Below are positions 1 to 64,000 of a stretch of 64,000 bases of DNA, piece after piece. This stretch comes from Natribacillus halophilus. GTDB taxonomy: Bacteria; Bacillota; Bacilli; Bacillales; Marinococcaceae. Positions within the stretch are counted from its first letter, which is position 1; each line of letters begins with the position of its first letter. Location of the stretch: NCBI RefSeq assembly GCF_900100185.1, contig NZ_FNEN01000004.1, positions 1-64,000 of the forward strand, given 5' to 3'. The position numbers and the translations under genes are program-made. The notes under the pieces are model-generated. The model saw only the letters and a list, made by a program, of their open reading frames with translations, had not been told where the DNA came from and did not search any database.

Positions 1-300
1 CAGGGTTCACTTGGGAAGAAAGGGCATTCCGGCATCTTAAAAACCAAGAAAACCCGAAAGAAATTTCTCAAAGACAAAAGTCATCGCATCCAGTTCGTTT
101 ATACACCGAAACACTGCTCATGGCTCAACCAAATCGAATGCTGGTTCAGTATTCTGTGTCGGGATTTAATCAACCCGAGAGCTAGCTTTACATCCATTGA
201 TGACTTAGCTTATCGCTTAGCTCAATATATCGAATATTATAATCAACATTTGGCCAAGCCGTTCCATTGGACGTTCAAAGGTCGTCCTTTGCAGGTGTGA
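1..300 (+). pseudogene. IS630-family transposase, C-terminal part (cut by window edge)
   Basis: Frame 1 is open from the left edge to TGA at 298-300, giving about 99 residues. HCSWLNQIECWFSILCRDL carries the last catalytic Glu in the N-x-I-E-x-x-W block of IS630/Tc1-type DDE transposases, followed by the usual tail with YYNQH. The N-terminal DDE residues lie outside the window, so whether the full gene is intact is unknown. The element abuts the 3' end of the McrB-like gene on the other strand and appears to have truncated it. Confidence 0.85.
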
Positions 301-309
301 TCACTTATT

Positions 310-1902
310 TCAGCCGTTTTGCACTAGTTTATTATCCAACCATTCGTCCCCGGAATTTATATCAATATATTCAAATTCCCATCTTCTTTTAAAGGCAGTA
401 TCTAAAGGGAAAACTCCTTGGTCGGCACTATTCATTGTTGCCCATATATACAAATTGTTTGGTAAGTATAAGTGATCTATATCTATTCCATTCATTCGTA
501 AATACATTTCCATTTCATAAGGTATTGAAATACTATAATCACTAAATCCGTCATCATCTCGATCGAGTATTTGAAACATATCACCAAACACGGCAGCAAC
601 ATTTGAACGATTGATCTCTTCTATGATCAACAAATAATTTTCTTCTTCATATTTTAATGCTTTGGTCAATATTCGAAGGAATGGTCCGGCTATATACTCA
701 TAAGTTACTGATGGCTCGTTAATAATGGGATATAATTCTTCATACTCTTCATCATTTATATTAATTACATCTTCAACAGAATATGGAGTTCTAGAGTATC
801 TTTCCGATTTACCATGTTCTTTATATATAGGAATTGGTTTGTATGATCCTACAAACTGAGCGTAAGAGTAATTCGGATGAAAAGTAACCCTTTCAAAGTT
901 TTCACCAAACTGCTCTTTATCAATGTTAAGCAAGTGACTTTTTCCTGTACCAGGTGCCCCATATATAATTCTGTTGTATGGCTTATCAATAGTATCAAGC
1001 TTTTGTATATCGCTGTTTTCTCTTTGGGGGTCTTGATCTAGTACATCAATAGTTATATTTGTAAGAGGCAAATAGTTGTTAATCCGTTCTGTATATTGTT
1101 TTAGTTCTTCTATATCCACACCATCGTTTACTATTGCTTCGTTGTCCTGTCTTTTTATATAAAAGTTTAGATTTTGACTTAATATATTGCGGAGAACACG
1201 AAGTGGCCCCTTTGGTTCCACTTCGCCTGTGATGTTCACATTAGTTTCACCATTAATTAACTGGGTGTAAATTCCCGATTGAAAGAATTTAATATCATCG
1301 TCATCATTAATCTGTACTCTGTAAACAGTTTCTTCCGATAAATGTGTGAATGCCTTTATTAATTTCTTTTCAAAAGAAGCATCGTATTGTAGTTTCTCTT
1401 CTGTTAGCCATGTAAACAATACCTTCTTAAAATCTTGTTCTTTAAGACTAATAAGAAGATCTAATTGATCAATGACTTTTGTAAAGCGTAATACTTTTTT
1501 ATATCGATCTCCTCCCTCTCTCTCCGCACTATCAGCAAGCTTATCATTTTCAAAATCAATGATAACGATCTTCCAAATTAATTCTAAACCTACAATCAGG
1601 TGTTCTATTTGAGAACGCACCAAGTTATTATAATCTAATATGTTATTAAATTTATTTTCATCCAAATCGGTCTCTTCTAGCTCTGCCGAGAAGTACTCTT
1701 TGATTTGCTCCTTCAATTCATCCTTTAATGCTATTTTATTATCCGCTGCTTCTTGCGAGTAATATAATTCAGCTTTTTCATCGTTTATCTTCCAAAGTAC
1801 ATATATTAGGCTTAGTAGTGGCTTTACTTTTGGAAGAGAAGATTTAATTCCTAGTTTAAGCTCTGTTTTTTTGTAATCATTTATTTTTTTAGGATATATC
1901 AT
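310..1902 (-). CDS. McrB-like AAA+ GTPase/ATPase of a restriction system, 3'-truncated
   Basis: 530 residues. An N-terminal region of about 300 residues without a recognised fold (probably DNA recognition) is followed by an AAA+ module: Walker A GAPGTGKS at about 315-322, Walker B LLIIEEINRSN at about 424-434, and the McrB-type MNSAD block at about 490 followed by FKRRWEF. McrB/LlaJI-R1 proteins normally continue well past this block. Here the frame stops 20 residues later (VQNG-stop) at the edge of the IS630 element, so the C-terminal lid and the downstream McrC-like nuclease gene are missing or displaced. It lies 74 bp after the cytosine methyltransferase, same strand. A GGAGG stands 12 nt before the ATG. 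Restriction is probably inactive in this form. Confidence 0.85.
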   Translation of the reverse strand: MIYPKKINDYKKTELKLGIKSSLPKVKPLLSLIYVLWKINDEKAELYYSQEAADNKIALKDELKEQIKEYFSAELEETDLDENKFNNILDYNNLVRSQIEHLIVGLELIWKIVIIDFENDKLADSAEREGGDRYKKVLRFTKVIDQLDLLISLKEQDFKKVLFTWLTEEKLQYDASFEKKLIKAFTHLSEETVYRVQINDDDDIKFFQSGIYTQLINGETNVNITGEVEPKGPLRVLRNILSQNLNFYIKRQDNEAIVNDGVDIEELKQYTERINNYLPLTNITIDVLDQDPQRENSDIQKLDTIDKPYNRIIYGAPGTGKSHLLNIDKEQFGENFERVTFHPNYSYAQFVGSYKPIPIYKEHGKSERYSRTPYSVEDVININDEEYEELYPIINEPSVTYEYIAGPFLRILTKALKYEEENYLLIIEEINRSNVAAVFGDMFQILDRDDDGFSDYSISIPYEMEMYLRMNGIDIDHLYLPNNLYIWATMNSADQGVFPLDTAFKRRWEFEYIDINSGDEWLDNKLVQNG

Positions 1903-1976
1903 ATAGATGAGTTGCCTCCATTATGTGCACAGGTAAATAAAAAATATCAGCTTTAATTATATGGCAACAATTTTCT

Positions 1977-3059
1977 CTAATCAACCTTTCCAGAAACTAC
2001 TATATTTTCTGGTATAGTCATGTCTCTATAAATTACCTCAGCAATTTTTAGGGCTAGTTTAGGAGGTACTGCATTTCCCACTTGTTTCATTTGAGAGGAT
2101 TTTGTTCCATAGAATCTGAATGTATCAGGAAAGGACTGGAACCTTGCAGCTTCTCTAACTGTAATGGCTCTATGCAAGAAAGGATGTGTGAACCTCCCGG
2201 ATGAGGGTGTATCAAATCTGGTAGTCATCGTTACTGATGGTTGATCTTCAATAATTCTTCCCCAAGTACCACTGTAAATGGACTTTGTATGATGTTCCTT
2301 CGGTAATGATTCTCTTCCTTTACCTTTTGGAACCATTCTCATCCGTTCAATCGCCAGCTTAGAGTGTTTTGTAGCCACGTGATTAAACAGTTTTGTAGAA
2401 CCTTTTCTTAATTCGCTTTGATAAAACGAATGGGGTGTAAATTTATATTCTTGTATTTCTTCTCCCTCGCCAGAATCTAAAAAAGCTAAATCCTCTATTG
2501 CATCTATTGCTGTAACACGATCTGATGTTCCTAATGGTAAGCTAATATGGCCATTATATTTACCAAGTATAAAAGCTCTCCGACGAATTTGTGGGACTCC
2601 ATATTCAAACGCATTAATAATGGCAGAATCTAAATTATAGCCTATTTCATTAAACATATCATATATTACTTTCTTGAAATGGCCATTGTTAGTCGTAAGG
2701 ATGTTGGGTACATTCTCTATTAAAAAATATGTTGGTCTAATGTACTCGACTACATTATAAAAAAACCTAAACAAAAAGTTCCTATCATCTTCTAATATGT
2801 TCCTATGTCCTTTTTGTGAGAAGCCTTGACATGGAGGTCCTCCGATAATAACATCGACGTTTCCTTTATATGGATGAAAATAAGAGCTATCTATCTTTGT
2901 TATATCCTCATTTAGCATATTAACTCCAATATGGTTTGATTGGTAAGAAAATGCAATATCAGAATCAATTTCATTTGATAGTACTATTTTAAATCCTGCA
3001 TTCCTAAAGCCATGGGATAACCCACCTACGCCCGAAAACAAATCCATTACACTCAACAT
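1977..3059 (-). CDS. DNA (cytosine-5)-methyltransferase
   Basis: Methylates cytosine C5 in a specific DNA site, protecting host DNA. Visible motifs in order: MDLFSGVGG (SAM binding, motif I), GGPPCQGFSQ (motif IV, catalytic Cys), ENVPNIL (motif VI), PQIRRRAFILG (motif VIII), and a C-terminal GNAVPPKLA (motif X). About 360 residues, usual length. I start at ATG 3057-3059 because GAGG lies 11 nt upstream and motif I follows at once; a GTG at 3081-3083 would add eight residues. The preceding N-type methyltransferase stops at 3073-3075, so the two are tightly coupled. The pair plus the McrB-like gene resembles LlaJI/BsuMI systems, which use two methyltransferases. Confidence 0.93.
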   Translation of the reverse strand: MLSVMDLFSGVGGLSHGFRNAGFKIVLSNEIDSDIAFSYQSNHIGVNMLNEDITKIDSSYFHPYKGNVDVIIGGPPCQGFSQKGHRNILEDDRNFLFRFFYNVVEYIRPTYFLIENVPNILTTNNGHFKKVIYDMFNEIGYNLDSAIINAFEYGVPQIRRRAFILGKYNGHISLPLGTSDRVTAIDAIEDLAFLDSGEGEEIQEYKFTPHSFYQSELRKGSTKLFNHVATKHSKLAIERMRMVPKGKGRESLPKEHHTKSIYSGTWGRIIEDQPSVTMTTRFDTPSSGRFTHPFLHRAITVREAARFQSFPDTFRFYGTKSSQMKQVGNAVPPKLALKIAEVIYRDMTIPENIVVSGKVD

Positions 3060-3072
3060 ACCAATCCATTCC

Positions 3073-3846
3073 TCATTCACCAATCAAATTTGTTATTTCA
3101 ATTATGTTATCATCTGAAGCTTGTTCGTCAATTCTTTTCTTGGCTGCTTCATAATAATTTTTTTCAATTTCACATCCTATAAAATTACGACCTAATTTTT
3201 TTGCTGCTACACCAGTTGTTCCACTTCCCATAAACGTATCTAGTATTGTATCATTTTGATTTGACATTAATCTAATAAAGTGTTCCATTAAAGCTAGTGG
3301 TTTTTGAGTTGGATGTGAAATATGTTTTTTTTCCTTTTTTGTAGCTGCTGAAGTTTCAATAAAATCATGAATAGCTTTCCCATCGTTATTATATGTACCT
3401 GTGCGGCCACTGTTAATAAAGTAGATCCAACCCTCTGTAGAATTAATAAAGTGAAGATTCATATTTCTAGGCATTGGATTCGTTTTGTGCCATATTCCTG
3501 TTGTCTTATAATAGAAGCTATGCAACTCAGCTATTTTAACAACAGATTCTACTCTGATTAGGGACATAAAGACAATGAGAGTGCCTTCCTTTTTTAACAC
3601 TCTGTTTGACTCAGAAAAGAACTTCTTCATAAATTCTATCCAGTCATCACTTTGTGATTCATCCCAGCCCGCGTCACCAAAAAAGTTTTCTCGCATTCGT
3701 TTTAAATTTGTTTGCCGTTTTTTCATGAAATTCGCTAGGTTATAAGGAGGATCAGTAAGTATGAAGTCAATGCTGTTACTTTCTAGATTGAGTAACGTTT
3801 CAATGCAATCACGGTTATATAACGATATAGTTGGTTCAAACTTCAT
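3073..3846 (-). CDS. Site-specific DNA methyltransferase, N6-adenine or N4-cytosine type
   Basis: 257 residues. Motif IV TDPPYN is near residue 31 and the SAM-binding motif DTFMGSGTTG is near residue 201, i.e. catalytic motif first, the beta-class order. HPTQKPLALMEHFI, typical of beta-class enzymes, lies just before it. DPPY is compatible with adenine or N4-cytosine as the target; sequence does not decide. First gene of the minus-strand restriction operon, with AAGGGTG a few bases before ATG. Together with the cytosine enzyme it could protect the two strands of an asymmetric site. Confidence 0.92.
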   Translation of the reverse strand: MKFEPTISLYNRDCIETLLNLESNSIDFILTDPPYNLANFMKKRQTNLKRMRENFFGDAGWDESQSDDWIEFMKKFFSESNRVLKKEGTLIVFMSLIRVESVVKIAELHSFYYKTTGIWHKTNPMPRNMNLHFINSTEGWIYFINSGRTGTYNNDGKAIHDFIETSAATKKEKKHISHPTQKPLALMEHFIRLMSNQNDTILDTFMGSGTTGVAAKKLGRNFIGCEIEKNYYEAAKKRIDEQASDDNIIEITNLIGE

Positions 3847-4337
3847 TAAATCACCCTTCTCTATATTATTGTATAAGATTTAGTAACGATAAATTCTATT
3901 ATATTATAGTTAAGTCATTTTGTAACCAGTTAGATTATTGTTACGAACCATTGTTTGTATTATTATTGTAGCAAATTTCTGTTCGCAAAGATAGTAATTT
4001 GAGCAAAGCGATACTTTTTTTCTTTTCATTGGATGGATGAAGGAAAGGAAGTAAGAAGAATAGAGAAGGTTTGTATAAATTAATGTTCTTATCACTAACC
4101 ATAGGACACAATCACGTATAGAAAGTACATGATGTTCAGGGAGAAATGAATAATAATTTAGGGGTTGCTGACCGTCCTACTTCTCATTTCATTCAAGCAA
4201 CTTCGGGGCTGTCTTAGTAAGAATTTTGGTGAGGGCATACTGGATGAAGATTTAACGATTCGGAAAAACCGAATTGTTCTAATGAAGGGAGAAGTTGGAA
4301 GAGAAATTTCATTTTTTACAAGTAGTAGGGGTGTTTC
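3847..4337. other. Intergenic, divergent promoters expected
   Basis: About 490 bp of AT-rich sequence between the leftward restriction operon and the rightward Nmad3 pseudogene. It must hold both promoters, but I see no clear consensus pair. Short open frames here (3910-4095, 4165-4500) have no recognisable content or ribosome binding site. Confidence 0.4.
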
Positions 4338-5184
4338 ATGTCCCGAAAAGTCATCCTCAGCAGAAAAGGTTTTGATGGATCCGCAGGCGGCAAACCGAGT
4401 CCGATTTTGGATAACAAGTTCGTGTCTTTGCCCATTCCAAGAGCAGAATCTGGTATTTTTTATAAAGATTTATCGTTGTCTTCAGAGGGAAATTACCTGA
4501 AGATAATGAAATATTTAGGGATCAAAATGTTTTCCGAAGCGAATTTAGACCCTGATTTGCAACGCTCGCTCTTGGAAGAACGTCATGAAGGAATGGCGAG
4601 GTTTATTTGGGCAATCCGGTAATTCGCTGGGGACGTTACGTTATCGGGATGTCGGGGAAGGGGATATTTTTCTTTTCTTCGGGTGGTTTAAGGAAGCAAG
4701 GAAAGAAGATGGCGTTTGGAAGTATGTCCCTCATGCCCCCAATATACACGCACTATATGGGTATTTGGAAGTTGATCGTGAACTGGATATCAAGGCAGGG
4801 GATCTAGTTCCTCCATGGGCAGCCTATCATCCTCATATAAAAAACAGTCATGAGCACAGAATAGGCGGAAATAGTGTGTATATGGCAACTTCAGAGTTCA
4901 GCAAAAATACCGAACAGCCAGGGTGGGGTTGTTTTCACTACGATCCACGGCTTGTCCTTACCAATGAAGACAAAACTGCACGTTCATTTTGGAAGTTGCC
5001 CGCTTGCTTTCAGGGAGAGCAAGATCAATTCACTTCCGGAATAAGAACATGGAATGTGCTGCCCGACGGTATGATTGAAATGCAAACCATCGGAAGGGGA
5101 GATCAGGAAATGTATGTAAGCAGCAATCCGGAGGTTGTTAAGTGGGCGGAGGAGTTAATTATGAATTGTACGGTTTATGAATAG
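4338..5184 (+). pseudogene. Nmad3-family protein (nucleotide modification associated domain 3), frameshifted
   Basis: The first frame begins at ATG 4338 with KVILSRKGFDGSAGGKPSP and SLPIPRAES, the family's N-terminal signature. It runs to ...LLEERHEGMARF and stops at 4620. The +1 frame resumes with WRGLFGQSG, then GDIFLFFGWFKEA and HPHIKNSHEHR, to TGA 5184. Joining at GAAGGA(A)TGG near 4592 gives a continuous protein of about 281 residues, and the 847-bp length fits one extra base. Nmad3 proteins have been linked by comparative genomics to modified-base DNA systems; the biochemical role is not established. Neighbourhood with two DNA methyltransferases fits a defence or modification context. 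Either a real null allele or a base-call error. Confidence 0.8.
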
Positions 5185-5355
5185 AACGAGACTCGAATGC
5201 TAATGTATCAAGGTGGCCTGATGGTGCCGAGGAGTATGGTGATTGATACAGAGAAAATCATATTTTATTGGTTAGAGCGGAAAGGGATTATATTTTCGTA
5301 AGATTCCGAAGCGTTTACCGCAAAATATATTTAAAAAAATAAAGGAGATACGCTC

Positions 5356-5691
5356 ATGGCTCGAAGCAGAATTGGACAGGAAATAGAACAGGTTGTTCAA
5401 GCGTATACGGAGCATTTGGAACAAGAATTATCACTTCGACATGTTTATATTTATGGGTCATACGTAAATGGTGATGCTACTGAAGATAGCGATATTGATG
5501 TGGCGGTTGTCGCTGATGACTTTACGGGGGATGTCATTGAAGATACGATGCGTCTGATGAGAATTCGCAGGAAGGTGGATGTCCGTATTGAACCTCACCC
5601 GTTTCAGATTGAGGAGTTTCAATCGGATCATCCGTTCGTCAAAGAAATAATTGAAAACGGCTATGAAGTGTTTTCACAGCCGGTGTATTAG
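5356..5691 (+). CDS. MNT-type minimal nucleotidyltransferase domain protein
   Basis: 111 residues of the DNA-polymerase-beta-like nucleotidyltransferase superfamily. VYIYGSYVNGDATEDSDIDVAVV contains the G-S-x(n)-D-x-D metal-binding motif; a third acidic residue lies in KVDVRIEPHP. AAAGGAG is 8 nt before ATG. Such proteins are often antitoxins that modify a HEPN toxin, but no HEPN gene is adjacent, so this copy is solitary. Its stop overlaps by 4 bp the stop of the convergent monooxygenase. Confidence 0.85.
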   Translation: MARSRIGQEIEQVVQAYTEHLEQELSLRHVYIYGSYVNGDATEDSDIDVAVVADDFTGDVIEDTMRLMRIRRKVDVRIEPHPFQIEEFQSDHPFVKEIIENGYEVFSQPVY

Positions 5692-6674
5692 ATAGTCAGG
5701 GATAATTCCCTGCCGATAAGTTCATACGACCGCACGCGATCGTCCGGATCATATGTGGTCGTCATGATCATGATTTCGTCTGCATGGTACGTCTTTTGCA
5801 TTTCTTTGATTTGTGCCTTTACTTCTTGCGGATCGCCGATGATCATCTGCTGTTTCATGTCTGCAAATCTTTCTTTTTCCTTATCCGTCAGCGGATAGTC
5901 CCTGGCTGTCTGAATCGAGGGTATGCCTTCTTCGCCTTCGCCTTTATCCCGCTGCAATTGCCAAATGAGTGAGCTTAGAGCGATGTCTTCCGCTTTTGCT
6001 GTCGTTTCTGCACAGACGGCGGATATGGTTACGATGACTTGCGGCGTTTGCCCTTGTTTTCTGGGCGTGAAAGCATCCAAATATTTTCGAGTGCTGGCAG
6101 GTCCATCTGCATCGCTCATGAACTGCCCGAACACATAGTTCACCCCATTTTCGCCTGCAAGTAAGGCACTTTTTTCACTCGTACCAAGCATCCAGGGCGT
6201 GGGCGGGACGTCAGGGAGTGGAGAGGCAGAGACTTTTGGATCCTGTCTGTCCAAATAATGGAGCAGTTCTTTTACTAAATCAGGCATCTTATAGACGTTT
6301 TGCAAAAAGTTATCATTTAAAGCATTCGTCACTTCTGCAGAGCCGCCCGGGGCGCGGCCGATACCTAGATCAATCCGATCCGGAAATAGTGTCGCTAGTT
6401 GGTTGTGGACTTCTGCGACTTTGTACGGTTTGTAGTGGGGCAGCAAAATAGTGCCGGTGCCGAGGCGAATCGTGTTCGTTTTTGCGCCAATGTAACCTAA
6501 CATGACCTCAGGCGCTGCAGAGGCAAGTCCCGGCAAATCATGATGTTCGGTCATCCAGAAACGTTCATATCCCAGCCTTTCACCCGCTTGTGCCAGCAGC
6601 ATTGATTCATTCAGTGCCTCTTCAGCCGTTTGATTCGACGAAATCGGAGATTGATCCAATATGCTTAGCTTCAT
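5688..6674 (-). CDS. LLM-class flavin-dependent oxidoreductase (luciferase-like monooxygenase)
   Basis: 328 residues, full length. N-terminal KLSILDQSPISS, FWMTEHHDLPGLASAAPEV and IRLGTGTILLPHYKPYKVAE, then RIDLGIGRAPGG, are hallmarks of the bacterial luciferase-like family that binds FMN in a TIM barrel (YwcH-type subgroup). The physiological substrate cannot be read from sequence. It overlaps the convergent nucleotidyltransferase by 4 bp and follows a small DUF3219 gene on the same strand by 18 bp, so the two may be co-transcribed. Confidence 0.92.
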   Translation of the reverse strand: MKLSILDQSPISSNQTAEEALNESMLLAQAGERLGYERFWMTEHHDLPGLASAAPEVMLGYIGAKTNTIRLGTGTILLPHYKPYKVAEVHNQLATLFPDRIDLGIGRAPGGSAEVTNALNDNFLQNVYKMPDLVKELLHYLDRQDPKVSASPLPDVPPTPWMLGTSEKSALLAGENGVNYVFGQFMSDADGPASTRKYLDAFTPRKQGQTPQVIVTISAVCAETTAKAEDIALSSLIWQLQRDKGEGEEGIPSIQTARDYPLTDKEKERFADMKQQMIIGDPQEVKAQIKEMQKTYHADEIMIMTTTYDPDDRVRSYELIGRELSLTI

Positions 6675-6692
6675 GAATGCACGCCTTCTTTC

Positions 6693-6980
6693 TTAGCTGT
6701 TAACTTCGATTAAACTTAATGTATAATCTCCCACTTGTCCCTCGATATATAAGTTCGTAATCGAGGTAAAATATTGCTGGATCGTCCCTCGGAAGGCTAG
6801 ATCTCTCTCCGGCACTTTTATATCAAACGTCCCTTCATATAGCAGAGTGGTGATGTCGTGATATTCCGTGCTCGTCACTTTAAACTCAATGGTGATTTTA
6901 TATAAGCCATCGACATTTTCTTCTTCATCATAGCTCTCAACTTTAATGGGGTAGTTATTTAGTAGGACTTCGTTAACCAT
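6693..6980 (-). CDS. DUF3219 family protein (YkvR-like)
   Basis: 95 residues starting MVNEVLLNNYPIKVESYDEEE, predicted all-beta, without signal peptide or membrane segment. Resembles the small YkvR/DUF3219 proteins of Bacillus; function unknown. Start chosen at ATG 6978-6980 because GAGAGG is 9 nt upstream; the longer open frame up to 7037 lacks a suitable ribosome site. Located just upstream of the LLM oxidoreductase on the same strand. Confidence 0.75.
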   Translation of the reverse strand: MVNEVLLNNYPIKVESYDEEENVDGLYKITIEFKVTSTEYHDITTLLYEGTFDIKVPERDLAFRGTIQQYFTSITNLYIEGQVGDYTLSLIEVNS

Positions 6981-7123
6981 AAGAACCATCCTCTCTTTCC
7001 TAAGGAAAAGGATAGCACTTAGGCAATCGCGAGGCAAAATATATGCGTGAACCTAAAGTGGTTGGAGGTGGAGCGTTGTCGGGGAGGCATGCGTCTGTTC
7101 GCATCGCACTTGGGGTTTGTTTT

Positions 7124-7717
7124 TTAACCAGAACGTCGTTGCAGCTTGTCCAGCTCTCGGTCGTGTTCACCGATTTTTCGGTCAAAATAGACAAAGTCTT
7201 CTTTGGTGGCGGTGTTGTTTTTAACGGCATTCAAATCGATTCTTATCGTCTCTACATCTGATCCCAGCGCGTCTAACTTTGCCGCTGTTTCTTCTAGGCC
7301 GTTGCGAAGAGCTCGTGTGATTTGCTGTAGTTCTGAGATTGACTCCCGCATGCCAGTCTGAGATATCTGTAACTCAGATATTGACTCCCGTATGCCGGTT
7401 TGTGATGTCTGTAACTCAGATATTGACTCCCGTATGCCGGTCTGTGATGTCTGTAGCTCAGATATTGATTCCCGTATGCCAGTATTGGATGTCTGGAGCT
7501 CTGTAATAGATTCCTGCATGCCGGCCTGAGATTTTTGAAGCTCTGAAATGGAGTCCCGCATACCAGCCTGAGATTTCTGCAGCTCTGAGATGGACCCTCG
7601 CATGTCGGTCTGGGAGTTGTGCAATTCTGTAATAGATTCCTGTATGCCGGCCTGGGATTTCTGCATTTCTGTAACAGCTTCAATCAATGTTTCAATTTTC
7701 TGTTCGATTGTGCTCAT
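7124..7717 (-). CDS. Coiled-coil protein with 14-residue tandem repeats
   Basis: 197 residues from ATG 7715-7717 (GAAAGGA 8 nt upstream; an upstream ATG at 7747 has no good site). After EQKIETLIEAVTEMQKSQ come eight 14-residue units of the type SISELQKSQAGMRD, two heptads each, a regular left-handed coiled coil. The tail (LEETAAKLDALGSDVETI, then KIGEHDRELDKLQ) is also helical. No signal peptide or membrane anchor. Similar in plan to 13063-13347 and 30559-31155; function unknown, possibly a scaffold. The 42-bp DNA repeat makes copy-number change by slippage likely. Confidence 0.75.
   Translation of the reverse strand: MSTIEQKIETLIEAVTEMQKSQAGIQESITELHNSQTDMRGSISELQKSQAGMRDSISELQKSQAGMQESITELQTSNTGIRESISELQTSQTGIRESISELQTSQTGIRESISELQISQTGMRESISELQQITRALRNGLEETAAKLDALGSDVETIRIDLNAVKNNTATKEDFVYFDRKIGEHDRELDKLQRRSG
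7325..7660 (-). repeat. 42-bp tandem repeat, 8 units, coding
   Basis: Units begin near 7341, 7383, 7425, 7467, 7509, 7551, 7593 and 7635, spacing exactly 42 bp. They encode the 14-residue coiled-coil repeats. The units at 7341-7467 are nearly identical; the later ones have diverged. Confidence 0.9.
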
Positions 7718-7864
7718 ATATATCGTCCTTTCTATGTTTGTACTCATTGTATCATCTTTTCATCCTTGCGGGGGAATTTTTCGTTTAATAACGAGAGCGT
7801 TGGTTCCGGGTTGGTATAATGAATGATAGAAATTGAACGATTATTATACTGAGGAGTGTCAAAC

Positions 7865-8821
7865 ATGACCATTCACCACCATCATCACGCGTACACGACC
7901 ATTCATGATTTTGTCTCTCACAAGCATTATGGCTGGGACAATGCTCTTGCACCTATCGCAGAGGTAGATGCTGGACAGACGGTAAACTATCAAATTACAG
8001 AAGCTTCGGACGGGCAATTTACGAAGCATTCGACGGTAGATGACGTAAAAAATATTGATTTCGGCAAAGTGAACCCGGTGGCCGGTCCTATTTATGTGAA
8101 AGGTGCCGAGCCGGGTGATACGTTGGAAGTGGAAATGCTCGATTTTCGTCATTTGGAGTGGGGTTGGACGGCGCTGATTCCGGGCTTCGGGTTGTTGGCG
8201 GATGAGTTTGAAAACCCGGCCATCAAGACGTTTGATTTGACGGGAGCGCATAAAACGGAATTTTTGGATGGGATCGATATCTTTTTAAAACCTTTTCCGG
8301 GGACAGCCGGCGTTGCCCTTCCTGAAAAAGGGAATTTCAGTGTCGTGCCTCCGCGAAAGAATGGCGGAAATGTGGATATTCGCCATCTTACACGCGGCAC
8401 TAAATTATACCTGCCGGTTTGGGTAGAGGGCGCCTTGTTTTCGATTGGGGATACTCACGCAGCCCAGGGGGATGGAGAAGTGTGCGGAACAGCTATCGAA
8501 GCATCGATGGAAGCTTCCGTCCGCTTCAAGCTGCACAAAGGGAAATCGATCGCCGAACCGCGCTATGAAATCCCCGGGCCGCCAACGCCGGAAGCCGATA
8601 GCCGCGGGTATTATGTCACTACGGGGCATGGGGAAGATTTTATGACCGCATCCAAAAACGCGATCCGTTATATGGTCGAACACCTGGTGGATACGTATAA
8701 AATGACTGATGAAGAAGCGTATATGCTCTGTAGCATTGCGGTGGATCTGCGCATAAGCGAAATCGTCAATATGCCGCATTGCCTTGTTTCCGCGTTTTTG
8801 CCGAATAGTATTTTTAGGTGA
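7865..8821 (+). CDS. Acetamidase/formamidase family amidohydrolase
   Basis: 318 residues, FmdA/AmdA family, hydrolysing short aliphatic amides to the acid and ammonia. Visible family blocks: NPVAGPIYVKGAEPGDTLEV, GWTALIPGFGLL, SIGDTHAAQGDGEVCGTAIE (conserved D-x-H, E and C residues of the metal site) and ISEIVNMPHCLVSA. Start at ATG 7865 since GAGGAG at 7851-7856 is 8 nt away; GTG 7856 overlaps that site. The N-terminus reads MTIHHHHHAY, a natural His run. Monocistronic; the following 380 bp are a tandem-repeat array. Confidence 0.92.
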   Translation: MTIHHHHHAYTTIHDFVSHKHYGWDNALAPIAEVDAGQTVNYQITEASDGQFTKHSTVDDVKNIDFGKVNPVAGPIYVKGAEPGDTLEVEMLDFRHLEWGWTALIPGFGLLADEFENPAIKTFDLTGAHKTEFLDGIDIFLKPFPGTAGVALPEKGNFSVVPPRKNGGNVDIRHLTRGTKLYLPVWVEGALFSIGDTHAAQGDGEVCGTAIEASMEASVRFKLHKGKSIAEPRYEIPGPPTPEADSRGYYVTTGHGEDFMTASKNAIRYMVEHLVDTYKMTDEEAYMLCSIAVDLRISEIVNMPHCLVSAFLPNSIFR

Positions 8822-8850
8822 CATGAGCAGGGGATTTTTTCCTGGAATGC

Positions 8851-9092
8851 GGAATCGAGTTTCTGATCCCTCTCGTGTCAGCTCCCCTGGCTTTAGAAGG
8901 ATCACAGCGAGCCTCTGATCCCTCACGGGTCGGTTCCCCTGGCTTTAGAGGGATCACAGCGAGCCTCTGATCCCTCACGGATCGGCCCCCCTGGCGTTTG
9001 AGGGATCACAGCGAGCCTCTGACCCCTCACGGATCGGCCCCCTAGCTTTAGAGGGATCACACCGCGCATCTGATCCCTCACGGGTCTATCTC
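8851..9092. repeat. 52-bp intergenic tandem repeat with palindromic core, 5 units
   Basis: Units start with GGATCACAGCGAGCCTCTGA at 8899, 8951, 9003 and 9054, plus a degenerate unit at 8851; spacing 48, 52, 52, 51. Each holds AGGGATCA...TGATCCCT, an 8-bp inverted repeat around a short loop, so each transcript copy can fold. No spacers, so not CRISPR. It fills most of the gap between the amidase and decarboxylase genes. Confidence 0.88.
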
Positions 9093-9137
9093 TCTTTAAT
9101 TCTTTGGTTTTACCTTGTCTTGTTTTTGCCTATGTGT

Positions 9138-9181
9138 GTAACGATCTTGATAATGGGGAACACCTAACTAAAGACCGTTAC
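9138..9181. promoter_or_regulatory. Inverted repeat upstream of the decarboxylase gene
   Basis: GTAACGATCTT (9138-9148) pairs with AAGACCGTTAC (9171-9181), 10 of 11 positions, 22-bp spacer, ending 21 bp before the start codon. Could be an operator or a leader hairpin; no known regulator motif recognised. Confidence 0.4.
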
Positions 9182-9202
9182 AGATAGGAGTGATTGGCTA
9201 CG

Positions 9203-10849
9203 ATGACAGTGACCGTCGGCGAATTTTTATTTCAATGTCTAGAGCGGGAGGGTATGACCGAAATTTTCGGCGTGCCGGGGGATTTTAATTTTCCATTACT
9301 GGATACGCTTGAAGGTTATGAAGGCATCGATTTAATCGATAACCGCAATGAGTTGAATGCCGGGTATGCAGCGGATGGCTATGCCCATGTGAAGGGGATG
9401 GCCGCGCTGATTACGACCTTTGACGTGGGCGAGCTGAGTGCCAGCAACGCCATTGCCGGGGCTTACAGCGAAAATATTCCGCTTATACATATTGTCGGCT
9501 CACCGGATTCGAATGATCAAAAAGCGGAGCGTAAGATCCATCACAGCTTGATGAACGGGGATTTTGACGTGTTCCGAAAAGTCCATGAACACATCACCGC
9601 TTACGCTGTTAAAATAACGGCGGACAACGCCGGGATCGAGATTCCGAGAGCGATTCGGATCGCTAAAGAAAACAAGAAACCGGTCTATCTTGATTTTCCC
9701 ATGGATCAGGTTCTGGAGCCTGTCGGTCCGAGTAAGGATGAAGAGAACGAGGAGGGTACGGACAGTGAGCCATTGCATGCCGCATTGGAGCAGGCGAAGC
9801 AGCAGCTCGATCAGGCGGGCAACACTGTCCTGCTCGTCGATTTCAACACCTTGCGCTATGATTTGGAGTCTCACGTGCAAGCCCTTGCTGAAAAAATGAA
9901 TGTTCCGGTGGCGCAAATGCTGCAGGGAAAAAGCGGGTTCGACGAAGAACATCCCCAGTACATCGGGATGTACGCCGGCGCCCTGGGCGATCAGGATGTC
10001 CGCGCCAAGGTGGAAGAGGCTGATTGTATCATCGCAGTTGGGTTGTTATGGTCTGACTTTAACATGGCAAAATATACCGCGGATTTGGATACTGAAAAGA
10101 TGATCGTCGTTCATCCGCGATCCATGGCCGTTGCTGAAAGGGAATACGAAAATATTTATGCTGTGGATGCGCTGAAAGCATTGCAGGAATGGGATTATCG
10201 CGAGGAGGGCGCGGTAGAACGGATAACCTCAATCTATGATGAAGTGGTCGGTGCGCCGGAAGAAAAGCTGGCGGCAGCCACGTATTATCCGCGCTTTCAG
10301 AACATGCTCAAACAGGATGATGTCATGATCATTGATACCGGCACTCTTTCTTATGGCATGAGCCAGGTTCGTTTGCCGAGCGGGGCGCTATTCATTTCTC
10401 ACGGCGCCTGGCAGAGCATTGGTTACGCGACCCCGGCAGCCTTAGGCGCAGCTATTGCGGCAGACGAGCGTCGTGTGTTGTTGTTCATCGGTGAAGGAGC
10501 GTTGCAATTTACCGTGCAGGAGCTCAGCTCGCTCATCGAAAACGGCTGCAAACCGATTATTTTTATATTGAATAACCAAGGATACACGATTGAACGGTAT
10601 TTGAACATCGATCATCCTTATGCCGATTATAACGATATTCCGAGATGGGATCATATGACACTGGCTGCAGGATTTGCGGGCGGGCGCGATCTGTTTAAGA
10701 CGGAAGTACGAACGAATGGCGAGCTGGACGAGGCTATTCAGCAGGCGGAACAATATGATGGCATGAGCCTGGTTGAACTTATCGTCACGGATCCGATGGA
10801 CGCGCCCGAATATTTGCATAACCTGCGGGAGAATGAGAAGGAAGGATAG
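9203..10849 (+). CDS. Thiamin-diphosphate-dependent 2-oxoacid decarboxylase (indolepyruvate/pyruvate decarboxylase family)
   Basis: 548 residues, full length for the IpdC/KdcA/PDC family, which decarboxylates 2-oxo acids to aldehydes in the cytosol. Seen: FGVPGDFNFPLLD, NELNAGYAADGYA (catalytic Glu), the His-His pair in KIHHSLMNGDF, and the C-terminal ThDP motif IGEGALQFTVQE...LNNQGYTIERY. The usual GDG of this motif is GEG here, so the Mg2+-binding Asp is replaced by Glu. Start at ATG 9203 (AGGAG 12 nt upstream); TTG 9194 sits too close to that site. Substrate (indolepyruvate, branched-chain or phenylpyruvate) cannot be decided. Confidence 0.9.
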   Translation: MTVTVGEFLFQCLEREGMTEIFGVPGDFNFPLLDTLEGYEGIDLIDNRNELNAGYAADGYAHVKGMAALITTFDVGELSASNAIAGAYSENIPLIHIVGSPDSNDQKAERKIHHSLMNGDFDVFRKVHEHITAYAVKITADNAGIEIPRAIRIAKENKKPVYLDFPMDQVLEPVGPSKDEENEEGTDSEPLHAALEQAKQQLDQAGNTVLLVDFNTLRYDLESHVQALAEKMNVPVAQMLQGKSGFDEEHPQYIGMYAGALGDQDVRAKVEEADCIIAVGLLWSDFNMAKYTADLDTEKMIVVHPRSMAVAEREYENIYAVDALKALQEWDYREEGAVERITSIYDEVVGAPEEKLAAATYYPRFQNMLKQDDVMIIDTGTLSYGMSQVRLPSGALFISHGAWQSIGYATPAALGAAIAADERRVLLFIGEGALQFTVQELSSLIENGCKPIIFILNNQGYTIERYLNIDHPYADYNDIPRWDHMTLAAGFAGGRDLFKTEVRTNGELDEAIQQAEQYDGMSLVELIVTDPMDAPEYLHNLRENEKEG

Positions 10850-10856
10850 CACCGGT

Positions 10857-10890
10857 GGGGCGGCAGAAATGTGAAGAGCCCTGCCGCCCC
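10857..10890. terminator. Strong hairpin after the decarboxylase gene
   Basis: Ten-bp perfect stem GGGGCGGCAG / CTGCCGCCCC with a 14-nt loop, seven bases after the stop. No U-tract on the + side, so termination may be Rho-assisted or the hairpin may protect the 3' end. Confidence 0.5.
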
Positions 10891-10972
10891 AAAACCGACC
10901 ACTGGACATTCGCGGCCTTCTCTCTTAAAATAGCGTTGTTTGAATCTACGTTTCTACGAAAGGTCGTTTCCA

Positions 10973-12172
10973 GTGTTACAGAACCCGACAGGAATACAAC
11001 GGATAGGCCTGGCGATTTTGCTAGGAATGTTAGCCATTCTCGGGCCATTGAATATCGATATGTACTTGCCGAGTTTTCCGGAGATCGCGGAGGACTTGGA
11101 TGCCAGGGCTTCGCTCGTGCAATTGAGCCTGACGACGTGTCTCATCGGGCTCGGTGTCGGACAGGTCGTGGTCGGTCCAATTAGTGATGCCCAAGGGCGA
11201 AAAAAACCGCTCATTATTTCGATTCTATTATTCGCGCTGGCATCGCTCCTTTGTGCGCTCGCCCCTAATATTACGACGCTTATCATTGGCCGTTTTCTGC
11301 AGGGATTCACGGCCGCGGCGGGCATTGTCGTCTCCCGGGCGGTCGTTCGAGATGTTTTCAGCGGGCGGGAGTTGACGAAGTTTTTCGCGCTTCTGATGGT
11401 GATTAACGCGGTGGCACCTATGCTTGCGCCGGTGGCCGGCGGTGGCATTTTACTGATTCCGTTCGCGGACTGGACAACGATTTTTTACTTTCTTGCCTTT
11501 TTAGGTGTGCTTATTGTTCTCATTATTTCCTGGAAACTGGAAGAAACGTTGCCGGTGGGAAAAAGGAGCCCGAGTTCACTTGGGCATACCGTCCGCACCC
11601 TCGGAGATTTAATGAAGGATCGCTCATTCATCGGTTACGCGCTCACGCTTGGATTAGTTCACGGAGGAAGTTTTGCTTATGTCTCAGGGACCCCGTTTGT
11701 CTACCAGGATATCTATAACGTCTCACCGCAGACGTTCAGCATACTCTTCGGCATGAACGGAGCCGCGATTATTACCGGGAGTTTTTTGGTCGGTCGGCTT
11801 ACCGGTAAAATCCCGGAGCGTACCTTTTTGCGCACAGCTGTCATTACGGGATCCTGCGCGACGGCCTTTTTACTCATCATGACGATTATCGAGGGGCCGC
11901 TCGCGACGATTGTCATTCCGATTTTTATTTACATGACGTGCATGGGTATGGTCTTAACGACATCGTTTACACTCGCGATTGCCAAACAAGGCCATCGGGC
12001 CGGGAGTGCAAGCGCGTTGCTCGGGATGTTGCCGCTTTTGATCGGCGCGGCGGTGGCTCCGCTTGTCGGCATTGATGAAGAAACGGCCGTTCCCATGGGC
12101 GCGACACTGTTTATCACTTGTGCGCTGGGGATGTTGGCATTCTTTAAATTGACACGAGATCAGGAGCAATAA
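10973..12172 (+). CDS. Bcr/CflA-family multidrug MFS exporter
   Basis: 399 residues, about 12 membrane segments. LGPLNIDMYLPSFPEI at the first helix, GPISDAQGRKKPL (loop 2-3 MFS motif) and GRFLQGFTAAAGIVVSRAVVRD are the drug:H+ antiporter signature of the Bcr/CflA subgroup. Start at GTG 10973, with GAAAGG 9 nt before it; a TTG at 10940 would add 11 residues without a better site. Probable role: proton-driven export of toxic compounds. It follows the decarboxylase by 123 bp, separated by a hairpin. Confidence 0.92.
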   Translation: MLQNPTGIQRIGLAILLGMLAILGPLNIDMYLPSFPEIAEDLDARASLVQLSLTTCLIGLGVGQVVVGPISDAQGRKKPLIISILLFALASLLCALAPNITTLIIGRFLQGFTAAAGIVVSRAVVRDVFSGRELTKFFALLMVINAVAPMLAPVAGGGILLIPFADWTTIFYFLAFLGVLIVLIISWKLEETLPVGKRSPSSLGHTVRTLGDLMKDRSFIGYALTLGLVHGGSFAYVSGTPFVYQDIYNVSPQTFSILFGMNGAAIITGSFLVGRLTGKIPERTFLRTAVITGSCATAFLLIMTIIEGPLATIVIPIFIYMTCMGMVLTTSFTLAIAKQGHRAGSASALLGMLPLLIGAAVAPLVGIDEETAVPMGATLFITCALGMLAFFKLTRDQEQ

Positions 12173-12232
12173 CCGCTCGTGTTTTACGAATCCCTCTTTT
12201 TTTACTATGCTGGTTAAAAGGGGGACGTAACG

Positions 12233-12961
12233 ATGAAGATGGCGTTCATTTCGGACATTCACGGAAACGCGGTGGCTTTGGACGCGGTGCTGAAAGACAT
12301 TCATTCACTCAATGTCGACAGCATTGCCGTGTTGGGAGATGTGTGTTACAGGGGCCCTGAACCGAAAAAAACGTTGGACCGGATCCGCTCACTGCATTGT
12401 CCGGTCATCAAGGGCAACGCTGACGAATGGGTCGTCAGAGGGGTGAGGGAAGGCGAAGTGCCGGAGCAGGCGCGCACTATGATGAACGCAGAACGGGATT
12501 GGACCGTTTCGCAATTGGACGAGGATGACTTGAACTATCTGGAGCAATTGCCTCATCAATTCCATTGGGATTTGAATTCCTGTCTGAAATTGCATACTTT
12601 TCATGCCACACCCGAGAGTTTATTTGACGTTGTTATGCCCCAGGAGAGCCCGAGCGGATTGAATGAAAAACTCATGGTGGAAAAAGACGCGGATTTGTAC
12701 TTATATGGCCATATTCATCTTCCGTATGTGCGCTATGTCGAAGGGAAATGCCTGGCGAATCTCGGCAGTGTCGGTTTGCCTTTTGACGGGCAGAGCAAAG
12801 CCTCGTATGTCGTGGTGGAAGCGGATGAAGACCGTTTTCGCGTCAGCATTGAACGTGTGCCGTATGACGTGGAAAAAGTCGCCGAACAATATGCCGATTA
12901 CGGATATCCGAACGCGGAAACGATGCAACGCGTCGTTCGCGAAGCGCAACCGCCGTCATAA
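12233..12961 (+). CDS. Metallophosphoesterase (calcineurin-like, YfcE/MJ0936-type)
   Basis: 242 residues. Metal-ligand blocks are all visible: FISDIHGN (D-x-H), VLGDVCYRGP (GD), VIKGNADEWV (GNxD/E), KLHTFHATPES and LYGHIHLPYV (GHxH), ending in a family-typical NLGSVGLPFDG. Two-metal phosphodiesterase fold; substrate unknown. AAAGGGGG 8 nt before ATG. Followed by its own intrinsic terminator, so probably a single-gene unit. Confidence 0.92.
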   Translation: MKMAFISDIHGNAVALDAVLKDIHSLNVDSIAVLGDVCYRGPEPKKTLDRIRSLHCPVIKGNADEWVVRGVREGEVPEQARTMMNAERDWTVSQLDEDDLNYLEQLPHQFHWDLNSCLKLHTFHATPESLFDVVMPQESPSGLNEKLMVEKDADLYLYGHIHLPYVRYVEGKCLANLGSVGLPFDGQSKASYVVVEADEDRFRVSIERVPYDVEKVAEQYADYGYPNAETMQRVVREAQPPS

Positions 12962-12968
12962 TAGGCTA

Positions 12969-12998
12969 AAACACTCCTTGAACGCTCGGGAGTGTTTT
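12969..12998 (+). terminator. Intrinsic terminator after metallophosphoesterase gene
   Basis: AACACTCC...GGGAGTGTTTTT: 7-8 bp stem followed by a T run, eight bases after the stop. Confidence 0.85.
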
Positions 12999-13062
12999 TC
13001 AAATTTGTGCTTGACTAAGGAACATTAGTTCTGTGAAATAAGGTTAAAGAGGAGGTGAAGAA

Positions 13063-13347
13063 TTGAGCTTGACGAATGAAAAGCTGTTGGATGCCATTCG
13101 CGAACTGCAGACAGAAATGACCGGGATGAACAAAGAACTTCGTGGAGAAATTCAATCCTTTAGAAACGAAGTTAACGAACGCTTTGATAAGGTGGAGAAA
13201 AAGCAGAACAGCATATACGAACGAGTGGGGCAGCTTTCCGAAGATGTAACAAGGATCAGCGGAACAGTCGAGCATCACGAAAGCGATATTCAGTCCTTGT
13301 ACAAGCGATTATTTGACCTAAAGGGGAAAGTTGAATCCAGAAACTAG
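13063..13347 (+). CDS. Small coiled-coil protein
   Basis: 94 residues, entirely helical heptads: LLDAIRELQTEM, GEIQSFRNEVNERFDKVEKK, VEHHESDIQSLYKRLFDL. TTG start with AGGAGG 9 nt upstream. No membrane segment. It has the same plan as the repeat-expanded proteins at 7124-7717 and 30559-31155 (short N-terminus, heptads, NERFDKVE-like middle) but without repeat expansion. Function unknown. Confidence 0.75.
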   Translation: MSLTNEKLLDAIRELQTEMTGMNKELRGEIQSFRNEVNERFDKVEKKQNSIYERVGQLSEDVTRISGTVEHHESDIQSLYKRLFDLKGKVESRN

Positions 13348-13383
13348 CATTGGATAAACATAAATATAGGCTTGATGTCTTCG

Positions 13384-13413
13384 CCTTAAAGTGAACGCGC
13401 TTTAAGGTTTTTT
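13384..13413 (+). terminator. Intrinsic terminator after small coiled-coil gene
   Basis: CCTTAAAG (13384-13391) / CTTTAAGG (13400-13407) followed by TTTTTT. Confidence 0.8.
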
Positions 13414-13418
13414 ACGAC

Positions 13419-13447
13419 TTGACAACGGATCGTATGTTCGATATCAT
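13419..13447 (+). promoter_or_regulatory. SigA promoter with LexA-like operator upstream of dinB
   Basis: TTGACA at 13419-13424 and TATCAT at 13442-13447, spacer 17. Between them GGATCGTATGTTCG (13427-13440) matches the Gram-positive SOS box CGAACRNRYGTTCG at most positions, so LexA binding would cover the promoter. Confidence 0.7.
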
Positions 13448-13480
13448 ATCATTAGAATGAAATCGAAAGGAATAACCATC

Positions 13481-14584
13481 GTGCATGATTTCCAGCTTCC
13501 GGAGCCCTATCGGGATACATCACGTAAAATCATACATATCGATATGGATGCGTTCTTTTCTTCCGTTGAAGAGCGGGATAACCCATCCTTAAAGGGAAAA
13601 CCGGTCATTATTGCCAAACATCCGAAAAAGACCGGCGGAAAAGGCATCGTCTCAACGGCCAACTATGAAGCGCGAAAGTATGGCGTCCATTCGGCCATGA
13701 GTGCTTATAAAGCGTATGAACAGTGTCCGCACGGTATCTTTATCGATGGCAATTACCCGGCTTACAAGGAAGCTTCCTTACGGATAAGGGAAATTATGCA
13801 GCGATACACCCCGGCCGTCGAGCCGGTATCGATTGACGAAGCGTATATGGATGTCACTACGAACAACAAAAGAATCCCCAGTGCCACCATTCTCGCCAAA
13901 CAAATCCAAAGGGACATATGGAAGGAGACGACATTAACAAGTTCAGCCGGCGTCTCTTATAACAAATTCATCGCCAAAATCGCTTCCGACATGCAAAAAC
14001 CGGCGGGATTAACCGTGATCCCTCCTGATGAAGCGCTTCCCTTTTTAAAACAATTGCCGGTTGAAAAGTTCCCGGGCATCGGTCCTAAAACGGCGGAAAA
14101 AATGCACGAACTCAACATCTTCACCGGCGAAGATTTATATCAAATGGAACAAATGGATCTCATTTCCCTGTTCGGAAAGGCGGGCATGTCATACTATCAT
14201 CGTGTCCGCGGGATTGATAATAAGCCTTTGAATATGACACGAGAGCGAAAGTCGGTCGGGAAAGAACATACCTATTTCCATAATTTAACGACAGACCATG
14301 AAATCACCGCGGAACTCTGGAAGATCGCCAGGGAAGTAATCGCTTCCCTGCAACGTGTGCAAAAGCACGGAAAGACGGTCGTTTTAAAAATAAGATACCG
14401 CTCGTTTGAAACGTTAACAAGGCAAACGAGTGCACCCGATTATTTGGAAAAGCCCGAAGACATTTATCAGCACGCGGTCGAACTGTGGGAAAACATAGGC
14501 ATGGCAAATAAAGGCATACGCTTACTCGGGATTACCGTTACCAATTTAGACCCTATTCAATACCGGCCGATGACATTATTTTAA
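13481..14584 (+). CDS. dinB: DNA polymerase IV (Y-family translesion polymerase)
   Basis: 367 residues. IIHIDMDAFFSSVEERDNP holds the first catalytic Asp, and SIDEAYMDVT the catalytic Asp-Glu pair; GIGPKTAEKMHELNI is a helix-hairpin-helix and the little-finger domain follows. Error-prone bypass synthesis in DNA damage. Start placed at GTG 13481 (GAAAGGA 9 nt upstream): the in-frame ATG at 13457 lies only 10 nt after the -10 box and leaves no room for a ribosome site. The SOS-type operator predicts damage induction. The last residues do not form a clear sliding-clamp peptide. Confidence 0.94.
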   Translation: MHDFQLPEPYRDTSRKIIHIDMDAFFSSVEERDNPSLKGKPVIIAKHPKKTGGKGIVSTANYEARKYGVHSAMSAYKAYEQCPHGIFIDGNYPAYKEASLRIREIMQRYTPAVEPVSIDEAYMDVTTNNKRIPSATILAKQIQRDIWKETTLTSSAGVSYNKFIAKIASDMQKPAGLTVIPPDEALPFLKQLPVEKFPGIGPKTAEKMHELNIFTGEDLYQMEQMDLISLFGKAGMSYYHRVRGIDNKPLNMTRERKSVGKEHTYFHNLTTDHEITAELWKIAREVIASLQRVQKHGKTVVLKIRYRSFETLTRQTSAPDYLEKPEDIYQHAVELWENIGMANKGIRLLGITVTNLDPIQYRPMTLF

Positions 14585-14591
14585 AACCTCC

Positions 14592-14619
14592 GCCACCACA
14601 TAGGCGTGGGGCTTTTTTT
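14592..14619 (+). terminator. Intrinsic terminator of dinB
   Basis: GCCACCAC/GTGGGGC stem, then TTTTTTT, eight bases after the stop and directly against repeat copy A. Confidence 0.7.
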
Positions 14620-14620
14620 A

Positions 14621-14714
14621 GCAGGTAAGAAAGTATAAACTACTTTCTTATCCTGCATAAGTGCAACTAAGGCTTATCGCCTTAAAGGCTTGGCGATAAG
14701 CCAAGTTTTCTTTA
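14621..14714 (+). repeat. Double-hairpin repeat, copy A (94-bp type)
   Basis: Begins GCAGGTAAGAAAGT, which pairs with ACTTTCTTATCCTGC; after a GTGCAACT linker comes a second hairpin AAGGCTTATCGCC / GGCGATAAGCCAAG, ending TTTTCTTTA. Near-identical copies at 27294, 45319 (inverted) and 51576; 85-bp versions at 55191, 59149 and 60606. Confidence 0.93.
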
Positions 14715-14794
14715 TTGACTTATTTAAAACGAAGGCATAGAATACATATAAATCCGATGAATTTAGTTATGAATAAAACGAAGGGGGCCGTCCA

Positions 14795-15502
14795 TTGTTA
14801 ACCGTTTCTACGCTTTCAGATCAAGAGACCGAGCATCTTAATGAAGGGGTATTGGTCAATCACAGCGCTAAAGACGTATTGGCCTGGTCATATAGGACAT
14901 TCGGTGATCAACTCGTGTATGCTTGTAGCCTGGGGGCGGAAGGTATGGTGCTTCTCGACTTGATTGCAGAAGTTCATCCCGACGCTCATGTTGTCTTTCT
15001 TGATACAGGCTTGCATTTTGCAGAAACGTATACGCTCCTTGATGAGGTCCGGGAACGTTTTCCAACGTTAAACATAAAAGCTTTGACGCCGGAAAACACG
15101 GTGGAAGAACAGAAGCAACAGTATGGTGATCGTCTCTGGGCGAGTCGTCCTGATCTGTGCTGCAAGATGCGCAAATTTGAGCCGCTCGAAAAAGAACTTT
15201 CCCACTATACGGCCTGGATATCCGGATTGCGACGGGAACAATCCCCGACACGGAAGGACACTCCTTTTATAGATAAGGATCAGCGTTTTTCCCTGTTAAA
15301 AATCTGTCCATTGATCCATTGGACGCAGGAAGATGTCTGGGCCCACATCCATGAGCGTGATCTCCCTTACAATACGCTCCACGACAATCATTATCCGAGC
15401 ATTGGCTGCGCGCCGTGCACGGCCCAGGTGCTCGATGGTTCCGATGAAAGAAGCGGAAGATGGAGCGGGATGCAAAAAACCGAATGTGGCTTGCACTGGT
15501 AG
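14795..15502 (+). CDS. cysH: Phosphoadenylyl/adenylyl-sulfate reductase
   Basis: 235 residues. Reduces PAPS or APS to sulfite with thioredoxin in assimilatory sulfate reduction. VVFLDTGLHFAETY is the nucleotide-binding region; DLCCKMRK and GCAPCT supply the two Cys pairs that bind a [4Fe-4S] cluster in the APS-using subgroup, and ECGLHW holds the catalytic C-terminal Cys. TTG start with GAAGGGGG 6 nt upstream. The siroheme-pathway fusion gene starts 4 bp after the stop, so one transcript supplies both the reductase and siroheme for sulfite reductase. Confidence 0.94.
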   Translation: MLTVSTLSDQETEHLNEGVLVNHSAKDVLAWSYRTFGDQLVYACSLGAEGMVLLDLIAEVHPDAHVVFLDTGLHFAETYTLLDEVRERFPTLNIKALTPENTVEEQKQQYGDRLWASRPDLCCKMRKFEPLEKELSHYTAWISGLRREQSPTRKDTPFIDKDQRFSLLKICPLIHWTQEDVWAHIHERDLPYNTLHDNHYPSIGCAPCTAQVLDGSDERSGRWSGMQKTECGLHW

Positions 15503-15506
15503 AGTA

Positions 15507-16916
15507 ATGTTGAATAAAGGCCATGTAGCGATTGTAGGTGCCGGGCCGGGAGACCCGGAACTGGTAACGGAAAAAGGAAAAGCGTTATTGGCAGACGCTG
15601 ATGTCGTCGTGTATGACCGGCTCGTGCATCCTCTATTGTTGGAACATACGAAAGAAGACGCGCGCCGCATTTATAGCGGCAAGATCCCGCGGGGTCATTC
15701 GATGCGCCAATCGACCATTCAGGATATGTTGATGGACTTCGCCCAACAAGGGGAGAATGTCGTTCGTCTTAAAGGAGGCGACCCGGGTGTATTTGCTCAT
15801 CTTGGAGAAGAAGCCAAAGCGTTGCAGGCAGCGGGCATCCCCTTTGAAATGGTGCCCGGACTCACCGCGGGCCTTGCCGGCGCTGTCTACGCAGGTGTGC
15901 CGGCAACTTATCGTTCTTTAAGTACGAGTGTAGCTTTGGTGACCGGGCATTCCCGTAAGGAGATGCCGTTGTCTGACGTCGCCATTCCTTCTGCGGATAC
16001 GCTCATCTTTTACATGGGCATGCGTTATCTTTCTTTCTGGATGGCACGCCTCATGGAAGAAGGCTGGGACGTGCAAACACCGGTTGTGATTGTGCAATGG
16101 AGTACGACATCGAAGCAGCGGACGGCAAGCGGCACGCTCATGACGATAGCAGATGAAGCCAATAGAAAAAAGCTGATGAATCCCGCGCTTGTCATCGTCG
16201 GGAAAACAGCACAATGTCATCCCGTGTTAAGCTGGTATGAGGCATTGCCTTTGCAAGGTGAATCGATACTATGGGCCAACGATGGGGGGCCTGATCGAGC
16301 AGATACGGCCAACGCCTTAAAACGTCTCGGAGCCCATGTCTTTTCCTATCCCGGAGATGTTTTCACATTTAACCCGCCAATGCTCTCGGCGCCTTTGCCG
16401 ACTTATCAACGCGTACACTTCGAAGACGCTACCAGTGTGTCCTTCTTTTTTCAGTTTTGGGAATCCAGGCGATATGACTTACGTTTATTGCCCGCCCATG
16501 TATCGGGAACGGATGATGAGACGAGAAAAGCGCTTGTGGCGCAGGGGCTGCCTCCGGATGGAGAAAATAACCCTGACCTTGTCATCAGCACGCGCGAAGG
16601 GGATGGCGAACATGAACATTGGCAAATCGCTGATCGACACCCCTCCGTATTAAAAGAAGATATTTTTTCCCGATTGGATTCGGAAGAATGGATCAACACG
16701 GTATTGTTTACCGCGCCGGGACAGATATACGCTCTCGATCACAGGTTGGCAGAGGGCCTGAAGACTTATTGTGCGGATAAAAGGGTTGTCTGTGCAGGGG
16801 AAGAAACGCTTCGTGTGTTAAAAACATTCGCTGTAGACATTCATAAATATACGGAGAATCATAGTCACGAAGCGTTGGTCTCGGTGCTTTGTTCAGATGG
16901 GATTGTTAGCGGATAA
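15507..16916 (+). CDS. cobA: Uroporphyrinogen-III C-methyltransferase fused to a HemD-like domain
   Basis: 469 residues from ATG 15507. Residues 1 to about 240 are SUMT: VAIVGAGPGDPELVT, VVRLKGGDPGVF, VPGLTAGLAGAVYAGVP, all SAM-binding or substrate loops. Residues about 250-469 (from ILWANDGGPDRADTANALKR) look like a divergent uroporphyrinogen-III synthase; TVLFTAPGQIYALDHRL is the late conserved region. Produces precorrin-2 for siroheme. The HemD half is weakly conserved and may have lost activity. Immediately downstream of cysH, same operon. Confidence 0.88.
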   Translation: MLNKGHVAIVGAGPGDPELVTEKGKALLADADVVVYDRLVHPLLLEHTKEDARRIYSGKIPRGHSMRQSTIQDMLMDFAQQGENVVRLKGGDPGVFAHLGEEAKALQAAGIPFEMVPGLTAGLAGAVYAGVPATYRSLSTSVALVTGHSRKEMPLSDVAIPSADTLIFYMGMRYLSFWMARLMEEGWDVQTPVVIVQWSTTSKQRTASGTLMTIADEANRKKLMNPALVIVGKTAQCHPVLSWYEALPLQGESILWANDGGPDRADTANALKRLGAHVFSYPGDVFTFNPPMLSAPLPTYQRVHFEDATSVSFFFQFWESRRYDLRLLPAHVSGTDDETRKALVAQGLPPDGENNPDLVISTREGDGEHEHWQIADRHPSVLKEDIFSRLDSEEWINTVLFTAPGQIYALDHRLAEGLKTYCADKRVVCAGEETLRVLKTFAVDIHKYTENHSHEALVSVLCSDGIVSG

Positions 16917-16985
16917 ACTGCATAGTTTGCCGGAAGCAGGACAGGATAAGAGCGAGCTTACATCCAGAATTAAAGGAGGATCACC

Positions 16986-17618
16986 ATGCAGTGGAAAAGA
17001 ACCATGATCGTAAGTCTCGCTCTGCTGCTTGCTGCTTGCGGAGCCCCCGATGATCAAAACGGTGGAAATGGCAACGGAACGGGAGATAATGGAGGCGCAA
17101 ACGGAAACGGCGAGGAAATGGAAGGGAACGGACAGATGAATGGTGATGAGGCGACAGGAGATAACGCCAACATGACCGAGGACTTAAGTGATGACATGGC
17201 CGGCGATGACACGGGCATGCAAGATGAAATGGATGACTTGAACGGGGATAATGGACAAGGAGCTGCTGAAGGAGAAGGTGACGGAGAAACCGCTCTTGAC
17301 AAGGGTGTCCGTGAAATGGAGCTGGATATTCAGTTCACCGATGATACGGAATGGGAATTCGAATACGAAACGGAAGATGATGGCTCGATTGATGCCGAGG
17401 TAGACAGAGACGATGAAGAGGAAACCGAAGGCGAAGAGGCAAGAGAAGAGATCGAGGGCGTCCTGCAGGAAGTACAATTGAACACTGAACAAGGGGACGA
17501 AGAAATGGCCCAGGAGTTTCTAAACGCGTTCGATCTAGATGAAGGTGACGTTTATAGAATGGACCTCTATATCGAAATGGAAACCGATGAAATGTTCAAC
17601 ATACAACAAACATTTTAA
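16986..17618 (+). CDS. Acidic lipoprotein of unknown function
   Basis: 210 residues. Signal peptide with lipobox LAAC at about 16-19, then a Gly/Asn/Asp-rich low-complexity stretch to about residue 100 and a beta-rich acidic domain (LDIQFTDDTEWEFEYETED). Predicted to be membrane-anchored on the outer face. Very high Asp/Glu content fits a protein exposed to high salt. AAAGGAGG before ATG. Own terminator follows; no recognised family. Confidence 0.75.
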   Translation: MQWKRTMIVSLALLLAACGAPDDQNGGNGNGTGDNGGANGNGEEMEGNGQMNGDEATGDNANMTEDLSDDMAGDDTGMQDEMDDLNGDNGQGAAEGEGDGETALDKGVREMELDIQFTDDTEWEFEYETEDDGSIDAEVDRDDEEETEGEEAREEIEGVLQEVQLNTEQGDEEMAQEFLNAFDLDEGDVYRMDLYIEMETDEMFNIQQTF

Positions 17619-17628
17619 GATTAAAAAA

Positions 17629-17658
17629 ACGAGGCGCTCAGGCTGCCTCGTTTTTTTT
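17629..17658 (+). terminator. Intrinsic terminator after acidic lipoprotein gene
   Basis: AACGAGGC / GCCTCGTT with an 8-nt loop and eight T; also serves the convergent DUF188 gene (A-run on the other side). Confidence 0.9.
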
Positions 17659-17661
17659 AAA

Positions 17662-18099
17662 TCAATGCACTTTCCTTTGCAAGCGCTTCCTGAAGCGCGC
17701 TCGGTCGTCGTTCGTGAACGGTTTCGGCCCTTTCGTTTTTTGGCCGCTTCGTCTCATTTTGGCATGGGTATGACGATTATGGAGCAATGATTCGATATTA
17801 TCATTCGTGTATACGAAGCCGTTATGATGGAGGACGGTACAGTTATTGGCCAGTCCCAGTGCAGCCAGGCCGTAATCCTGGGTGATGATAACATCATTTG
17901 GCTCCGCGAGTGCCATGATGCGATAATCGGCTGAGTCGGAACCGGTGTCAACGTAGATGGATTCCACGCCGGCGGGATCATCTTCGATAGAAAAGTGGTC
18001 ATAACTTTTTACCAGAATAACTGGAATATCGGCTGATAACGCTTCATCGATCACAATATCATTGACGGGGCAAGCATCGGCGTCTACATATATTTTCAC
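17662..18099 (-). CDS. DUF188 / UPF0178 family protein (YaiI/YqxD-like)
   Basis: 145 residues. [14 protein letters not shown] at the N-terminus, [19 protein letters not shown], the PIN-like ADYRIM...[15 protein letters not shown] and the [14 protein letters not shown] block are all diagnostic. A probable PIN-like nuclease fold; role not established. Convergent with the upstream lipoprotein gene across a shared terminator. Confidence 0.92.
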
Positions 18100-18236
18100 A
18101 TGTCACCCTCCTCGTGCAAATCTTTCCCACTTTCATTATACACTATTTTTTTATAAAAAAGTCTTCAGACATGGATCAAAAGCTGCTATACTATGAAATG
18201 AGCTTTTTCGACGTATTTTTATAATGGGGGATCTTA

Positions 18237-18887
18237 ATGAAAAAACATGTGCGATGGGGCATGATCATGATAGGCGCAGGCGTGTTGGGGATCGCTGGCT
18301 GCAGTGAATCGGTCGACATCGAGGATGCGATCACGTCCAAAGACGAAATCGAGGACCAAAAAGACGCTGTGATATCCAACATCAATGATATTTTGGCTTT
18401 GGAAGCAGGGATGCAGGAAGAATTTGAAGAAGATCTGGCGGAAAATGAAGCGGAACTTTTTGCCAATCAGGAAGCGCAGGTACTTTCGAGCCTGGAAGAG
18501 AGACAAGCTCTTTTATCCGATATCGATGACGCGAACGTAACATTGCAAGTGGAAAATGAAATGATCGGGAATGTGGTCCAGGACGGTGACGACGAGGCAT
18601 TGCCTGTGGAAGAGCTGGAAGATTTGCATGCAGAAATCGCTTACTTACATAACGCCCTTTCCGATTATATCGCTCAATATGAGTCGGAACTTGATACACA
18701 AGCCACTTTTTTCAACCGTTTAGGTGAGGATGATGATTTTGAGTTCCTCACAGAGGGCATCGAGGAAATTAATGATTCCCAGGAAGACATCCACGCCCAG
18801 CTTGATAATGTTCAGGACGCGTTATTATCCGCGGAAACAGCCATCGAAAATGTCCCGGACGAAGAAGGAGATGTTAAAGATGCGTAA
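18237..18887 (+). CDS. YkyA-like putative cell-wall-binding lipoprotein (paralogue)
   Basis: 216 residues. Lipobox GIAGC at about 18-22, then a long helical acidic domain (EEDLAENEAELFANQEAQVL, then AIENVPDEEG). Same family as the canonical copy at 59660-60307 upstream of pdhA. It ends 8 bp inside the next gene, a putative glycoside hydrolase, so the two are translationally coupled, suggesting a joint cell-surface role. Confidence 0.8.
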   Translation: MKKHVRWGMIMIGAGVLGIAGCSESVDIEDAITSKDEIEDQKDAVISNINDILALEAGMQEEFEEDLAENEAELFANQEAQVLSSLEERQALLSDIDDANVTLQVENEMIGNVVQDGDDEALPVEELEDLHAEIAYLHNALSDYIAQYESELDTQATFFNRLGEDDDFEFLTEGIEEINDSQEDIHAQLDNVQDALLSAETAIENVPDEEGDVKDA

Positions 18888-20169
18888 AAAGCTTTTTGTA
18901 TTTTTATTGGGCGGTATGCTCATTTTCAGCAGCTACTCTCCTGCGGTCATGGCTGCTGCTGATGATGACGACGATGACACCGGGGACGAAGAGGAAAACG
19001 ACGAAGAGGAAGAAAACGGCGGAGACGAAGAAGCTTTATTCGATGTAAGCGATGATGACCTGCTCGCGATGCCGAGGTTGATTCCCGATCGTTTTACATA
19101 TGACAGCGGTGTTGAGATCGAATACCCGGAGGACGGTGTGAAGGGGATTTTCTCGACGGCTCATTCCATGGGAGGCGACAATGCTGAGGATCTCTTCGGC
19201 CTGGTCAACGATACGTCTTTGAACAGCATTGTCGTGGACGTTAAAGATGATCACGGGTTCGTCACCTATGAAACGGATTCGGACGATGAGCGTGTCCAGG
19301 CCAATACCAATGAAATCATCGACGACATGGACGGCATGATGGATACCTTCGAGGAAAACGACATTTATCCTATCGCCCGGATTGTTGTTTTCAAGGATAC
19401 AGAGTTGGCCGAGGAAGAACCGGAACTGTCCTTTTTGGATAATGGGAGCGTATGGTCGAACAACAGCGGAGAATCGTTTGTCAATCCGTTCGTTGAAGAA
19501 GTATGGGAGTACAATGTTGAGGTAGCAAAAGAAGCGGCCCGGGCAGGGTTTAAAGAAATTCAGCTCGATTATATCCGTTTTCCCGAAGGCTTTGAAAACC
19601 GTGACGAGGATCTCGAATATTCCGAAGGGGACTATGCCGAATCCGGTGAGGATAATGTTCAAAACCGTGTAGCCGCTGTTACTGATTTCGTTGAGTATGC
19701 CCGTGAAGAGTTAAGGCCTTATGGGGTGAAATTATCCGCCGATATCTTCGGGTATGCAGCGACGGTGGATGAGACACCGGGGATTGGACAGAACTTCACA
19801 GAAATCGCCGAAAACGTAGATATTATGTCTTCGATGATTTATCCAAGCCACTGGACACCGCATTTTGGTATCGATCAACCCGATCTTGAGCCCTATAATA
19901 TCATTGATGAATACTCACAACTGGAAAACGAACTGATGGATGACATGGAAGACCCACCGATCTCCAGACCCTGGCTCCAGGACTTTACCGCTTCCTATTT
20001 ACCGGATGGCGACTGGATGGAATACGGCGCGGATGAAGTAGAGGCGCAAATCCAGGCACTTTATGATAATGATATTTACGAGTTTCTCCTTTGGGACGCG
20101 GCGAATAACTATTCCGAAGGGGTGGATTACGAACTCGATGCGGAACAGGATATCGTCGGGGAGGATTAG
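18880..20169 (+). CDS. Secreted putative glycoside hydrolase (DUF4015 family)
   Basis: 429 residues. Signal peptide MRKKLFVFLLGGMLIFSSYS with cleavage near AVMAA-AD, then an Asp/Glu run (about residues 28-55). The TIM-barrel-like domain carries VKGIFSTAHSMGG, NSIVVDVKDDHG, FKEIQLDYIRFPEG and YGVKLSADIFGYA, the blocks of DUF4015. Substrate unknown, probably a cell-envelope polysaccharide. Start ATG 18880 with GAAGGAG 9 nt upstream overlaps the YkyA-like gene. Confidence 0.85.
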   Translation: MRKKLFVFLLGGMLIFSSYSPAVMAAADDDDDDTGDEEENDEEEENGGDEEALFDVSDDDLLAMPRLIPDRFTYDSGVEIEYPEDGVKGIFSTAHSMGGDNAEDLFGLVNDTSLNSIVVDVKDDHGFVTYETDSDDERVQANTNEIIDDMDGMMDTFEENDIYPIARIVVFKDTELAEEEPELSFLDNGSVWSNNSGESFVNPFVEEVWEYNVEVAKEAARAGFKEIQLDYIRFPEGFENRDEDLEYSEGDYAESGEDNVQNRVAAVTDFVEYAREELRPYGVKLSADIFGYAATVDETPGIGQNFTEIAENVDIMSSMIYPSHWTPHFGIDQPDLEPYNIIDEYSQLENELMDDMEDPPISRPWLQDFTASYLPDGDWMEYGADEVEAQIQALYDNDIYEFLLWDAANNYSEGVDYELDAEQDIVGED

Positions 20170-20366
20170 TGTGGGAGCAACTAAAAGGAAGATCCGCGTC
20201 TCGCGTGTCCCTCAACGAGGATATTTCTTCCATATTGAGGTGCACGGGAGTCGTCTCCCGTCCCTCATACAGGATAATTTTTCCATTCAGGGGTATGCAG
20301 CGACCGCAAGATGTGTCCAACTTTGCTCGGCCACCCAATCCCGATTTATCTAAAGCTCGCTTCCAC
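20170..20366. other. Intergenic, convergent gene ends
   Basis: About 200 bp. One hairpin ACGGGAG/CTCCCGT (20244-20261) could help end the DUF4015 transcript. A short piece, ATATTGAGGTGCACGGG, resembles part of the 51-bp array at 24187. Confidence 0.4.
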
Positions 20367-21326
20367 TTACGCCGCGTTTCTCCGCCGCAATAACAGGTGC
20401 GAGACGACTGCGAGCACGGGGAGCTCGATCAATGATCCAATCACAAGCGTTAACGCGATAAGCGGATCGCCGGGAAAAGCGGAGACAGCTATGGCTAGGG
20501 CAACAGGTGAATTTCTGGCGATGATGGTCATGTTTAGACTTACGGTATCTTCGTACGAAAAGTTGAAAAATTGTCCCATAAACCGACCGAGGAAAAAGTT
20601 AATCATAAAGAAAAAGAGTATCGGCACGAGTAACAGCAAAATCACGCCTGCATTTTGTAGCAGGTAGTGGCCTTGTGAGGCGAACATGGCTGTAATCGCG
20701 AGCACCAGGAAGATCATCTGACCGTTGGCAAAAAAAGGAAGCATTTTCTGATGAAAAAAGGCCCGTCTTTTACGCAGGAGAAAGCGCGTCGCCATCGCGA
20801 GCCCAAGCGGCACCGCGAAAACGAAAAGAATGCTTTCCAATAGAACAGAGAAATCCACGGGAATGCTCTCCCCGGCAAACAACGAAAGATAAACCGGCAG
20901 CAACAAAATTTGCAGGAACAAGTTCATCGGCAATATCGATGTCGACAAAGGAACGTTCCCTTTGGCAACGCCGGTAAAAAGCAAATACCAGTCGGTGCAG
21001 GGGGTCACCATTAACATGATAAAACCGAGCCATACCGCCGGGTGCTCGGAGAGGAATACCGCCCCTAACCCCCACGCGAGCAAAGGCGACCAGAGGAAAT
21101 TGATCGCCAGGGTAGAACTCGCAAAGGTGAGGTTCGCAAAAGCGGTTTTGAACTCTTTCACGGGGATAGCGAGAAAGAGGCTGTAGAGCATAAGCATTAA
21201 AAAGGGGAGAATGAAGGGTTCGGCATGTGCCTGGATCACGGGGGCTTGTCCCAACAGCAAGCCGACACCTATGGAAATCATAATGAAAACCGTTTGCCAT
21301 CTTTCCAGTACACTCACTGTTATCAT
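20367..21326 (-). CDS. BASS-superfamily carrier, arsenite-efflux (ACR3)-like
   Basis: 319 residues, about ten hydrophobic segments. LMVTPCTDWYLLFTGVAKG and NMTIIARNSPVALAIAVS are the two crossing-helix regions of the bile acid/arsenite family. Placed by resemblance to arsenic-resistance proteins of COG0798. No arsR or arsC nearby, so the substrate could be another anion or a Na+-coupled solute. Starts 3 bp after the stop of the SRAP gene: one transcript. Confidence 0.75.
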   Translation of the reverse strand: MITVSVLERWQTVFIMISIGVGLLLGQAPVIQAHAEPFILPFLMLMLYSLFLAIPVKEFKTAFANLTFASSTLAINFLWSPLLAWGLGAVFLSEHPAVWLGFIMLMVTPCTDWYLLFTGVAKGNVPLSTSILPMNLFLQILLLPVYLSLFAGESIPVDFSVLLESILFVFAVPLGLAMATRFLLRKRRAFFHQKMLPFFANGQMIFLVLAITAMFASQGHYLLQNAGVILLLLVPILFFFMINFFLGRFMGQFFNFSYEDTVSLNMTIIARNSPVALAIAVSAFPGDPLIALTLVIGSLIELPVLAVVSHLLLRRRNAA

Positions 21327-21329
21327 TCC

Positions 21330-21995
21330 TTACAGCGCGTGGAGCAGGGCTGCATGGTTGTTTTTCGGACTGTTGACGTTAGTAGACACTTGATAGGCTT
21401 TCATCTCGTTGGCCGGGAAGGGTTGGAGAAGGTTGGTCGCTTTTTCCGGGTCATTCATCGTTGGATCCAGCCACTTTTGTTCGTGTTCCCGGCTGAGAAT
21501 GACGGGCATGCGATCGTGAATGTCGCGCATCAAATCATTCGCTTCCGTCGTTATGATCGAGCAGGAGAAAATGTCTTCTTCGCCATCCGTCCATTTCTCC
21601 CATAAACCGGCGAAAGCAAACAGTGCTCCATCCTGCATTTGAATATGGTAAGGTTGTTTTTGGCCAGCGGTGGTCGTCCATTCATAAAAGCCGTTTGCCG
21701 GGATCAGACAGCGCCGCCATTTGAAGGCTTGCTTAAAGCTGTTTTTTTCCGCGACCGTTTCCGCACGGGCGTTAATCATTTTGTAGCCGATCTTTGTGTC
21801 TTTGGCCCAGAACGGAATCAGTCCCCATCGCAGTCGCCCTAATCGGTTTTGCTCGCCATCATTGATGATCGCTAATATGGATTGGCTCGGGGCGATATTG
21901 AAACTGGGGTCTACATCAGTAACAGCACTGACATCAATGCCGAATCGTTCCCGGATTTTTTTAATTTGATCGTACAATGTAAAGCGTCCGCACAT
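21330..21995 (-). CDS. SOS response-associated peptidase (SRAP / YedK / HMCES family)
   Basis: 221 residues. Catalytic Cys2 in MCGRFTLY, NIAPSQ, the Asn of MINARAE, PANGFYEW with the conserved Glu, and the His of IHDRMPVIL are all present. The family forms a protective thiazolidine crosslink with abasic sites in single-stranded DNA. First gene of a two-gene leftward unit with the BASS carrier. Confidence 0.94.
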   Translation of the reverse strand: MCGRFTLYDQIKKIRERFGIDVSAVTDVDPSFNIAPSQSILAIINDGEQNRLGRLRWGLIPFWAKDTKIGYKMINARAETVAEKNSFKQAFKWRRCLIPANGFYEWTTTAGQKQPYHIQMQDGALFAFAGLWEKWTDGEEDIFSCSIITTEANDLMRDIHDRMPVILSREHEQKWLDPTMNDPEKATNLLQPFPANEMKAYQVSTNVNSPKNNHAALLHAL

Positions 21996-22055
21996 GGAAA
22001 AGCCTCCTGCAAGTTCGTTCTCCCATCACTATATCATATGTAAAGATATGAAGGA

Positions 22056-22083
22056 GAAAACTCCCACTTATCAGAAGTGGGAG
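22056..22083 (-). terminator. Intrinsic terminator of the YjcZ-type gene
   Basis: CTCCCACTT / AAGTGGGAG stem, followed on the minus strand by TTTTCT; eight bases past the stop. Confidence 0.8.
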
Positions 22084-22090
22084 TGGTTAT

Positions 22091-22210
22091 TTACCAGAAG
22101 CCACCATAGCCGTGTCCTTTACCATGACCACCATAAGACGTTCCTACAATAATCAGAAGGATGAACAGCACAACGATGAGCGCAAATCCACCACCGGCAC
22201 CATAAGACAT
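22091..22210 (-). CDS. YjcZ-family sporulation-associated small membrane protein
   Basis: 39 residues: [20 protein letters not shown], then IVGTSYGGHGKGHGYGGFW. A Gly-rich head, one membrane helix with the [15 protein letters not shown] signature, and a Gly/His/Tyr tail. Start at ATG 22208-22210, AAAGGAGG 7 nt upstream (a second ATG abuts on the 5' side). Second family member at 59340-59480. YjcZ-type proteins are linked to the spore; exact role unknown. Confidence 0.88.
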   Translation of the reverse strand: MSYGAGGGFALIVVLFILLIIVGTSYGGHGKGHGYGGFW

Positions 22211-22443
22211 CATTTATCCTCCTTTCATCACGTGTCAGTAATAATGTATGATCAATGGGTAAATAATGAAAGGGCAGGCGACTACACTATATTCGTCATT
22301 TTTTAAGCGTTTTGGTTGGAATGGGTGTCGGGATTGGTTATATTGATTCTCAGCCATTGAATCGTCATAATTTCTTTGCTAAATTTTACTATGATGTTAT
22401 ACTGACGACAGCTTTCGTCATACTATAGTCAGGAGGTTCTAGG

Positions 22444-24075
22444 ATGAAAAATAAAAAAGTAACCACCGTCTTTTGGGTGGCGGTGGCCATTTCCGCCGTC
22501 TTTATTGCTTGGGGTGCCTTTCTTCCCGAGAATGTTGAGGCGGTACTTGGATTTATTGATGGTTTTCTAGCTTCAAACTTTGGCTGGTTTTATTTATTGG
22601 TCATGACGGGTTTTGTGATCTTTGCCATCTTTATGATAATTAGTCCATTTGGACGGATTAAACTCGGAAAGCCGGATGACAAGCCGGAATACAGTGTTTT
22701 TACATGGCTCTCCTTTCTCTTTACCGCTGGTATGGGCGTGGGTCTGGTGTTCTTCGGTGTTGCCGAACCGTTAACCCATTATTACGCTCCGCCATCCACG
22801 GATCCAGGAACGACGGCCGCGTCGGAAGAATCGATGCAATATACGCTATTCCATTGGGGTGTGCATCCGTGGTCTACATATGCCGTCGTTGCGCTGACGC
22901 TTGCTTATTTTAAATTTAGGCATCGGTCTCCGGCCCTGATCAGTTCTGCGTTATCGCCTCTATTCGGTGACCGAATGAGAGGAGGATGGGGACATGGCGT
23001 TGATGTATTGGCCGTGTTTGCCACTGTTTTTGGGATTACCACCTCGCTCGGTTTGGGAGCGTTGCAGATTACTGCCGGGTTAAGTTTCAGTTTTGAAGGG
23101 ATTGAAAATAACTTTTTCACGCAAATGCTTGTGATCGTGATCATTACCCTTCTGTTTATTCTTTCGGCAGCCACTGGTATCAATCGGGGTATCCGCTATT
23201 TAAGTTGGACGAACATGGTTATTGCATTCTCGCTGATGGTCTTTGTATTCATCCTCGGTTCAACGGTGCAGATGCTTGAGTCGTTTATGACGACCATGGG
23301 GAATTATATACAGAACCTGCCCAGCATGACCTTTAACATGAATGCATTCACCGGGGAACGGGATTTTCTCAATGACTGGACGCTCTTCTATTGGGCATGG
23401 TGGATCGGCTGGTCGCCGTTCGTCGGCACGTTTATAGCTCGTGTCTCCAAAGGCAGAACGATCCGGGAATTTGTCCTCGGAGTTACGGCAGTCCCTCTCG
23501 TGTTCACCGCGATTTGGTTCGCCATTATGGGTGTCGCTGGCATCGAGATGGATAATGCGAGCGCCGGCGCTTTATATGAACTGATTTCAGAGGCAGGCGA
23601 GGAAGTGGCCTTGTTCGGCTTCCTGGAAAATTTACCGCTGGCTCCCATTGTGATGGGGCTCGCCGTTATCCTTATTTCCTCGTTCTTTATAACATCGGCT
23701 GATTCAGGGACATTTGTGCTTGCTATGCTGACGACCGGAGGACGACTAAACCCCTCCATGAATATTAAACTCATTTGGGGCGCGATTCTTGCCGGGACTG
23801 CCATGGTCCTTTTATGGTCCGGGGGTCTGGAAGCCTTAGAGATGGCAATGCTTATTGCCGCATTCCCATTCGCGTTTGTCGTGATCCTGATGGGCATATC
23901 ACTCGTCAAAGCGCTGAGCAGCGAGTACGACATTTTACGCCTGGAGAACAAACAAAAAGAGTTTGAACCTGATTATCAGGAAGAATCCAAACGTGAGCTC
24001 GAAGAAAAACGCGAGGAATTCGAGCAATCGCTCCCTGAAGAAGAGGTCGAGATCGAAGGGGAGGAAAAACAATAA
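22444..24075 (+). CDS. BCCT-family compatible-solute transporter (glycine betaine/choline/carnitine)
   Basis: 543 residues, 12 membrane segments. Motifs: GMGVGLVFFGVAEPLTHY (Gly-rich stretch of helix 3), FHWGVHPWSTYAVVAL, and FYWAWWIGWSPFVGTFIARV (Trp box forming the cation-pi substrate site), plus an acidic cytoplasmic tail of about 45 residues that in relatives senses osmotic stress. Na+-coupled uptake of osmolytes. Upstream, TTGCTA-16 bp-TATACT just before a TGACGA hairpin is a possible promoter. AGGAGG precedes ATG. Closest to OpuD-type members. Confidence 0.93.
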   Translation: MKNKKVTTVFWVAVAISAVFIAWGAFLPENVEAVLGFIDGFLASNFGWFYLLVMTGFVIFAIFMIISPFGRIKLGKPDDKPEYSVFTWLSFLFTAGMGVGLVFFGVAEPLTHYYAPPSTDPGTTAASEESMQYTLFHWGVHPWSTYAVVALTLAYFKFRHRSPALISSALSPLFGDRMRGGWGHGVDVLAVFATVFGITTSLGLGALQITAGLSFSFEGIENNFFTQMLVIVIITLLFILSAATGINRGIRYLSWTNMVIAFSLMVFVFILGSTVQMLESFMTTMGNYIQNLPSMTFNMNAFTGERDFLNDWTLFYWAWWIGWSPFVGTFIARVSKGRTIREFVLGVTAVPLVFTAIWFAIMGVAGIEMDNASAGALYELISEAGEEVALFGFLENLPLAPIVMGLAVILISSFFITSADSGTFVLAMLTTGGRLNPSMNIKLIWGAILAGTAMVLLWSGGLEALEMAMLIAAFPFAFVVILMGISLVKALSSEYDILRLENKQKEFEPDYQEESKRELEEKREEFEQSLPEEEVEIEGEEKQ

Positions 24076-24086
24076 GCTTTTGAAAG

Positions 24087-24113
24087 CAGCCCAGATTTTG
24101 GGCTGTTTTTTTT
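24087..24113 (+). terminator. Intrinsic terminator after BCCT gene
   Basis: CAGCCCA / TGGGCTG followed by eight or nine T, 11 bases after the stop. Confidence 0.92.
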
Positions 24114-24186
24114 GCAGGTAGGGTCTCGTCAAAGTCCAAATATAATCATGGGGTCGTGAAAATATCTATTCTACCCCATATAGCAA

Positions 24187-24372
24187 CTCCAGCGCCCCCC
24201 AAATCAGGACGTAGGCAATATTGAGGTGCGCGGGCCACTCCAGCGCCCCCCAAATCAGGACGTAGGCAATATTGAGGTGCGCGGGCCACTCCAGCGCCCC
24301 CCAAATCGGGACGTAGGCAATATTGAGGTGCGCGGGCCACTCCAACGCACTTCCAAATCGGGACGTAGGCTT
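24187..24372. repeat. 51-bp tandem repeat array, 3.6 units
   Basis: CCAGCGCCCCCCAAATC at 24189, 24240 and 24291, and a diverged CCAACGCAC unit at 24342; spacing 51 bp. Includes GGACGTAGGCAATATTGAGG and GTGCGCGGGCC. As 51 is a multiple of three, a spurious frame with 17-residue repeats is open on the minus strand. Unrelated in sequence to the 52-bp array at 8851. Confidence 0.9.
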
Positions 24373-24519
24373 CTTTCAGATACGGTAGCTGTTCCAATAA
24401 TTTGGCGTACTTCTATGTTATCTTATTTTTTTACTCGAACATTCTCTTGTCCGGTCACAAACAAACTGCTACGATTAAATTATGGTTGTAAACGCTAACA
24501 TTAAAAGGGAGGTAATCGA

Positions 24520-25661
24520 ATGGCAACGACGCTGAGTGGCATTCGCGTCCTGGATCTTACACGCCTTCTGCCCGGGCCTTACGCGACGATGCTACTCGCT
24601 GACTTTGGCGCGGAAGTGATCAAGATCGAGGAAACAGAGACGGGTGACTATGCGCGCGCGATGGGGCCGATAGTCGATGACAACAGCGCCTTGTTTCATT
24701 CCTTGAACCGCAATAAAAAGAGCGCCACGCTCAATTTGAAAGCAGCGGAAGGAAAAGAAACGTTTTTAAAACTCGTCGAGACGGCCGATGTCGTTATCGA
24801 GTCCTTTCGACCGGGTGTTATGGACAGGTTAGGGCTCGACTATGAAACATTGAAATTCGTCAACCCCGGCCTCGTTTATTGCGCGGTGACCGGCTACGGC
24901 CAAACCGGCCCCTACGCGCACTACTCCGGCCATGACATTAATTATCTCAGTTACGCGGGTATTCTTCATTTAATGGGCGAAACGAATGAAAAGCCGACGA
25001 TCCCATCCGTGCAAATCGCGGACATTGGCGGCGGTGCCCTACCTGCCGTCGTGGGCATTTTGCTCGCGCTTTTGGAAAAAAAGCAGACCGGTCGCGGGCA
25101 ATTTGTCGATATTTCCATGCTGGATGGCGTGATTTCCTGGCTGCAAACCATCCTCCCGGCTTATTTTGTGAAAAATCAAACAAATCAAAAAGAAGACCAG
25201 CCACTCGCCGGTCGAAACGCCTGTTATGAAGTTTACGAAACGAAGGATGGACGCTGGTTGTCGGTCGGAGCCCTGGAACCGAAGTTTTGGAAAACTTTTT
25301 GCAAAGGGATCGGAAAGGATTCATTGATCCCTCTGCAGTATGCTTCTATAGCGGAACAACACCGCTTAAAAGCGGAGATACAAGCCGTTATTTCCGAAAA
25401 AAATTTATCGGAATGGCTGGATGTGTTTCAGGACAAAGAGGCTTGTGTGGCGCCGCTGCTCACGATGGAAGAAGTCACCCGCGACCCGCAAGTCCTTGCA
25501 AGATGGTCCAAACCTATAACGATGTAGAACAGATCGGTTTCCCCATTAAATTATCGGAGAGCCCGGCCTCTATCCACTCAGGAGCGCCTCGGCTCGGAGA
25601 ACATACGGAAGAACTGTTGGCAGAATTAAATGATAACCATAAAGGGAGTGATGGGCAATGA
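24520..25661 (+). pseudogene. CaiB/BaiF-family CoA-transferase, frameshifted near the C-terminus
   Basis: The first frame (335 residues) opens with GIRVLDLTRLLPGPYATMLL, LNRNKKSATLNLK and FRPGVMDRLGLDY: a class III CoA-transferase/racemase. It runs into TAG at 25527 after DPQVLARW. The next frame continues MVQTYNDVEQIGFPIKLSES and LGEHTEELL, exactly the expected family ending, to TGA 25661. The 1142-bp span is one base short of a multiple of three, so a single base is missing near 25500 (GCAAGATGG). Would be about 380 residues. The stop overlaps the ligase start as ATGA, so the two formed one operon for activation of a carnitine-like or fatty acid substrate. Confidence 0.85.
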
Positions 25662-27258
25662 TGAATACACCATTAACCGTAGCCCCGATGCTGGAGCGTG
25701 CGGAGACGTATTTTCCGAAAAAAGAAGTGGTCTCCAGAACGCTGGATACGGTGCATCGCCTGACATACAGGGATATTGGCAAACGGACGCGCGCGTTGGC
25801 AAGCGCCCTGGAAAGCATCGGCGTGCAAAGAGGCGCACGGATCGGATCGCTCGCGTGGAATCATCATCGTCACCTGGAAGCTTATTTCGGTGTGCCCGGC
25901 ATGGGCGGGGTGTTGCACATGATCAATATCCGTCTACCGGAAGAGCATCTCGTGCACGTCATTAATCATGCCGAAGATCGTGTGCTCCTGATCGACGAAG
26001 ACTGCTGCCTTTGATAGAAAACGTCAAGGAACAACTTACGTCCGTGCATACGTATGTGGTGATGACCGACAAGGAAACATCGCCGGAAACATCGCTGGCA
26101 CCGGTATATTCTTATGAACGATTAATCAGTGAAGGCGACACTGCGTATGAATTTTTACAGGATATCGATGAAAATGAACCGGCGGCGATGTGCTATACGT
26201 CGGCGACGACAGGGATGCCGAAAGGCGTAACCTATTCCCATCGCGGTATCGCGTTGCACACAATGTCACTGGGACTCGCTGACTCGGCGGCGGCCTCCGA
26301 GAGCGATGTCAGTATGCCTGTTGTCCCCATGTTTCATGCTAACGCGTGGGGCATGCCTTTCTCGGCCACGTGGTTTGGATCCAAGCAGGTGTTGCCTGGA
26401 CCAAATTTCACCCCCAGGTTGTTAGCAGAACTCATTCAAAATGAAAAAGTAACGGTGACTGCAGGCGTTCCCACGATATGGCTCGGTTTATTGCAAGTGC
26501 TGGAGCAGGGAAATTATGATACGAGCAGTTTGCGGGCTGTTCTCTGTGGGGGCTCCGCGGCACCGAAAGGAATGATCGAGAAATTTGAAAAGGATTACAA
26601 CGTTCCTTTCATTCATGCCTACGGAATGACGGAGACGACACCTCTTGTAACCCTATCCCGCCTGAAAAGTTACCAGCAGGATCTGCCTGACGACGACCGT
26701 TTGGATATGCGCTCGACACAGGGGATGGCGGTCCCGGCCATTGATATTAAAGCCATTAATGCAAACGGTGACATCGAATGGAACGGCGAGGAGATGGGTG
26801 AACTGCTTATCCGCGGGCCATGGATCGCGGATGAATATCATAACGATGAACGGAGCGCGGAGGCGTTTCAGGATGGATGGCTCCACACCGGCGACGTCGT
26901 GACCATTGATGAAGAAGGTGCCATCAGCATCGTCGATCGCACGAAAGATCTGATCAAAAGCGGGGGCGAGTGGATTTCGTCCGTAGAACTGGAAAATGCG
27001 ATTATGGCTCACGAATACGTACAGGAAGCGGCCGTCGTCGCGATGGCTGATCCGAAATGGCAAGAACGCCCCGTGGCCTGTGTCGTTGTCAAAGATGATT
27101 ATAAAGCATCGACATTGAAAGGTGATATTATTGATTACCTTCGCCCGCAATTCGCCAAATGGTGGCTTCCCGACGACGTCGTGTTTATGGATGAAATCCC
27201 AAAAACGTCGGTAGGGAAGTTTTTGAAGCGAGCGTTAAGGGATAAAGTGAACCAATAG
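25658..27258 (+). pseudogene. Fatty-acyl-CoA ligase (AMP-binding), frameshifted
   Basis: N-terminal frame (118 residues) ends in LIDEDCCL-stop at 26014; the C-terminal frame continues LLPLIENVKEQL to TAG 27258. One missing C in GAAGAC(C)TGCTGCC near 26003 restores a protein of about 533 residues. ANL-superfamily motifs: YTSATTGMPKGVTYSH (P-loop, A5 region intact), VPMFHANAWGMPF, HAYGMTETTPL, DGWLHTGDVVTIDEEG, RTKDLIKSGGEWIS and the late Lys in KTSVGKF. The class is long/medium-chain acyl-CoA synthetase. As it stands only a fragment lacking the first 118 residues could be made. Confidence 0.85.
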
Positions 27259-27261
27259 ACC

Positions 27262-27292
27262 AAAAAGAGTCGTGAATACACGGCTCTTTTTT
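27262..27292 (+). terminator. Intrinsic terminator after acyl-CoA ligase
   Basis: AAGAGTCGTG / CACGGCTCTT stem followed by TTTTT, directly before repeat copy B. Confidence 0.85.
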
Positions 27293-27293
27293 A

Positions 27294-27387
27294 GCAGGTA
27301 AGAAAGTAAAAACCACTTTCTTATCCTGCATAAATGCAACTAAGGCTTATCGCCTTAAAGGCTTGGCGATAAGCCAAGTTTTCTTTA
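27294..27387 (+). repeat. Double-hairpin repeat, copy B (94-bp type)
   Basis: GCAGGTAAGAAAGTAAAAAC to TTTTCTTTA, same two hairpins as copy A with a handful of changes. It ends inside the remnant of a leftward lactate-permease-like gene and supplies its last 13 codons. Confidence 0.93.
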
Positions 27388-27658
27388 TAATAGCCACAAC
27401 CATGCTGATGCGGTTAATATGACAAGCAGTAAGCACATAGGCCGCTATAAATGAGATTAAAAGGCCTTGAATCGTGGCGTTCATGACACTTGAAAAGTCC
27501 AGTGAAAACGTTGAATGAAAAAGCGTGATCAATACGGCAACAGCATAGGCAAACAAACCTGCCCGCAAAGACGACTGCCTAAAAAGAAAGAGGAGAACGA
27601 AAATCCCTATAATCGGTAATAGTGCGACGAAAAACGCTATCATCATTTCCTCACCCAT
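27347..27658 (-). pseudogene. L-lactate permease-like (LctP) N-terminal fragment ending in repeat B
   Basis: 103 codons. The first 65 residues or so (FFVALLPIIGIFVLLFLFRQ, AGLFAYAVAVLITLF, IQGLLISFIAAYVL) resemble the first two or three membrane helices of the 500-residue-plus lactate permeases. After AYVL the sequence departs, and the last residues KKTWLIAKPLRR are encoded by the repeat. A truncated, rearranged relic. GTGAGGAA lies just before an ATG pair near 27645, a more likely original start than 27658. Confidence 0.6.
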
Positions 27659-27790
27659 ACGTTGACTTATCTTCCGTATACTAACACGTTAAAGTTAATT
27701 ATTTCTAAATAGAAGCCTCAGCAGGGCGCGAATAATTCAAATACCCGCGGATATGCTATGTCTGTAAAAAACATTTAGGAGGAATAAACT

Positions 27791-28360
27791 ATGCAATTAG
27801 CCGGACATGAATTCCACGAATTAAGCGAACTAACCATGGGGTGTTTCAACACCGTTTCCTGTATGTCTACATGGATGAAGCAAGCCCAGGACCAGGAGTT
27901 GCAACAGCTTCTCGCCAAGCACTTTTCCACGCATATCGATGACTATAACCTGAAAGTGGAGTTTTTACAAGACGCAGGTGCGCCTGACATCGCCAAATCT
28001 GAAGCCGACACGTACACGCCTAATTTGGCCAGCTATACGGAATCACCGGTCACGCCCCTTCCCCCGGTGGAAATGCGTTTGACAGAAACGCAACCGAACG
28101 ACCGGGAAATCGCAACCGCCTATTTACTCGATATGAAAGCCTCAGCCAAAAATAATGCCCAGGGCGCTTTGGAATGCGCGAATCCGGATTTGCGAACAGC
28201 CCTGGAGAATGCCTATCTGAGCACCAGCCATCATGCGTACGAAATATGGCAGTATATGGTGAACAAAGGGTATTACCCACTAGCTCCGGCCCCGGCGATG
28301 GAAATACAAAGTGTAGGCAAAATTTATCCCGTTTTGAAACAACAAGGCGTTCAATCATAA
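27791..28360 (+). CDS. CotF-like spore coat protein
   Basis: 189 residues, soluble, with two ferritin-like helical halves. The second half, RLTETQPNDREIATAYLLDM and AYLSTSHHAYEIWQYM, is the coat F domain; the last residues are VLKQQGVQS. Presumably made in the mother cell late in sporulation. AGGAGG 9 nt before ATG. The catalase gene follows after 21 bp, so both may be expressed together. Confidence 0.85.
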   Translation: MQLAGHEFHELSELTMGCFNTVSCMSTWMKQAQDQELQQLLAKHFSTHIDDYNLKVEFLQDAGAPDIAKSEADTYTPNLASYTESPVTPLPPVEMRLTETQPNDREIATAYLLDMKASAKNNAQGALECANPDLRTALENAYLSTSHHAYEIWQYMVNKGYYPLAPAPAMEIQSVGKIYPVLKQQGVQS

Positions 28361-28381
28361 ACAGGTTTAAGGAGTGGCAAT

Positions 28382-30454
28382 GTGAAGGATAAAAAAAACA
28401 TTAATGAAGAAGAACCCAACTTTAATGAAAACAGCAAAAATGAACAATTGGAAGCGTTTCGAAGTTCAGACAATGAAGACAAACCGATGACGACCAATCA
28501 AGGGCTCAAAATGAGCGAGGATGAATTTTCTTTAAAAGCGGGGGAGCGCGGCCCGACGATTATGGATGATTTTCATTTCCGGGAGAAAATGACGCATTTT
28601 GATAATGAGCGTATTCCGGAGCGGGTCGTGCACGCGCGCGGGTTTGCTGCGCATGGTGAATTTGAAGTATACGAATCGATGAAGCCGTATACGAAAGCGA
28701 AGTTTTTGCAGGATCCAAACGTGAAAACGCCGGTTTTCGTAAGGTTTTCCACCGTTGTCGGTTTTCGCGGATCAAAAGATACCGCACGCGACGTCCGCGG
28801 GTTTGCCACGAAATTTTACACCGAAGAAGGCAACTACGATTTGGTTGCGAATAATTTTCCGGTTTTTTTTATGCAGGACGCGATAAAATTCCCGGACCTC
28901 GTACACGCCATTAAACCGGAACCCGATAACGAAATTCCGCAGGCGACCGCCGCTCACGATACGTTTTGGGATTGGGTCTCGCAAAACCAGGAAACCGCTC
29001 ATATGATCATGTGGCTCATGAGTGATCGTGCGATACCGCGAAGCTTTCGAATGATGGAAGGGTTCGGTGTAAACACCTTTCGGTTCGTCAATGAAGAAGG
29101 AAAAGCCCATTTTGTAAAATTCCACTGGAAACCTGTATTGGGTGTTCATTCCCTTGCCTGGGAGGAAGCAGAAATCGTCGGCGGGGCGGATCCTGATTTT
29201 AACCGCCGCGACCTATGGGACAACCTTAACCTGGGTAATAACGCGGAGTTTGAGCTCGGCGTGCAAATCATTGAAGAAAAAGATGAGTTCAAGTTTGATT
29301 TTGACATTCTGGATGCGACCAAGCTTTGGCCGGAAGAAGATGTGCCGGTGCGAATCATCGGCAAAATGACGTTAAACCGCAACGTGGACAATTTTTTCGC
29401 GGAAACGGAGCAGGTGGCTTTCCACCCGGCCAATATCGTCCCGGGCATTGATTTTTCCAATGATCCGTTGCTGCAAGGCCGCCTGTTTTCGTATCTTGAT
29501 ACACAAATCCTTCGTTTCGGGAGCCCGAATCATCACGAAGTTCCGATTAACCGTCCGGTTTGTCCGTTCTTTAACAATCAACGCGACGGCTTTATGCGGC
29601 AGACGGTCAATAAAGGAAACGTGGCTCATCACCGGAATGCGCTCGCCAATAGTTCACCTTATACCGTCAGTGAAGAAGAAGGGGGCTTTGCCCATTATCA
29701 GGAAAAAGTCGACGGGCACAAAATCCGCGCGCGCAGTGACAGCTTCAAGGATCATTTCTCGCAGGCGAAATTGTTCTGGAATAGCATGAGTGCTCCGGAG
29801 AAACAGCATATTATTGACGCATTCCGGTTCGAGGTCGGCAAAGTGAAAAGTAAAGACGTTCGTCAGAGGATCGTCGATATGTTCTCCAACGTGGATGTGG
29901 ACATGACGGCGGCCTTTGCCAAAACGATTGGAAGCACGCCGCCAAGTTCTGGAGGTTCCAATGTAAAAAAACATTCACCGGCGCTTAGCCAGGCGAACAC
30001 GACGAAAAGTGCAATGACGCGAAAAGTGGCGATTATCGTTGCTGAAGGCTACGACGGGCAAAAGGTGGAAGCCATGATTGACGCCTTGTCGGCAGCAGGC
30101 GCAGAACCAAGGATTATCAGTGACGTACTCGGCCCTATTACAGGGAACAATGACAGTCAAGTCGAGGCTAAGCACACGTTTCAAACCGATGCGTCCGTCG
30201 CCTTTGATGCCGTCTACGTCGACGGCGGGCAAACGGCCGATGCCTGGTTTGACAGAGGCGCGTCCAAGTTTATGAAGCAGGCCTTTGAACATTTCAAGCC
30301 CATCGCGGCCAGCAATGAAGGGTTAAATTGGCTGAAAAACTTAAACTTGCCCGACAGCCTCGGCGTCGTGGAAGCAAATAATGACACCGATTTCGTACAA
30401 CCATTCATCGACGCCATTGCCGCCCACCGTTTTTGGGAGCGAAAGATGGTGTGA
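28382..30454 (+). CDS. katE: Large-subunit monofunctional catalase (KatE/HPII type)
   Basis: 690 residues, the long clade-2 type with a C-terminal class-I amidotransferase-like domain. Distal His in RVVHARGFAAHGEFE, Asn in VANNFPVFFMQDAIKFPDLV, heme-ligand Tyr in RLFSYLDTQILRFGSPN; the C-terminal domain begins at about residue 545 with KVAIIVAEGYDGQKVEAM. Dismutates hydrogen peroxide in the cytosol. GTG start with GGAG 7 nt upstream. Placement after a coat gene suggests a sporulation or stationary-phase role, as for KatX-like enzymes. Confidence 0.95.
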   Translation: MKDKKNINEEEPNFNENSKNEQLEAFRSSDNEDKPMTTNQGLKMSEDEFSLKAGERGPTIMDDFHFREKMTHFDNERIPERVVHARGFAAHGEFEVYESMKPYTKAKFLQDPNVKTPVFVRFSTVVGFRGSKDTARDVRGFATKFYTEEGNYDLVANNFPVFFMQDAIKFPDLVHAIKPEPDNEIPQATAAHDTFWDWVSQNQETAHMIMWLMSDRAIPRSFRMMEGFGVNTFRFVNEEGKAHFVKFHWKPVLGVHSLAWEEAEIVGGADPDFNRRDLWDNLNLGNNAEFELGVQIIEEKDEFKFDFDILDATKLWPEEDVPVRIIGKMTLNRNVDNFFAETEQVAFHPANIVPGIDFSNDPLLQGRLFSYLDTQILRFGSPNHHEVPINRPVCPFFNNQRDGFMRQTVNKGNVAHHRNALANSSPYTVSEEEGGFAHYQEKVDGHKIRARSDSFKDHFSQAKLFWNSMSAPEKQHIIDAFRFEVGKVKSKDVRQRIVDMFSNVDVDMTAAFAKTIGSTPPSSGGSNVKKHSPALSQANTTKSAMTRKVAIIVAEGYDGQKVEAMIDALSAAGAEPRIISDVLGPITGNNDSQVEAKHTFQTDASVAFDAVYVDGGQTADAWFDRGASKFMKQAFEHFKPIAASNEGLNWLKNLNLPDSLGVVEANNDTDFVQPFIDAIAAHRFWERKMV

Positions 30455-30558
30455 ATACCGATTTAAAGGACTCCCGCTTAATAGAAGTGGGGGTTCCTGC
30501 TTTAGGAAAAATTTACTGATCTAACGCGTAGCGATGATAGCTTTTTTAATTGCGATGT

Positions 30559-31155
30559 TTATTGTTGATTGTGCGTGAGGCGGTTGACTTCTTTTTCTGT
30601 GTCAGCTGCTTTGCGGAGTAGTAAATGATAGTCGGCATCGAGCAAATGGATTTGGCGATGCAAGTGGCCGACATTTTCATTTGTTTCCCGAAATCGATCG
30701 GTTATTTCCGTGCGAATGCCTTTCTGTCCGCCTTTTAAAACAGACAGCTCCGCATCGACCTGATCAAAGCGTTGATTCATCTCGGAGCGCAAGCTTTGCA
30801 TGTCGCTTTGCATCTCGGAGCGCAGGCTTTGCATGTCGCTTTGCATCTCGGAGCGCAGGCTTTGCATGTCGCTTTGCATCTCGGAGCGCAGGCTTTTCAT
30901 GTCACTGTGCATCTCGGAGCGCAGACCTTGCATGTCGCTTTGCATCTCGGAGCGCAAGCTTTGCATGTCACTGTGCATCTCGGACCGCAAGTCCTGCATG
31001 TCGCTTTTCATTTCAGTCCGCAAGTTCTTCATGTCGGTCTGCATCTCGGTTCTCAAGTCCTGTATGTCCGTCTTCATCTCTGTTTTGAAATCGGTGAATT
31101 CCTGTTTGAACCCCTTCATTTCACTTAATAACTGTTGTAACAATGTCTCACTCAT
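30559..31155 (-). CDS. Coiled-coil protein with 11-residue (hendecad) repeats
   Basis: 198 residues from ATG 31153-31155 (GGAGG about 9 nt upstream; GTG 31173 is in frame but inferior). N-terminus SETLLQQLLSEMKGFKQEF, then about ten 11-residue units of the type SLRSEMQSDMQ, then FDQVDAELSVLKGGQKG and a C-terminal helical part ending ADTEKEVNRLTHNQQ. Eleven-residue periodicity favours a right-handed or straight coiled coil. No signal peptide. Belongs with 7124-7717 and 13063-13347. Function unknown. Confidence 0.75.
   Translation of the reverse strand: MSETLLQQLLSEMKGFKQEFTDFKTEMKTDIQDLRTEMQTDMKNLRTEMKSDMQDLRSEMHSDMQSLRSEMQSDMQGLRSEMHSDMKSLRSEMQSDMQSLRSEMQSDMQSLRSEMQSDMQSLRSEMNQRFDQVDAELSVLKGGQKGIRTEITDRFRETNENVGHLHRQIHLLDADYHLLLRKAADTEKEVNRLTHNQQ
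30778..31085 (-). repeat. 33-bp tandem repeat, about 9 units, coding
   Basis: CATCTCGGAGCGCAGGCTTT-type units at 30778, 30811, 30844 and onward every 33 bp to about 31075. The central four are almost identical, suggesting recent slippage or gene-conversion expansion. Confidence 0.9.
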
Positions 31156-31370
31156 TTCGTCACCCTCCTTCACGGGAATATTTGTTTGTTTATTAATATT
31201 CTACTCTATCCTTTTTTTAATTGCAAGTTTTCTTTATTATAACAAACGTCCAATTGGAAGTGTTGGTCAAGCAGAAACTCATAGAAAAAATCCTGGAGCA
31301 GGTGCATGATTTTTACATTCGCAAGCCATACTAATTCATATACTTATATCTCATATAAAGGAGTGAGGAG

Positions 31371-32141
31371 ATGGCTGACAACAACACGGACAACACCAAT
31401 GCCGATTCAGGGATCAGTCGCCGAACGTTTATCAAAAATACCGGTTTGGTGACCGGTGGCATCGTCGGGGGCGGGTTGCTGGGTGGCATTATCGGCAACC
31501 AGTGGCAAACCGGTACACAGACGGAAACCGGCGGTGCGACGGATGAAGAAGACGATACGAATGATTTTGACGAAGCAAGAATGTTCTTTAGCCGTGATAT
31601 GGATTTCAATGTTCTGAGCGCGGCTACGGAAAGGATATTCCCCGAGGATGATAATGGTCCCGGAGCAATAGCTTTAGGAGCGCCTTATTTTATAGATAAA
31701 CAGTTGGCGGGTCAATGGGGCGTCAATGCCAAAGAGTATATGCGCGGGCCTTTTCAGGAAGGGGAACCTGAACAAGGATATCAGTCAGCGATGACGAGAG
31801 GCGAAATTTTTACACAAGGTGTCAGGCGTATCAATGATGTCAGCGACGAGCAATTTGACGAGAATTTTGATGATCTGGAAGAAGAACAACAAAACGAAAT
31901 ACTCAGTGCCTTTGATAATGATGAAGTGGACATGGATGGGGTTTCCTCGACTTTGTTTTTTTCATTGTTAAGGCAAGCGACGATTGAAGGTGTTTACTCC
32001 GACCCGCTTTACGGCGGAAACAGAAATATGGACGGTTGGCGCATGAAAGAGTATCCCGGCGCCCAGCCTGCGTATATTGACGTGATCGAGAGCGAAGAAT
32101 TTGTGGAGATGGAGCCGCTAAGTCTCAGGGATCATCATTAA
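31371..32141 (+). CDS. Gluconate 2-dehydrogenase subunit 3-like protein, Tat-exported
   Basis: 256 residues. N-terminal SRRTFIKNTGLVTGGIVGGG is a Tat signal, not followed by a clear cleavage site, so it may remain anchored. The domain (LSAATERIFPEDDNGPGA, YFIDKQLAGQWG, EGVYSDPLYGGNRNMDGWRM) is the small subunit of membrane-bound GMC dehydrogenases. Partner flavoprotein is 33079-34830; two small lipoprotein genes on the other strand lie between. No cytochrome c subunit is present, so the electron acceptor is unknown. Confidence 0.9.
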   Translation: MADNNTDNTNADSGISRRTFIKNTGLVTGGIVGGGLLGGIIGNQWQTGTQTETGGATDEEDDTNDFDEARMFFSRDMDFNVLSAATERIFPEDDNGPGAIALGAPYFIDKQLAGQWGVNAKEYMRGPFQEGEPEQGYQSAMTRGEIFTQGVRRINDVSDEQFDENFDDLEEEQQNEILSAFDNDEVDMDGVSSTLFFSLLRQATIEGVYSDPLYGGNRNMDGWRMKEYPGAQPAYIDVIESEEFVEMEPLSLRDHH

Positions 32142-32157
32142 GGAAGAGCTGGAAGGA

Positions 32158-32188
32158 AGCCTGTGGATGTTTATATTCACAGGCTTTA
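32158..32188 (+). terminator. Terminator after subunit 3 gene
   Basis: AAGCCTGTG / CACAGGCTT stem with an 11-nt loop and a short T stretch. Confidence 0.65.
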
Positions 32189-32244
32189 CCCTATGATGCA
32201 GGAGCGAGGACAACACCGGTGGTCGAAGCATGCCGGGGACGTTT

Positions 32245-32448
32245 CTAATTATTATATATTTCCTCTACATTATCTTGATCGTCCCCGATGTCCTCGGTTT
32301 CTGCTTCCGGATTAATACGATCTTCGAACCTTGCATCCTGAATGTCTTCGTCCAAATCATCTTCTTCAGGCGCCCCGCCATTACAAGCGCTTAATACGTT
32401 GAACGCAAATATGAACGTTAGGGTGCCGTACAGTATTTTTTTATTCAA
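32245..32448 (-). CDS. Small acidic lipoprotein (tandem paralogue 2)
   Basis: 67 residues. Start at TTG 32448, GGAGGG 7 nt upstream; the context (GGGAACTAAA then start then AATAAAAAAATAC) is the same as for the neighbouring paralogue. Signal peptide with lipobox NVLSAC, then NGGAPEEDDLDEDIQ and a short acidic tail ending EEIYNN. Arose by tandem duplication with 32482-32730. Confidence 0.75.
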   Translation of the reverse strand: MNKKILYGTLTFIFAFNVLSACNGGAPEEDDLDEDIQDARFEDRINPEAETEDIGDDQDNVEEIYNN

Positions 32449-32481
32449 TTTAGTTCCCTCCATCTCGTTATTCCTGACGCT

Positions 32482-32730
32482 TTAATTACTATATATTTCT
32501 TCCTCATTATTTTGATCATCCCCTTCATCTTCAGGATCTTCTTCCGGATCATCTTCCTCTTCGATTCCCTCATCTTCAACGTCTTCGTCCAAGTCATCGC
32601 CACCCATGTCCTCTTCCTCGCCGGTGCCGTTATCCATATCGTCTTCTTCAGGCGCCCCGCCATTACAAGCGCTTAATATGTTGAACGCAAATAAGAGCGA
32701 TAGGGTCCCGTACAGTATTTTTTTATTCAT
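32482..32730 (-). CDS. Small acidic lipoprotein (tandem paralogue 1)
   Basis: 82 residues. Signal peptide NKKILYGTLSLLFAFNILSA with lipid-attachment Cys next, followed by NGGAPEEDDMDNG and a tail that is mostly Asp/Glu, ending EEEIYSN. The two copies share leader, NGGAPEEDD and the EEIY(S/N)N end; the middle acidic run differs in length. Function unknown; both lie antisense between the two dehydrogenase subunit genes. Confidence 0.8.
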   Translation of the reverse strand: MNKKILYGTLSLLFAFNILSACNGGAPEEDDMDNGTGEEEDMGGDDLDEDVEDEGIEEEDDPEEDPEDEGDDQNNEEEIYSN

Positions 32731-32810
32731 TTTAGTTCCCCTTCCTGTAGCTCATTGTGAACTAAGTTTGTCCATAAGCATTCATTCACATACGAAATAA
32801 AAGCCACAAA

Positions 32811-33078
32811 AAAAATCGCCCGTTAATGAAAACGGACGAATGAATTTTGTATCTATTTGATGAACTTCAGTCTTATATATCCTTTAAACCGTTGCTTCCT
32901 GTCTTACCGTTTACAATACTTAATTTTAACACGATGATTCTTCCTGAATATCTTAATATAATTTATCTTTACCAAGTATATTATCAATTAGGAAAAGGAA
33001 TTGCGAAATTTATGCATGGTGTGAGCTTGTTGTGAAACACTACCAAATACATATTGGTCTAACCACAGGAGGGATAAC
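32811..33078. other. Intergenic region before the GMC gene
   Basis: Contains a hairpin CGCCCGTT...AACGGACG at about 32819-32841 followed on the minus strand by TTTTTTTT, i.e. a leftward terminator with no gene upstream of it that I can find. The rest is AT-rich and must hold the promoter of the GMC gene. A 62-codon frame at 32847 has no convincing content. Confidence 0.45.
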
Positions 33079-34830
33079 ATGCCAACACAATTGGATCCGG
33101 TAGAGGTGCTCGTCGTCGGAAGCGGCTGGGCTGGTGGGATTGTTAGTGCAGAACTGGCTAAAGCCGGTCATGAAGTCGTCTGTCTGGAGCGGGGCGAAGA
33201 AAAAGCGATCGAAGATTACATGCACGTGAAAGATGAATTGCGTTTTTCCACCCGCTACCAGATGATGCAGGATTTATCGAAGGAAACGATCACATCCAGA
33301 CATAAAAGGGATATTACGGCTTTACCTGTGAGAACACAGGATGACATGATGGTCGGCAATGACGAAGGAGGGGGGAGTGTTCACTGGTCCGGCGCTACGT
33401 TTCGGTTTTTGCCTTATGATTTTGAAATCTACAGTCAGACTGTGGAACAATATGGAGAAGATAAAATTCCGGAAGGTATGACTCTACAGGATTGGGGGAT
33501 TACTTACGATGAATTAGAACCCTATTATGATCGCTATGAAAAAACCGCGGGGATATCGGCAGAAGAAAATCCTATCGGGCCATACCGCTCAGATTCATAT
33601 CCAAATCCACCCATGGTGGACACCCCTAACATTGCCCTTTTTAAAGAAGCAGCGGCTAATTTAGGGTATCATCCTTATCAACACCCTTCTGCTAACATCA
33701 CCGAGAACTACGAAAATCCGGATGGACAAACGATTGCCCAATGCCAGTACTGTGCTTTTTGCAACGCCTATGGATGTGATTACGGTGCGAAAGCTGATCC
33801 GATCGTGACCGTCCTTGCTACGGCTAAGGAAACAGGAAATTTTGAAATGAGAGCGAAAGCCCACGCTCGTCGGATCACGTATGATGGCGAACAAGCAACA
33901 GGGGTTGTTTATGTAGATACGGCTACAGGGACCGAGTATGAACAACCGGCGGGTGTTGTTGTTTTAGCTGGTTTCACGTTTACAAATACACGATTATTGC
34001 TGCTTTCAGACATTGGTATCCCCTATAATCCAGAGACAGGTGAAGGAGTGATCGGAAAGAACTTCACGGGCCATTTTCTTTCTATGATGGGGGCTAGAGG
34101 CTTTTTTGATGAAAGGAAATTTAATCTATACATGGGAGCTGGTGCGCTCGGAGCTACGTTTGATGATTATAGTGGAGATAATATTGATCATACTGACGTA
34201 GATTTCCTTCATGGGGGTGAAGTCGAAATCAGACAATACGGTGAACGACCCATTGAAAGTAATCATGTTCCAGAGGGGACACCAAATTGGGGAAGAGATT
34301 TCAAAGAAAAATCTATCTTTTATGCCAATCGTAACCTGCATGTACGATTTCAACCAGGAACTTTACCATGGGTATTTAATTACACAGATCTCGATCCAAC
34401 ATATACAGATATGTACGGAGACGCACTTCTTCGTGTGACGAATGAATACACCGATCAAGACAAAAATCTTATTCGCCATGGCATTGATGTTTGTAGAGAG
34501 GTATTGGAAGAGATGGGCGCAGACATTATAGATGAAGATGAAATCCCCGAAGAATTCGACAATCATTATTCAGGCGGCCATTACGCGGGTGGGGCGATCA
34601 TGGGTGATGACCCTGAAACCTCGGCTGTCAACAATTATTTACAGATGTGGGACGCTGAAAATCTGTTCGTCGTGGGCGCGTCTGCCTTTCCTCATTTCGG
34701 AAATTATAACCCGACGGGTACCGTTGGAGCCCTGGCGTATCGCGCTGCTGAGGGCATTGAACAATATCTGGAAAACGATGGCGGGATGCTGGTGAAAGGA
34801 AAAGCAGCGAATCCTGAACAAAAGGCTTAA
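33079..34830 (+). CDS. GMC-family FAD-dependent dehydrogenase (gluconate/sorbitol dehydrogenase-like large subunit)
   Basis: 583 residues. FAD dinucleotide-binding VLVVGSGWAGGIVSAELAKA at the N-terminus, GGGSVHWSGATFRF, a CQYCAFCNAYGCDYGAKA cluster-like Cys stretch typical of this subgroup, and C-terminal HYAGGAIMGDDP, FVVGASAFPHFGNYNPTGT with the catalytic His region. No own signal peptide; export would be by hitchhiking on the Tat-borne small subunit (31371-32141). Oxidises a sugar or polyol; substrate unknown. CAGGAGG 8 nt before ATG. Confidence 0.9.
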   Translation: MPTQLDPVEVLVVGSGWAGGIVSAELAKAGHEVVCLERGEEKAIEDYMHVKDELRFSTRYQMMQDLSKETITSRHKRDITALPVRTQDDMMVGNDEGGGSVHWSGATFRFLPYDFEIYSQTVEQYGEDKIPEGMTLQDWGITYDELEPYYDRYEKTAGISAEENPIGPYRSDSYPNPPMVDTPNIALFKEAAANLGYHPYQHPSANITENYENPDGQTIAQCQYCAFCNAYGCDYGAKADPIVTVLATAKETGNFEMRAKAHARRITYDGEQATGVVYVDTATGTEYEQPAGVVVLAGFTFTNTRLLLLSDIGIPYNPETGEGVIGKNFTGHFLSMMGARGFFDERKFNLYMGAGALGATFDDYSGDNIDHTDVDFLHGGEVEIRQYGERPIESNHVPEGTPNWGRDFKEKSIFYANRNLHVRFQPGTLPWVFNYTDLDPTYTDMYGDALLRVTNEYTDQDKNLIRHGIDVCREVLEEMGADIIDEDEIPEEFDNHYSGGHYAGGAIMGDDPETSAVNNYLQMWDAENLFVVGASAFPHFGNYNPTGTVGALAYRAAEGIEQYLENDGGMLVKGKAANPEQKA

Positions 34831-34907
34831 TGATCGGCAGTGGAATAAAAACAATGTGTAACTCCCATAATAATGACGCATGTTCTTTACGTTAAGGAGG
34901 TTATTTC

Positions 34908-35108
34908 ATGAATGAAACTTCGGGTCAGTGGCTCGGCTGGATAGGGATTATAGCCGCGGTCATAGGGTTTTTTTGGGCGCCGATTTTTTTGGGCATCGTC
35001 GCTATTGTCCTCGGTTTGATTACGCTGGCTACACCCCAGAAAGGGTTGGCCTGGATTGCCATCGCACTCGGAGCGATAACGTTAATTATCATTCCGCTTA
35101 TTTTTTGA
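34908..35108 (+). CDS. Small membrane protein with two helices
   Basis: 66 residues: a short polar start and hydrophobic segments IGIIAAVIGFFWAPIFLGIV and WIAIALGAITLIIIPLIF, resembling DUF4190-type small membrane proteins. AAGGAGG 8 nt before ATG. Function unknown. Confidence 0.75.
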   Translation: MNETSGQWLGWIGIIAAVIGFFWAPIFLGIVAIVLGLITLATPQKGLAWIAIALGAITLIIIPLIF

Positions 35109-35243
35109 ATGACATAATGTTAATGAGCCCTTGAGCGTTCAGGGGCTTTTCTTAATCATTGACATGATGCTTATGTATCCATTGAAATTCAGTTAACAAT
35201 TTTGACACAAATGAATACGCACGTTTAAGTGGTTGAGTAACCG

Positions 35244-35474
35244 TTGATTTCACAAGTAAGCGCTATCCTTCTTGAGCATGCCCGGGAACAAGGGTTATTT
35301 GAGTTACAATTACAACGGGCGATTCGCAACGAAGACGTAGATTTTCTGAATGAGGCGAGCGGTAAATATTTCAAATATGATGAATTATTCAACCGTGCGC
35401 ATAAGTACGGGGAGGACCTGGAAAGAGCGGTTTTACAAGGATATCGGATGAAAACGGAGAGTTCAGAAAATTGA
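35244..35474 (+). CDS. Short hypothetical protein or gene remnant
   Basis: 76 codons from a TTG without a good ribosome site. The sequence (LLEHAREQGLFELQLQRAIR, then DELFNRAHKYGEDLERAVLQ) looks like a genuine helical protein rather than noise and may be the C-terminal part of a gene whose front was lost. It faces the tail of the M20 remnant on the other strand. Family not recognised. Confidence 0.4.
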   Translation: MISQVSAILLEHAREQGLFELQLQRAIRNEDVDFLNEASGKYFKYDELFNRAHKYGEDLERAVLQGYRMKTESSEN

Positions 35475-35557
35475 TTATGTAAAACGATATATTGCGAACG
35501 TTGGAAAGTGCCCTGGCGACTAATTGGATAGTGGTTAAAAATAAAGAAGATGACTTG

Positions 35558-35821
35558 CTTGGCGATAACGACATCACTTTCGTCATATCCCCACTCGGGC
35601 GGGGAAAATCCCGGGTGATACGAAATTTCCTTGATGTCCGGTGTGAAGCGATCGACATCCATCCCCAACTCCGAGGTGAAATAATCAGCCAAAAAAGCCT
35701 GCAGTGCTTTTTCTTTCCCGCTAACACTCGGAAAACGGCTAATCTCCTGGAGAAAATCAACTTCTTCTCTCCATAAGTCGTCAATTTTATTTAGTATATC
35801 AGTAGATACAGTAGCTGCCAT
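35558..35821 (-). pseudogene. M20-family peptidase (ArgE/DapE-like) N-terminal remnant
   Basis: About 88 residues, starting ATVSTDILNKIDDLWREEVD, with FLQEISRFPSVSGKEKALQA, the front of ArgE/DapE-type deacylases that are normally over 400 residues, up to ESDVVIAKQ. Then the reading frame runs into unrelated sequence antisense to the 35244 frame. All metal-binding residues are missing. Confidence 0.75.
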
Positions 35822-35857
35822 GCGTATGGCTCCTTTCCTGAAAATAATGCCCTGGTT

Positions 35858-37300
35858 CTATAACAACGGAGACAATAACTTCGAGAGGTTCTCTTTTACA
35901 CGAATCCAGTTAGAACGTTGTTCGTATTGTTCAAGGGTCAGTTCGTAGCAATAATTAAGATCATGTTGGAATTGTTCTTTCATGCGCAATGCCATCGTTT
36001 CATCATACATAAATGCGTTGACTTCGAAATTCAGACTGACGCTTCGCTCGTCCATATTCGTCGTCCCGAGTGTGCTTACACAATCATCTACAACTATTGT
36101 TTTCGCATGCAGAAAACCATGATCATAAATATAGACAGTGGCGCCGAGTTTAATGAGCGCACCGATATAAAAGTATGTTGCCCAATAGATAAAAGGGTGA
36201 TCGGGTTTATTCGGAATCATGATTCTCACATCGATCCCGCTTAAAATGGCGACACGCAAGTTGTCAAACAGACCAAAATCAGGGATAAAATAAGGAGTTT
36301 GGATATAGATATAGTGCCTGGCTTTTTGAATCATGCGGACGAATCCGTTTTTCACTTGATCATGATCGAGGCCCGGCCCGCTTGTCACAATTTGCATAGG
36401 GATCCCGCCCTTTAGAGAGGAGGAGACGGGCACTTTATAGTCGTGAAATTCGTGTGAGGCCCATCTTCTCCCTTTATTCCAATCGGAAATAAACTGGTCA
36501 TGGAGGTGATGGACCGCACTCCCGGTTATACGCAGATGGGAATCGCGCCAATAGCCCATATCATCGTTTGCGGTCGTATATTTATCTCCAATATTAAAGC
36601 CACCCATGTAGGCGATGACCCCATCGATCACCCCAAGCTTGCGGTGGTTACGGTGATTGAGGCTGCCATACGTGAACATGGAGCTCGGGGGGAAGAATCT
36701 CCTCACCTCGCCGCCGGCATTGAGGTAATTTTCTAAATAGCGATTTGTTAGCTTATAGGAACCGAGACCATCGACAAGCAACATCACTTCTATCCCTTGT
36801 TCCGCTTTTTCCTGCAACAGCTGAATGAACGTCTCCCCCAACTCATCGGTATTAATGCCGAAATATTGCAGGTGAATATAATCCCGCGCCGAGCGGATAT
36901 CTTCAAACAGCGTTTCGAATTTCTCTTTGCCATCGGTCAACAATTCAACTGATTGGGCATTTGTCAGCGGGGCGTGACTGTGGGTCAGGTGCATATAGAT
37001 TAAGCCCTCAAGACCCTCAAAGTTCGGTGTGTTGCGAGTCAGTGTGCCTTCTGCAAATCCCTCCCGCTGATGGAGGAGGAGTGCATTTGTTTTAAAAAGA
37101 GAATTTTCATTCCAGGGGTTATTTTTCAGTTCTCTTCCAAAGATAAAATAAAAGATGAGCCCGACCACGGGCAGAAAGAGCAAAACCATCAGCCACGCCC
37201 ACGTCGCCTGGGCACTTTTACGTTCCCGGAAAATGATGACAAGTCCAAGAATGATATTTAAAAATAAAATACTGAGAATGAGTAACTCCGTCCATGACAT
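35858..37300 (-). CDS. cls: Cardiolipin synthase, phospholipase-D superfamily
   Basis: 480 residues, normal length. Two N-terminal membrane helices (LILSILFLNIILGLVIIF and WLMVLLFLPVVGLIFYFIFG), then two HKD-type catalytic motifs: HRNHRKLGVIDG (about residue 217) and HAKTIVVDDCVSTLGTTNMD (about 396). Condenses two phosphatidylglycerol molecules to cardiolipin plus glycerol at the membrane. Cardiolipin rises in salt-stressed bacilli, in keeping with the neighbourhood of stress genes. Weak GAAGGG about 12 nt before ATG. Confidence 0.95.
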   Translation of the reverse strand: MSWTELLILSILFLNIILGLVIIFRERKSAQATWAWLMVLLFLPVVGLIFYFIFGRELKNNPWNENSLFKTNALLLHQREGFAEGTLTRNTPNFEGLEGLIYMHLTHSHAPLTNAQSVELLTDGKEKFETLFEDIRSARDYIHLQYFGINTDELGETFIQLLQEKAEQGIEVMLLVDGLGSYKLTNRYLENYLNAGGEVRRFFPPSSMFTYGSLNHRNHRKLGVIDGVIAYMGGFNIGDKYTTANDDMGYWRDSHLRITGSAVHHLHDQFISDWNKGRRWASHEFHDYKVPVSSSLKGGIPMQIVTSGPGLDHDQVKNGFVRMIQKARHYIYIQTPYFIPDFGLFDNLRVAILSGIDVRIMIPNKPDHPFIYWATYFYIGALIKLGATVYIYDHGFLHAKTIVVDDCVSTLGTTNMDERSVSLNFEVNAFMYDETMALRMKEQFQHDLNYCYELTLEQYEQRSNWIRVKENLSKLLSPLL

Positions 37301-37378
37301 TTGATGTTTTTCCCTTCACTAACGATAATAAACTATCCCCTATAGTAATTCCCATTAAACGCGTTTGCAAAAGAAGGT

Positions 37379-37404
37379 GTTTATAGCTGTTTAAGAGTGG
37401 GAAT
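37379..37404 (+). promoter_or_regulatory. SigB-like promoter before the yflT remnant and csbD
   Basis: GTTTAT (37379-37384), 14 bp, GGGAAT (37399-37404) compares with the SigB consensus GTTTAA-N12/14-GGGTAT (10 of 12). Both following genes belong to families of general-stress proteins. Confidence 0.55.
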
Positions 37405-37448
37405 ATTCATCCCAACGTCTAAAGCTCTAAAGAAGGAGATGATAAGGA

Positions 37449-37632
37449 TGAAACTGGATTTGGGGTTTCCGTAAAAAATATCTTTCGTCAAAAGGGAGAT
37501 GAACTAAGGGCCAAATTACAGGAGATCGGTTTTACAGAAGGAGAAGCGGAGCACCTGGAAAATGAACTGGACAAAGGGGTTGTCATCGTCGCAACCACGG
37601 AAGTGCCGGAGGGCGTGGCTATTAAATCGTGA
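37449..37632 (+). pseudogene. YflT/GS17M-like general stress protein, remnant
   Basis: ATG 37449 with GAAGGAG upstream opens only MKLDLGFP-stop. The adjacent frame from 37456 reads GFGVSVKNIFRQKGDELRAK, EIGFTEGEAEHLENELDKGV to TGA 37632, the C-terminal half of general stress protein 17M. The N-terminal half (about 50 residues) is deleted and the junction is out of frame. Confidence 0.75.
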
Positions 37633-37685
37633 ACAGAAAACCCGTTAAGTTTAAACTCTGTTTATAAGGAAAGGAGAAGATCAAA

Positions 37686-37868
37686 ATGAGTAAAGGAATA
37701 TCGGAAAAAGTCAAGGGTGCCGTCAACAAGGTCAAGGGCGAATCCAAGGATCAAATCGGAAACGCCACCGATAATACCAAATTGCAGGGCGAAGGTAAGA
37801 AGGATAAAGCCAAAGGGGCCGCCCAGGATGAAGTAGGCGAAGCTAAGAAGAAAGAAGAAAAGAAATGA
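37686..37868 (+). CDS. csbD: CsbD-family stress protein
   Basis: 60 residues, Lys/Glu-rich and disordered. KVKGAVNKVKGESKDQIGN and the second half GEGKKDKAKGAAQDEVGEAK are the two halves of the CsbD repeat. AAGGAG 8 nt before ATG. Usually SigB-controlled in Bacillus; here the candidate SigB promoter lies 280 bp upstream, beyond the yflT remnant. Followed by a terminator. Confidence 0.9.
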   Translation: MSKGISEKVKGAVNKVKGESKDQIGNATDNTKLQGEGKKDKAKGAAQDEVGEAKKKEEKK

Positions 37869-37882
37869 GTAACGTTTAGCTG

Positions 37883-37920
37883 GCCCATGAGAGCGGAGAA
37901 CTCTTATGGGCCTTTATATT
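37883..37920 (+). terminator. Intrinsic terminator after csbD
   Basis: GGCCCATGAGAG / CTCTTATGGGCC (one G-T pair), then a TTTATATTTT tract. Confidence 0.85.
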
Positions 37921-38082
37921 TTGGAGTGAGAAACAAAGAATATCATATAAATAATGACAAATGAAGTGAGTATTTTTCAGTGTTATTAGTAATAAATAAG
38001 TAAAAAGTTTCATTTGAGGATTTACTAAATCATTGTTCGTTGGTACACTCAAGAAGAATTAACCAGTAGGGGGTTACATAGT

Positions 38083-39192
38083 TTGAGTGAAGAAAAACAG
38101 AAGAAGCCATTCTATAAGCGTTGGTGGTTCTTTGTCATTATAGGTGTCGTCGTAATTGGAATGGTCGGGCAGACAGATGATTATGTCGCAGATGACGAGG
38201 ACGAAGATAATGGTAATGGAGAAGAAGTTGCAGAAGCGGATGCAGATGCTACAGAGGAAGAAGATATAGACGAAGAAGCTGATGTAGAAGCAACAGAGGA
38301 AGAAGAACCAGAAGTCCATGACATCGATTTTGATCCGACGATTGACATTGGTGAAGAAGAAGTAGTGATCGAAGGAGAAACGAACTTTGACGACGGGACC
38401 AACCTTGATTATCAGATCGTTAACAATGACGATATAGATGAAATGCTAGACGGTGATTTAGAAGTTGAAGATGGCACATTCAGCGAAAATATCAATATTG
38501 AAGATCTTAGCGTTGGAGAAATTGAAGTTGTATTTGGTTATTACCCGTTTAATCAATCCGAAGAAATCACGGAAACATACGGCGAAGAAGGTCAATTTAT
38601 TGAAAACGATGATATTGACGAATACGGAGAAATACGTGTTGTAGAAACTGCAGTCAACGCTACCCCTATCGAGCTGAACGGAAGTGGGGATGTAGCCACA
38701 GAAACGTTTGACCTACAGCCTGGCTTTGCGGTTATTGACGCAAACCACCAAGGAGAAGCTAATTTTATTGTTGAATTAAAAGATGAGAGTGGAGACCAAG
38801 AACTGCTTGTTAATGAAATCGGGAATTACGACGGTGAAACATTCGCGCTTATTCCGGGCGAAGGCGAATACCATTTCGATATTGATGCTGACGGAGCATG
38901 GGAAGCAGAGGTTACACAAACAATGCCGGGAGATGACGACATCGAAAGCGAAGATGAACAAATCGAAGGTAGCGGGGATTCTGTCATATTTGTAGACATG
39001 GAAAGCGGAAACAAGCGCTTTGAATTTACGCACGATGGCGAAGCAAACTTTATCGTTTTATTGAATGGCATGGATTTGCTTGTTAACGACATCGGCAGCT
39101 ACGAAGGTTCCCAGTCACAAAATCTTGCCGACGATGATGTTTACGTATTTGAAATTCAGGCAGACGGAAGCTGGACGATAGAAATCGAATAG
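38083..39192 (+). CDS. Membrane-anchored acidic protein with duplicated C-terminal beta domain
   Basis: 369 residues. TTG start, AGGGGG 8 nt upstream. Cytoplasmic KKPFYKRW, one membrane helix WFFVIIGVVVIGMVG, a stretch of about 60 Asp/Glu-rich residues, a middle domain and two copies of a domain of about 80 residues: copy one GSGDVATETFDL...GEANFIVELKDESG...DADGAWEAEV, copy two GSGDSVIFVDME...GEANFIVLLNG...QADGSWTIEIE. The predicted topology places the repeats outside the cell. Function unknown; perhaps a surface binding module. Confidence 0.75.
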   Translation: MSEEKQKKPFYKRWWFFVIIGVVVIGMVGQTDDYVADDEDEDNGNGEEVAEADADATEEEDIDEEADVEATEEEEPEVHDIDFDPTIDIGEEEVVIEGETNFDDGTNLDYQIVNNDDIDEMLDGDLEVEDGTFSENINIEDLSVGEIEVVFGYYPFNQSEEITETYGEEGQFIENDDIDEYGEIRVVETAVNATPIELNGSGDVATETFDLQPGFAVIDANHQGEANFIVELKDESGDQELLVNEIGNYDGETFALIPGEGEYHFDIDADGAWEAEVTQTMPGDDDIESEDEQIEGSGDSVIFVDMESGNKRFEFTHDGEANFIVLLNGMDLLVNDIGSYEGSQSQNLADDDVYVFEIQADGSWTIEIE

Positions 39193-39202
39193 CCTGACAC
39201 AT

Positions 39203-39624
39203 ATGGTTGGAAAAATCATTCTTCATCCACTATCGGATCCTTTGCTCATGATAGCAGGCTTAAAATTTACAGAGGAGAACTGGAAGCAAATTTCAAGGCT
39301 AGTTACCTCAAGTGATTTCATAGCTCAAATGAATATACTGCAAAGCACTGTGGCAGTGTTTAATAAACAGGTTACTGAATCCACGAGACCTGTGTATGAC
39401 AGAATTGATGAGATATCTCAAATGTTTACACAAGTAAATCAATTGTTTTCAACAATTAGTACGAATTAAGTGATTTAGAAGAATATGAATCGACGTTAGA
39501 AGACATTACTCCTAAAGTTAAAGAACTAGACACAGAAGAACAAATCGTGTTTGTGGAGAATTTTCACGAATCGATAGATAAAAGGCAAGTTACTACTGTC
39601 ATACTTACCACATTCTACAGCTGA
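39203..39624 (+). pseudogene. Hypothetical helical protein, frameshifted
   Basis: First frame, from ATG 39203, gives 88 residues (LKFTEENWKQISRLVTSS, TRPVYDRIDEISQMFTQVNQ) and stops at 39469. The other frame takes over with ELSDLEEYESTLEDITPKVK and ends at TGA 39624. The 422-bp length is one base short, so a single-base loss near 39460 would explain it. Family not recognised; homologues may continue further with a membrane segment that is lost here. Confidence 0.55.
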
Positions 39625-39956
39625 TCTTATTCGTCTTATTATTAATTCGGGGGTGTTGCCGTGAGCAAAGTATGACGCCACCATTATGGTCAAGAAACGG
39701 TCTTACCGTACAAAAATCTCGGTTCCAATTTCCAATTTTTAAAATCATAGATGGGAACAAAGCATATTCGACCTCGTTTTACATCCCTGGGGAAAGGGCA
39801 CGTCTATTTGCCCATAAAGAGCTGTTGGATGGTCAAATGTCGCCATCCTGGATGGGTGGTGAGTTAATTTGATATTTAATCTTGTAATATTTGGGTTATA
39901 CTTAACTGCAGAGAAAATATTGGGAATGAAACTTAGGCATGATTGAGGGGATTGGT
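39625..39956. other. Gene-poor stretch
   Basis: About 330 bp. A 66-codon frame at 39672-39872 without a ribosome site does not look like a known protein. It may be debris of the preceding broken gene. Confidence 0.35.
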
Positions 39957-40634
39957 ATGAAAAATCAATTTGTCGTTATCGGCTTAGGAAGATTTGGGCA
40001 GAGTGTGACGAAAACGCTGATTGAAAATGAAAATGATGTGTTAGCGATTGATAAAGATGAACAAATCGTACAAGAGATCGCTCCGCAAGTCACACATGCC
40101 GTGCAAATAGATGCGACAGATGAGACCGCATTAGAACAATTAGGTTTACATAAGTTTTCCCATGCCATTGTTGGGATCGGCGAAGATTTACAGGCTAGTA
40201 TTTTAACGACATTGATGCTCAAAGAATTGAATATTGCCGAGATTACAGCTAAGGCAAGAGATGATCACCACGGAAAAGTGCTCAGTAAAATCGGTGCCGA
40301 CAATATTGTTTTTCCGGAACGGGATATGGGAGATCGGTTGGGGAATTTGCTTAGTTCCAACAATCTGATTGATTATCTGGAACTCTCATCTGAGTATAAT
40401 ATGGCCGAAATCCGAGCACCGAAAGCGATGGATGGATGCACCCTGCAGAAATTAAATATTAACAAGACGTATGGTTGTATTATAATGGCGATCAAGGACG
40501 AAAACGAAGAGGTCAATATCTCCCCTCACATTGAAGATCAAATTCATCAGGGTGATATTCTTACAATCATCGGAAAGCATAAGGATATTCGTCGCCTGCA
40601 AAAAGATTACCGGGAGAAAAGCAGACCGAAGTAG
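39957..40634 (+). CDS. ktrA: Ktr potassium-uptake regulatory subunit (KtrA/KtrC)
   Basis: 225 residues from ATG 39957 (GAGGGG 6 nt upstream). RCK/TrkA-N domain: FVVIGLGRFGQSVTKTL (nucleotide-binding GxGxxG), the Asp of VLAIDKDEQIV, and a TrkA-C domain from about residue 140. Forms a cytosolic ring that gates the KtrB-type channel in response to ATP/ADP. The membrane subunit gene begins 11 bp downstream. K+ uptake is a first response to osmotic upshift. Confidence 0.93.
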   Translation: MKNQFVVIGLGRFGQSVTKTLIENENDVLAIDKDEQIVQEIAPQVTHAVQIDATDETALEQLGLHKFSHAIVGIGEDLQASILTTLMLKELNIAEITAKARDDHHGKVLSKIGADNIVFPERDMGDRLGNLLSSNNLIDYLELSSEYNMAEIRAPKAMDGCTLQKLNINKTYGCIIMAIKDENEEVNISPHIEDQIHQGDILTIIGKHKDIRRLQKDYREKSRPK

Positions 40635-40644
40635 GTGTATACTT

Positions 40645-41985
40645 ATGATTTCGCCTAAAAAGACCATTCAATTCAGTCCACCTCAATGGATTATTCTCGG
40701 TTTTATTATTTTGATTATCATAGGTACGATTTTGTTGGCTCTCCCTCAGGCATCAGCTAATGGCGAGAGCATTGGTTTTTTGGATGCTTTGTTCATGGCT
40801 GTTTCAGCCGTATGTGTCACTGGTCTGGCAGTATTGGAACCCGGGGGCGACTTTTCCGTTTTTGGTCAAGCGATTATCATTGTTCTCGTCCAGTTGGGCG
40901 GGCTCGGGTTTATGATTTTCGGGGTATCGGTCGCTATTTTGGTTGGAAAAGTGATGGGGATGAAATATCGTTTGCTTCTTCAACCGACAACCAATACGTT
41001 TTCAGCACGCGGAATCATCCGATTAGCGGTGACGATTTTGCTTTTGGCCTTATCTCTGGAGGCCATAACAGCGATTATTCTTACGATTCATTGGAGTAGT
41101 GAATTTGGATGGACAGAGGCCGCTTACTCGGCTCTATTTCATTCCGTGATGGCCTTTAATAACGCGGGATTTACCCTTTTTGACAACAGTATGGAAGATT
41201 ATATCGGGGATCCCATTGTCAATCTTAGCTTGTCCGTACTTTTTATTATGGGTGGCCTTGGTTTTATGGTGCTGGTTGATTTATACCGGAAACGATCGTT
41301 ACGGAAACTTTCCTTACATTCCAAACTAGTGCTTGTAACCTCAAGCGTGCTTTTGGTTGGGGGGTTCCTTTTTCTTTTCATCGTCGGACTTTTTAATCCG
41401 GCAACCGAAGGATTAAGCTTATCCGAACGTTTATGGTCCGCTTATTTTCAAAGCGCGACTGCAAGAAGTGCAGGCTTCAATACTTTTGATGTGGGTAGTA
41501 TGTTTGTCGCTTCACAGTTTTTTATTATTGTGCTTATGTTTATTGGTGCTTCTACTGGGGGCACTGGGGGAGGCATTAAAACAAACACATTTGCCATTCT
41601 CGTGCTCGCTACGATCAATACGTTTAGAAGTGGCCATCAAGTCCATGCCTTTCATCGAAAAATTGCCTTGGAAACAGTTATGCGAGCGTTAGCGGTCGTG
41701 GTGAGTTCGTTAGCTTGGATCATTGGGGCTACGCTGTTGTTAACAATGACTGAAGGCATTTATGATGTCCATTTTCTAACGACATTATTTGATGTGGTCT
41801 CAGCCTTTAGTACCGCGGGACTGTCCATGGGTTTAACAGAAGAACTTTCCTCTATCGGTAAAGTCATTATGATGGTGACCATGTTCGTGGGACGACTAGG
41901 ACCGTTGACGCTGGCATACGCGCTAACATATAAACAAACGCCAACTAAAATCAGTTATCCTGAAGATAAGGTGCTTATAGGTTGA
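40645..41985 (+). CDS. ktrB: Ktr potassium-uptake membrane subunit (KtrB/KtrD)
   Basis: 446 residues. Four repeated membrane-pore-membrane units, with filter sequences around VCVTGLAV, NNAGFTLF, RSAGFNTF and STAGLSMG, each with the conserved Gly. GASTGGTGGGIKTNTF is the intramembrane gating loop. Start ATG 40645, 11 bp after the ktrA stop. Na+-dependent K+ import with KtrA. A longer upstream-open frame is not needed. Confidence 0.94.
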   Translation: MISPKKTIQFSPPQWIILGFIILIIIGTILLALPQASANGESIGFLDALFMAVSAVCVTGLAVLEPGGDFSVFGQAIIIVLVQLGGLGFMIFGVSVAILVGKVMGMKYRLLLQPTTNTFSARGIIRLAVTILLLALSLEAITAIILTIHWSSEFGWTEAAYSALFHSVMAFNNAGFTLFDNSMEDYIGDPIVNLSLSVLFIMGGLGFMVLVDLYRKRSLRKLSLHSKLVLVTSSVLLVGGFLFLFIVGLFNPATEGLSLSERLWSAYFQSATARSAGFNTFDVGSMFVASQFFIIVLMFIGASTGGTGGGIKTNTFAILVLATINTFRSGHQVHAFHRKIALETVMRALAVVVSSLAWIIGATLLLTMTEGIYDVHFLTTLFDVVSAFSTAGLSMGLTEELSSIGKVIMMVTMFVGRLGPLTLAYALTYKQTPTKISYPEDKVLIG

Positions 41986-42185
41986 AACGACCTCCATTAG
42001 AAAAAGACTAGATAAAAAGTCGGATACATTTCAAATAATTGGGTTGACCTTGTATGATTTATAAATTATATTGCTGCATAATATCTCACATTTCGCGCCC
42101 ATTTGAGCACGTTTTTTAATTTTTGGCAGGAATTTGTCCTGCGCATATCAAAGTTTAAGGGAACACCGACCATGAGGTCATTCCT
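41986..42185. other. Intergenic, probably left end of the IS1634-type element
   Basis: About 200 bp after ktrB. No clear terminal inverted repeat found; the 42115-42160 stretch (TTTTTAATTTTTGGCAGGAA) may belong to the element. Confidence 0.3.
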
Positions 42186-42820
42186 TTGACCCTATCACCA
42201 GAAGATCTAGCCGATATTCAACCCGTTCGTATCGGATCAACACCTGTGATCCGCCAACTGATGGATAAAATGGGACTGATTGAGGCCATCGATAAGCTTT
42301 CTCCTGTCAAAGAGAAAGACTGCAATGTGTCTGTAGGAACATGTGTGGCTGCTATGATCATCAATCAGTTATCCGATCGCAAAGCGCTTTACCAGATGGA
42401 AAAATTCTATCAAAACCAAGATGTCGCATTGCTTTTTGGCGCCGGAACGAAAGCGAGCGATTTCAATGACGATGCGCTCGCCCGGGCGTTAGACGCCCTT
42501 CATGACGCGGGAATCGAGAAGGTTTGCAAGACCGCCGTTCAGGCTGTTCAAGCCCCGATCAACCTCACATGGAAAGGCCTTCATTTTGATACCACGTCCT
42601 TTGTGTACACGGGACAGCCCAAGGACGAAGAAGACGTTTTGAAGATCGTGTGCGCCTATCCAAGGATCATCGGCCTGACCTGCCCCAATTTAAGCTTGGC
42701 ATGGGAACGACACCGGAAGGCATTCCGATGTATGCCGAGATTTTAAACGGCAATCAAGACGATAAAAAGTGGAACAAGCATGTCTTGAATGCTTTGACCG
42801 ATTGGTATGATCCGGTAGAG
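42186..42820 (+). pseudogene. IS1634-family (DUF4277) transposase remnant, frameshifted and truncated
   Basis: TTG-started frame opens with RIGSTPVIRQLMDKMGLIEA, and VSVGTCVAAMIINQLSDRKA; LHFDTTSFVYTG contains the first catalytic Asp. Near 42658 (GCCTATCCAAGGATCAT) one base is missing and the next frame continues SKDHRPDLPQFKLGMGTTPEG and NGNQDDKKWNKHVL. The gene ends abruptly near 42820 where a TPR gene tail begins, so at least half of the transposase is gone. Confidence 0.85.
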
Positions 42821-43261
42821 GGGAAGTTAGAAGATTCCAATACGGTTTTATTTGAACTTATTAAGAAGGATAACAACGATGGTTACTTGTATTATCTTTA
42901 CGCATCGAATTGTGATTCTTTAGGGAAAGAAAAGGATGCTTATCCGTACTATGAAAAGGCAATTAGTTTGGGACTGAAACAACATGATTTGCAAGGCGCA
43001 TATCTAGGATTAGGTAGCACCTATCGAACATTAGGTATGTATAAAGAGTCAGAACAAGTATTAAGAAAGGGAATTGAACGGTTTTCAAACGATAATGCAC
43101 TTAAAGTGTTCTATGCTATGACACTTTTTAATTTAGGTCGTTATGATGAATCTACAGAACTATTGCTAAAATGCATTGTGGCAACATCCAATGATGCAAA
43201 TTTGAATAGCTATAAAAAAGCAATTGAATTTTACGCTCCTAGACTGAAAGAAACTTGGTGA
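42821..43261 (+). pseudogene. Tetratricopeptide-repeat protein, 5'-truncated
   Basis: About 146 residues, in frame with the transposase fragment but unrelated to it: EGKLEDSNTVLFELIKKD, then TPR helices AYPYYEKAISLGL, GAYLGLGSTYRTLGMYKESE and LKVFYAMTLFNLGRYDEST, ending YKKAIEFYAPRLKETW. It resembles the C-terminal three-quarters of the small TPR proteins common in Bacillaceae. The first 15 to 20 residues are missing, replaced by IS sequence. Confidence 0.7.
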
Positions 43262-43424
43262 CACGTTAATTATTCCAGATAGGTGGGCGATTGTTGAATA
43301 AGAAAACCAATTTTGCCTGAAATACAAACAATCGTTCGAACGTAAAAATTTCGGCAACAATTCGGCAACAATACAGCGATATGCAGGGTTCGTGTATAAA
43401 TATAACAGGGGAACAAAATAATAA

Positions 43425-43449
43425 AAATCCCTGTATATCAGGGATTTCG
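43425..43449 (-). terminator. Terminator of the tRNA gene
   Basis: AAATCCCTG / CAGGGATTT stem with a minus-strand TTTTTATT after it, 15 bp beyond the tRNA 3' end. Confidence 0.75.
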
Positions 43450-43461
43450 CTGTTCGATTTA

Positions 43462-43537
43462 TGGTGTCCCGTGCTGGGCTCGAACCAGCGACCTCCACCC
43501 TGTCAAGGTGGCGCTCTCCCAACTGAGCTAACGGAAC
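43462..43537 (-). tRNA. tRNA-Val (anticodon GAC)
   Basis: 76 nt with encoded CCA. Acceptor arms GTTCCGT/ACGGGAC, D-stem GCTC/GAGC, anticodon stem CCACC/GGTGG with loop TTGACAG (anticodon GAC), variable loop AGGTC, T-stem GCTGG/CCAGC around TTCGAGC. Read on the minus strand. Confidence 0.95.
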
Positions 43538-43652
43538 AGTTTATTTTCACTAACATAAGGAATCATACCGTACAGTTGAGAAGGATGTCAATGATTTTGA
43601 GCGGATAAAATTTGGCTGGATGGGTATCATGAGGGAAAAGGAGGCGTGGCTT

Positions 43653-43883
43653 GTGTCAAAAATGTATGTCTGTCCACGTTGTAAAACCAATCGTTCCCGT
43701 TTTCACTTTATGGAACAATCACCGCGAGCGGTGAAGATGGATCCTGAAAATGGTGCAGTGATCCAGGAGTTTGAACAAACTCAGCTCGATCCTTTTCATA
43801 TCCCCTATAGTGGCCCGGAATATCGAATCCAGTGTGGTACATGCGGGTTAAACGAAGACGAACGTTTATTTTTACGTTTTTAA
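43653..43883 (+). CDS. Small putative zinc-ribbon protein
   Basis: 76 residues from GTG 43653 (AAGGAGG 8 nt upstream). YVCPRCKTNRSRF and YRIQCGTCGLNEDE supply two CxxC pairs, a likely Zn ribbon; the rest (EQSPRAVKMDPENGAV, DPFHIPYSGPEY) is polar. No membrane segment. Function not recognised. Ends at a strong bidirectional terminator shared with csoR. Confidence 0.7.
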   Translation: MSKMYVCPRCKTNRSRFHFMEQSPRAVKMDPENGAVIQEFEQTQLDPFHIPYSGPEYRIQCGTCGLNEDERLFLRF

Positions 43884-43897
43884 ATCAACCAAGTTGT

Positions 43898-43932
43898 GTG
43901 AGGAAGATACCTTCAATAGGTATCTTCCTCAC
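43898..43932. terminator. Bidirectional terminator between zinc-ribbon gene and csoR
   Basis: Perfect 14-bp stem GTGAGGAAGATACC / GGTATCTTCCTCAC with a 7-nt loop between convergent genes. Confidence 0.85.
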
Positions 43933-44255
43933 TATTTCGCGTATTGTTCGATGACTTTTAGAAGCTCGTCGATGCTTTCCTTTTCATTGCCATTTTGAAT
44001 GTCGCTGACGACGCAGGTTTTGGCGTGATGTTCAAGTAACGTATAGCCGACTTTTTTTAATGCCGACTGGACTGCGGTGATTTGCACGAGGACATCAACG
44101 CAGTAACGGTCATTTTCCACCATTTGCTGTAAACCGCGAATCTGGCCTTCAACCCTTTTCAATCGGTTTTGGATGCGCTCTTTTTCAGCGGGTGAATGAG
44201 GGTGTGCCGGTTGTTTTTCAGGTTGAGGGGAAATGGATGGGTTCACATCCTCCAT
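43932..44255 (-). CDS. csoR: CsoR-family metal-sensing repressor
   Basis: 107 residues. All-helical DUF156 fold: RIQNRLKRVEGQIRGLQQMV, then Cys in RYCVDVLVQI, His and Cys in LLEHHAKTCVV, giving the C-H-C copper(I) ligand set. Start at ATG 44253-44255 with AAGGAGG upstream; longer frame extends into a repeat fragment at 44271-44287. Normally regulates copA/copZ, but no copper exporter is adjacent, so the targets must be elsewhere. Confidence 0.9.
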   Translation of the reverse strand: MEDVNPSISPQPEKQPAHPHSPAEKERIQNRLKRVEGQIRGLQQMVENDRYCVDVLVQITAVQSALKKVGYTLLEHHAKTCVVSDIQNGNEKESIDELLKVIEQYAK

Positions 44256-44270
44256 AATTAAGTCCTCCTT

Positions 44271-44287
44271 AAGCCAAGTTTTCTTTA
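44271..44287 (+). repeat. Terminal fragment of the double-hairpin repeat
   Basis: AAGCCAAGTTTTCTTTA matches the last 17 bp of copies A-D exactly; the rest is absent. It lies in the leader of csoR. Confidence 0.6.
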
Positions 44288-44420
44288 AGTATACCATTAA
44301 ATGCGAAGATCATGATACGGTCATCTTCTCCATGATTGCGCCTCCACATCAAACAAACAAATCTCTTGCTCTCATGTCAGAATAATGATAGTATAACTTT
44401 AATCTAAAAAAATATTAAAA

Positions 44421-44549
44421 TCTTCGGGGCAGGGTGAAATTCCCGACCGACGGTATGCGCCCATGGGGCGACGAGTCCGTGACCCGCGTGAGCGGTGGAT
44501 GCCGGTGTGATTCCGGAACCGACAGTAAAGTCTGGATGGGAGAAGATGA
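44421..44549 (+). ncRNA. FMN riboswitch (RFN element)
   Basis: TCTTCGGGGCAGGGTGAAAT starts the element; CCCGACCGACGGT, GAGTCCGTGACCC, GGATGCCGGTGTGATTCCGG, AACCGACAGTAAAGTCTGGA and closing GGGAGAAGA follow in the canonical order. Controls ribU by transcription termination at 44609-44641 when FMN is bound. Confidence 0.97.
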
Positions 44550-44608
44550 CAGAGAACTCTGAGGCACGGGAGACTGATTCCTGTGTGTGGATTTCCGTTG
44601 CGTTTACT

Positions 44609-44641
44609 GCCCCTGAGCACATTGAGCTTAGGGGCTTTATT
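44609..44641 (+). terminator. Riboswitch-controlled terminator
   Basis: GCCCCTGAG / CTTAGGGGC stem followed by TTTATT, between the FMN aptamer and ribU. Confidence 0.85.
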
Positions 44642-44724
44642 ATTGCGACAGGACGGATAAACTCTGCATTTTCGTTCTTTTTTAGCTCTAAAGCTTTACC
44701 GAAGAACGGGAGGATGAGTTATAG

Positions 44725-45321
44725 ATGAAGCAAACGAAGACGTTTCGGTTAGTGATGTACGCGGTTCTGGGTTCCATGGCGGCGGCGTTGATGTTTTTCA
44801 GTTTTCCGATGCCGATGTTTTTATCTTTTCTGAGCATTGATGCCAGTGAATTGCCTGTTTTGTTTGCTGCCTTGCTCTTTTCGCCGATAGCGGGCATCGT
44901 GGTGGCTGGTATTAAAATATTACTGTATACCCTTTTTATGGGCGCCGGTGATCCGATCGGGATGGTCTCCAATTTTATGGCCAGTCTATTATTCGTTTTG
45001 CCTGTCGCCTATGTTTATCGTCATTTTGGTAGTGTCAAAGGCCTGATAGCCGGGCTGGGGCTTGCCACCGTCTTTATGGCGGGCATGATGGCGTTGTTGA
45101 ATTATCTGGTATTTTTACCGGCTTACACGTGGCTGATGGACTTTGACTTGGGCAGTCAGGGGTTGCTGTCCATCGCGCTTGCCGGCATTTTGCCGTTTAA
45201 CCTTTTCAAGGGATTGTTTATTTCACTGCTGTTCATTCCGCTGTTTTTGAAGTTATTTCCATTGCTGCAGGAAAAATCATATGGCGCTCATTTGCAACGG
45301 AAAACAGCAGCGAATCAATAA
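44725..45321 (+). CDS. ribU: Riboflavin ECF transporter S component RibU
   Basis: 198 residues, six hydrophobic segments. FSFPMPMFLSFLSIDASELP and FSPIAGIVVAGIKILLYTLF are the substrate-binding face of riboflavin S components; NFMASLLFVLPVAYVYR follows. Works with a shared EcfAA'T module encoded elsewhere. FMN riboswitch upstream confirms the vitamin. The TAA stop at 45319-45321 is formed by the first bases of repeat copy C, so the native C-terminus may have been longer. Confidence 0.95.
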   Translation: MKQTKTFRLVMYAVLGSMAAALMFFSFPMPMFLSFLSIDASELPVLFAALLFSPIAGIVVAGIKILLYTLFMGAGDPIGMVSNFMASLLFVLPVAYVYRHFGSVKGLIAGLGLATVFMAGMMALLNYLVFLPAYTWLMDFDLGSQGLLSIALAGILPFNLFKGLFISLLFIPLFLKLFPLLQEKSYGAHLQRKTAANQ

Positions 45322-45412
45322 AGAAAACTTGGCTTATCGCCAAGCCTTTAAGGCGATAAGCCTTAGTTGCACTTATGCAGGATAAGAAAGTGGTTTATAC
45401 TTTCTTACCTGC
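45319..45412 (-). repeat. Double-hairpin repeat, copy C (94-bp type, inverted)
   Basis: TAAAGAAAACTTGGCTTATC to TTTCTTACCTGC, reverse complement of copies A, B and D. Begins exactly at the stop codon of ribU. Confidence 0.94.
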
Positions 45413-45419
45413 TAAAAAG

Positions 45420-45447
45420 AAAGCACTCCTCGCCGAGGAGTGCTTTT
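45420..45447. terminator. Bidirectional terminator
   Basis: AAGCACTCCTCG / CGAGGAGTGCTT with T runs on both sides, serving the leftward small basic gene and any read-through from ribU. Confidence 0.85.
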
Positions 45448-45619
45448 ATCGTTTTAAGAGGGCTTTCTTTGCACGACTTGTTGCCTCTGCTTTTTTCGGC
45501 TCGGAGGACGTCTGCGTGGTCTGACCCTCTACCCACTGCCGGTATTTTTTGTCGGAAAGAATCCCTCGCCTTTTTGCCGATTTGGCCGCTGCTTTTTTTA
45601 ATATTTCCTGTCTGCTCAC
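45446..45619 (-). CDS. Small basic protein, hypothetical
   Basis: 57 residues from GTG 45617-45619 (GGGAGG 7 nt upstream): SRQEILKKAAAKSAKRRGIL, SDKKYRQWVEGQ and a Lys/Ala-rich tail. Strongly basic, helical, possibly nucleic-acid binding. Not recognised; notable because most nearby proteins are acidic. The stop runs into the terminator. Confidence 0.6.
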   Translation of the reverse strand: MSRQEILKKAAAKSAKRRGILSDKKYRQWVEGQTTQTSSEPKKAEATSRAKKALLKR

Positions 45620-45657
45620 CGGAGACCCTCCCTACATAGTTAATCTATTCACGTTCG

Positions 45658-46416
45658 CTAAAATTGTTGAGCGATATAACCATCATCAATTATTTGACTA
45701 TATTCAAAGAATGCGAGATCGATCACGCGCGCGTAAAGGCGGCAGATGTAAAGCACTTCTTCCTGGAAAGCATGATGGGCATCCACGGTTAATACGCCCC
45801 ATTCTGACAGGGGGATGCAAAGAAGCGCCCCGTACCCGTTTTGACTTGGCGAGCCGTCGACATCGGCGCTCACATCGGGAACGAGCTGGGTTTCTTTTTT
45901 GCGAAAACAACGGCCGGCGATCGTATCATTCATGGGCAGAATTTGATTGCCGTCCCGGTCATCAAAGGCATTACTTCCGGTAAAATAAACGAGTTGTTCC
46001 GCTTCTTCGATCCAGACGGCAGAGCGGTGTTGTTCGCCGGGCTGAAACTTAATGTCTGAACTGAGGGCATGAACGACGCGAATCATCAAATTTTCATAGG
46101 TTTGCAGATTTTCTTCGGCCTGCACGGAAAATCTTCGGGCTTGCTGAAGTTGTTCGAGAAAGCGTTCGGCGTTTCTGAGCGCGTGGATCGTCTGCAGGGA
46201 AATATCCTGGTGAATCGCCGCCTGGTACTTCGTGTCGTGCAATTCACGCTGAATTTTTTGAAAGCCGAGTTCTTTATCGATTTTTTCCGTATATTTCATG
46301 GCTGCGCGACCGATAAGGATGAAGATGGTGACTAAACCGATGACAATGATAAGGCCGGTAATAAAATAAACCCATTCCGGCTGCTGTCTGAAAAATGCTT
46401 CCACCGTCGTTCGCAA
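45658..46416 (-). CDS. Membrane-anchored GAF-domain protein
   Basis: 252 residues from TTG 46414-46416 (GAGGTG 6 nt upstream; a longer frame to 46581 lacks a site). One helix WVYFITGLIIVIGLVTIFIL, a coiled coil of about 60 residues, then a GAF domain from about residue 120 (SAVWIEEAEQLVYFTGSNAF, PMNDTIAGRCFRKKETQLVP, LLCIPLSEWGVLTVDAHHAF). No output kinase, cyclase or phosphatase domain, so it may act by protein contact. Ligand unknown. Confidence 0.8.
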   Translation of the reverse strand: MRTTVEAFFRQQPEWVYFITGLIIVIGLVTIFILIGRAAMKYTEKIDKELGFQKIQRELHDTKYQAAIHQDISLQTIHALRNAERFLEQLQQARRFSVQAEENLQTYENLMIRVVHALSSDIKFQPGEQHRSAVWIEEAEQLVYFTGSNAFDDRDGNQILPMNDTIAGRCFRKKETQLVPDVSADVDGSPSQNGYGALLCIPLSEWGVLTVDAHHAFQEEVLYICRLYARVIDLAFFEYSQIIDDGYIAQQF

Positions 46417-46579
46417 GAGAATCACCTCTTTTATATGTAAGCGGAAGGCTCGGGGATTATGAGCGTCTACGGGACGTATGATGATTTTTAAAGGTTTATA
46501 GGTTATTGCATTACAAGCATGTACTTTTTTTACATATGATTTAGTGTACGGCGATATTACTGTGAAAGGGGAGAATATC

Positions 46580-46846
46580 ATGGGTTACAGCAAATGGGAT
46601 CGCATCTTGTTCGGTGCAGGTTGTAAGAAAGAAGAAGAAGAGGAAGCCGATTTCGACCGCATTGAATGCAGGTGTCGTTTTGTAGAAGAGGAAGAGGACG
46701 AGAGAAAACATTGTCGCAGACACCGTGGGTGTGGATGTTCCGATTGTCAGCGCCGCCGGGACCACCACCGCCATAGGCATCACGCCAAGCCTGACTACGT
46801 GCTTGATGACGTTAAGGTTAAAATTTACTTTGATTCGGACAGATAG
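46580..46846 (+). CDS. Cys/His/Arg-rich small protein
   Basis: 88 residues from ATG 46580 (GGGGAG 6 nt upstream). Composition is peculiar: FGAGCKKEEEEEADFD, IECRCRFVEEEEDERKHC, then CGCSDCQRRRDHHRHRHH, and a short beta-like end DVKVKIYFDSDR. Cys and His density suggests a metal-binding or crosslinked spore-surface protein; no family recognised. Confidence 0.65.
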   Translation: MGYSKWDRILFGAGCKKEEEEEADFDRIECRCRFVEEEEDERKHCRRHRGCGCSDCQRRRDHHRHRHHAKPDYVLDDVKVKIYFDSDR

Positions 46847-46879
46847 ACCATGAGTCAGAATTCCTCCCAAATGATCGTC

Positions 46880-46915
46880 AGCAAGCAGACTGTTTTTTGT
46901 CTGCTTGCTTTTTTT
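46880..46915 (+). terminator. Intrinsic terminator
   Basis: AGCAAGCAGAC / GTCTGCTTGCT, then seven T. Confidence 0.92.
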
Positions 46916-47041
46916 AATAGAACAGAAAAAGCCATTGCGTCGTCGGCCGGAATAGGATATCCTTATTATATATAGATTATAATTTGAATAAGGTTAAACA
47001 TGTTGATCAAAATGACGAATGGATGGGGGAAGCTGTTCTTC

Positions 47042-47806
47042 ATGGATGACCAGATTGATGAATATTTGTATCAACTGACGGAAGTTGTAAATGCTGTGTT
47101 ACACGATCGTATGGTTGGTCTTTATTTGAGTGGTTCGGCGGTATTGGATGACTTTAACAAGCACGTCAGTGATATCGATGTGCTTTGTGTCGTCAAGCGT
47201 CCTTTGAAAGCGGTAGAGAAGCAGGCGCTCGTTCAAGGCTTATCTGATAACGCTTTGCCATCGCCGGGAGTGGGCCTGGAATTTTACGTCGTTGTGGAAA
47301 AAGAAGCCGCCCACCCGCACTCCCTACCCTCTTATGAATTTGCGCTTTTAACTGGTCAAACCTTCACTGACAAGGTTGAAGAAGAAGGCGTGGACGAAGG
47401 ATTATTGATGGATTTCGCGTTGATTTTACAATCCGGTCGTACGCTCACAGGGCGTCCAAAAGAAGACGTCTTCGGTAAGATCCCCAAACCATGGCTGCAT
47501 GAAGCCATGAATGGCTCATTGCGTTGGCACGAAAAACATATCTTTCATCCTTTTTACGATCCGTACGGACATGAAGCCGTGCTGAATGCCTGCCGATCGT
47601 GGTGTTTTAAGGAGACAGGTGTCCTTACATCCAAAACGAAAGCTGCGACATGGGCTCTGCAACTATTCCCGGATGCAGATGTGATTCGCCATGCGCTCGC
47701 CATTCGCCATGGACAAAGGCATGATCTCGTGAACGTAGAGGAGATTCAACCTTTCCTTCGTTACGTCATCAGTAAAAATCTGTCAAAAATACCCTCAGTC
47801 ATCTAA
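47042..47806 (+). CDS. Aminoglycoside-adenylyltransferase-like protein (nucleotidyltransferase + DUF4111)
   Basis: 254 residues from ATG 47042 (GGGGGAAG 9 nt upstream; ATG 47000 would add 14 residues). VGLYLSGSAVLDDFNKHVSD plus IDVLCVV gives the G-S and D-x-D motif; the DUF4111 domain follows (LILQSGRTLTG, VLNACRSWCFKETGVLTSKT, KAATWALQLFP). Same architecture as ANT(3'')/ANT(9) spectinomycin/streptomycin adenylyltransferases, but similarity alone does not prove resistance activity. Confidence 0.85.
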   Translation: MDDQIDEYLYQLTEVVNAVLHDRMVGLYLSGSAVLDDFNKHVSDIDVLCVVKRPLKAVEKQALVQGLSDNALPSPGVGLEFYVVVEKEAAHPHSLPSYEFALLTGQTFTDKVEEEGVDEGLLMDFALILQSGRTLTGRPKEDVFGKIPKPWLHEAMNGSLRWHEKHIFHPFYDPYGHEAVLNACRSWCFKETGVLTSKTKAATWALQLFPDADVIRHALAIRHGQRHDLVNVEEIQPFLRYVISKNLSKIPSVI

Positions 47807-47820
47807 AAAACGTGAACGTG

Positions 47821-47853
47821 GCCCCTGCGTCACCAGACGACGCGGGCTTTTTT
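47821..47853 (+). terminator. Intrinsic terminator
   Basis: GCCCCTGCGTC / GACGCGGGC stem followed by TTTTTT. Confidence 0.8.
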
Positions 47854-47916
47854 ATGTTGCTCAACGGCATTCCATGTTAGGATATAGCCAGCCATCTATC
47901 ACAGGAGGATAAGACA

Positions 47917-49014
47917 TTGTTTGATTGGTACTATGCGTGGCTGGAAGCCTGGCCGTGGCTGCATTATGTGGTGGCAGCCTTTATCGTATTGCTTTTTTTG
48001 GTATTGCGAAAGCTTTTTACCCGTATTATTTTTGCCATCGTAAAAAAGATCTCCAGACATGGAAAAAGTCCCTTCCTGGAGAATTTGCTCTACGCGTTTG
48101 AGAAGCCTATGCGCATGCTCATCGTGGTTCTCGGCGTTTACTTCGCCATTGTCTATTTAAGCCCGCAACCCGACGTCATGGTCGTGGTGAACCGGCTGCT
48201 GCGCACGTTCCTGATTGTGTTTCTCGGCTGGGGATTTTTTAATTTCTCGGGAACGTCTTCGGATTTATTTACCCGGTTGGGCCGCAAGATTGACGACGAT
48301 AAAGACAGTATGTTGATCCCGTTTATATCCAGAGTCCTGCGCGGTCTGATCATCGTACTCATGTTTACGGTGATTGCCATGGAATGGGACTATGATATTA
48401 ATGGGTTCATCGCCGGTCTCGGGCTCGGAGGACTCGCGTTCGCGTTGGCGGCACAGGACACGATCGCGAACTTCTTTGGCGGTGTCATTCTCGTTACAGA
48501 GCAGCCCTTCAAAAAAGGGGATTGGATTGAAACGTCTACGGTCGAAGGGGTTGTTGAAGATATTGCCTTTCGGAGTACAAAAGTCCGAACGTTTGCTGAA
48601 GGACTTGTAACGATTCCGAACTCAACCATGGCCAATGACTCGATCACAAATTGGTCGGAAATGAGAACGAGACAAGTGTTTTCCAGCATTTACCTAAAGT
48701 ACAATTCACCGGTGGAAAACGTCCGAAATGTATTGAATAGGGTCGATCAGGAGCTCCGGGACAGCCCTGAAATCCATCCGGAAGAAATTGAAGTTTACGT
48801 GAGAGAATTTGAGGAAAATGGCATGGAAATGTTGCTTTATTATTTTACCTACAAAACGCGTTGGACAGAGTGGTTGCAGGTGAAACAGGATTTCAATATG
48901 CGGATCCTGGAAATAATGGAAGAGGAAAATGTAGAAATCGCCTTGCCGAGCCGGGATCTGTACATGCAGGAGGAGCAAGCCAGACAAACGCCCTCTGAAA
49001 AAACCGACGAATAG
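47917..49014 (+). CDS. MscS-family mechanosensitive channel (long form)
   Basis: 365 residues. Four or five N-terminal helices, pore helix FIAGLGLGGLAFALAAQDTI followed by ANFFGGVILVTEQPFKKGDW, the classical Gly/Ala-rich helix and beta domain. TTG start with AGGAGG 8 nt upstream. Opens on membrane tension to release solutes at hypo-osmotic shock. A second, shorter MscS gene is at 53811-54632. Confidence 0.93.
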   Translation: MFDWYYAWLEAWPWLHYVVAAFIVLLFLVLRKLFTRIIFAIVKKISRHGKSPFLENLLYAFEKPMRMLIVVLGVYFAIVYLSPQPDVMVVVNRLLRTFLIVFLGWGFFNFSGTSSDLFTRLGRKIDDDKDSMLIPFISRVLRGLIIVLMFTVIAMEWDYDINGFIAGLGLGGLAFALAAQDTIANFFGGVILVTEQPFKKGDWIETSTVEGVVEDIAFRSTKVRTFAEGLVTIPNSTMANDSITNWSEMRTRQVFSSIYLKYNSPVENVRNVLNRVDQELRDSPEIHPEEIEVYVREFEENGMEMLLYYFTYKTRWTEWLQVKQDFNMRILEIMEEENVEIALPSRDLYMQEEQARQTPSEKTDE

Positions 49015-49094
49015 TTCCTCATTGCTTTTGTCGCAGGAGAGACTATGATAATCTGTAAGATGTGAAGTTAATGGACTTAAGGGAGGATACCAAC

Positions 49095-49817
49095 ATGGAA
49101 ATGATGGACGGTAATGAGATTATTCAATTTATCTCAGATAGTGAAAAATCAACACCTGTAAAGGTATATATAAAAGGGGAGGTCTCCGCGCTCGACTTCG
49201 GGGCGGATACGAAGGTTTTCCCCTCCGGGGATGCTTCCGCGGTCCTATTCGGAGAATGGAGCACGATCAGGGACGCGATTGAGCAAAATAAGGAAAAAGT
49301 TGAAGACTACGTCGTCGAGAATGATCGTCGCAATTCAGCCGTACCCCTCGTCGATATGAAAGAGATCCCTGCGCGTATTGAACCGGGAGCGGTCATTCGC
49401 GATCGCGTCGACATTGGGAAAAACGCCATTATCATGATGGGCGCGATGATTAACATTGGCTCCGTCGTCGGTGAAAATACGATGATCGATATGAACGCGG
49501 TACTCGGTGGACGCGCAACAGTCGGTAACAATTGCCATATCGGCGCCGGCTCTGTGTTGGCAGGGGTAATTGAACCGCCATCCGCCACGCCGGTCATCAT
49601 CGAAGATGACGTCGTACTTGGCGCGAACGTGGTTGTGCTCGAAGGCGTCACGGTCGGGAAAGGCTCCGTCGTCGCTGCCGGTGCCATCGTAACCGAAGAT
49701 GTTCCGGAAAATAAAGTGGTGGCCGGAACCCCGGCGCGAGTCGTCAAAGATATTGATGAAAGCACGCGCGGGAAAACGGAGATTAAGTCAGAGTTAAGAA
49801 AACTCAAGGACGACTAA
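49095..49817 (+). CDS. dapH: Tetrahydrodipicolinate N-acetyltransferase
   Basis: 240 residues from ATG 49095 (GGGAGG 8 nt upstream). N-terminal DapH domain ([20 protein letters not shown]) then a left-handed beta-helix of hexapeptide repeats: [20 protein letters not shown] and [20 protein letters not shown]. Acetylates tetrahydrodipicolinate in the acetyl branch of diaminopimelate/lysine synthesis. Followed by dapL, the next enzyme; matches the ykuQ-ykuR arrangement in Bacillus. Confidence 0.95.
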
Positions 49818-49831
49818 TCGTTGGCTCCTTG

Positions 49832-49861
49832 CTTGTGTAGACGAGCAGGGGGCTTTTTTCT
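49832..49861 (+). terminator. Hairpin between dapH and dapL
   Basis: CTCCTTGCTTGTG and ACGAGCAGGGGGC pair imperfectly, followed by TTTTTT. May attenuate dapL rather than end the operon. Confidence 0.5.
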
Positions 49862-49884
49862 AAAAACGGAATCGAGGGGTAGAC

Positions 49885-51015
49885 ATGTACACGAGAGAAG
49901 AGATGAGTGACATTCGTCGCTTTTTGCACGCTCAACCGGAGCTGGGTTTTGAAGAATATAAAACGCAGCGTTTTTTGCTCGCCAAGATCAGCGAGATGCC
50001 AGCCGATCATCTCAAAGTGGAGACATGGCGAACGGGCATTCTCGTTTTCGTTGCAGGCGATGCTGCCACGCAAACGATTGGTTATCGCACGGATATGGAC
50101 GGTTTGCCGATCAAAGAGGAAACCGGGCTTTCATTTGCCTCGCAATACGATGGGAAAATGCACGCGTGCGGACATGACCTGCACATGACGATCGCCCTCG
50201 GCATCCTTTCCTACTACGCGGAGAATCAGCCAAAAGACAACCTCCTGTTTGTTTTTCAACCTGCGGAAGAAGGACCTGGGGGCGCGGAACCCATGCTGGA
50301 AGCCGATCTTTTTCAACAATGGCGTCCGGACTGGATGTTTGCCCTGCACATCGCCCCGAATGAACCCGTTGGAACAGTGACGACGCGACAGGGGTTATTG
50401 TTCGCCAACACAGCGGAATTTATGGTTCACCTCGGCGGGCGCGGCGGACATGCGGCGTATCCTCATCTGGCCAATGATATGGTCGTAGCCGCGAGCCACT
50501 TCGTCACCCAGATACAATCCGTCGTCGCACGCAGAATTGACCCGCTGGATAGCGCGGTCATTACGATTGGTAAAATCGAGAGTGGAACAAAAGAGAACAT
50601 TATTGCCGAACGTGCGGATACGGAAGGAACGATACGTACATTGTCGGCGGAAGCGATGAACCTCGTCCAGGAACACGTGCGTAAAATCGGCGCGGGCATT
50701 GCCGAAAGTTTCGACTGTACGGTGGAAGTCGAATGGGGCTCACAGTATAAACAAGTCTGGAACAGTGATAAAGTGTCTTCGTTTATGTCTTTTTCCGAAG
50801 CCAGTCATGATGTGACATTTAAACAGGCAGACATGGCGATGACGGGTGAGGACTTTGGATTTTTTCTGGAAAAGATTCCCGGATTTATGTTTTGGCTCGG
50901 TGTCGACAGCCCGGCATATGGCTTGCATGATCCCGGGCTCAACCCGGATGAGGGGGCCATCCCCGTTGCCGTTCACCATATTATTAACTATCTGAATGAT
51001 GAAATGGGAGGTTAA
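49885..51015 (+). CDS. dapL: N-acetyldiaminopimelate deacetylase
   Basis: 376 residues, M20 amidohydrolase. FLHAQPELGFEEYKTQRFLL, GYRTDMDGLPIKEETG (metal Asp), MHACGHDLHMTIALGIL (HxxxH), FQPAEEGPGGAEPM (catalytic Glu pair) and LHIAPNEPVGT are intact; the lid domain HLGGRGGHAAYPHLANDMV is present. Removes the acetyl group from N-acetyl-LL-diaminopimelate. Downstream of dapH. Confidence 0.94.
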   Translation: MYTREEMSDIRRFLHAQPELGFEEYKTQRFLLAKISEMPADHLKVETWRTGILVFVAGDAATQTIGYRTDMDGLPIKEETGLSFASQYDGKMHACGHDLHMTIALGILSYYAENQPKDNLLFVFQPAEEGPGGAEPMLEADLFQQWRPDWMFALHIAPNEPVGTVTTRQGLLFANTAEFMVHLGGRGGHAAYPHLANDMVVAASHFVTQIQSVVARRIDPLDSAVITIGKIESGTKENIIAERADTEGTIRTLSAEAMNLVQEHVRKIGAGIAESFDCTVEVEWGSQYKQVWNSDKVSSFMSFSEASHDVTFKQADMAMTGEDFGFFLEKIPGFMFWLGVDSPAYGLHDPGLNPDEGAIPVAVHHIINYLNDEMGG

Positions 51016-51020
51016 ATAGC

Positions 51021-51539
51021 GTGTTGTGGATTGCCCACCGTGGTTTGTCGAGCCAAGCACCGGAAAACACCTTTCCGGCTTTTGAGCAGGCGATCGAAAG
51101 TCTCGAGGAAGTTCTGCCGCTGATTCCCCGGAATATGCTGCTCAATATTGAAATGAAAAATATCCCGTCTTTTTCCGAAGGGATGGAGAGACAGCTGAAC
51201 GCTGAACTCGTGAAACATAACCGTGTGAAGCAAACGATCGTGTCTTCGTTTGATCATGAAAGTTTATATCGGTTGAAACAACTGAACCCGGCCGTCAACA
51301 TCGGCCTGCTTTTTCAGCTGCGCGTCGTGAATATGGATGCTTATCTTCGCCTGTTTTCCCCGTTTACCGTTCACTCTCTTCATCCCCATCATTCGCTCGT
51401 GAGGAAAGAAGAGGTCGGGGACTGGCAGGCACGAGGGCTGGAAGTCTACCCCTATACGGTCAATAATAGTGCGATTGCAGCCAACATGGAAGCGATCGGG
51501 GTGAACGGGATTATCTCTGACAAGAAGATAAAGGGGTAG
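51021..51539 (+). CDS. Glycerophosphodiester phosphodiesterase-like protein with internal deletion
   Basis: 172 residues; family members have about 240. The N-terminus WIAHRGLSSQAPENTFPAFE is canonical, but after QAIES it jumps straight to LEEVLPLIPRNMLLNIEMKN. The intervening 65 to 75 residues, which in this family hold the metal-binding Glu-Asp and the catalytic His (G-I-E-x-D-V and V-x-H-D blocks), are missing in frame. The C-terminal part (VSSFDHESLYRLKQLNPAVN, YPYTVNN) is intact. Expected to be catalytically dead. GTG start, GGGAGG 8 nt upstream, 5 bp after dapL. Confidence 0.88.
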   Translation: MLWIAHRGLSSQAPENTFPAFEQAIESLEEVLPLIPRNMLLNIEMKNIPSFSEGMERQLNAELVKHNRVKQTIVSSFDHESLYRLKQLNPAVNIGLLFQLRVVNMDAYLRLFSPFTVHSLHPHHSLVRKEEVGDWQARGLEVYPYTVNNSAIAANMEAIGVNGIISDKKIKG

Positions 51540-51575
51540 GAAAGGGCCTGGAAAGTGGTCGAGGACGCTTTTTCA

Positions 51576-51669
51576 GCAGGTAAGAAAGTATAAACCACTT
51601 TCTTATCCTGCATAAGTGCAACTAAGGCTTATCGCCTTAAAGGCTTGGCGATAAGCCAAGTTTTCTTTA
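51576..51669 (+). repeat. Double-hairpin repeat, copy D (94-bp type)
   Basis: GCAGGTAAGAAAGTATAAAC to TTTTCTTTA. Its end supplies the TAA stop (51667-51669) of the leftward PAP2 gene. Confidence 0.94.
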
Positions 51670-52335
51670 GGCGCGGACCCGTACTTGTTTCAATATGAAG
51701 CGAAGGAGCCACAAACATACATAAAACCAGACGATGGAGATGGCGACACCCGCCAGAATGTCGGACGGAAAATGGGCGCCCACAACGACGCGACTGCTGG
51801 CAACGACGGCGATCAACGCCGATGAAACAACGATGACACCTGCTTTCCACCCGTTTTTACTCATAAAATGATAGCACATGTAGATGACAAACAAGAATAA
51901 AAGCGTGCCTCTTACCGTATGGCCGCTGGGAAAACTGTAAGAGGCGATTTCAAAAGACTGCCCAAAAGCTTCAACGACACTCATCTCCCCGGGCCTTTCC
52001 CGCTGAAACAAAAATTTCAGCAAAAAGCTTACGGCCATACCGCCAAATGTAAGCACCAATAAAAAAACAGCATGTTGCCATCGTTTGCGCCATAATAAAC
52101 CGACGGCTATAGCGAAGCTGACGGGAATGGTGAACTCACTTGAGCCCATCACGGTAAGGGTTTCCATCAACGTAACGACAAACGGTGAAACGTTTTCGGT
52201 AACCCACGTGCTCACGGCTTGATCAAGGGCCGCCCAGTCATCCCGGAAAGTGAACACAGATAATAACATAAACAAGCCGAAACAGCCCAGCGCTATAAGC
52301 CAATGTCTCGTTCCCAATAATGGCATAAGCCACAC
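51667..52335 (-). CDS. PAP2-superfamily membrane phosphatase
   Basis: About 222 residues from GTG 52333-52335 (GGGAG 5 nt upstream) or ATG 52326. Five or six helices; phosphatase motifs KFLFQRERPG, SYSFPSGHTVRG and SRVVVGAHFPSDILAG all intact. Likely acts on undecaprenyl pyrophosphate or phosphatidylglycerol phosphate. The stop codon belongs to repeat D, so the C-terminus (KQVRVRA) may have been reset by its insertion. mgtE ends 32 bp upstream, so they may be co-transcribed. Confidence 0.9.
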   Translation of the reverse strand: MWLMPLLGTRHWLIALGCFGLFMLLSVFTFRDDWAALDQAVSTWVTENVSPFVVTLMETLTVMGSSEFTIPVSFAIAVGLLWRKRWQHAVFLLVLTFGGMAVSFLLKFLFQRERPGEMSVVEAFGQSFEIASYSFPSGHTVRGTLLFLFVIYMCYHFMSKNGWKAGVIVVSSALIAVVASSRVVVGAHFPSDILAGVAISIVWFYVCLWLLRFILKQVRVRA

Positions 52336-52366
52336 ACTTTCTCCCGCGTTTTTTGACACTGCTCCA

Positions 52367-53728
52367 TTATAGATAATCCAACAGGAATGTTGCAATCGAA
52401 AAATAAATCAAGAGTCCTAGGATATCACACATCGTCGTGATAAATGGGCCCGATGCAATCGCGGGATCAAGCTTGAGCTTATTGATAATAAGCGGCAATA
52501 TCGTTCCGATCACCGTGGCCATGCTGAGCGTCGAAAAGATCGACACAGCAACGACCAGAGCGATCATGGCATGATCAAAAACGAAGATAATGAGCAGGAG
52601 GATGACAAGTGCGGTAGACAGGCCTATCATCATACCCGTCTTAAATTCACGCCAAATAATCTTTAAAACGCCGATGTGATCAAGGGCGCCTGTCGAGAGC
52701 CCTCGAACAATGACGGCAAGCGACTGCGTCCCCGTATTTCCTCCCGAATCCATAATGATCGGAATAAACGCTGCCAGTAATACAATCGCTTCAAGCGTTT
52801 CCTCAAACTGCTCAATCATGCCGGCTGTAATCAGGCCCAGGAACATTAACAAGACAATCCAGGGTGCCCGCTTTTTCGCGGCCTGAAAGGCTGTGACTTT
52901 TTCACCCGTGGCCCCGCGGGTCGCGGAAAACTCACCCACGTCTTCCGTTTCTTCCTCCTCGAGAACATCAATGGCGTCATCGACCGTTACAATCCCGACC
53001 AGCGCCTCGTCTTCTGTTAACACAGGGATCGCCAAAAGGTCATAATATTGGATGAGACGGGCGACATCTTCCTGGTCGTCTCGATCCCGGACAGTCACAG
53101 GCTGTGTGCTCATGAAATGATCCACTCGTTCTGAAGGGTCGTGAGTAAGTAAATCACGTAACGATAAGACCCCTGCCAATCGTCCGCTTTCATCGACCGC
53201 GTACAAATAATAAATCGTTTCCACCCTGGGCCTTTCCTCTTGCAAATGTTCCAGAACTTCCTGGGCAGTGGTAGCTGGCCTGATCGTCAAATAACTTTTG
53301 GTCATAATCGACCCGGCGGTCTCTGCTGGGTAAGCGAGTAATTCTTCAACGTCTGCTTTTTTCGCTTCATTCAATTTTTGCAGAAGATGATTTCGTGTCG
53401 TTTCCGATAATTTAGAAAGAAGGGAAGTCGCGTTATCGACGTTCATGGCATTAATGATATCCCCGGCGTATGTCTCATCCATTTCTGTCAGGATCGCCAA
53501 CTGCATATCTTTATCGAGGTTTTGGTACATGTTCGCGATCTCTTCAGCGGATATGTAATCAAAAAAACCAGCCCTTTCCGAAGGATCCAGGGAGACGAAA
53601 ACGGAAGCCTGGTCCATGGGGTGCAAACTGAGATATGTCTGGCGAAAAGCGGAGATATCTTCCCTACGCAATAATTGCATGATTGCTTCTGCATATGCTT
53701 CCCGGTTTTTTCGATCCAAGCGTTTCAT
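52367..53728 (-). CDS. mgtE: Magnesium transporter MgtE
   Basis: 453 residues from ATG 53726-53728 (AAAGGGGG 6 nt upstream, a second ATG abuts). N-terminal superhelical domain, two CBS domains (SIMTKSYLTIRPATTAQEVL and HFMSTQPVTVRDRDDQEDVA) and five C-terminal membrane helices with IIMDSGGNTGTQSLAVIVRG, the pore signature. Mg2+-gated Mg2+ channel. No Mg2+-sensing leader fits in the 80 bp upstream; it follows an MscS gene and its terminator. Confidence 0.94.
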   Translation of the reverse strand: MKRLDRKNREAYAEAIMQLLRREDISAFRQTYLSLHPMDQASVFVSLDPSERAGFFDYISAEEIANMYQNLDKDMQLAILTEMDETYAGDIINAMNVDNATSLLSKLSETTRNHLLQKLNEAKKADVEELLAYPAETAGSIMTKSYLTIRPATTAQEVLEHLQEERPRVETIYYLYAVDESGRLAGVLSLRDLLTHDPSERVDHFMSTQPVTVRDRDDQEDVARLIQYYDLLAIPVLTEDEALVGIVTVDDAIDVLEEEETEDVGEFSATRGATGEKVTAFQAAKKRAPWIVLLMFLGLITAGMIEQFEETLEAIVLLAAFIPIIMDSGGNTGTQSLAVIVRGLSTGALDHIGVLKIIWREFKTGMMIGLSTALVILLLIIFVFDHAMIALVVAVSIFSTLSMATVIGTILPLIINKLKLDPAIASGPFITTMCDILGLLIYFSIATFLLDYL

Positions 53729-53782
53729 CATGCGCCCCCTTTGCCATTTAGCGTAACCCATAAACGTCCGTAACTTGCATAA

Positions 53783-53805
53783 AGAAAAGATAGCCCGGAA
53801 GGCTA
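53783..53805 (-). terminator. Terminator of the short mscS gene
   Basis: GATAGCC / GGCTATC stem; the minus strand continues TTTTCTTT. Confidence 0.8.
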
Positions 53806-53810
53806 TCTCG

Positions 53811-54632
53811 CTATTTTTTATCCTGAATATATACTTGTTGCGGGACCGGGATTTCGATGCCGGCCTCATCGAGCGCTTCCTTGCTTGCCTGGAGAAGCTT
53901 GCGTTTCATTCCCCACTGTTGCAAGTTCTCGGTATAAGCAAGAATGCGAATCTTAACGTCGTATTCGTCAATCGATCCGACGCCGAGAACATCAGGTCCT
54001 TCGAGGATCGCATCTTCTTCCTCGGCCAAACGGTCGCAAGCCTCCTGTAGCACTTTCATGGCTTCACTGATATTTTCATTGAAGGAAATGCCTATATCGA
54101 CGAGGGCTTCCATGCTTCCACGTGAATGGTTGCTGACGCTGGTGATATTACGGTTGGGAATAAAATGCAGTGTACCATCGAATGCGCGAAGGCGAGTCGT
54201 TCGTAAACCAACCTCTTCGACAATGCCATCCAGTTCTGCCACCGTGACGTAATCTTCGACATCGATTTGCTTTTCCAGTAACAAAAAGAAGCCGGTGACG
54301 ACGTCGCTCACCAGTCCCTGTGCTCCAAATCCGATGGCCAAACCGACGACACCGGCGCTCGCGAGCATAGGTCCGATCGGAAGATTGAAGATCCCGAAAA
54401 CGACGACGATCAAAATAAACAATAAAGTGTAAGTTAAAACGCTTGTGCTTAATTTTTCCAGCGTTTGTGTACGATTGGCGTTCATTTTGCGTTTTTCCTG
54501 CAACCGACGAAATGACCGAGTGATCATCGACTTGCCGATCGAGCGGGCGATGAGATAACCGATGAATGCGAGCAAGAGTTGTCCGATGACAACCAACGCT
54601 GGCCCCAGGAAATCATCCAGTAAAAAATCCAT
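53811..54632 (-). CDS. MscS-family mechanosensitive channel (short form, YkuT-like)
   Basis: 273 residues from ATG 54630-54632 (AAAGGAG 11 nt upstream). Three helices, with pore helix MLASAGVVGLAIGFGAQGLV then SDVVTGFFLLLEKQIDVEDY, then the beta and C-terminal cage domains. Length matches B. subtilis YkuT, which also sits near ykuQ-ykuR. Emergency solute release valve. Confidence 0.92.
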   Translation of the reverse strand: MDFLLDDFLGPALVVIGQLLLAFIGYLIARSIGKSMITRSFRRLQEKRKMNANRTQTLEKLSTSVLTYTLLFILIVVVFGIFNLPIGPMLASAGVVGLAIGFGAQGLVSDVVTGFFLLLEKQIDVEDYVTVAELDGIVEEVGLRTTRLRAFDGTLHFIPNRNITSVSNHSRGSMEALVDIGISFNENISEAMKVLQEACDRLAEEEDAILEGPDVLGVGSIDEYDVKIRILAYTENLQQWGMKRKLLQASKEALDEAGIEIPVPQQVYIQDKK

Positions 54633-54774
54633 GCCTTTATTCACTCCTTTATATCCATGAACCGGAACAATTTTTGTAACGTTGAGTAGTATAACATATT
54701 GTCATATCTTGCTGAAGGAAAATGTAGGTTTTTCTGTCGATTCAAGATACTTTTATGGGAAAAGGGTGGTATCC

Positions 54775-55233
54775 ATGGGTTTACCGTTGGGAATGTCCAT
54801 TCCCCGTATGGATGAAGTAACCGAGTGGCTCAATCCTTATACCGAAAAACGAAACCGATGGACGTTGATTCATTTTTGGTCGCTCAGTTGTGAAACGTCG
54901 CGGCTCGAACTTCCGGAAGCGGGGGATATGTTCGGAAAGTACGCTTATAATGTTCAGTGTGTATCCATTCACGTCCCCAACAGAAATGATGATCGGAATC
55001 CCTATGAGGTAAGAGCTGTTGCCGCACGGGCCGGTATCAATGTTCCCCTCGGTATGGACGGGGAGCAGTATATCGCTAGCGCTTTCAGCGTTCGGAAGCT
55101 CCCGGCCTATTATCTTTTTGATGGGAGAGATCGACTTCTCCATGTGCAGGAAGGAAAGATCAACATAGATGTGCTGCAAAGCTATCTGAATAAAGAAAAC
55201 TTGGCTTATCGCCAAGCCTGGCGAAAGCCTTAG
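54775..55233 (+). CDS. YkuV-like thioredoxin-fold protein lacking the second active-site Cys
   Basis: 152 residues from ATG 54775 (AAAGGGTGG upstream). WTLIHFWSLSCETSRLELPE aligns with the thiol-disulfide oxidoreductase YkuV, where WSISCHLC is expected: here only the first Cys remains (C-E-T-S). KLPAYYLFDGRDRLLHVQEG holds the cis-Pro. The last 14 or so residues (NKENLAYRQAWRKP) are encoded by repeat copy E, so the native C-terminus has been replaced. Either a monothiol enzyme or a decaying gene. Confidence 0.8.
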   Translation: MGLPLGMSIPRMDEVTEWLNPYTEKRNRWTLIHFWSLSCETSRLELPEAGDMFGKYAYNVQCVSIHVPNRNDDRNPYEVRAVAARAGINVPLGMDGEQYIASAFSVRKLPAYYLFDGRDRLLHVQEGKINIDVLQSYLNKENLAYRQAWRKP

Positions 55234-55275
55234 TTGCACTTATGCATGACAAGAAAGCTATACTTTCTTGTCTGC
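55191..55275 (-). repeat. Double-hairpin repeat, copy E (85-bp type, inverted)
   Basis: TAAAGAAAACTTGGCTTATC, CGAAAGCCTTAGTTGCACTT, ending CTTTCTTGTCTGC. Shorter second hairpin than in A-D. Overlaps the 3' end of the YkuV-like gene by 43 bp. Confidence 0.92.
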
Positions 55276-55282
55276 TAAATAA

Positions 55283-55309
55283 AGCAAGCGAAAGAGGCTT
55301 CCGCTTGCT
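55283..55309 (-). terminator. Terminator after rnjA
   Basis: AGCAAGCG / CGCTTGCT stem, followed on the minus strand by TTATTTA; directly past the rnjA stop. Confidence 0.75.
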
Positions 55310-55311
55310 CG

Positions 55312-56979
55312 TTATACTTCCATGATGATGGGCAAAATCATCGGTTTTCGTTTTGTTTTTTCATACAGGAAGGGGTTCAGCAATTCGATAATTTCATTTT
55401 TGATCTCCGACCATTGGGAGGTTTGGCGTTTCATGAGCTCGGCGATGTGTCTGTCCAGCATTTTTTGGGCGTCGTGGATGAGATGGCTGGACTCGCGCAT
55501 GTAAACGAATCCTCTTGAGATAATATCAGGGCCTGCGGCCACTTTGAAGTTCTTCATATCGATGCTTACGACGACGACGACGAGCCCCTCTTCCGAGAGT
55601 ATGCGCCGGTCCCGCAAGACGATATTGCCGATGTCACCGATCCCGTTCCCGTCGACATAAATGGTGCCGGAAGGCACTTTGCCGACTTTTTTGGCTTCGT
55701 TGTTTTTAAGGGCGAGCACTTCACCGATTTCCATGATGAAGATACGATCTTCGGGGATGCCGCAATCTACGGCCAGTTTTTTATGATTGACGAGCATCCG
55801 GTATTCGCCGTGAATCGGGAAAAAATATTTCGGTTTCATGAGACTTAACATCAATTTTTGCTCTTGCTGTCCGCCGTGTCCCGACGTGTGGATATCATTC
55901 AGGGGGCCGTGGATGACGTTGGCACCGGCCCGGAACAATTGATTGATAATTTTGTTCACACTCAGGGCATTTCCGGGGATCGGCGAACTGGAAAACACAA
56001 CTGTATCCCCCGGGATAATTTGAATCTGGCGATGGGTGCCGTGGGCAATTCTTGAGAGTGCGGCCATCGGTTCGCCCTGACTGCCTGTACAGAGAATCGT
56101 CAATTCATTGTCGGGCAACCGGTTGATTTGGCTATTGTCAATAAACGTATCCTTGGGCGCGCGAATATAGCCGAGTTCCTGGCCGATGGTAATGGCTGAC
56201 TCCATGCTGCGCCCAAACACGGCAATTTTTCGCCCGTAGGTGACCGCGGATTCAACGACTTGCTGCAGACGATGAATGTTGGAAGCAAACGTCGCGAAAA
56301 TAACCCGGCCTTCCACTTCCCGGAAAATATTGTTGATGCTGTCGCCGACTTTTCTCTCCGGCATCGTAAAATCAGGCACTTCACTGTTTGTGCTGTCCGA
56401 CAACAGACAAAGCACCCCTTCTTCGCCGAGCTTGGCCATCTTGGTCAGGTTGGCCGGTTCGCCCACCGGGGTGAAATCAAATTTAAAGTCGCCGGTGTGG
56501 ACGATATTTCCTTCCGGGGTGTGAACGACGATACCCAAAGAATCAGGGATGCTGTGGGTGGTACGGAAAAAAGAAACCGATGTGTGCTTAAACGTAATAA
56601 CGTCGTCTTCATCCAGTTCTTTCAGCACCGTTCGCCGCAGTAAACCGTGTTCTTCAAGCTTTCCGCGCAAGAGGCCAATCGCCAGTTTTCCGCCGTAGAC
56701 GGGAATGTTAATTTCCCGTAATAAATAAGGGATACCGCCGATATGGTCTTCGTGGCCGTGCGTCAGAAAAACGCCTTTTATTTTGTCGGCGTTTCGGGAT
56801 AGATACGAGTAATCTGGAATGACGTAATCAATGCCGAGCAATTCATCTTCCGGAAACATGATTCCTGCATCAATAATAATGATTTCGTCTTTATATTCAA
56901 CGGCATACGTATTCTTGCCGATTTCACCAAGCCCTCCGAGGGCGAAAATGGCAATCTGGTCAGTTTGTAATTGTTTCAT
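55312..56979 (-). CDS. rnjA: Ribonuclease J1
   Basis: 555 residues. Metallo-beta-lactamase/beta-CASP core: [17 protein letters not shown] (HxHxDH), [42 protein letters not shown] and [12 protein letters not shown], then a C-terminal domain of about 100 residues. 5'-3' exo/endoribonuclease central to mRNA decay and rRNA maturation. Start ATG directly abuts the rpoY stop (TAGATG), so the two are translationally coupled. Confidence 0.97.
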
Positions 56980-57189
56980 CTATCTTTTCTCCACCTTAAA
57001 GTCTTCGCTGCGTTGTTCATATTTAAGATGAGCATCCGATAATCCCTGGACAAGCTCGATGTTGATATAGTCGTCAGCAAGTTTTTTTCGTACTTCTCTT
57101 TCATTTTCGGCTTCAATAAAAAGGGTTCGTGTTTCGTCCCGAACCGGCATTTCATCAAAATTCGGTTGATACAATACTTTAAAAATCAC
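56980..57189 (-). CDS. rpoY: RNA polymerase epsilon subunit
   Basis: 69 residues from GTG 57187-57189 (GGAGA about 9 nt upstream): IFKVLYQPNFDEMPVRDETR, then TLFIEAENEREVRKKLADDY and YEQRSEDFKVEKR. Small firmicute RNA polymerase subunit, protecting against phage-like inhibition in its structure and always paired with rnjA. Leftward operon with rnjA. Confidence 0.94.
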   Translation of the reverse strand: MIFKVLYQPNFDEMPVRDETRTLFIEAENEREVRKKLADDYINIELVQGLSDAHLKYEQRSEDFKVEKR

Positions 57190-57225
57190 TAAACATTCTC
57201 TCCTTAACAATCGTTTTTTCTCAGC

Positions 57226-57268
57226 AGCAAAAGACAGGTGAAATCCTGCGATTCACCCTGCTTTTGCT
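57226..57268. other. Long interrupted hairpin upstream of rpoY
   Basis: AGCAAAAG (57226) / CTTTTGCT (57261) outer stem and GGTGAA / TTCACC inner stem with a short loop. Located 37 bp upstream of the rpoY start, probably in its leader. Confidence 0.6.
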
Positions 57269-57304
57269 TTTACAAATTGGGTTCCGTTCGTGTCAGAGCC
57301 TTCA

Positions 57305-57373
57305 GTATGCATCTTTTTCTGCGTCATTATTACATGCTCGGCGGGATCATAATGACAGAGGGCTTATGCATAC
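57305..57373. other. Nested palindrome in the rpoY/ykrA intergenic region
   Basis: Outer arms GTATGCAT (57305-57312) / ATGCATAC (57366-57373), inner arms GTCATTAT (57323-57330) / ATAATGAC (57349-57356), all perfect. Symmetric internal loops of 10 and 9 nt. No coding role apparent. Short frames at 57238-57588 and 57601-57804 are not convincing genes. Confidence 0.7.
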
Positions 57374-57707
57374 ATAGAAGTCGACTCTGCATACAGTTAT
57401 TCCATTGTAGCTTACTTTTTGATAGAAAGCAAACGATTGTAAAGGTTTGCCAATTGATTGAATTTTTTAAGTACGAATGGAACGTTGTTTGGGGAGTAAA
57501 GAACGATAGCGCTTACGCAATCGTTTTCGCAATTTTTTCAGCATGTGATATCCCTCCTGCTCTCTTTATTTTTAGCGTGTGTAGATAGCGCCTGAAATGT
57601 GTGAGTAAATTGATGGAAGAAAATCGGGCTTACACTTTTTTACTTTTCAAGTCAGGCCGCTTACGACATAATGGTGGTATAGACATTAAAGGAGAAGGAG
57701 TAGCCGT

Positions 57708-58478
57708 ATGGATAAGAAATTGGTCTTTTTTGATATTGATGGCACGCTTTATGATGACGAAAAGACGGTGCCTTATGCGACCGAAAAAGCGATTGAAACG
57801 TTAAAGGAAAGGGGACATGAAGTAGCGATCGCGACGGGAAGGGCTCCGTTTATGTTTGAGAGCCTTCGTCAAGCATTTGACATTGATACGTACGTGAGTT
57901 TTAATGGGTCATACGTTGTCGTGGCAGGGGAAGTGGTGCTAGCCAGATCATTGCAACAAGAAGCATTGGCCGCCCTGCACGAAGCTGCGAGCGACGATCA
58001 ACATGTCATGGTGTTCATGGACCACGAGGGTGCCATCACCGATGTTGAGAATCATTCCCGAATTGCGCAATGTCTGGGCGAACTGAATATGGACTATCCC
58101 CCAATAAGTCTTAAGCGGCCCGAAGGGGATATCTATCAGGCACTGCTGTTTACGGAGGAAAATGAACCATTTTCGTATGATCATTATCGTGATTTTAATT
58201 TCGTACGTTGGCATAAATTTTCCGTGGATGTTCTGCCGGCGGGCGGGTCAAAAGCAAAAGGGGTACAGAAAGCTGCGGACATTCTGGATGTGGATATTCA
58301 GGATACGCTCGCATTCGGTGACGCCTTGAACGATATAGAGATGCTCGAGCTTGTAGGGACAGGCGTGGCCATGGGCAACGCTTTGGCAGCAACAAAAGCA
58401 GCGGCGGATTTTACCACGGCGGCCGTTGATGAAGAAGGAATCGCCAAAGGGTTGAAGAAACTGGGGCTTTTATCATAG
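57708..58478 (+). CDS. HAD-superfamily Cof-type sugar/flavin phosphatase (YkrA-like)
   Basis: 256 residues. FFDIDGTLYDDEKTVP (nucleophile D-x-D-G-T), IATGRAPFMFESL, Lys in GSKAKGVQKA and FGDALNDIEMLELVGTGVAM (motif IV) are intact; a C2 cap of the Cof type sits between. AAAGGAGAAGG before ATG. B. subtilis has ykrA at the same position. Substrate undefined. Confidence 0.93.
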   Translation: MDKKLVFFDIDGTLYDDEKTVPYATEKAIETLKERGHEVAIATGRAPFMFESLRQAFDIDTYVSFNGSYVVVAGEVVLARSLQQEALAALHEAASDDQHVMVFMDHEGAITDVENHSRIAQCLGELNMDYPPISLKRPEGDIYQALLFTEENEPFSYDHYRDFNFVRWHKFSVDVLPAGGSKAKGVQKAADILDVDIQDTLAFGDALNDIEMLELVGTGVAMGNALAATKAAADFTTAAVDEEGIAKGLKKLGLLS

Positions 58479-58483
58479 TTGGC

Positions 58484-58512
58484 GAAAGGGGCCGAAGCAG
58501 GCTCCTTTCGTT
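58484..58512. terminator. Bidirectional terminator between ykrA-like gene and def
   Basis: CGAAAGGGGCC / GGCTCCTTTCG stem, T run on the + side and TTT on the other, between converging genes. Confidence 0.85.
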
Positions 58513-59064
58513 TTAAATAGTAGGTGCGGGTGCCGGTTTTTTATACGGGCCGGTGTAGTCTTCAATACGATCGTAGAACATGACACCGTTCAAGTGATCG
58601 ATCTCATGCTGGACGACGATTGCAGGCAATCCTCGGAGCCGTAATGTGACTTCCCCGTCTTCCAGGGTGTACGCGCGTAGTTTTAAACGGGCATACCGCG
58701 GTACAATGCCTTCAACCTCCCGATCTACCGAAAGGCAGCCCTCCCCGTTTTCCAGGTTGGTTTCTTCAACCGAATGACTGATAATCCGGGGATTGATGAA
58801 TCCGTAGCTGTGCAAACGTTCTTTTTCATCGCTGACATGCATGGCAAACATTCGCTTGGTGATCCCCAGTTGCGGAGCTGCAAGTCCGCTGCCCGGACGG
58901 AGCTCATATTTTTCTGCGATGTCCGGATCCTGACTATTGATAAGGAATTGTAACATGTCCTGTAACAAATCTTTTTCTTCTTTTGTCGGGGGAAGCTTTA
59001 CCTGTTCGGAAACTTCCCGGAGCACGGGGTTGCCCTCGCGTGCGATATCGTCCATCGTTATCAT
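58513..59064 (-). CDS. def: Peptide deformylase
   Basis: 183 residues from ATG 59062-59064 (AAAGGAGG 9 nt upstream; the longer frame to 59106 is unlikely). Zinc/iron site motifs GSGLAAPQLG, ENGEGCLSVDR and VVQHEIDHLNGVMF all present. Removes the N-formyl group from nascent proteins. Insert sequence between the first and second motif and length fit the type-2 Gram-positive form (YkrB). Confidence 0.96.
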   Translation of the reverse strand: MITMDDIAREGNPVLREVSEQVKLPPTKEEKDLLQDMLQFLINSQDPDIAEKYELRPGSGLAAPQLGITKRMFAMHVSDEKERLHSYGFINPRIISHSVEETNLENGEGCLSVDREVEGIVPRYARLKLRAYTLEDGEVTLRLRGLPAIVVQHEIDHLNGVMFYDRIEDYTGPYKKPAPAPTI

Positions 59065-59148
59065 AACGATGCGCCTCCTTTTGCGGACTGGTGTTTGGTG
59101 AGGCACAGACGGAGGCTATTCGTCAAAGCTTCCTTTTGCCTTTACTTT

Positions 59149-59233
59149 GCAGATAAGAAAGTATAACTTTCTTATCATGCATAAGTGCAGCTAAGGCTTT
59201 CGCCAGGCTTGGCGATAAGCCAAGTTTTCTTTA
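59149..59233 (+). repeat. Double-hairpin repeat, copy F (85-bp type)
   Basis: GCAGATAAGAAAGTATAAC, ATAAGTGCAGCTAAGGCTTT, CGCCAGGCTTGGCGATAAGC, to TTTTCTTTA. Between def and a small YjcZ gene. Confidence 0.92.
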
Positions 59234-59302
59234 TGCTTTTAGTATAGCAGATGATATCGATTCACAAAAGCCCATGGCCCACGGCCCACGTTCAGACAGA
59301 AG

Positions 59303-59337
59303 GAAAAAACACTCTGCCGGAAAAGCAGAGTGTTTTC
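59303..59337 (-). terminator. Terminator of the second YjcZ gene
   Basis: AAAACACTCTGC / GCAGAGTGTTTT stem; A/T runs on both sides. Confidence 0.88.
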
Positions 59338-59339
59338 CA

Positions 59340-59480
59340 TTATTTTTTATCGGGTGTATACGCGGCTCCGACAATAATGAGCAGGATGAAGAGGACGACG
59401 ATGAGCGCGAAGCCCCCGCCTTTTTGCCCGCCATAGCCGCCATGGTAGCCGCCATAGCCTCCACCGTAACCATAAGACAT
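59340..59480 (-). CDS. YjcZ-family sporulation-associated small membrane protein (second copy)
   Basis: 46 residues: [20 protein letters not shown], then [20 protein letters not shown] and YTPDKK. Same membrane core as the copy at 22091-22210, with a longer Gly/Tyr head. AGGAGG precedes the start. Too short for a default gene finder. Confidence 0.88.
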
Positions 59481-59659
59481 GAATAATCCTCCTTTGATTT
59501 TAACGCTTTCTTGAGCGTTTACCCTACAGCTTATGCGAAAAAAATGAACGCGTTTGGTTAAACACCCAATTCAGGGGCATGAACTTTTTTGCAACCGTTT
59601 ACCATTTCCTAGTATGATGGTGGCGGATGGAAAGATCATGTAAACGAGGGGGTTGATCG

Positions 59660-60307
59660 GTGAAAACATGGACGATCGCTTTAGGATTCATGATACTCTG
59701 CCTGCTTACAGCTTGCGGTGAACGGCCTGAGGAGAGCATGCAAATGCATCTGGAGAGGGCCGTGGAACTGGAAGAGGCATTTGTAAATCAACAAGAGCCT
59801 CTCCTCGCGGCAGAAGAAGAGGAAAATGAACGATTTGAAGACATGCTGGCATCGGGATTGTCGGACATGGATGACATCGATACACTCGTTTCCGAAGCGG
59901 TTACATATGTCGAGGAGCGGGAAGAACACCTGGAGACGGAAAGGGAAAGTCTTGCTCAGGCCTACGCGGAGGTTGAAGAGGCGGCAACCTATGTCCCTGG
60001 GCTCGAAAATGAACAGATCCGGGAACAGGCCCAAACATTGCTGGGCCTTATGGAACAGCGGTATGAAGCCCATAATGACTTATATGAAGCATATACACAG
60101 GCTATTGAATTGGACCGGGAGCTTTATGGACTTTTTTCCGATGAGGAACTGGCCTTTGCAGATCTGGAAAACCAAATCGATGCCATTAATGACAAATACG
60201 AGACCGTCGAACATCACAGAGACATCTTCAACGAGCACACCGCAAGTTTTAATGAAGAAAAAGAAGCTTTCTACACGATGGCCGGGTTAATGAATGCGTC
60301 TGAGTAG
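59660..60307 (+). CDS. ykyA: YkyA-type putative cell-wall-binding lipoprotein
   Basis: 215 residues from GTG. Lipobox LLTAC at about 15-19, then an all-helical domain: EEAFVNQQEPLLAAEEEENE, LGLMEQRYEAHNDLYEAYTQ, and IDAINDKYETVEHHRDIFNE. In Bacillus ykyA lies between def and pdhA, as here. A second, more acidic copy is at 18237-18887. Confidence 0.9.
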   Translation: MKTWTIALGFMILCLLTACGERPEESMQMHLERAVELEEAFVNQQEPLLAAEEEENERFEDMLASGLSDMDDIDTLVSEAVTYVEEREEHLETERESLAQAYAEVEEAATYVPGLENEQIREQAQTLLGLMEQRYEAHNDLYEAYTQAIELDRELYGLFSDEELAFADLENQIDAINDKYETVEHHRDIFNEHTASFNEEKEAFYTMAGLMNASE

Positions 60308-60605
60308 GCTATGTGCTTTTCTGTTATATTAATACCGACGAAAATGAACGCATTGATGTATAACAGAATCTATGTCCTGGAAGCGGGATTTAATCCTTTA
60401 ATCATAAGCATTGACGGATCAAATGCCAGTAATGTAGACTTAATTTAAAATGATTGTATCAGTCATTTTTTATTAAATGTGAAACAGAAATGGTCGCCGA
60501 AAAAAAGATTGAAAACAAGCGTTTTCGGGTAATGTAAAGTATAAGCGCATGTCGAATGAGGGGGAGTGTTGTTATCTAAATGAAAGCTAATGAGCGCTTC
60601 GGCAA
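60308..60605. other. Intergenic region before the pdh operon
   Basis: About 300 bp without a gene. AAAATGA...TCATTTTTTATT at 60447-60473 is a weak terminator for ykyA. TTGAAA near 60509 followed by ATGTAA (17-bp spacing) or TATAAG is a weak promoter candidate for pdhA. Repeat G follows. Confidence 0.4.
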
Positions 60606-60690
60606 TAAAGAAAACTTGGCTTATCGCCAAGCCTGGCGAAAGCCTTAGTTGCACTTATGCATGATAAGAAAGTTATACTTTCTTATCTGC
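60606..60690 (-). repeat. Double-hairpin repeat, copy G (85-bp type, inverted)
   Basis: TAAAGAAAACTTGGCTTATC to CTTTCTTATCTGC. Ends 30 bp before the pdhA ATG, so it lies in the pdh leader or displaces the promoter. Confidence 0.93.
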
Positions 60691-60714
60691 CAATGATTAG
60701 GAAGGAAGAGGTGA

Positions 60715-61785
<1,071 letters not shown>

Positions 61786-61787
61786 TT

Positions 61788-62765
61788 ATGGCAGAAATGA
61801 CAATGATACAAGCAATGACAGATGCCATGCGCGCGGAATTAAACAACGATGACAATGTTCTTCTTTTCGGGGAAGATGTCGGTTATTATGGCGGCGTCTT
61901 CCGGGCGACGGAAGGCTTGCAGAAAGAATTTGGTGAGGATCGTGTTTTCGATACACCTCTCGCCGAATCGGGTATCGGCGGATTGGCCATCGGCTTAGGG
62001 GTCACCGGTTTCCGTCCGATTATGGAGATACAGTTCGTCGGTTTCCTTTATGAAGTCATGGATGGTCTTGCCGGACAGATGTCACGCATGCACTACCGTA
62101 CGGGCGGGTATTACAACAGCCCCATTACGGTCCGTGCCCCCTTTGGCGGCGGTGTTAAGACCCCGGAGCTGCATCCTGACAGCCTCGAAGGGTTGATGGC
62201 GCAAACCCCGGGTATCCGTGTCGTTATTCCGTCGAACCCTTATGATGCAAAGGGTCTGCTCATCGCAGCGATCCGTTCGGATGACCCTGTCTTTTATCTG
62301 GAACATATGAAACTGTATCGTTCGTTAAAAGGCGATGTTCCCGAAGAGGCTTACACGGTTGACCTCGATAAGGCAGAGGTTAAAAGGGAAGGCAAAGACA
62401 TGACCCTGGTGGCTTATGGGGCGATGGTCCATTCCGCGTTAAAAGCGGCCGAGCAGCTCAGTGAAGACAATATCGAGGCTGAAGTCATCGATTTGCGTAC
62501 CGTAAGTCCTTTTGACGTTGAAACGATTGTCGAATCGGTCAAGAAAACAAACCGTGCCGTCGTCATCCAGGAAGCCCAGCGGCAAGCGGGTGTGGCCGCC
62601 AGCATTTCCGCGGAGATCAGCGAGCGTGCGATTCTTCATCTGGAAGCGCCCGTGGCCCGGGTCACCGCACCTGACACCGTCTATCCGTTTGCTTCTGATG
62701 AGGATGTTTGGCTGCCTGATCATGAAGATATCGTAACCAAAGCGAAAGAAACGTGGAATTTCTAG
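61788..62765 (+). CDS. pdhB: Pyruvate dehydrogenase E1 component, beta subunit
   Basis: 325 residues. [61 protein letters not shown] and [11 protein letters not shown] are characteristic; the last conserved block [17 protein letters not shown] closes the fold. Starts at ATG 61788, directly behind pdhA. pdhC follows after 59 bp. Confidence 0.96.
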
Positions 62766-62824
62766 AAACGTGAAGCAAACAGCGATCCCCATAAGAGGGG
62801 GATCACGATAAAGGAGGTCTGACA

Positions 62825-64000
62825 GTGGCTTATAAATTTAAACTCCCGGATGTCGGTGAAGGCATTGAGGAAGGCGAAATTGCTCAATGGATGGTCAAGG
62901 CAGGAGATAAAGTCGAAGAGGACGACGTGCTCTTTGAAGTGCAAAATGATAAAGCCGTCATGGAGATCCCTTCACCGGTAGACGGAACCGTTTTGGATGT
63001 GAAAGTGGATGAAGGTGCCACTGTAACGGTCGGAGAAGTCGTTGTCACGATAGATGACGGAAGCGGTGAAGAAGAGGAAGACGAAGACGACGGCGATGAT
63101 TCACCATCCTCCGGGGAAGAGTCCTCCAGGGAGGAAGCGGAGCAAAAAGACGAGGAAAAACCAGATCGGCAAAGCGAAGAACAAGAAGACGACAAAGATT
63201 CGTCGGATGAAGATGAAGAAAAACGGGTCATTGCGATGCCTTCGGTTCGCAAATATGCCCGTGAGCAAGACGTAACCATCAGTGACGTCAAGGGGAGCGG
63301 CAAGAACGGCCGCATTTTACGAGAAGACGTTGAAGCATTTATAAGCGGCGACCAGGAGACGGAGGCAGAAGAGAAAAGGGAAGAACCAAAAGAAGAGACG
63401 CCTGCCCCTGCCGCCGAAGCGATGGAAGAAAGAGTGCCGTTTAAGGGTATGCGGAAAGTGATCGCGAATGCAATGGTTAACAGCAAGCGCACCGCCCCCC
63501 ATGTGACGCATATGGATGAAGTGGATGTGAGCGCCCTCGTCGCTAACCGGAAACGATTCAAGCCGCTCGCTGAGGAAAAGGAAATCAAATTGACGTACTT
63601 GCCGTATGTCGTTAAGGCGTACACGTCGGCTTTACGTGCATTTCCGAGCCTGAATGCGTCCATCGACGATGAAAATGAAGAGATCGTCTACAAAAAGCGA
63701 TATAATATGGGGATAGCCGCCGATACGGACCGGGGACTGGTCGTACCGGTTGTGCCTGAAGCTGATCGCAAGTCGATTTTCATGCTGGCCGAGGAGATTA
63801 ATGAGCTGGCTCAAAAGGCCAAAGACGGCAAGTTAACGAACGCTGAGATGCAAGACGGGACGAGCACGATTTCCAATGTCGGCTCGGCAAACGGCGCGTA
63901 CTTCACGCCGGTAATCAATCACCCTGAAGTCGCTATTCTCGGCATCGGACGCATCGAAGAAAAACCGGTGGTCCGGGACGGTGAAGTTGTCGTTCGGCCG
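62825..64000 (+). CDS. pdhC: Dihydrolipoyllysine acetyltransferase E2 of pyruvate dehydrogenase (cut by window edge)
   Basis: 392 codons visible, 3' end outside. GTG start with AAGGAGG 8 nt upstream. Lipoyl domain residues 1-77, lipoylated Lys43 in [14 protein letters not shown] linker at about 78-134 is unusual: roughly 32 of 58 residues are Asp or Glu. Then the E1/E3-binding domain ([20 protein letters not shown]), a second acidic linker with APAPAAEA, and the catalytic domain ([53 protein letters not shown]). The catalytic HxxxDG lies past the edge. Confidence 0.96.

Follow-up and report, generated by a model that had tools for sequence, protein, structure and literature searches.

A LlaJI-type restriction locus with methyltransferases of two chemistries, interrupted by an IS630-family element, in Natribacillus halophilus

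LlaJI, carried by the Lactococcus lactis plasmid pNP40, is encoded by two methyltransferase genes, an McrB-like gene (R1) and a nuclease gene (R2; PF09563, with PD...D/ExK catalytic residues), in that order and in the same orientation. Its two methyltransferases are both m5C enzymes, acting on GACGC/GCGTC; specificity resides in R1 alone, R2 is presumed to be the nuclease, and both subunits are strictly indispensable in vivo (PMC1459862). BsuMI of Bacillus subtilis, a species in which the RE_LlaJI family occurs, likewise combines methyltransferases with an McrB-like protein, but there the protein is short and the restriction cassette comprises three genes (PMC1459862), whereas in the locus described here R1 is long and is one of two restriction genes. 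In the HpyAVI system of Helicobacter pylori (hp0050/hp0051), m6A and m5C enzymes mark opposite strands of the asymmetric sequence GAGG/CCTC (PMC3936762). McrB itself needs an arginine pair for hexamer formation and hydrolysis, and point changes there disrupt the hexamer (PMC7680126). A census of McrBC systems found McrB-like GTPases often associated with methyltransferases and left their treatment to a later paper (PMC11090510).

The window, by which we mean the whole 64 kb stretch analyzed, is the first part of contig C19 of the N. halophilus genome (3.3 Mb in 47 contigs). Its minus strand encodes, within 310-3846, an N6A/N4C-type methyltransferase, a C5-cytosine methyltransferase and an McrB-like AAA+ protein of which the first 526 residues remain. 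Profile searches assigned an intact beta-class amino-methyltransferase to 3073-3846 (PF01555 N6_N4_Mtase, 6.8e-47), an intact C5-cytosine DNA methyltransferase to 1977-3083 (PF00145 DNA_methylase, 8.3e-75) and the truncated R1 to 310-1902 (PF07728 AAA_5, 8e-10; PADLOC type II REase model REase_II, 2e-53), so that the identities and coordinates in an earlier note on this DNA proved accurate, as did its statement that both methyltransferase genes had been left intact. The beta-class enzyme, in which DPPY precedes FMGSGT, probably modifies N6-adenine, and the true start of the C5 enzyme is probably the ATG at 3059, as in its homologues. With the R2 gene found on contig C16 (see below), the order is N6A-type methyltransferase, C5 methyltransferase, McrB-like R1 and LlaJI-type nuclease R2, which bears out the LlaJI-like layout proposed in the note. 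The features of a LlaJI-type system are all present, namely a long R1 N-terminal region (~280 residues), a PF09563 R2 and two adjacent methyltransferases co-oriented with R1 and R2, and restriction of unmethylated DNA is a likely further resemblance. Unlike LlaJI sensu stricto, which has two C5-cytosine enzymes, this locus has one of the PF01555 beta class. A promoter scan of positions 1-5000 returned 22 candidates against 21.4 expected from shuffled sequence, i.e. no enrichment. Elsewhere in the window, 42-base tandem repeats (7316-7665, about 8 copies) lie inside a minus-strand ORF at 7124-7747 whose 14-residue repeat, such as SISELQTSQTGIRE, is probably a coiled coil, and 52-base direct repeats (8856-9093, about 4.3 copies, 88% matches) lie downstream of the gene at 7856-8821.

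The window opens with the right end of an IS630-family element (1-324, plus strand), comprising the last 99 codons of a DDE transposase (1-300; PF13358 DDE_3, 1.6e-9) and a terminal repeat reaching the insertion junction, a CTAG at 324-327 (minus strand) that recurs at the opposite IS end on C16 and at other copies. The IS ends, CTAGTGCAAAACGG... on C19 and CTAGTGCACAATGG... on C16, are imperfect terminal repeats; together with the DDE_3 transposase and insertion at TA within CTAG these features place the element in IS630 and uphold the interruption claimed before, with a target duplication of either TA or CTAG fitting these sequences. The R1 frame ends ...RRWEFEYIDINSGDEWLDNKL and then runs through 4 IS codons (VQNG, stop), leaving codons 1-526 of an original 647, with the C-terminal 121 residues lost. 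Retained upstream of the break are the N-terminal reader domain (residues 1 to about 280), the Walker A motif GAPGTGKS, the Walker B motif LLIIEEINR, the NxxD motif (MNSADQG) and FKRRWEF, whose arginine pair sits just before the break. Base 1 of the window is also base 1 of C19, and contig C26 ends in a 100% identical copy of the first 329 bases; the opposite IS end on C16 (1 to about 92) is identical to a copy in C22 (IS copies 100% over 94 bases). The assembly stops at the start of C19 because the IS is repeated, and the break lies inside it.

The earlier note had regarded the nuclease partner as missing and had proposed looking left of the window, beyond the first base of C19, for the rest of the McrB gene. 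We searched the contigs of the same genome with the nuclease of an intact relative (G076) and obtained a single match, at the start of C16. Here C16:1-1818 carries the opposite IS end, CTAG, the remaining 121 McrB codons (to 459) and an intact 448-aa RE_LlaJI gene (C16:472-1818; PF09563, 1.4e-66) with the PD...D/ExK residues in place as SPDI...LLDAK. Joined at the shared CTAG, the C19 and C16 flanks give one open, in-frame McrB of 647 residues that aligns with that of G076 at 55.4% identity over 634 residues, with a single gap of one residue close to the junction, and with that of a second relative, G150, at 48.9% over 642 residues, the alignment spanning the junction. Of the other joins, C19 with C22 runs into unrelated sequence with stops and yields no McrB, and C26 with C16 adds no McrB. 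Because the flanks join in frame and C16 carries an intact RE_LlaJI gene, the nuclease is not missing: it is intact, and the damage is confined to the motor R1, which breaks off at codon 526 of 647. The order C19-IS-C16 is the one implied by the IS ends and the reading frame, with no single contig spanning the IS interior; recombination between IS copies could have parted the halves, and the gene is broken either way. A second intact McrB with a nuclease in this genome, the finding that the note itself had set against its reading, was looked for and none was found; a piecewise search of the contigs for other McrB-like matches gave just one, fragmentary, in a degenerate type IV McrBC locus. This broken locus, whose McrB is divided between two ORFs and whose McrC (PF10117, 1.7e-24) is shortened, lies about 15 kb from the R2 gene (C16:16130-18530; L167:6130-8532); that a genome with this C5 enzyme has lost an m5C-dependent nuclease may not be a coincidence.

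The pairing of two chemistries had been called unusual, a view that did not survive comparison. PF09563 was present in 20 of 397 genomes of the same order, and 18 of the 21 places above the cut-off were accompanied by C5-type genes (two, one or, in some cases, more nearby); the other 3 were of the mixed type, in the N. halophilus genome, G076 and G150, with the methyltransferase pair of G150 located elsewhere in its genome. When the N-type enzyme was used as the seed, the search gave 80 genomic and 10 viral loci, or 91 including that of G150, and within this sample, which is biased toward close relatives of the seeding enzyme, N-type and C5 genes adjoin in 72 loci, 57 have an McrB whose N-terminal domain matches the one here, and 42 combine N-type and C5 enzymes with McrB and a LlaJI nuclease that could be detected. 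The side-by-side arrangement in 72/91 loci and the precedent of HpyAVI (PMC3936762) thus make the combination a recurrent one, and record titles place mixed-pair loci in Bacillota, Bacteroidota, Proteobacteria, Spirochaetota and Synergistota, as well as in phages. Intact four-gene cassettes of the same four families, their N-type enzymes 51-71% identical to the one here, were found in Alkalicoccobacillus gibsonii (KCCM 41407), on the Acinetobacter pittii plasmid pCEP14_03 and in the Streptococcus phage phiD12, where they are annotated as DNA methylase, C5 methylase, dynein-related protein and LlaJI endonuclease. In A. gibsonii and A. pittii, the two compared in this respect, the R1 reader domain is of the same family as here; unlike here, the methyltransferase genes of A. 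pittii point away from the restriction genes. The intact order with methyltransferases co-oriented with R1 and R2 is seen in L028/L075. No paper describing the mixed pair in LlaJI-type systems was found, REBASE, which lay outside the search, being a place where such systems may be listed; as far as searchable papers go, the mixed-chemistry subtype is new. At L143, L144, L148, L150 and L152 the C5 or McrB frames are split or shortened, and decay of mixed-pair cassettes seems common. In G150 (L060:5557-9070 and L166:7485-9363), the mixed-type McrB and nuclease genes have no methyltransferases beside them, and genes downstream of the nuclease resemble, by eye, a JetABCD (Wadjet) set.

The N-terminal domain of R1 sets these systems apart. 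A profile of it matched only mixed-type McrBs (N. halophilus, G076, G150 and A. pittii); the 19 other LlaJI-type loci surveyed (18 of the order and an E. coli plasmid), whose N-terminal domains are of another family, gave no match. Searches of Pfam, PHROGs and PDB sequences returned no family for the domain. An AlphaFold model, made with one input row from a plasmid record omitted (pLDDT 87.9 over 322 residues, 91.6 over residues 1-185), is mostly helical with short paired strands. Structure matches to this model were all weak, with FokI first (Z 5.0 with an rmsd of 10.3 across 207 residues), followed mostly by winged-helix DNA-binding proteins (Z 3-5); proteins of the B3 fold, which forms the reader domain of H. 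pylori LlaJI.R1, did not appear among the matches listed; the model thus points to a probable winged-helix-like, DNA-binding module. We also observed the same N-type and C5 pair beside a different restriction module at L082:5728-8988, at L093, L094, L105, L110, L113, L123, L129, L155 and L076 (Kurthia huakuii), and in part at L077. This alternative module consists of a ~255-aa LAGLIDADG-like protein (at L082, Pfam LAGLIDADG_3 9e-5 and Hom_end 2e-4), a short McrB (~420 aa) and McrC (PF10117, 4e-65); the LAGLIDADG-like protein has two motifs (LGGIFAANE and IAGMFDGRG) in which the usual catalytic acids look replaced. A homing-endonuclease-like reader may serve an McrBC-based restriction system, an arrangement for which no paper was found.

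Taken together, these results make it very probable that the locus belongs to a mixed-chemistry LlaJI subtype and was inactivated recently, the IS630-family element in R1 leaving a methylation-only pair. In the intact system, the two methyltransferases would share one asymmetric site, each modifying a different strand, the N-terminal domain of R1 would read the unmethylated site, a nucleotide-driven ring would assemble and R2 would do the cutting. An IS630-family element has inserted at CTAG in codon 526 of R1, probably recently, because the other frames are all open and the IS copies are identical. Since R1 has lost its C-terminal 121 residues, no working R1-R2 complex would form and restriction is expected to be off, while both methyltransferases should still be able to methylate, so that methylation would persist as a remnant of the system. 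That the cell's McrB gene carries no IS, and that contig ends were wrongly extended through a repeat, is extremely unlikely: both halves do lie at contig ends, and the contigs do break inside the repeated IS, but short-read assembly normally breaks at a multi-copy IS, proper terminal repeats abut CTAG at both flanks, and the flanks diverge at the IS end. We also consider it very improbable that the system still restricts, through reconstitution with R2 of the R1 stub ending after FKRRWEF or of R1 pieces made separately. The stub keeps all nucleotide-binding motifs and may have residual activity; the break comes after the reader, the Walker motifs, NxxD and the RR pair, and a 116-aa ORF that could start at a TTG covers the lost part. 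However, G076 and G150 both conserve that lost part, which comes after the RR helix of the AAA+ module, point changes in the McrB RR pair already disrupt the hexamer (PMC7680126), and LlaJI requires both subunits (PMC1459862).

An asymmetric site shared by both methyltransferases is a reasonable inference from the sequences compared. The motifs PCQ, ENV, QxRRR and GN of the C5 enzyme and its target-recognition region are kept in 72 relatives, and conservation in the 72 side-by-side loci extends to the regions expected to determine target recognition in both methyltransferases, which suggests one target common to the two. While the target is not readable from sequence, which would leave room for two enzymes that act at different, unrelated sites and adjoin by chance with no hybrid-marked site, this explanation is decidedly unlikely given that the pair is adjacent and co-oriented in 72/91 loci, that the recognition regions of both proteins are conserved across phyla, that a single R1 reader domain accompanies the pair, and that HpyAVI and HpyAV provide precedents for m5C and m6A on one site (PMC3936762). 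HpyAVI resembles the pair in its enzyme families (beta-class m6A and m5C), and among solved structures its M1 enzyme (M1.HpyAVI, 5hek) comes closest to the N-type enzyme (2.4e-38). This was nevertheless not accepted as proof that the target here is GAGG/CCTC, because M1.HpyAVI and the N-type enzyme are only distantly similar and a shared target does not follow from such kinship. Returning to the common site that we favor, we see an even chance of a distinct, widespread LlaJI subtype defined by m6A/m5C hybrid marking of one asymmetric site and by an R1 with an uncharacterized, probably winged-helix-like N-terminal module, with a second architecture in which the same pair would be served by a LAGLIDADG-like reader (its catalytic positions apparently lost), a short McrB and McrC, so that readers would be exchangeable.

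As a disrupted locus this one is ordinary, mobile elements often breaking restriction genes, while the cassettes of phiD12, A. gibsonii and A. pittii are intact. Its importance, which is modest, is that it brought to light a conserved LlaJI subtype of mixed chemistry that has a reader-domain family of its own, and that N. halophilus is predicted to be a natural methylation-only strain with restricting, unbroken relatives, which would be useful for examining the effects of methylation without restriction.
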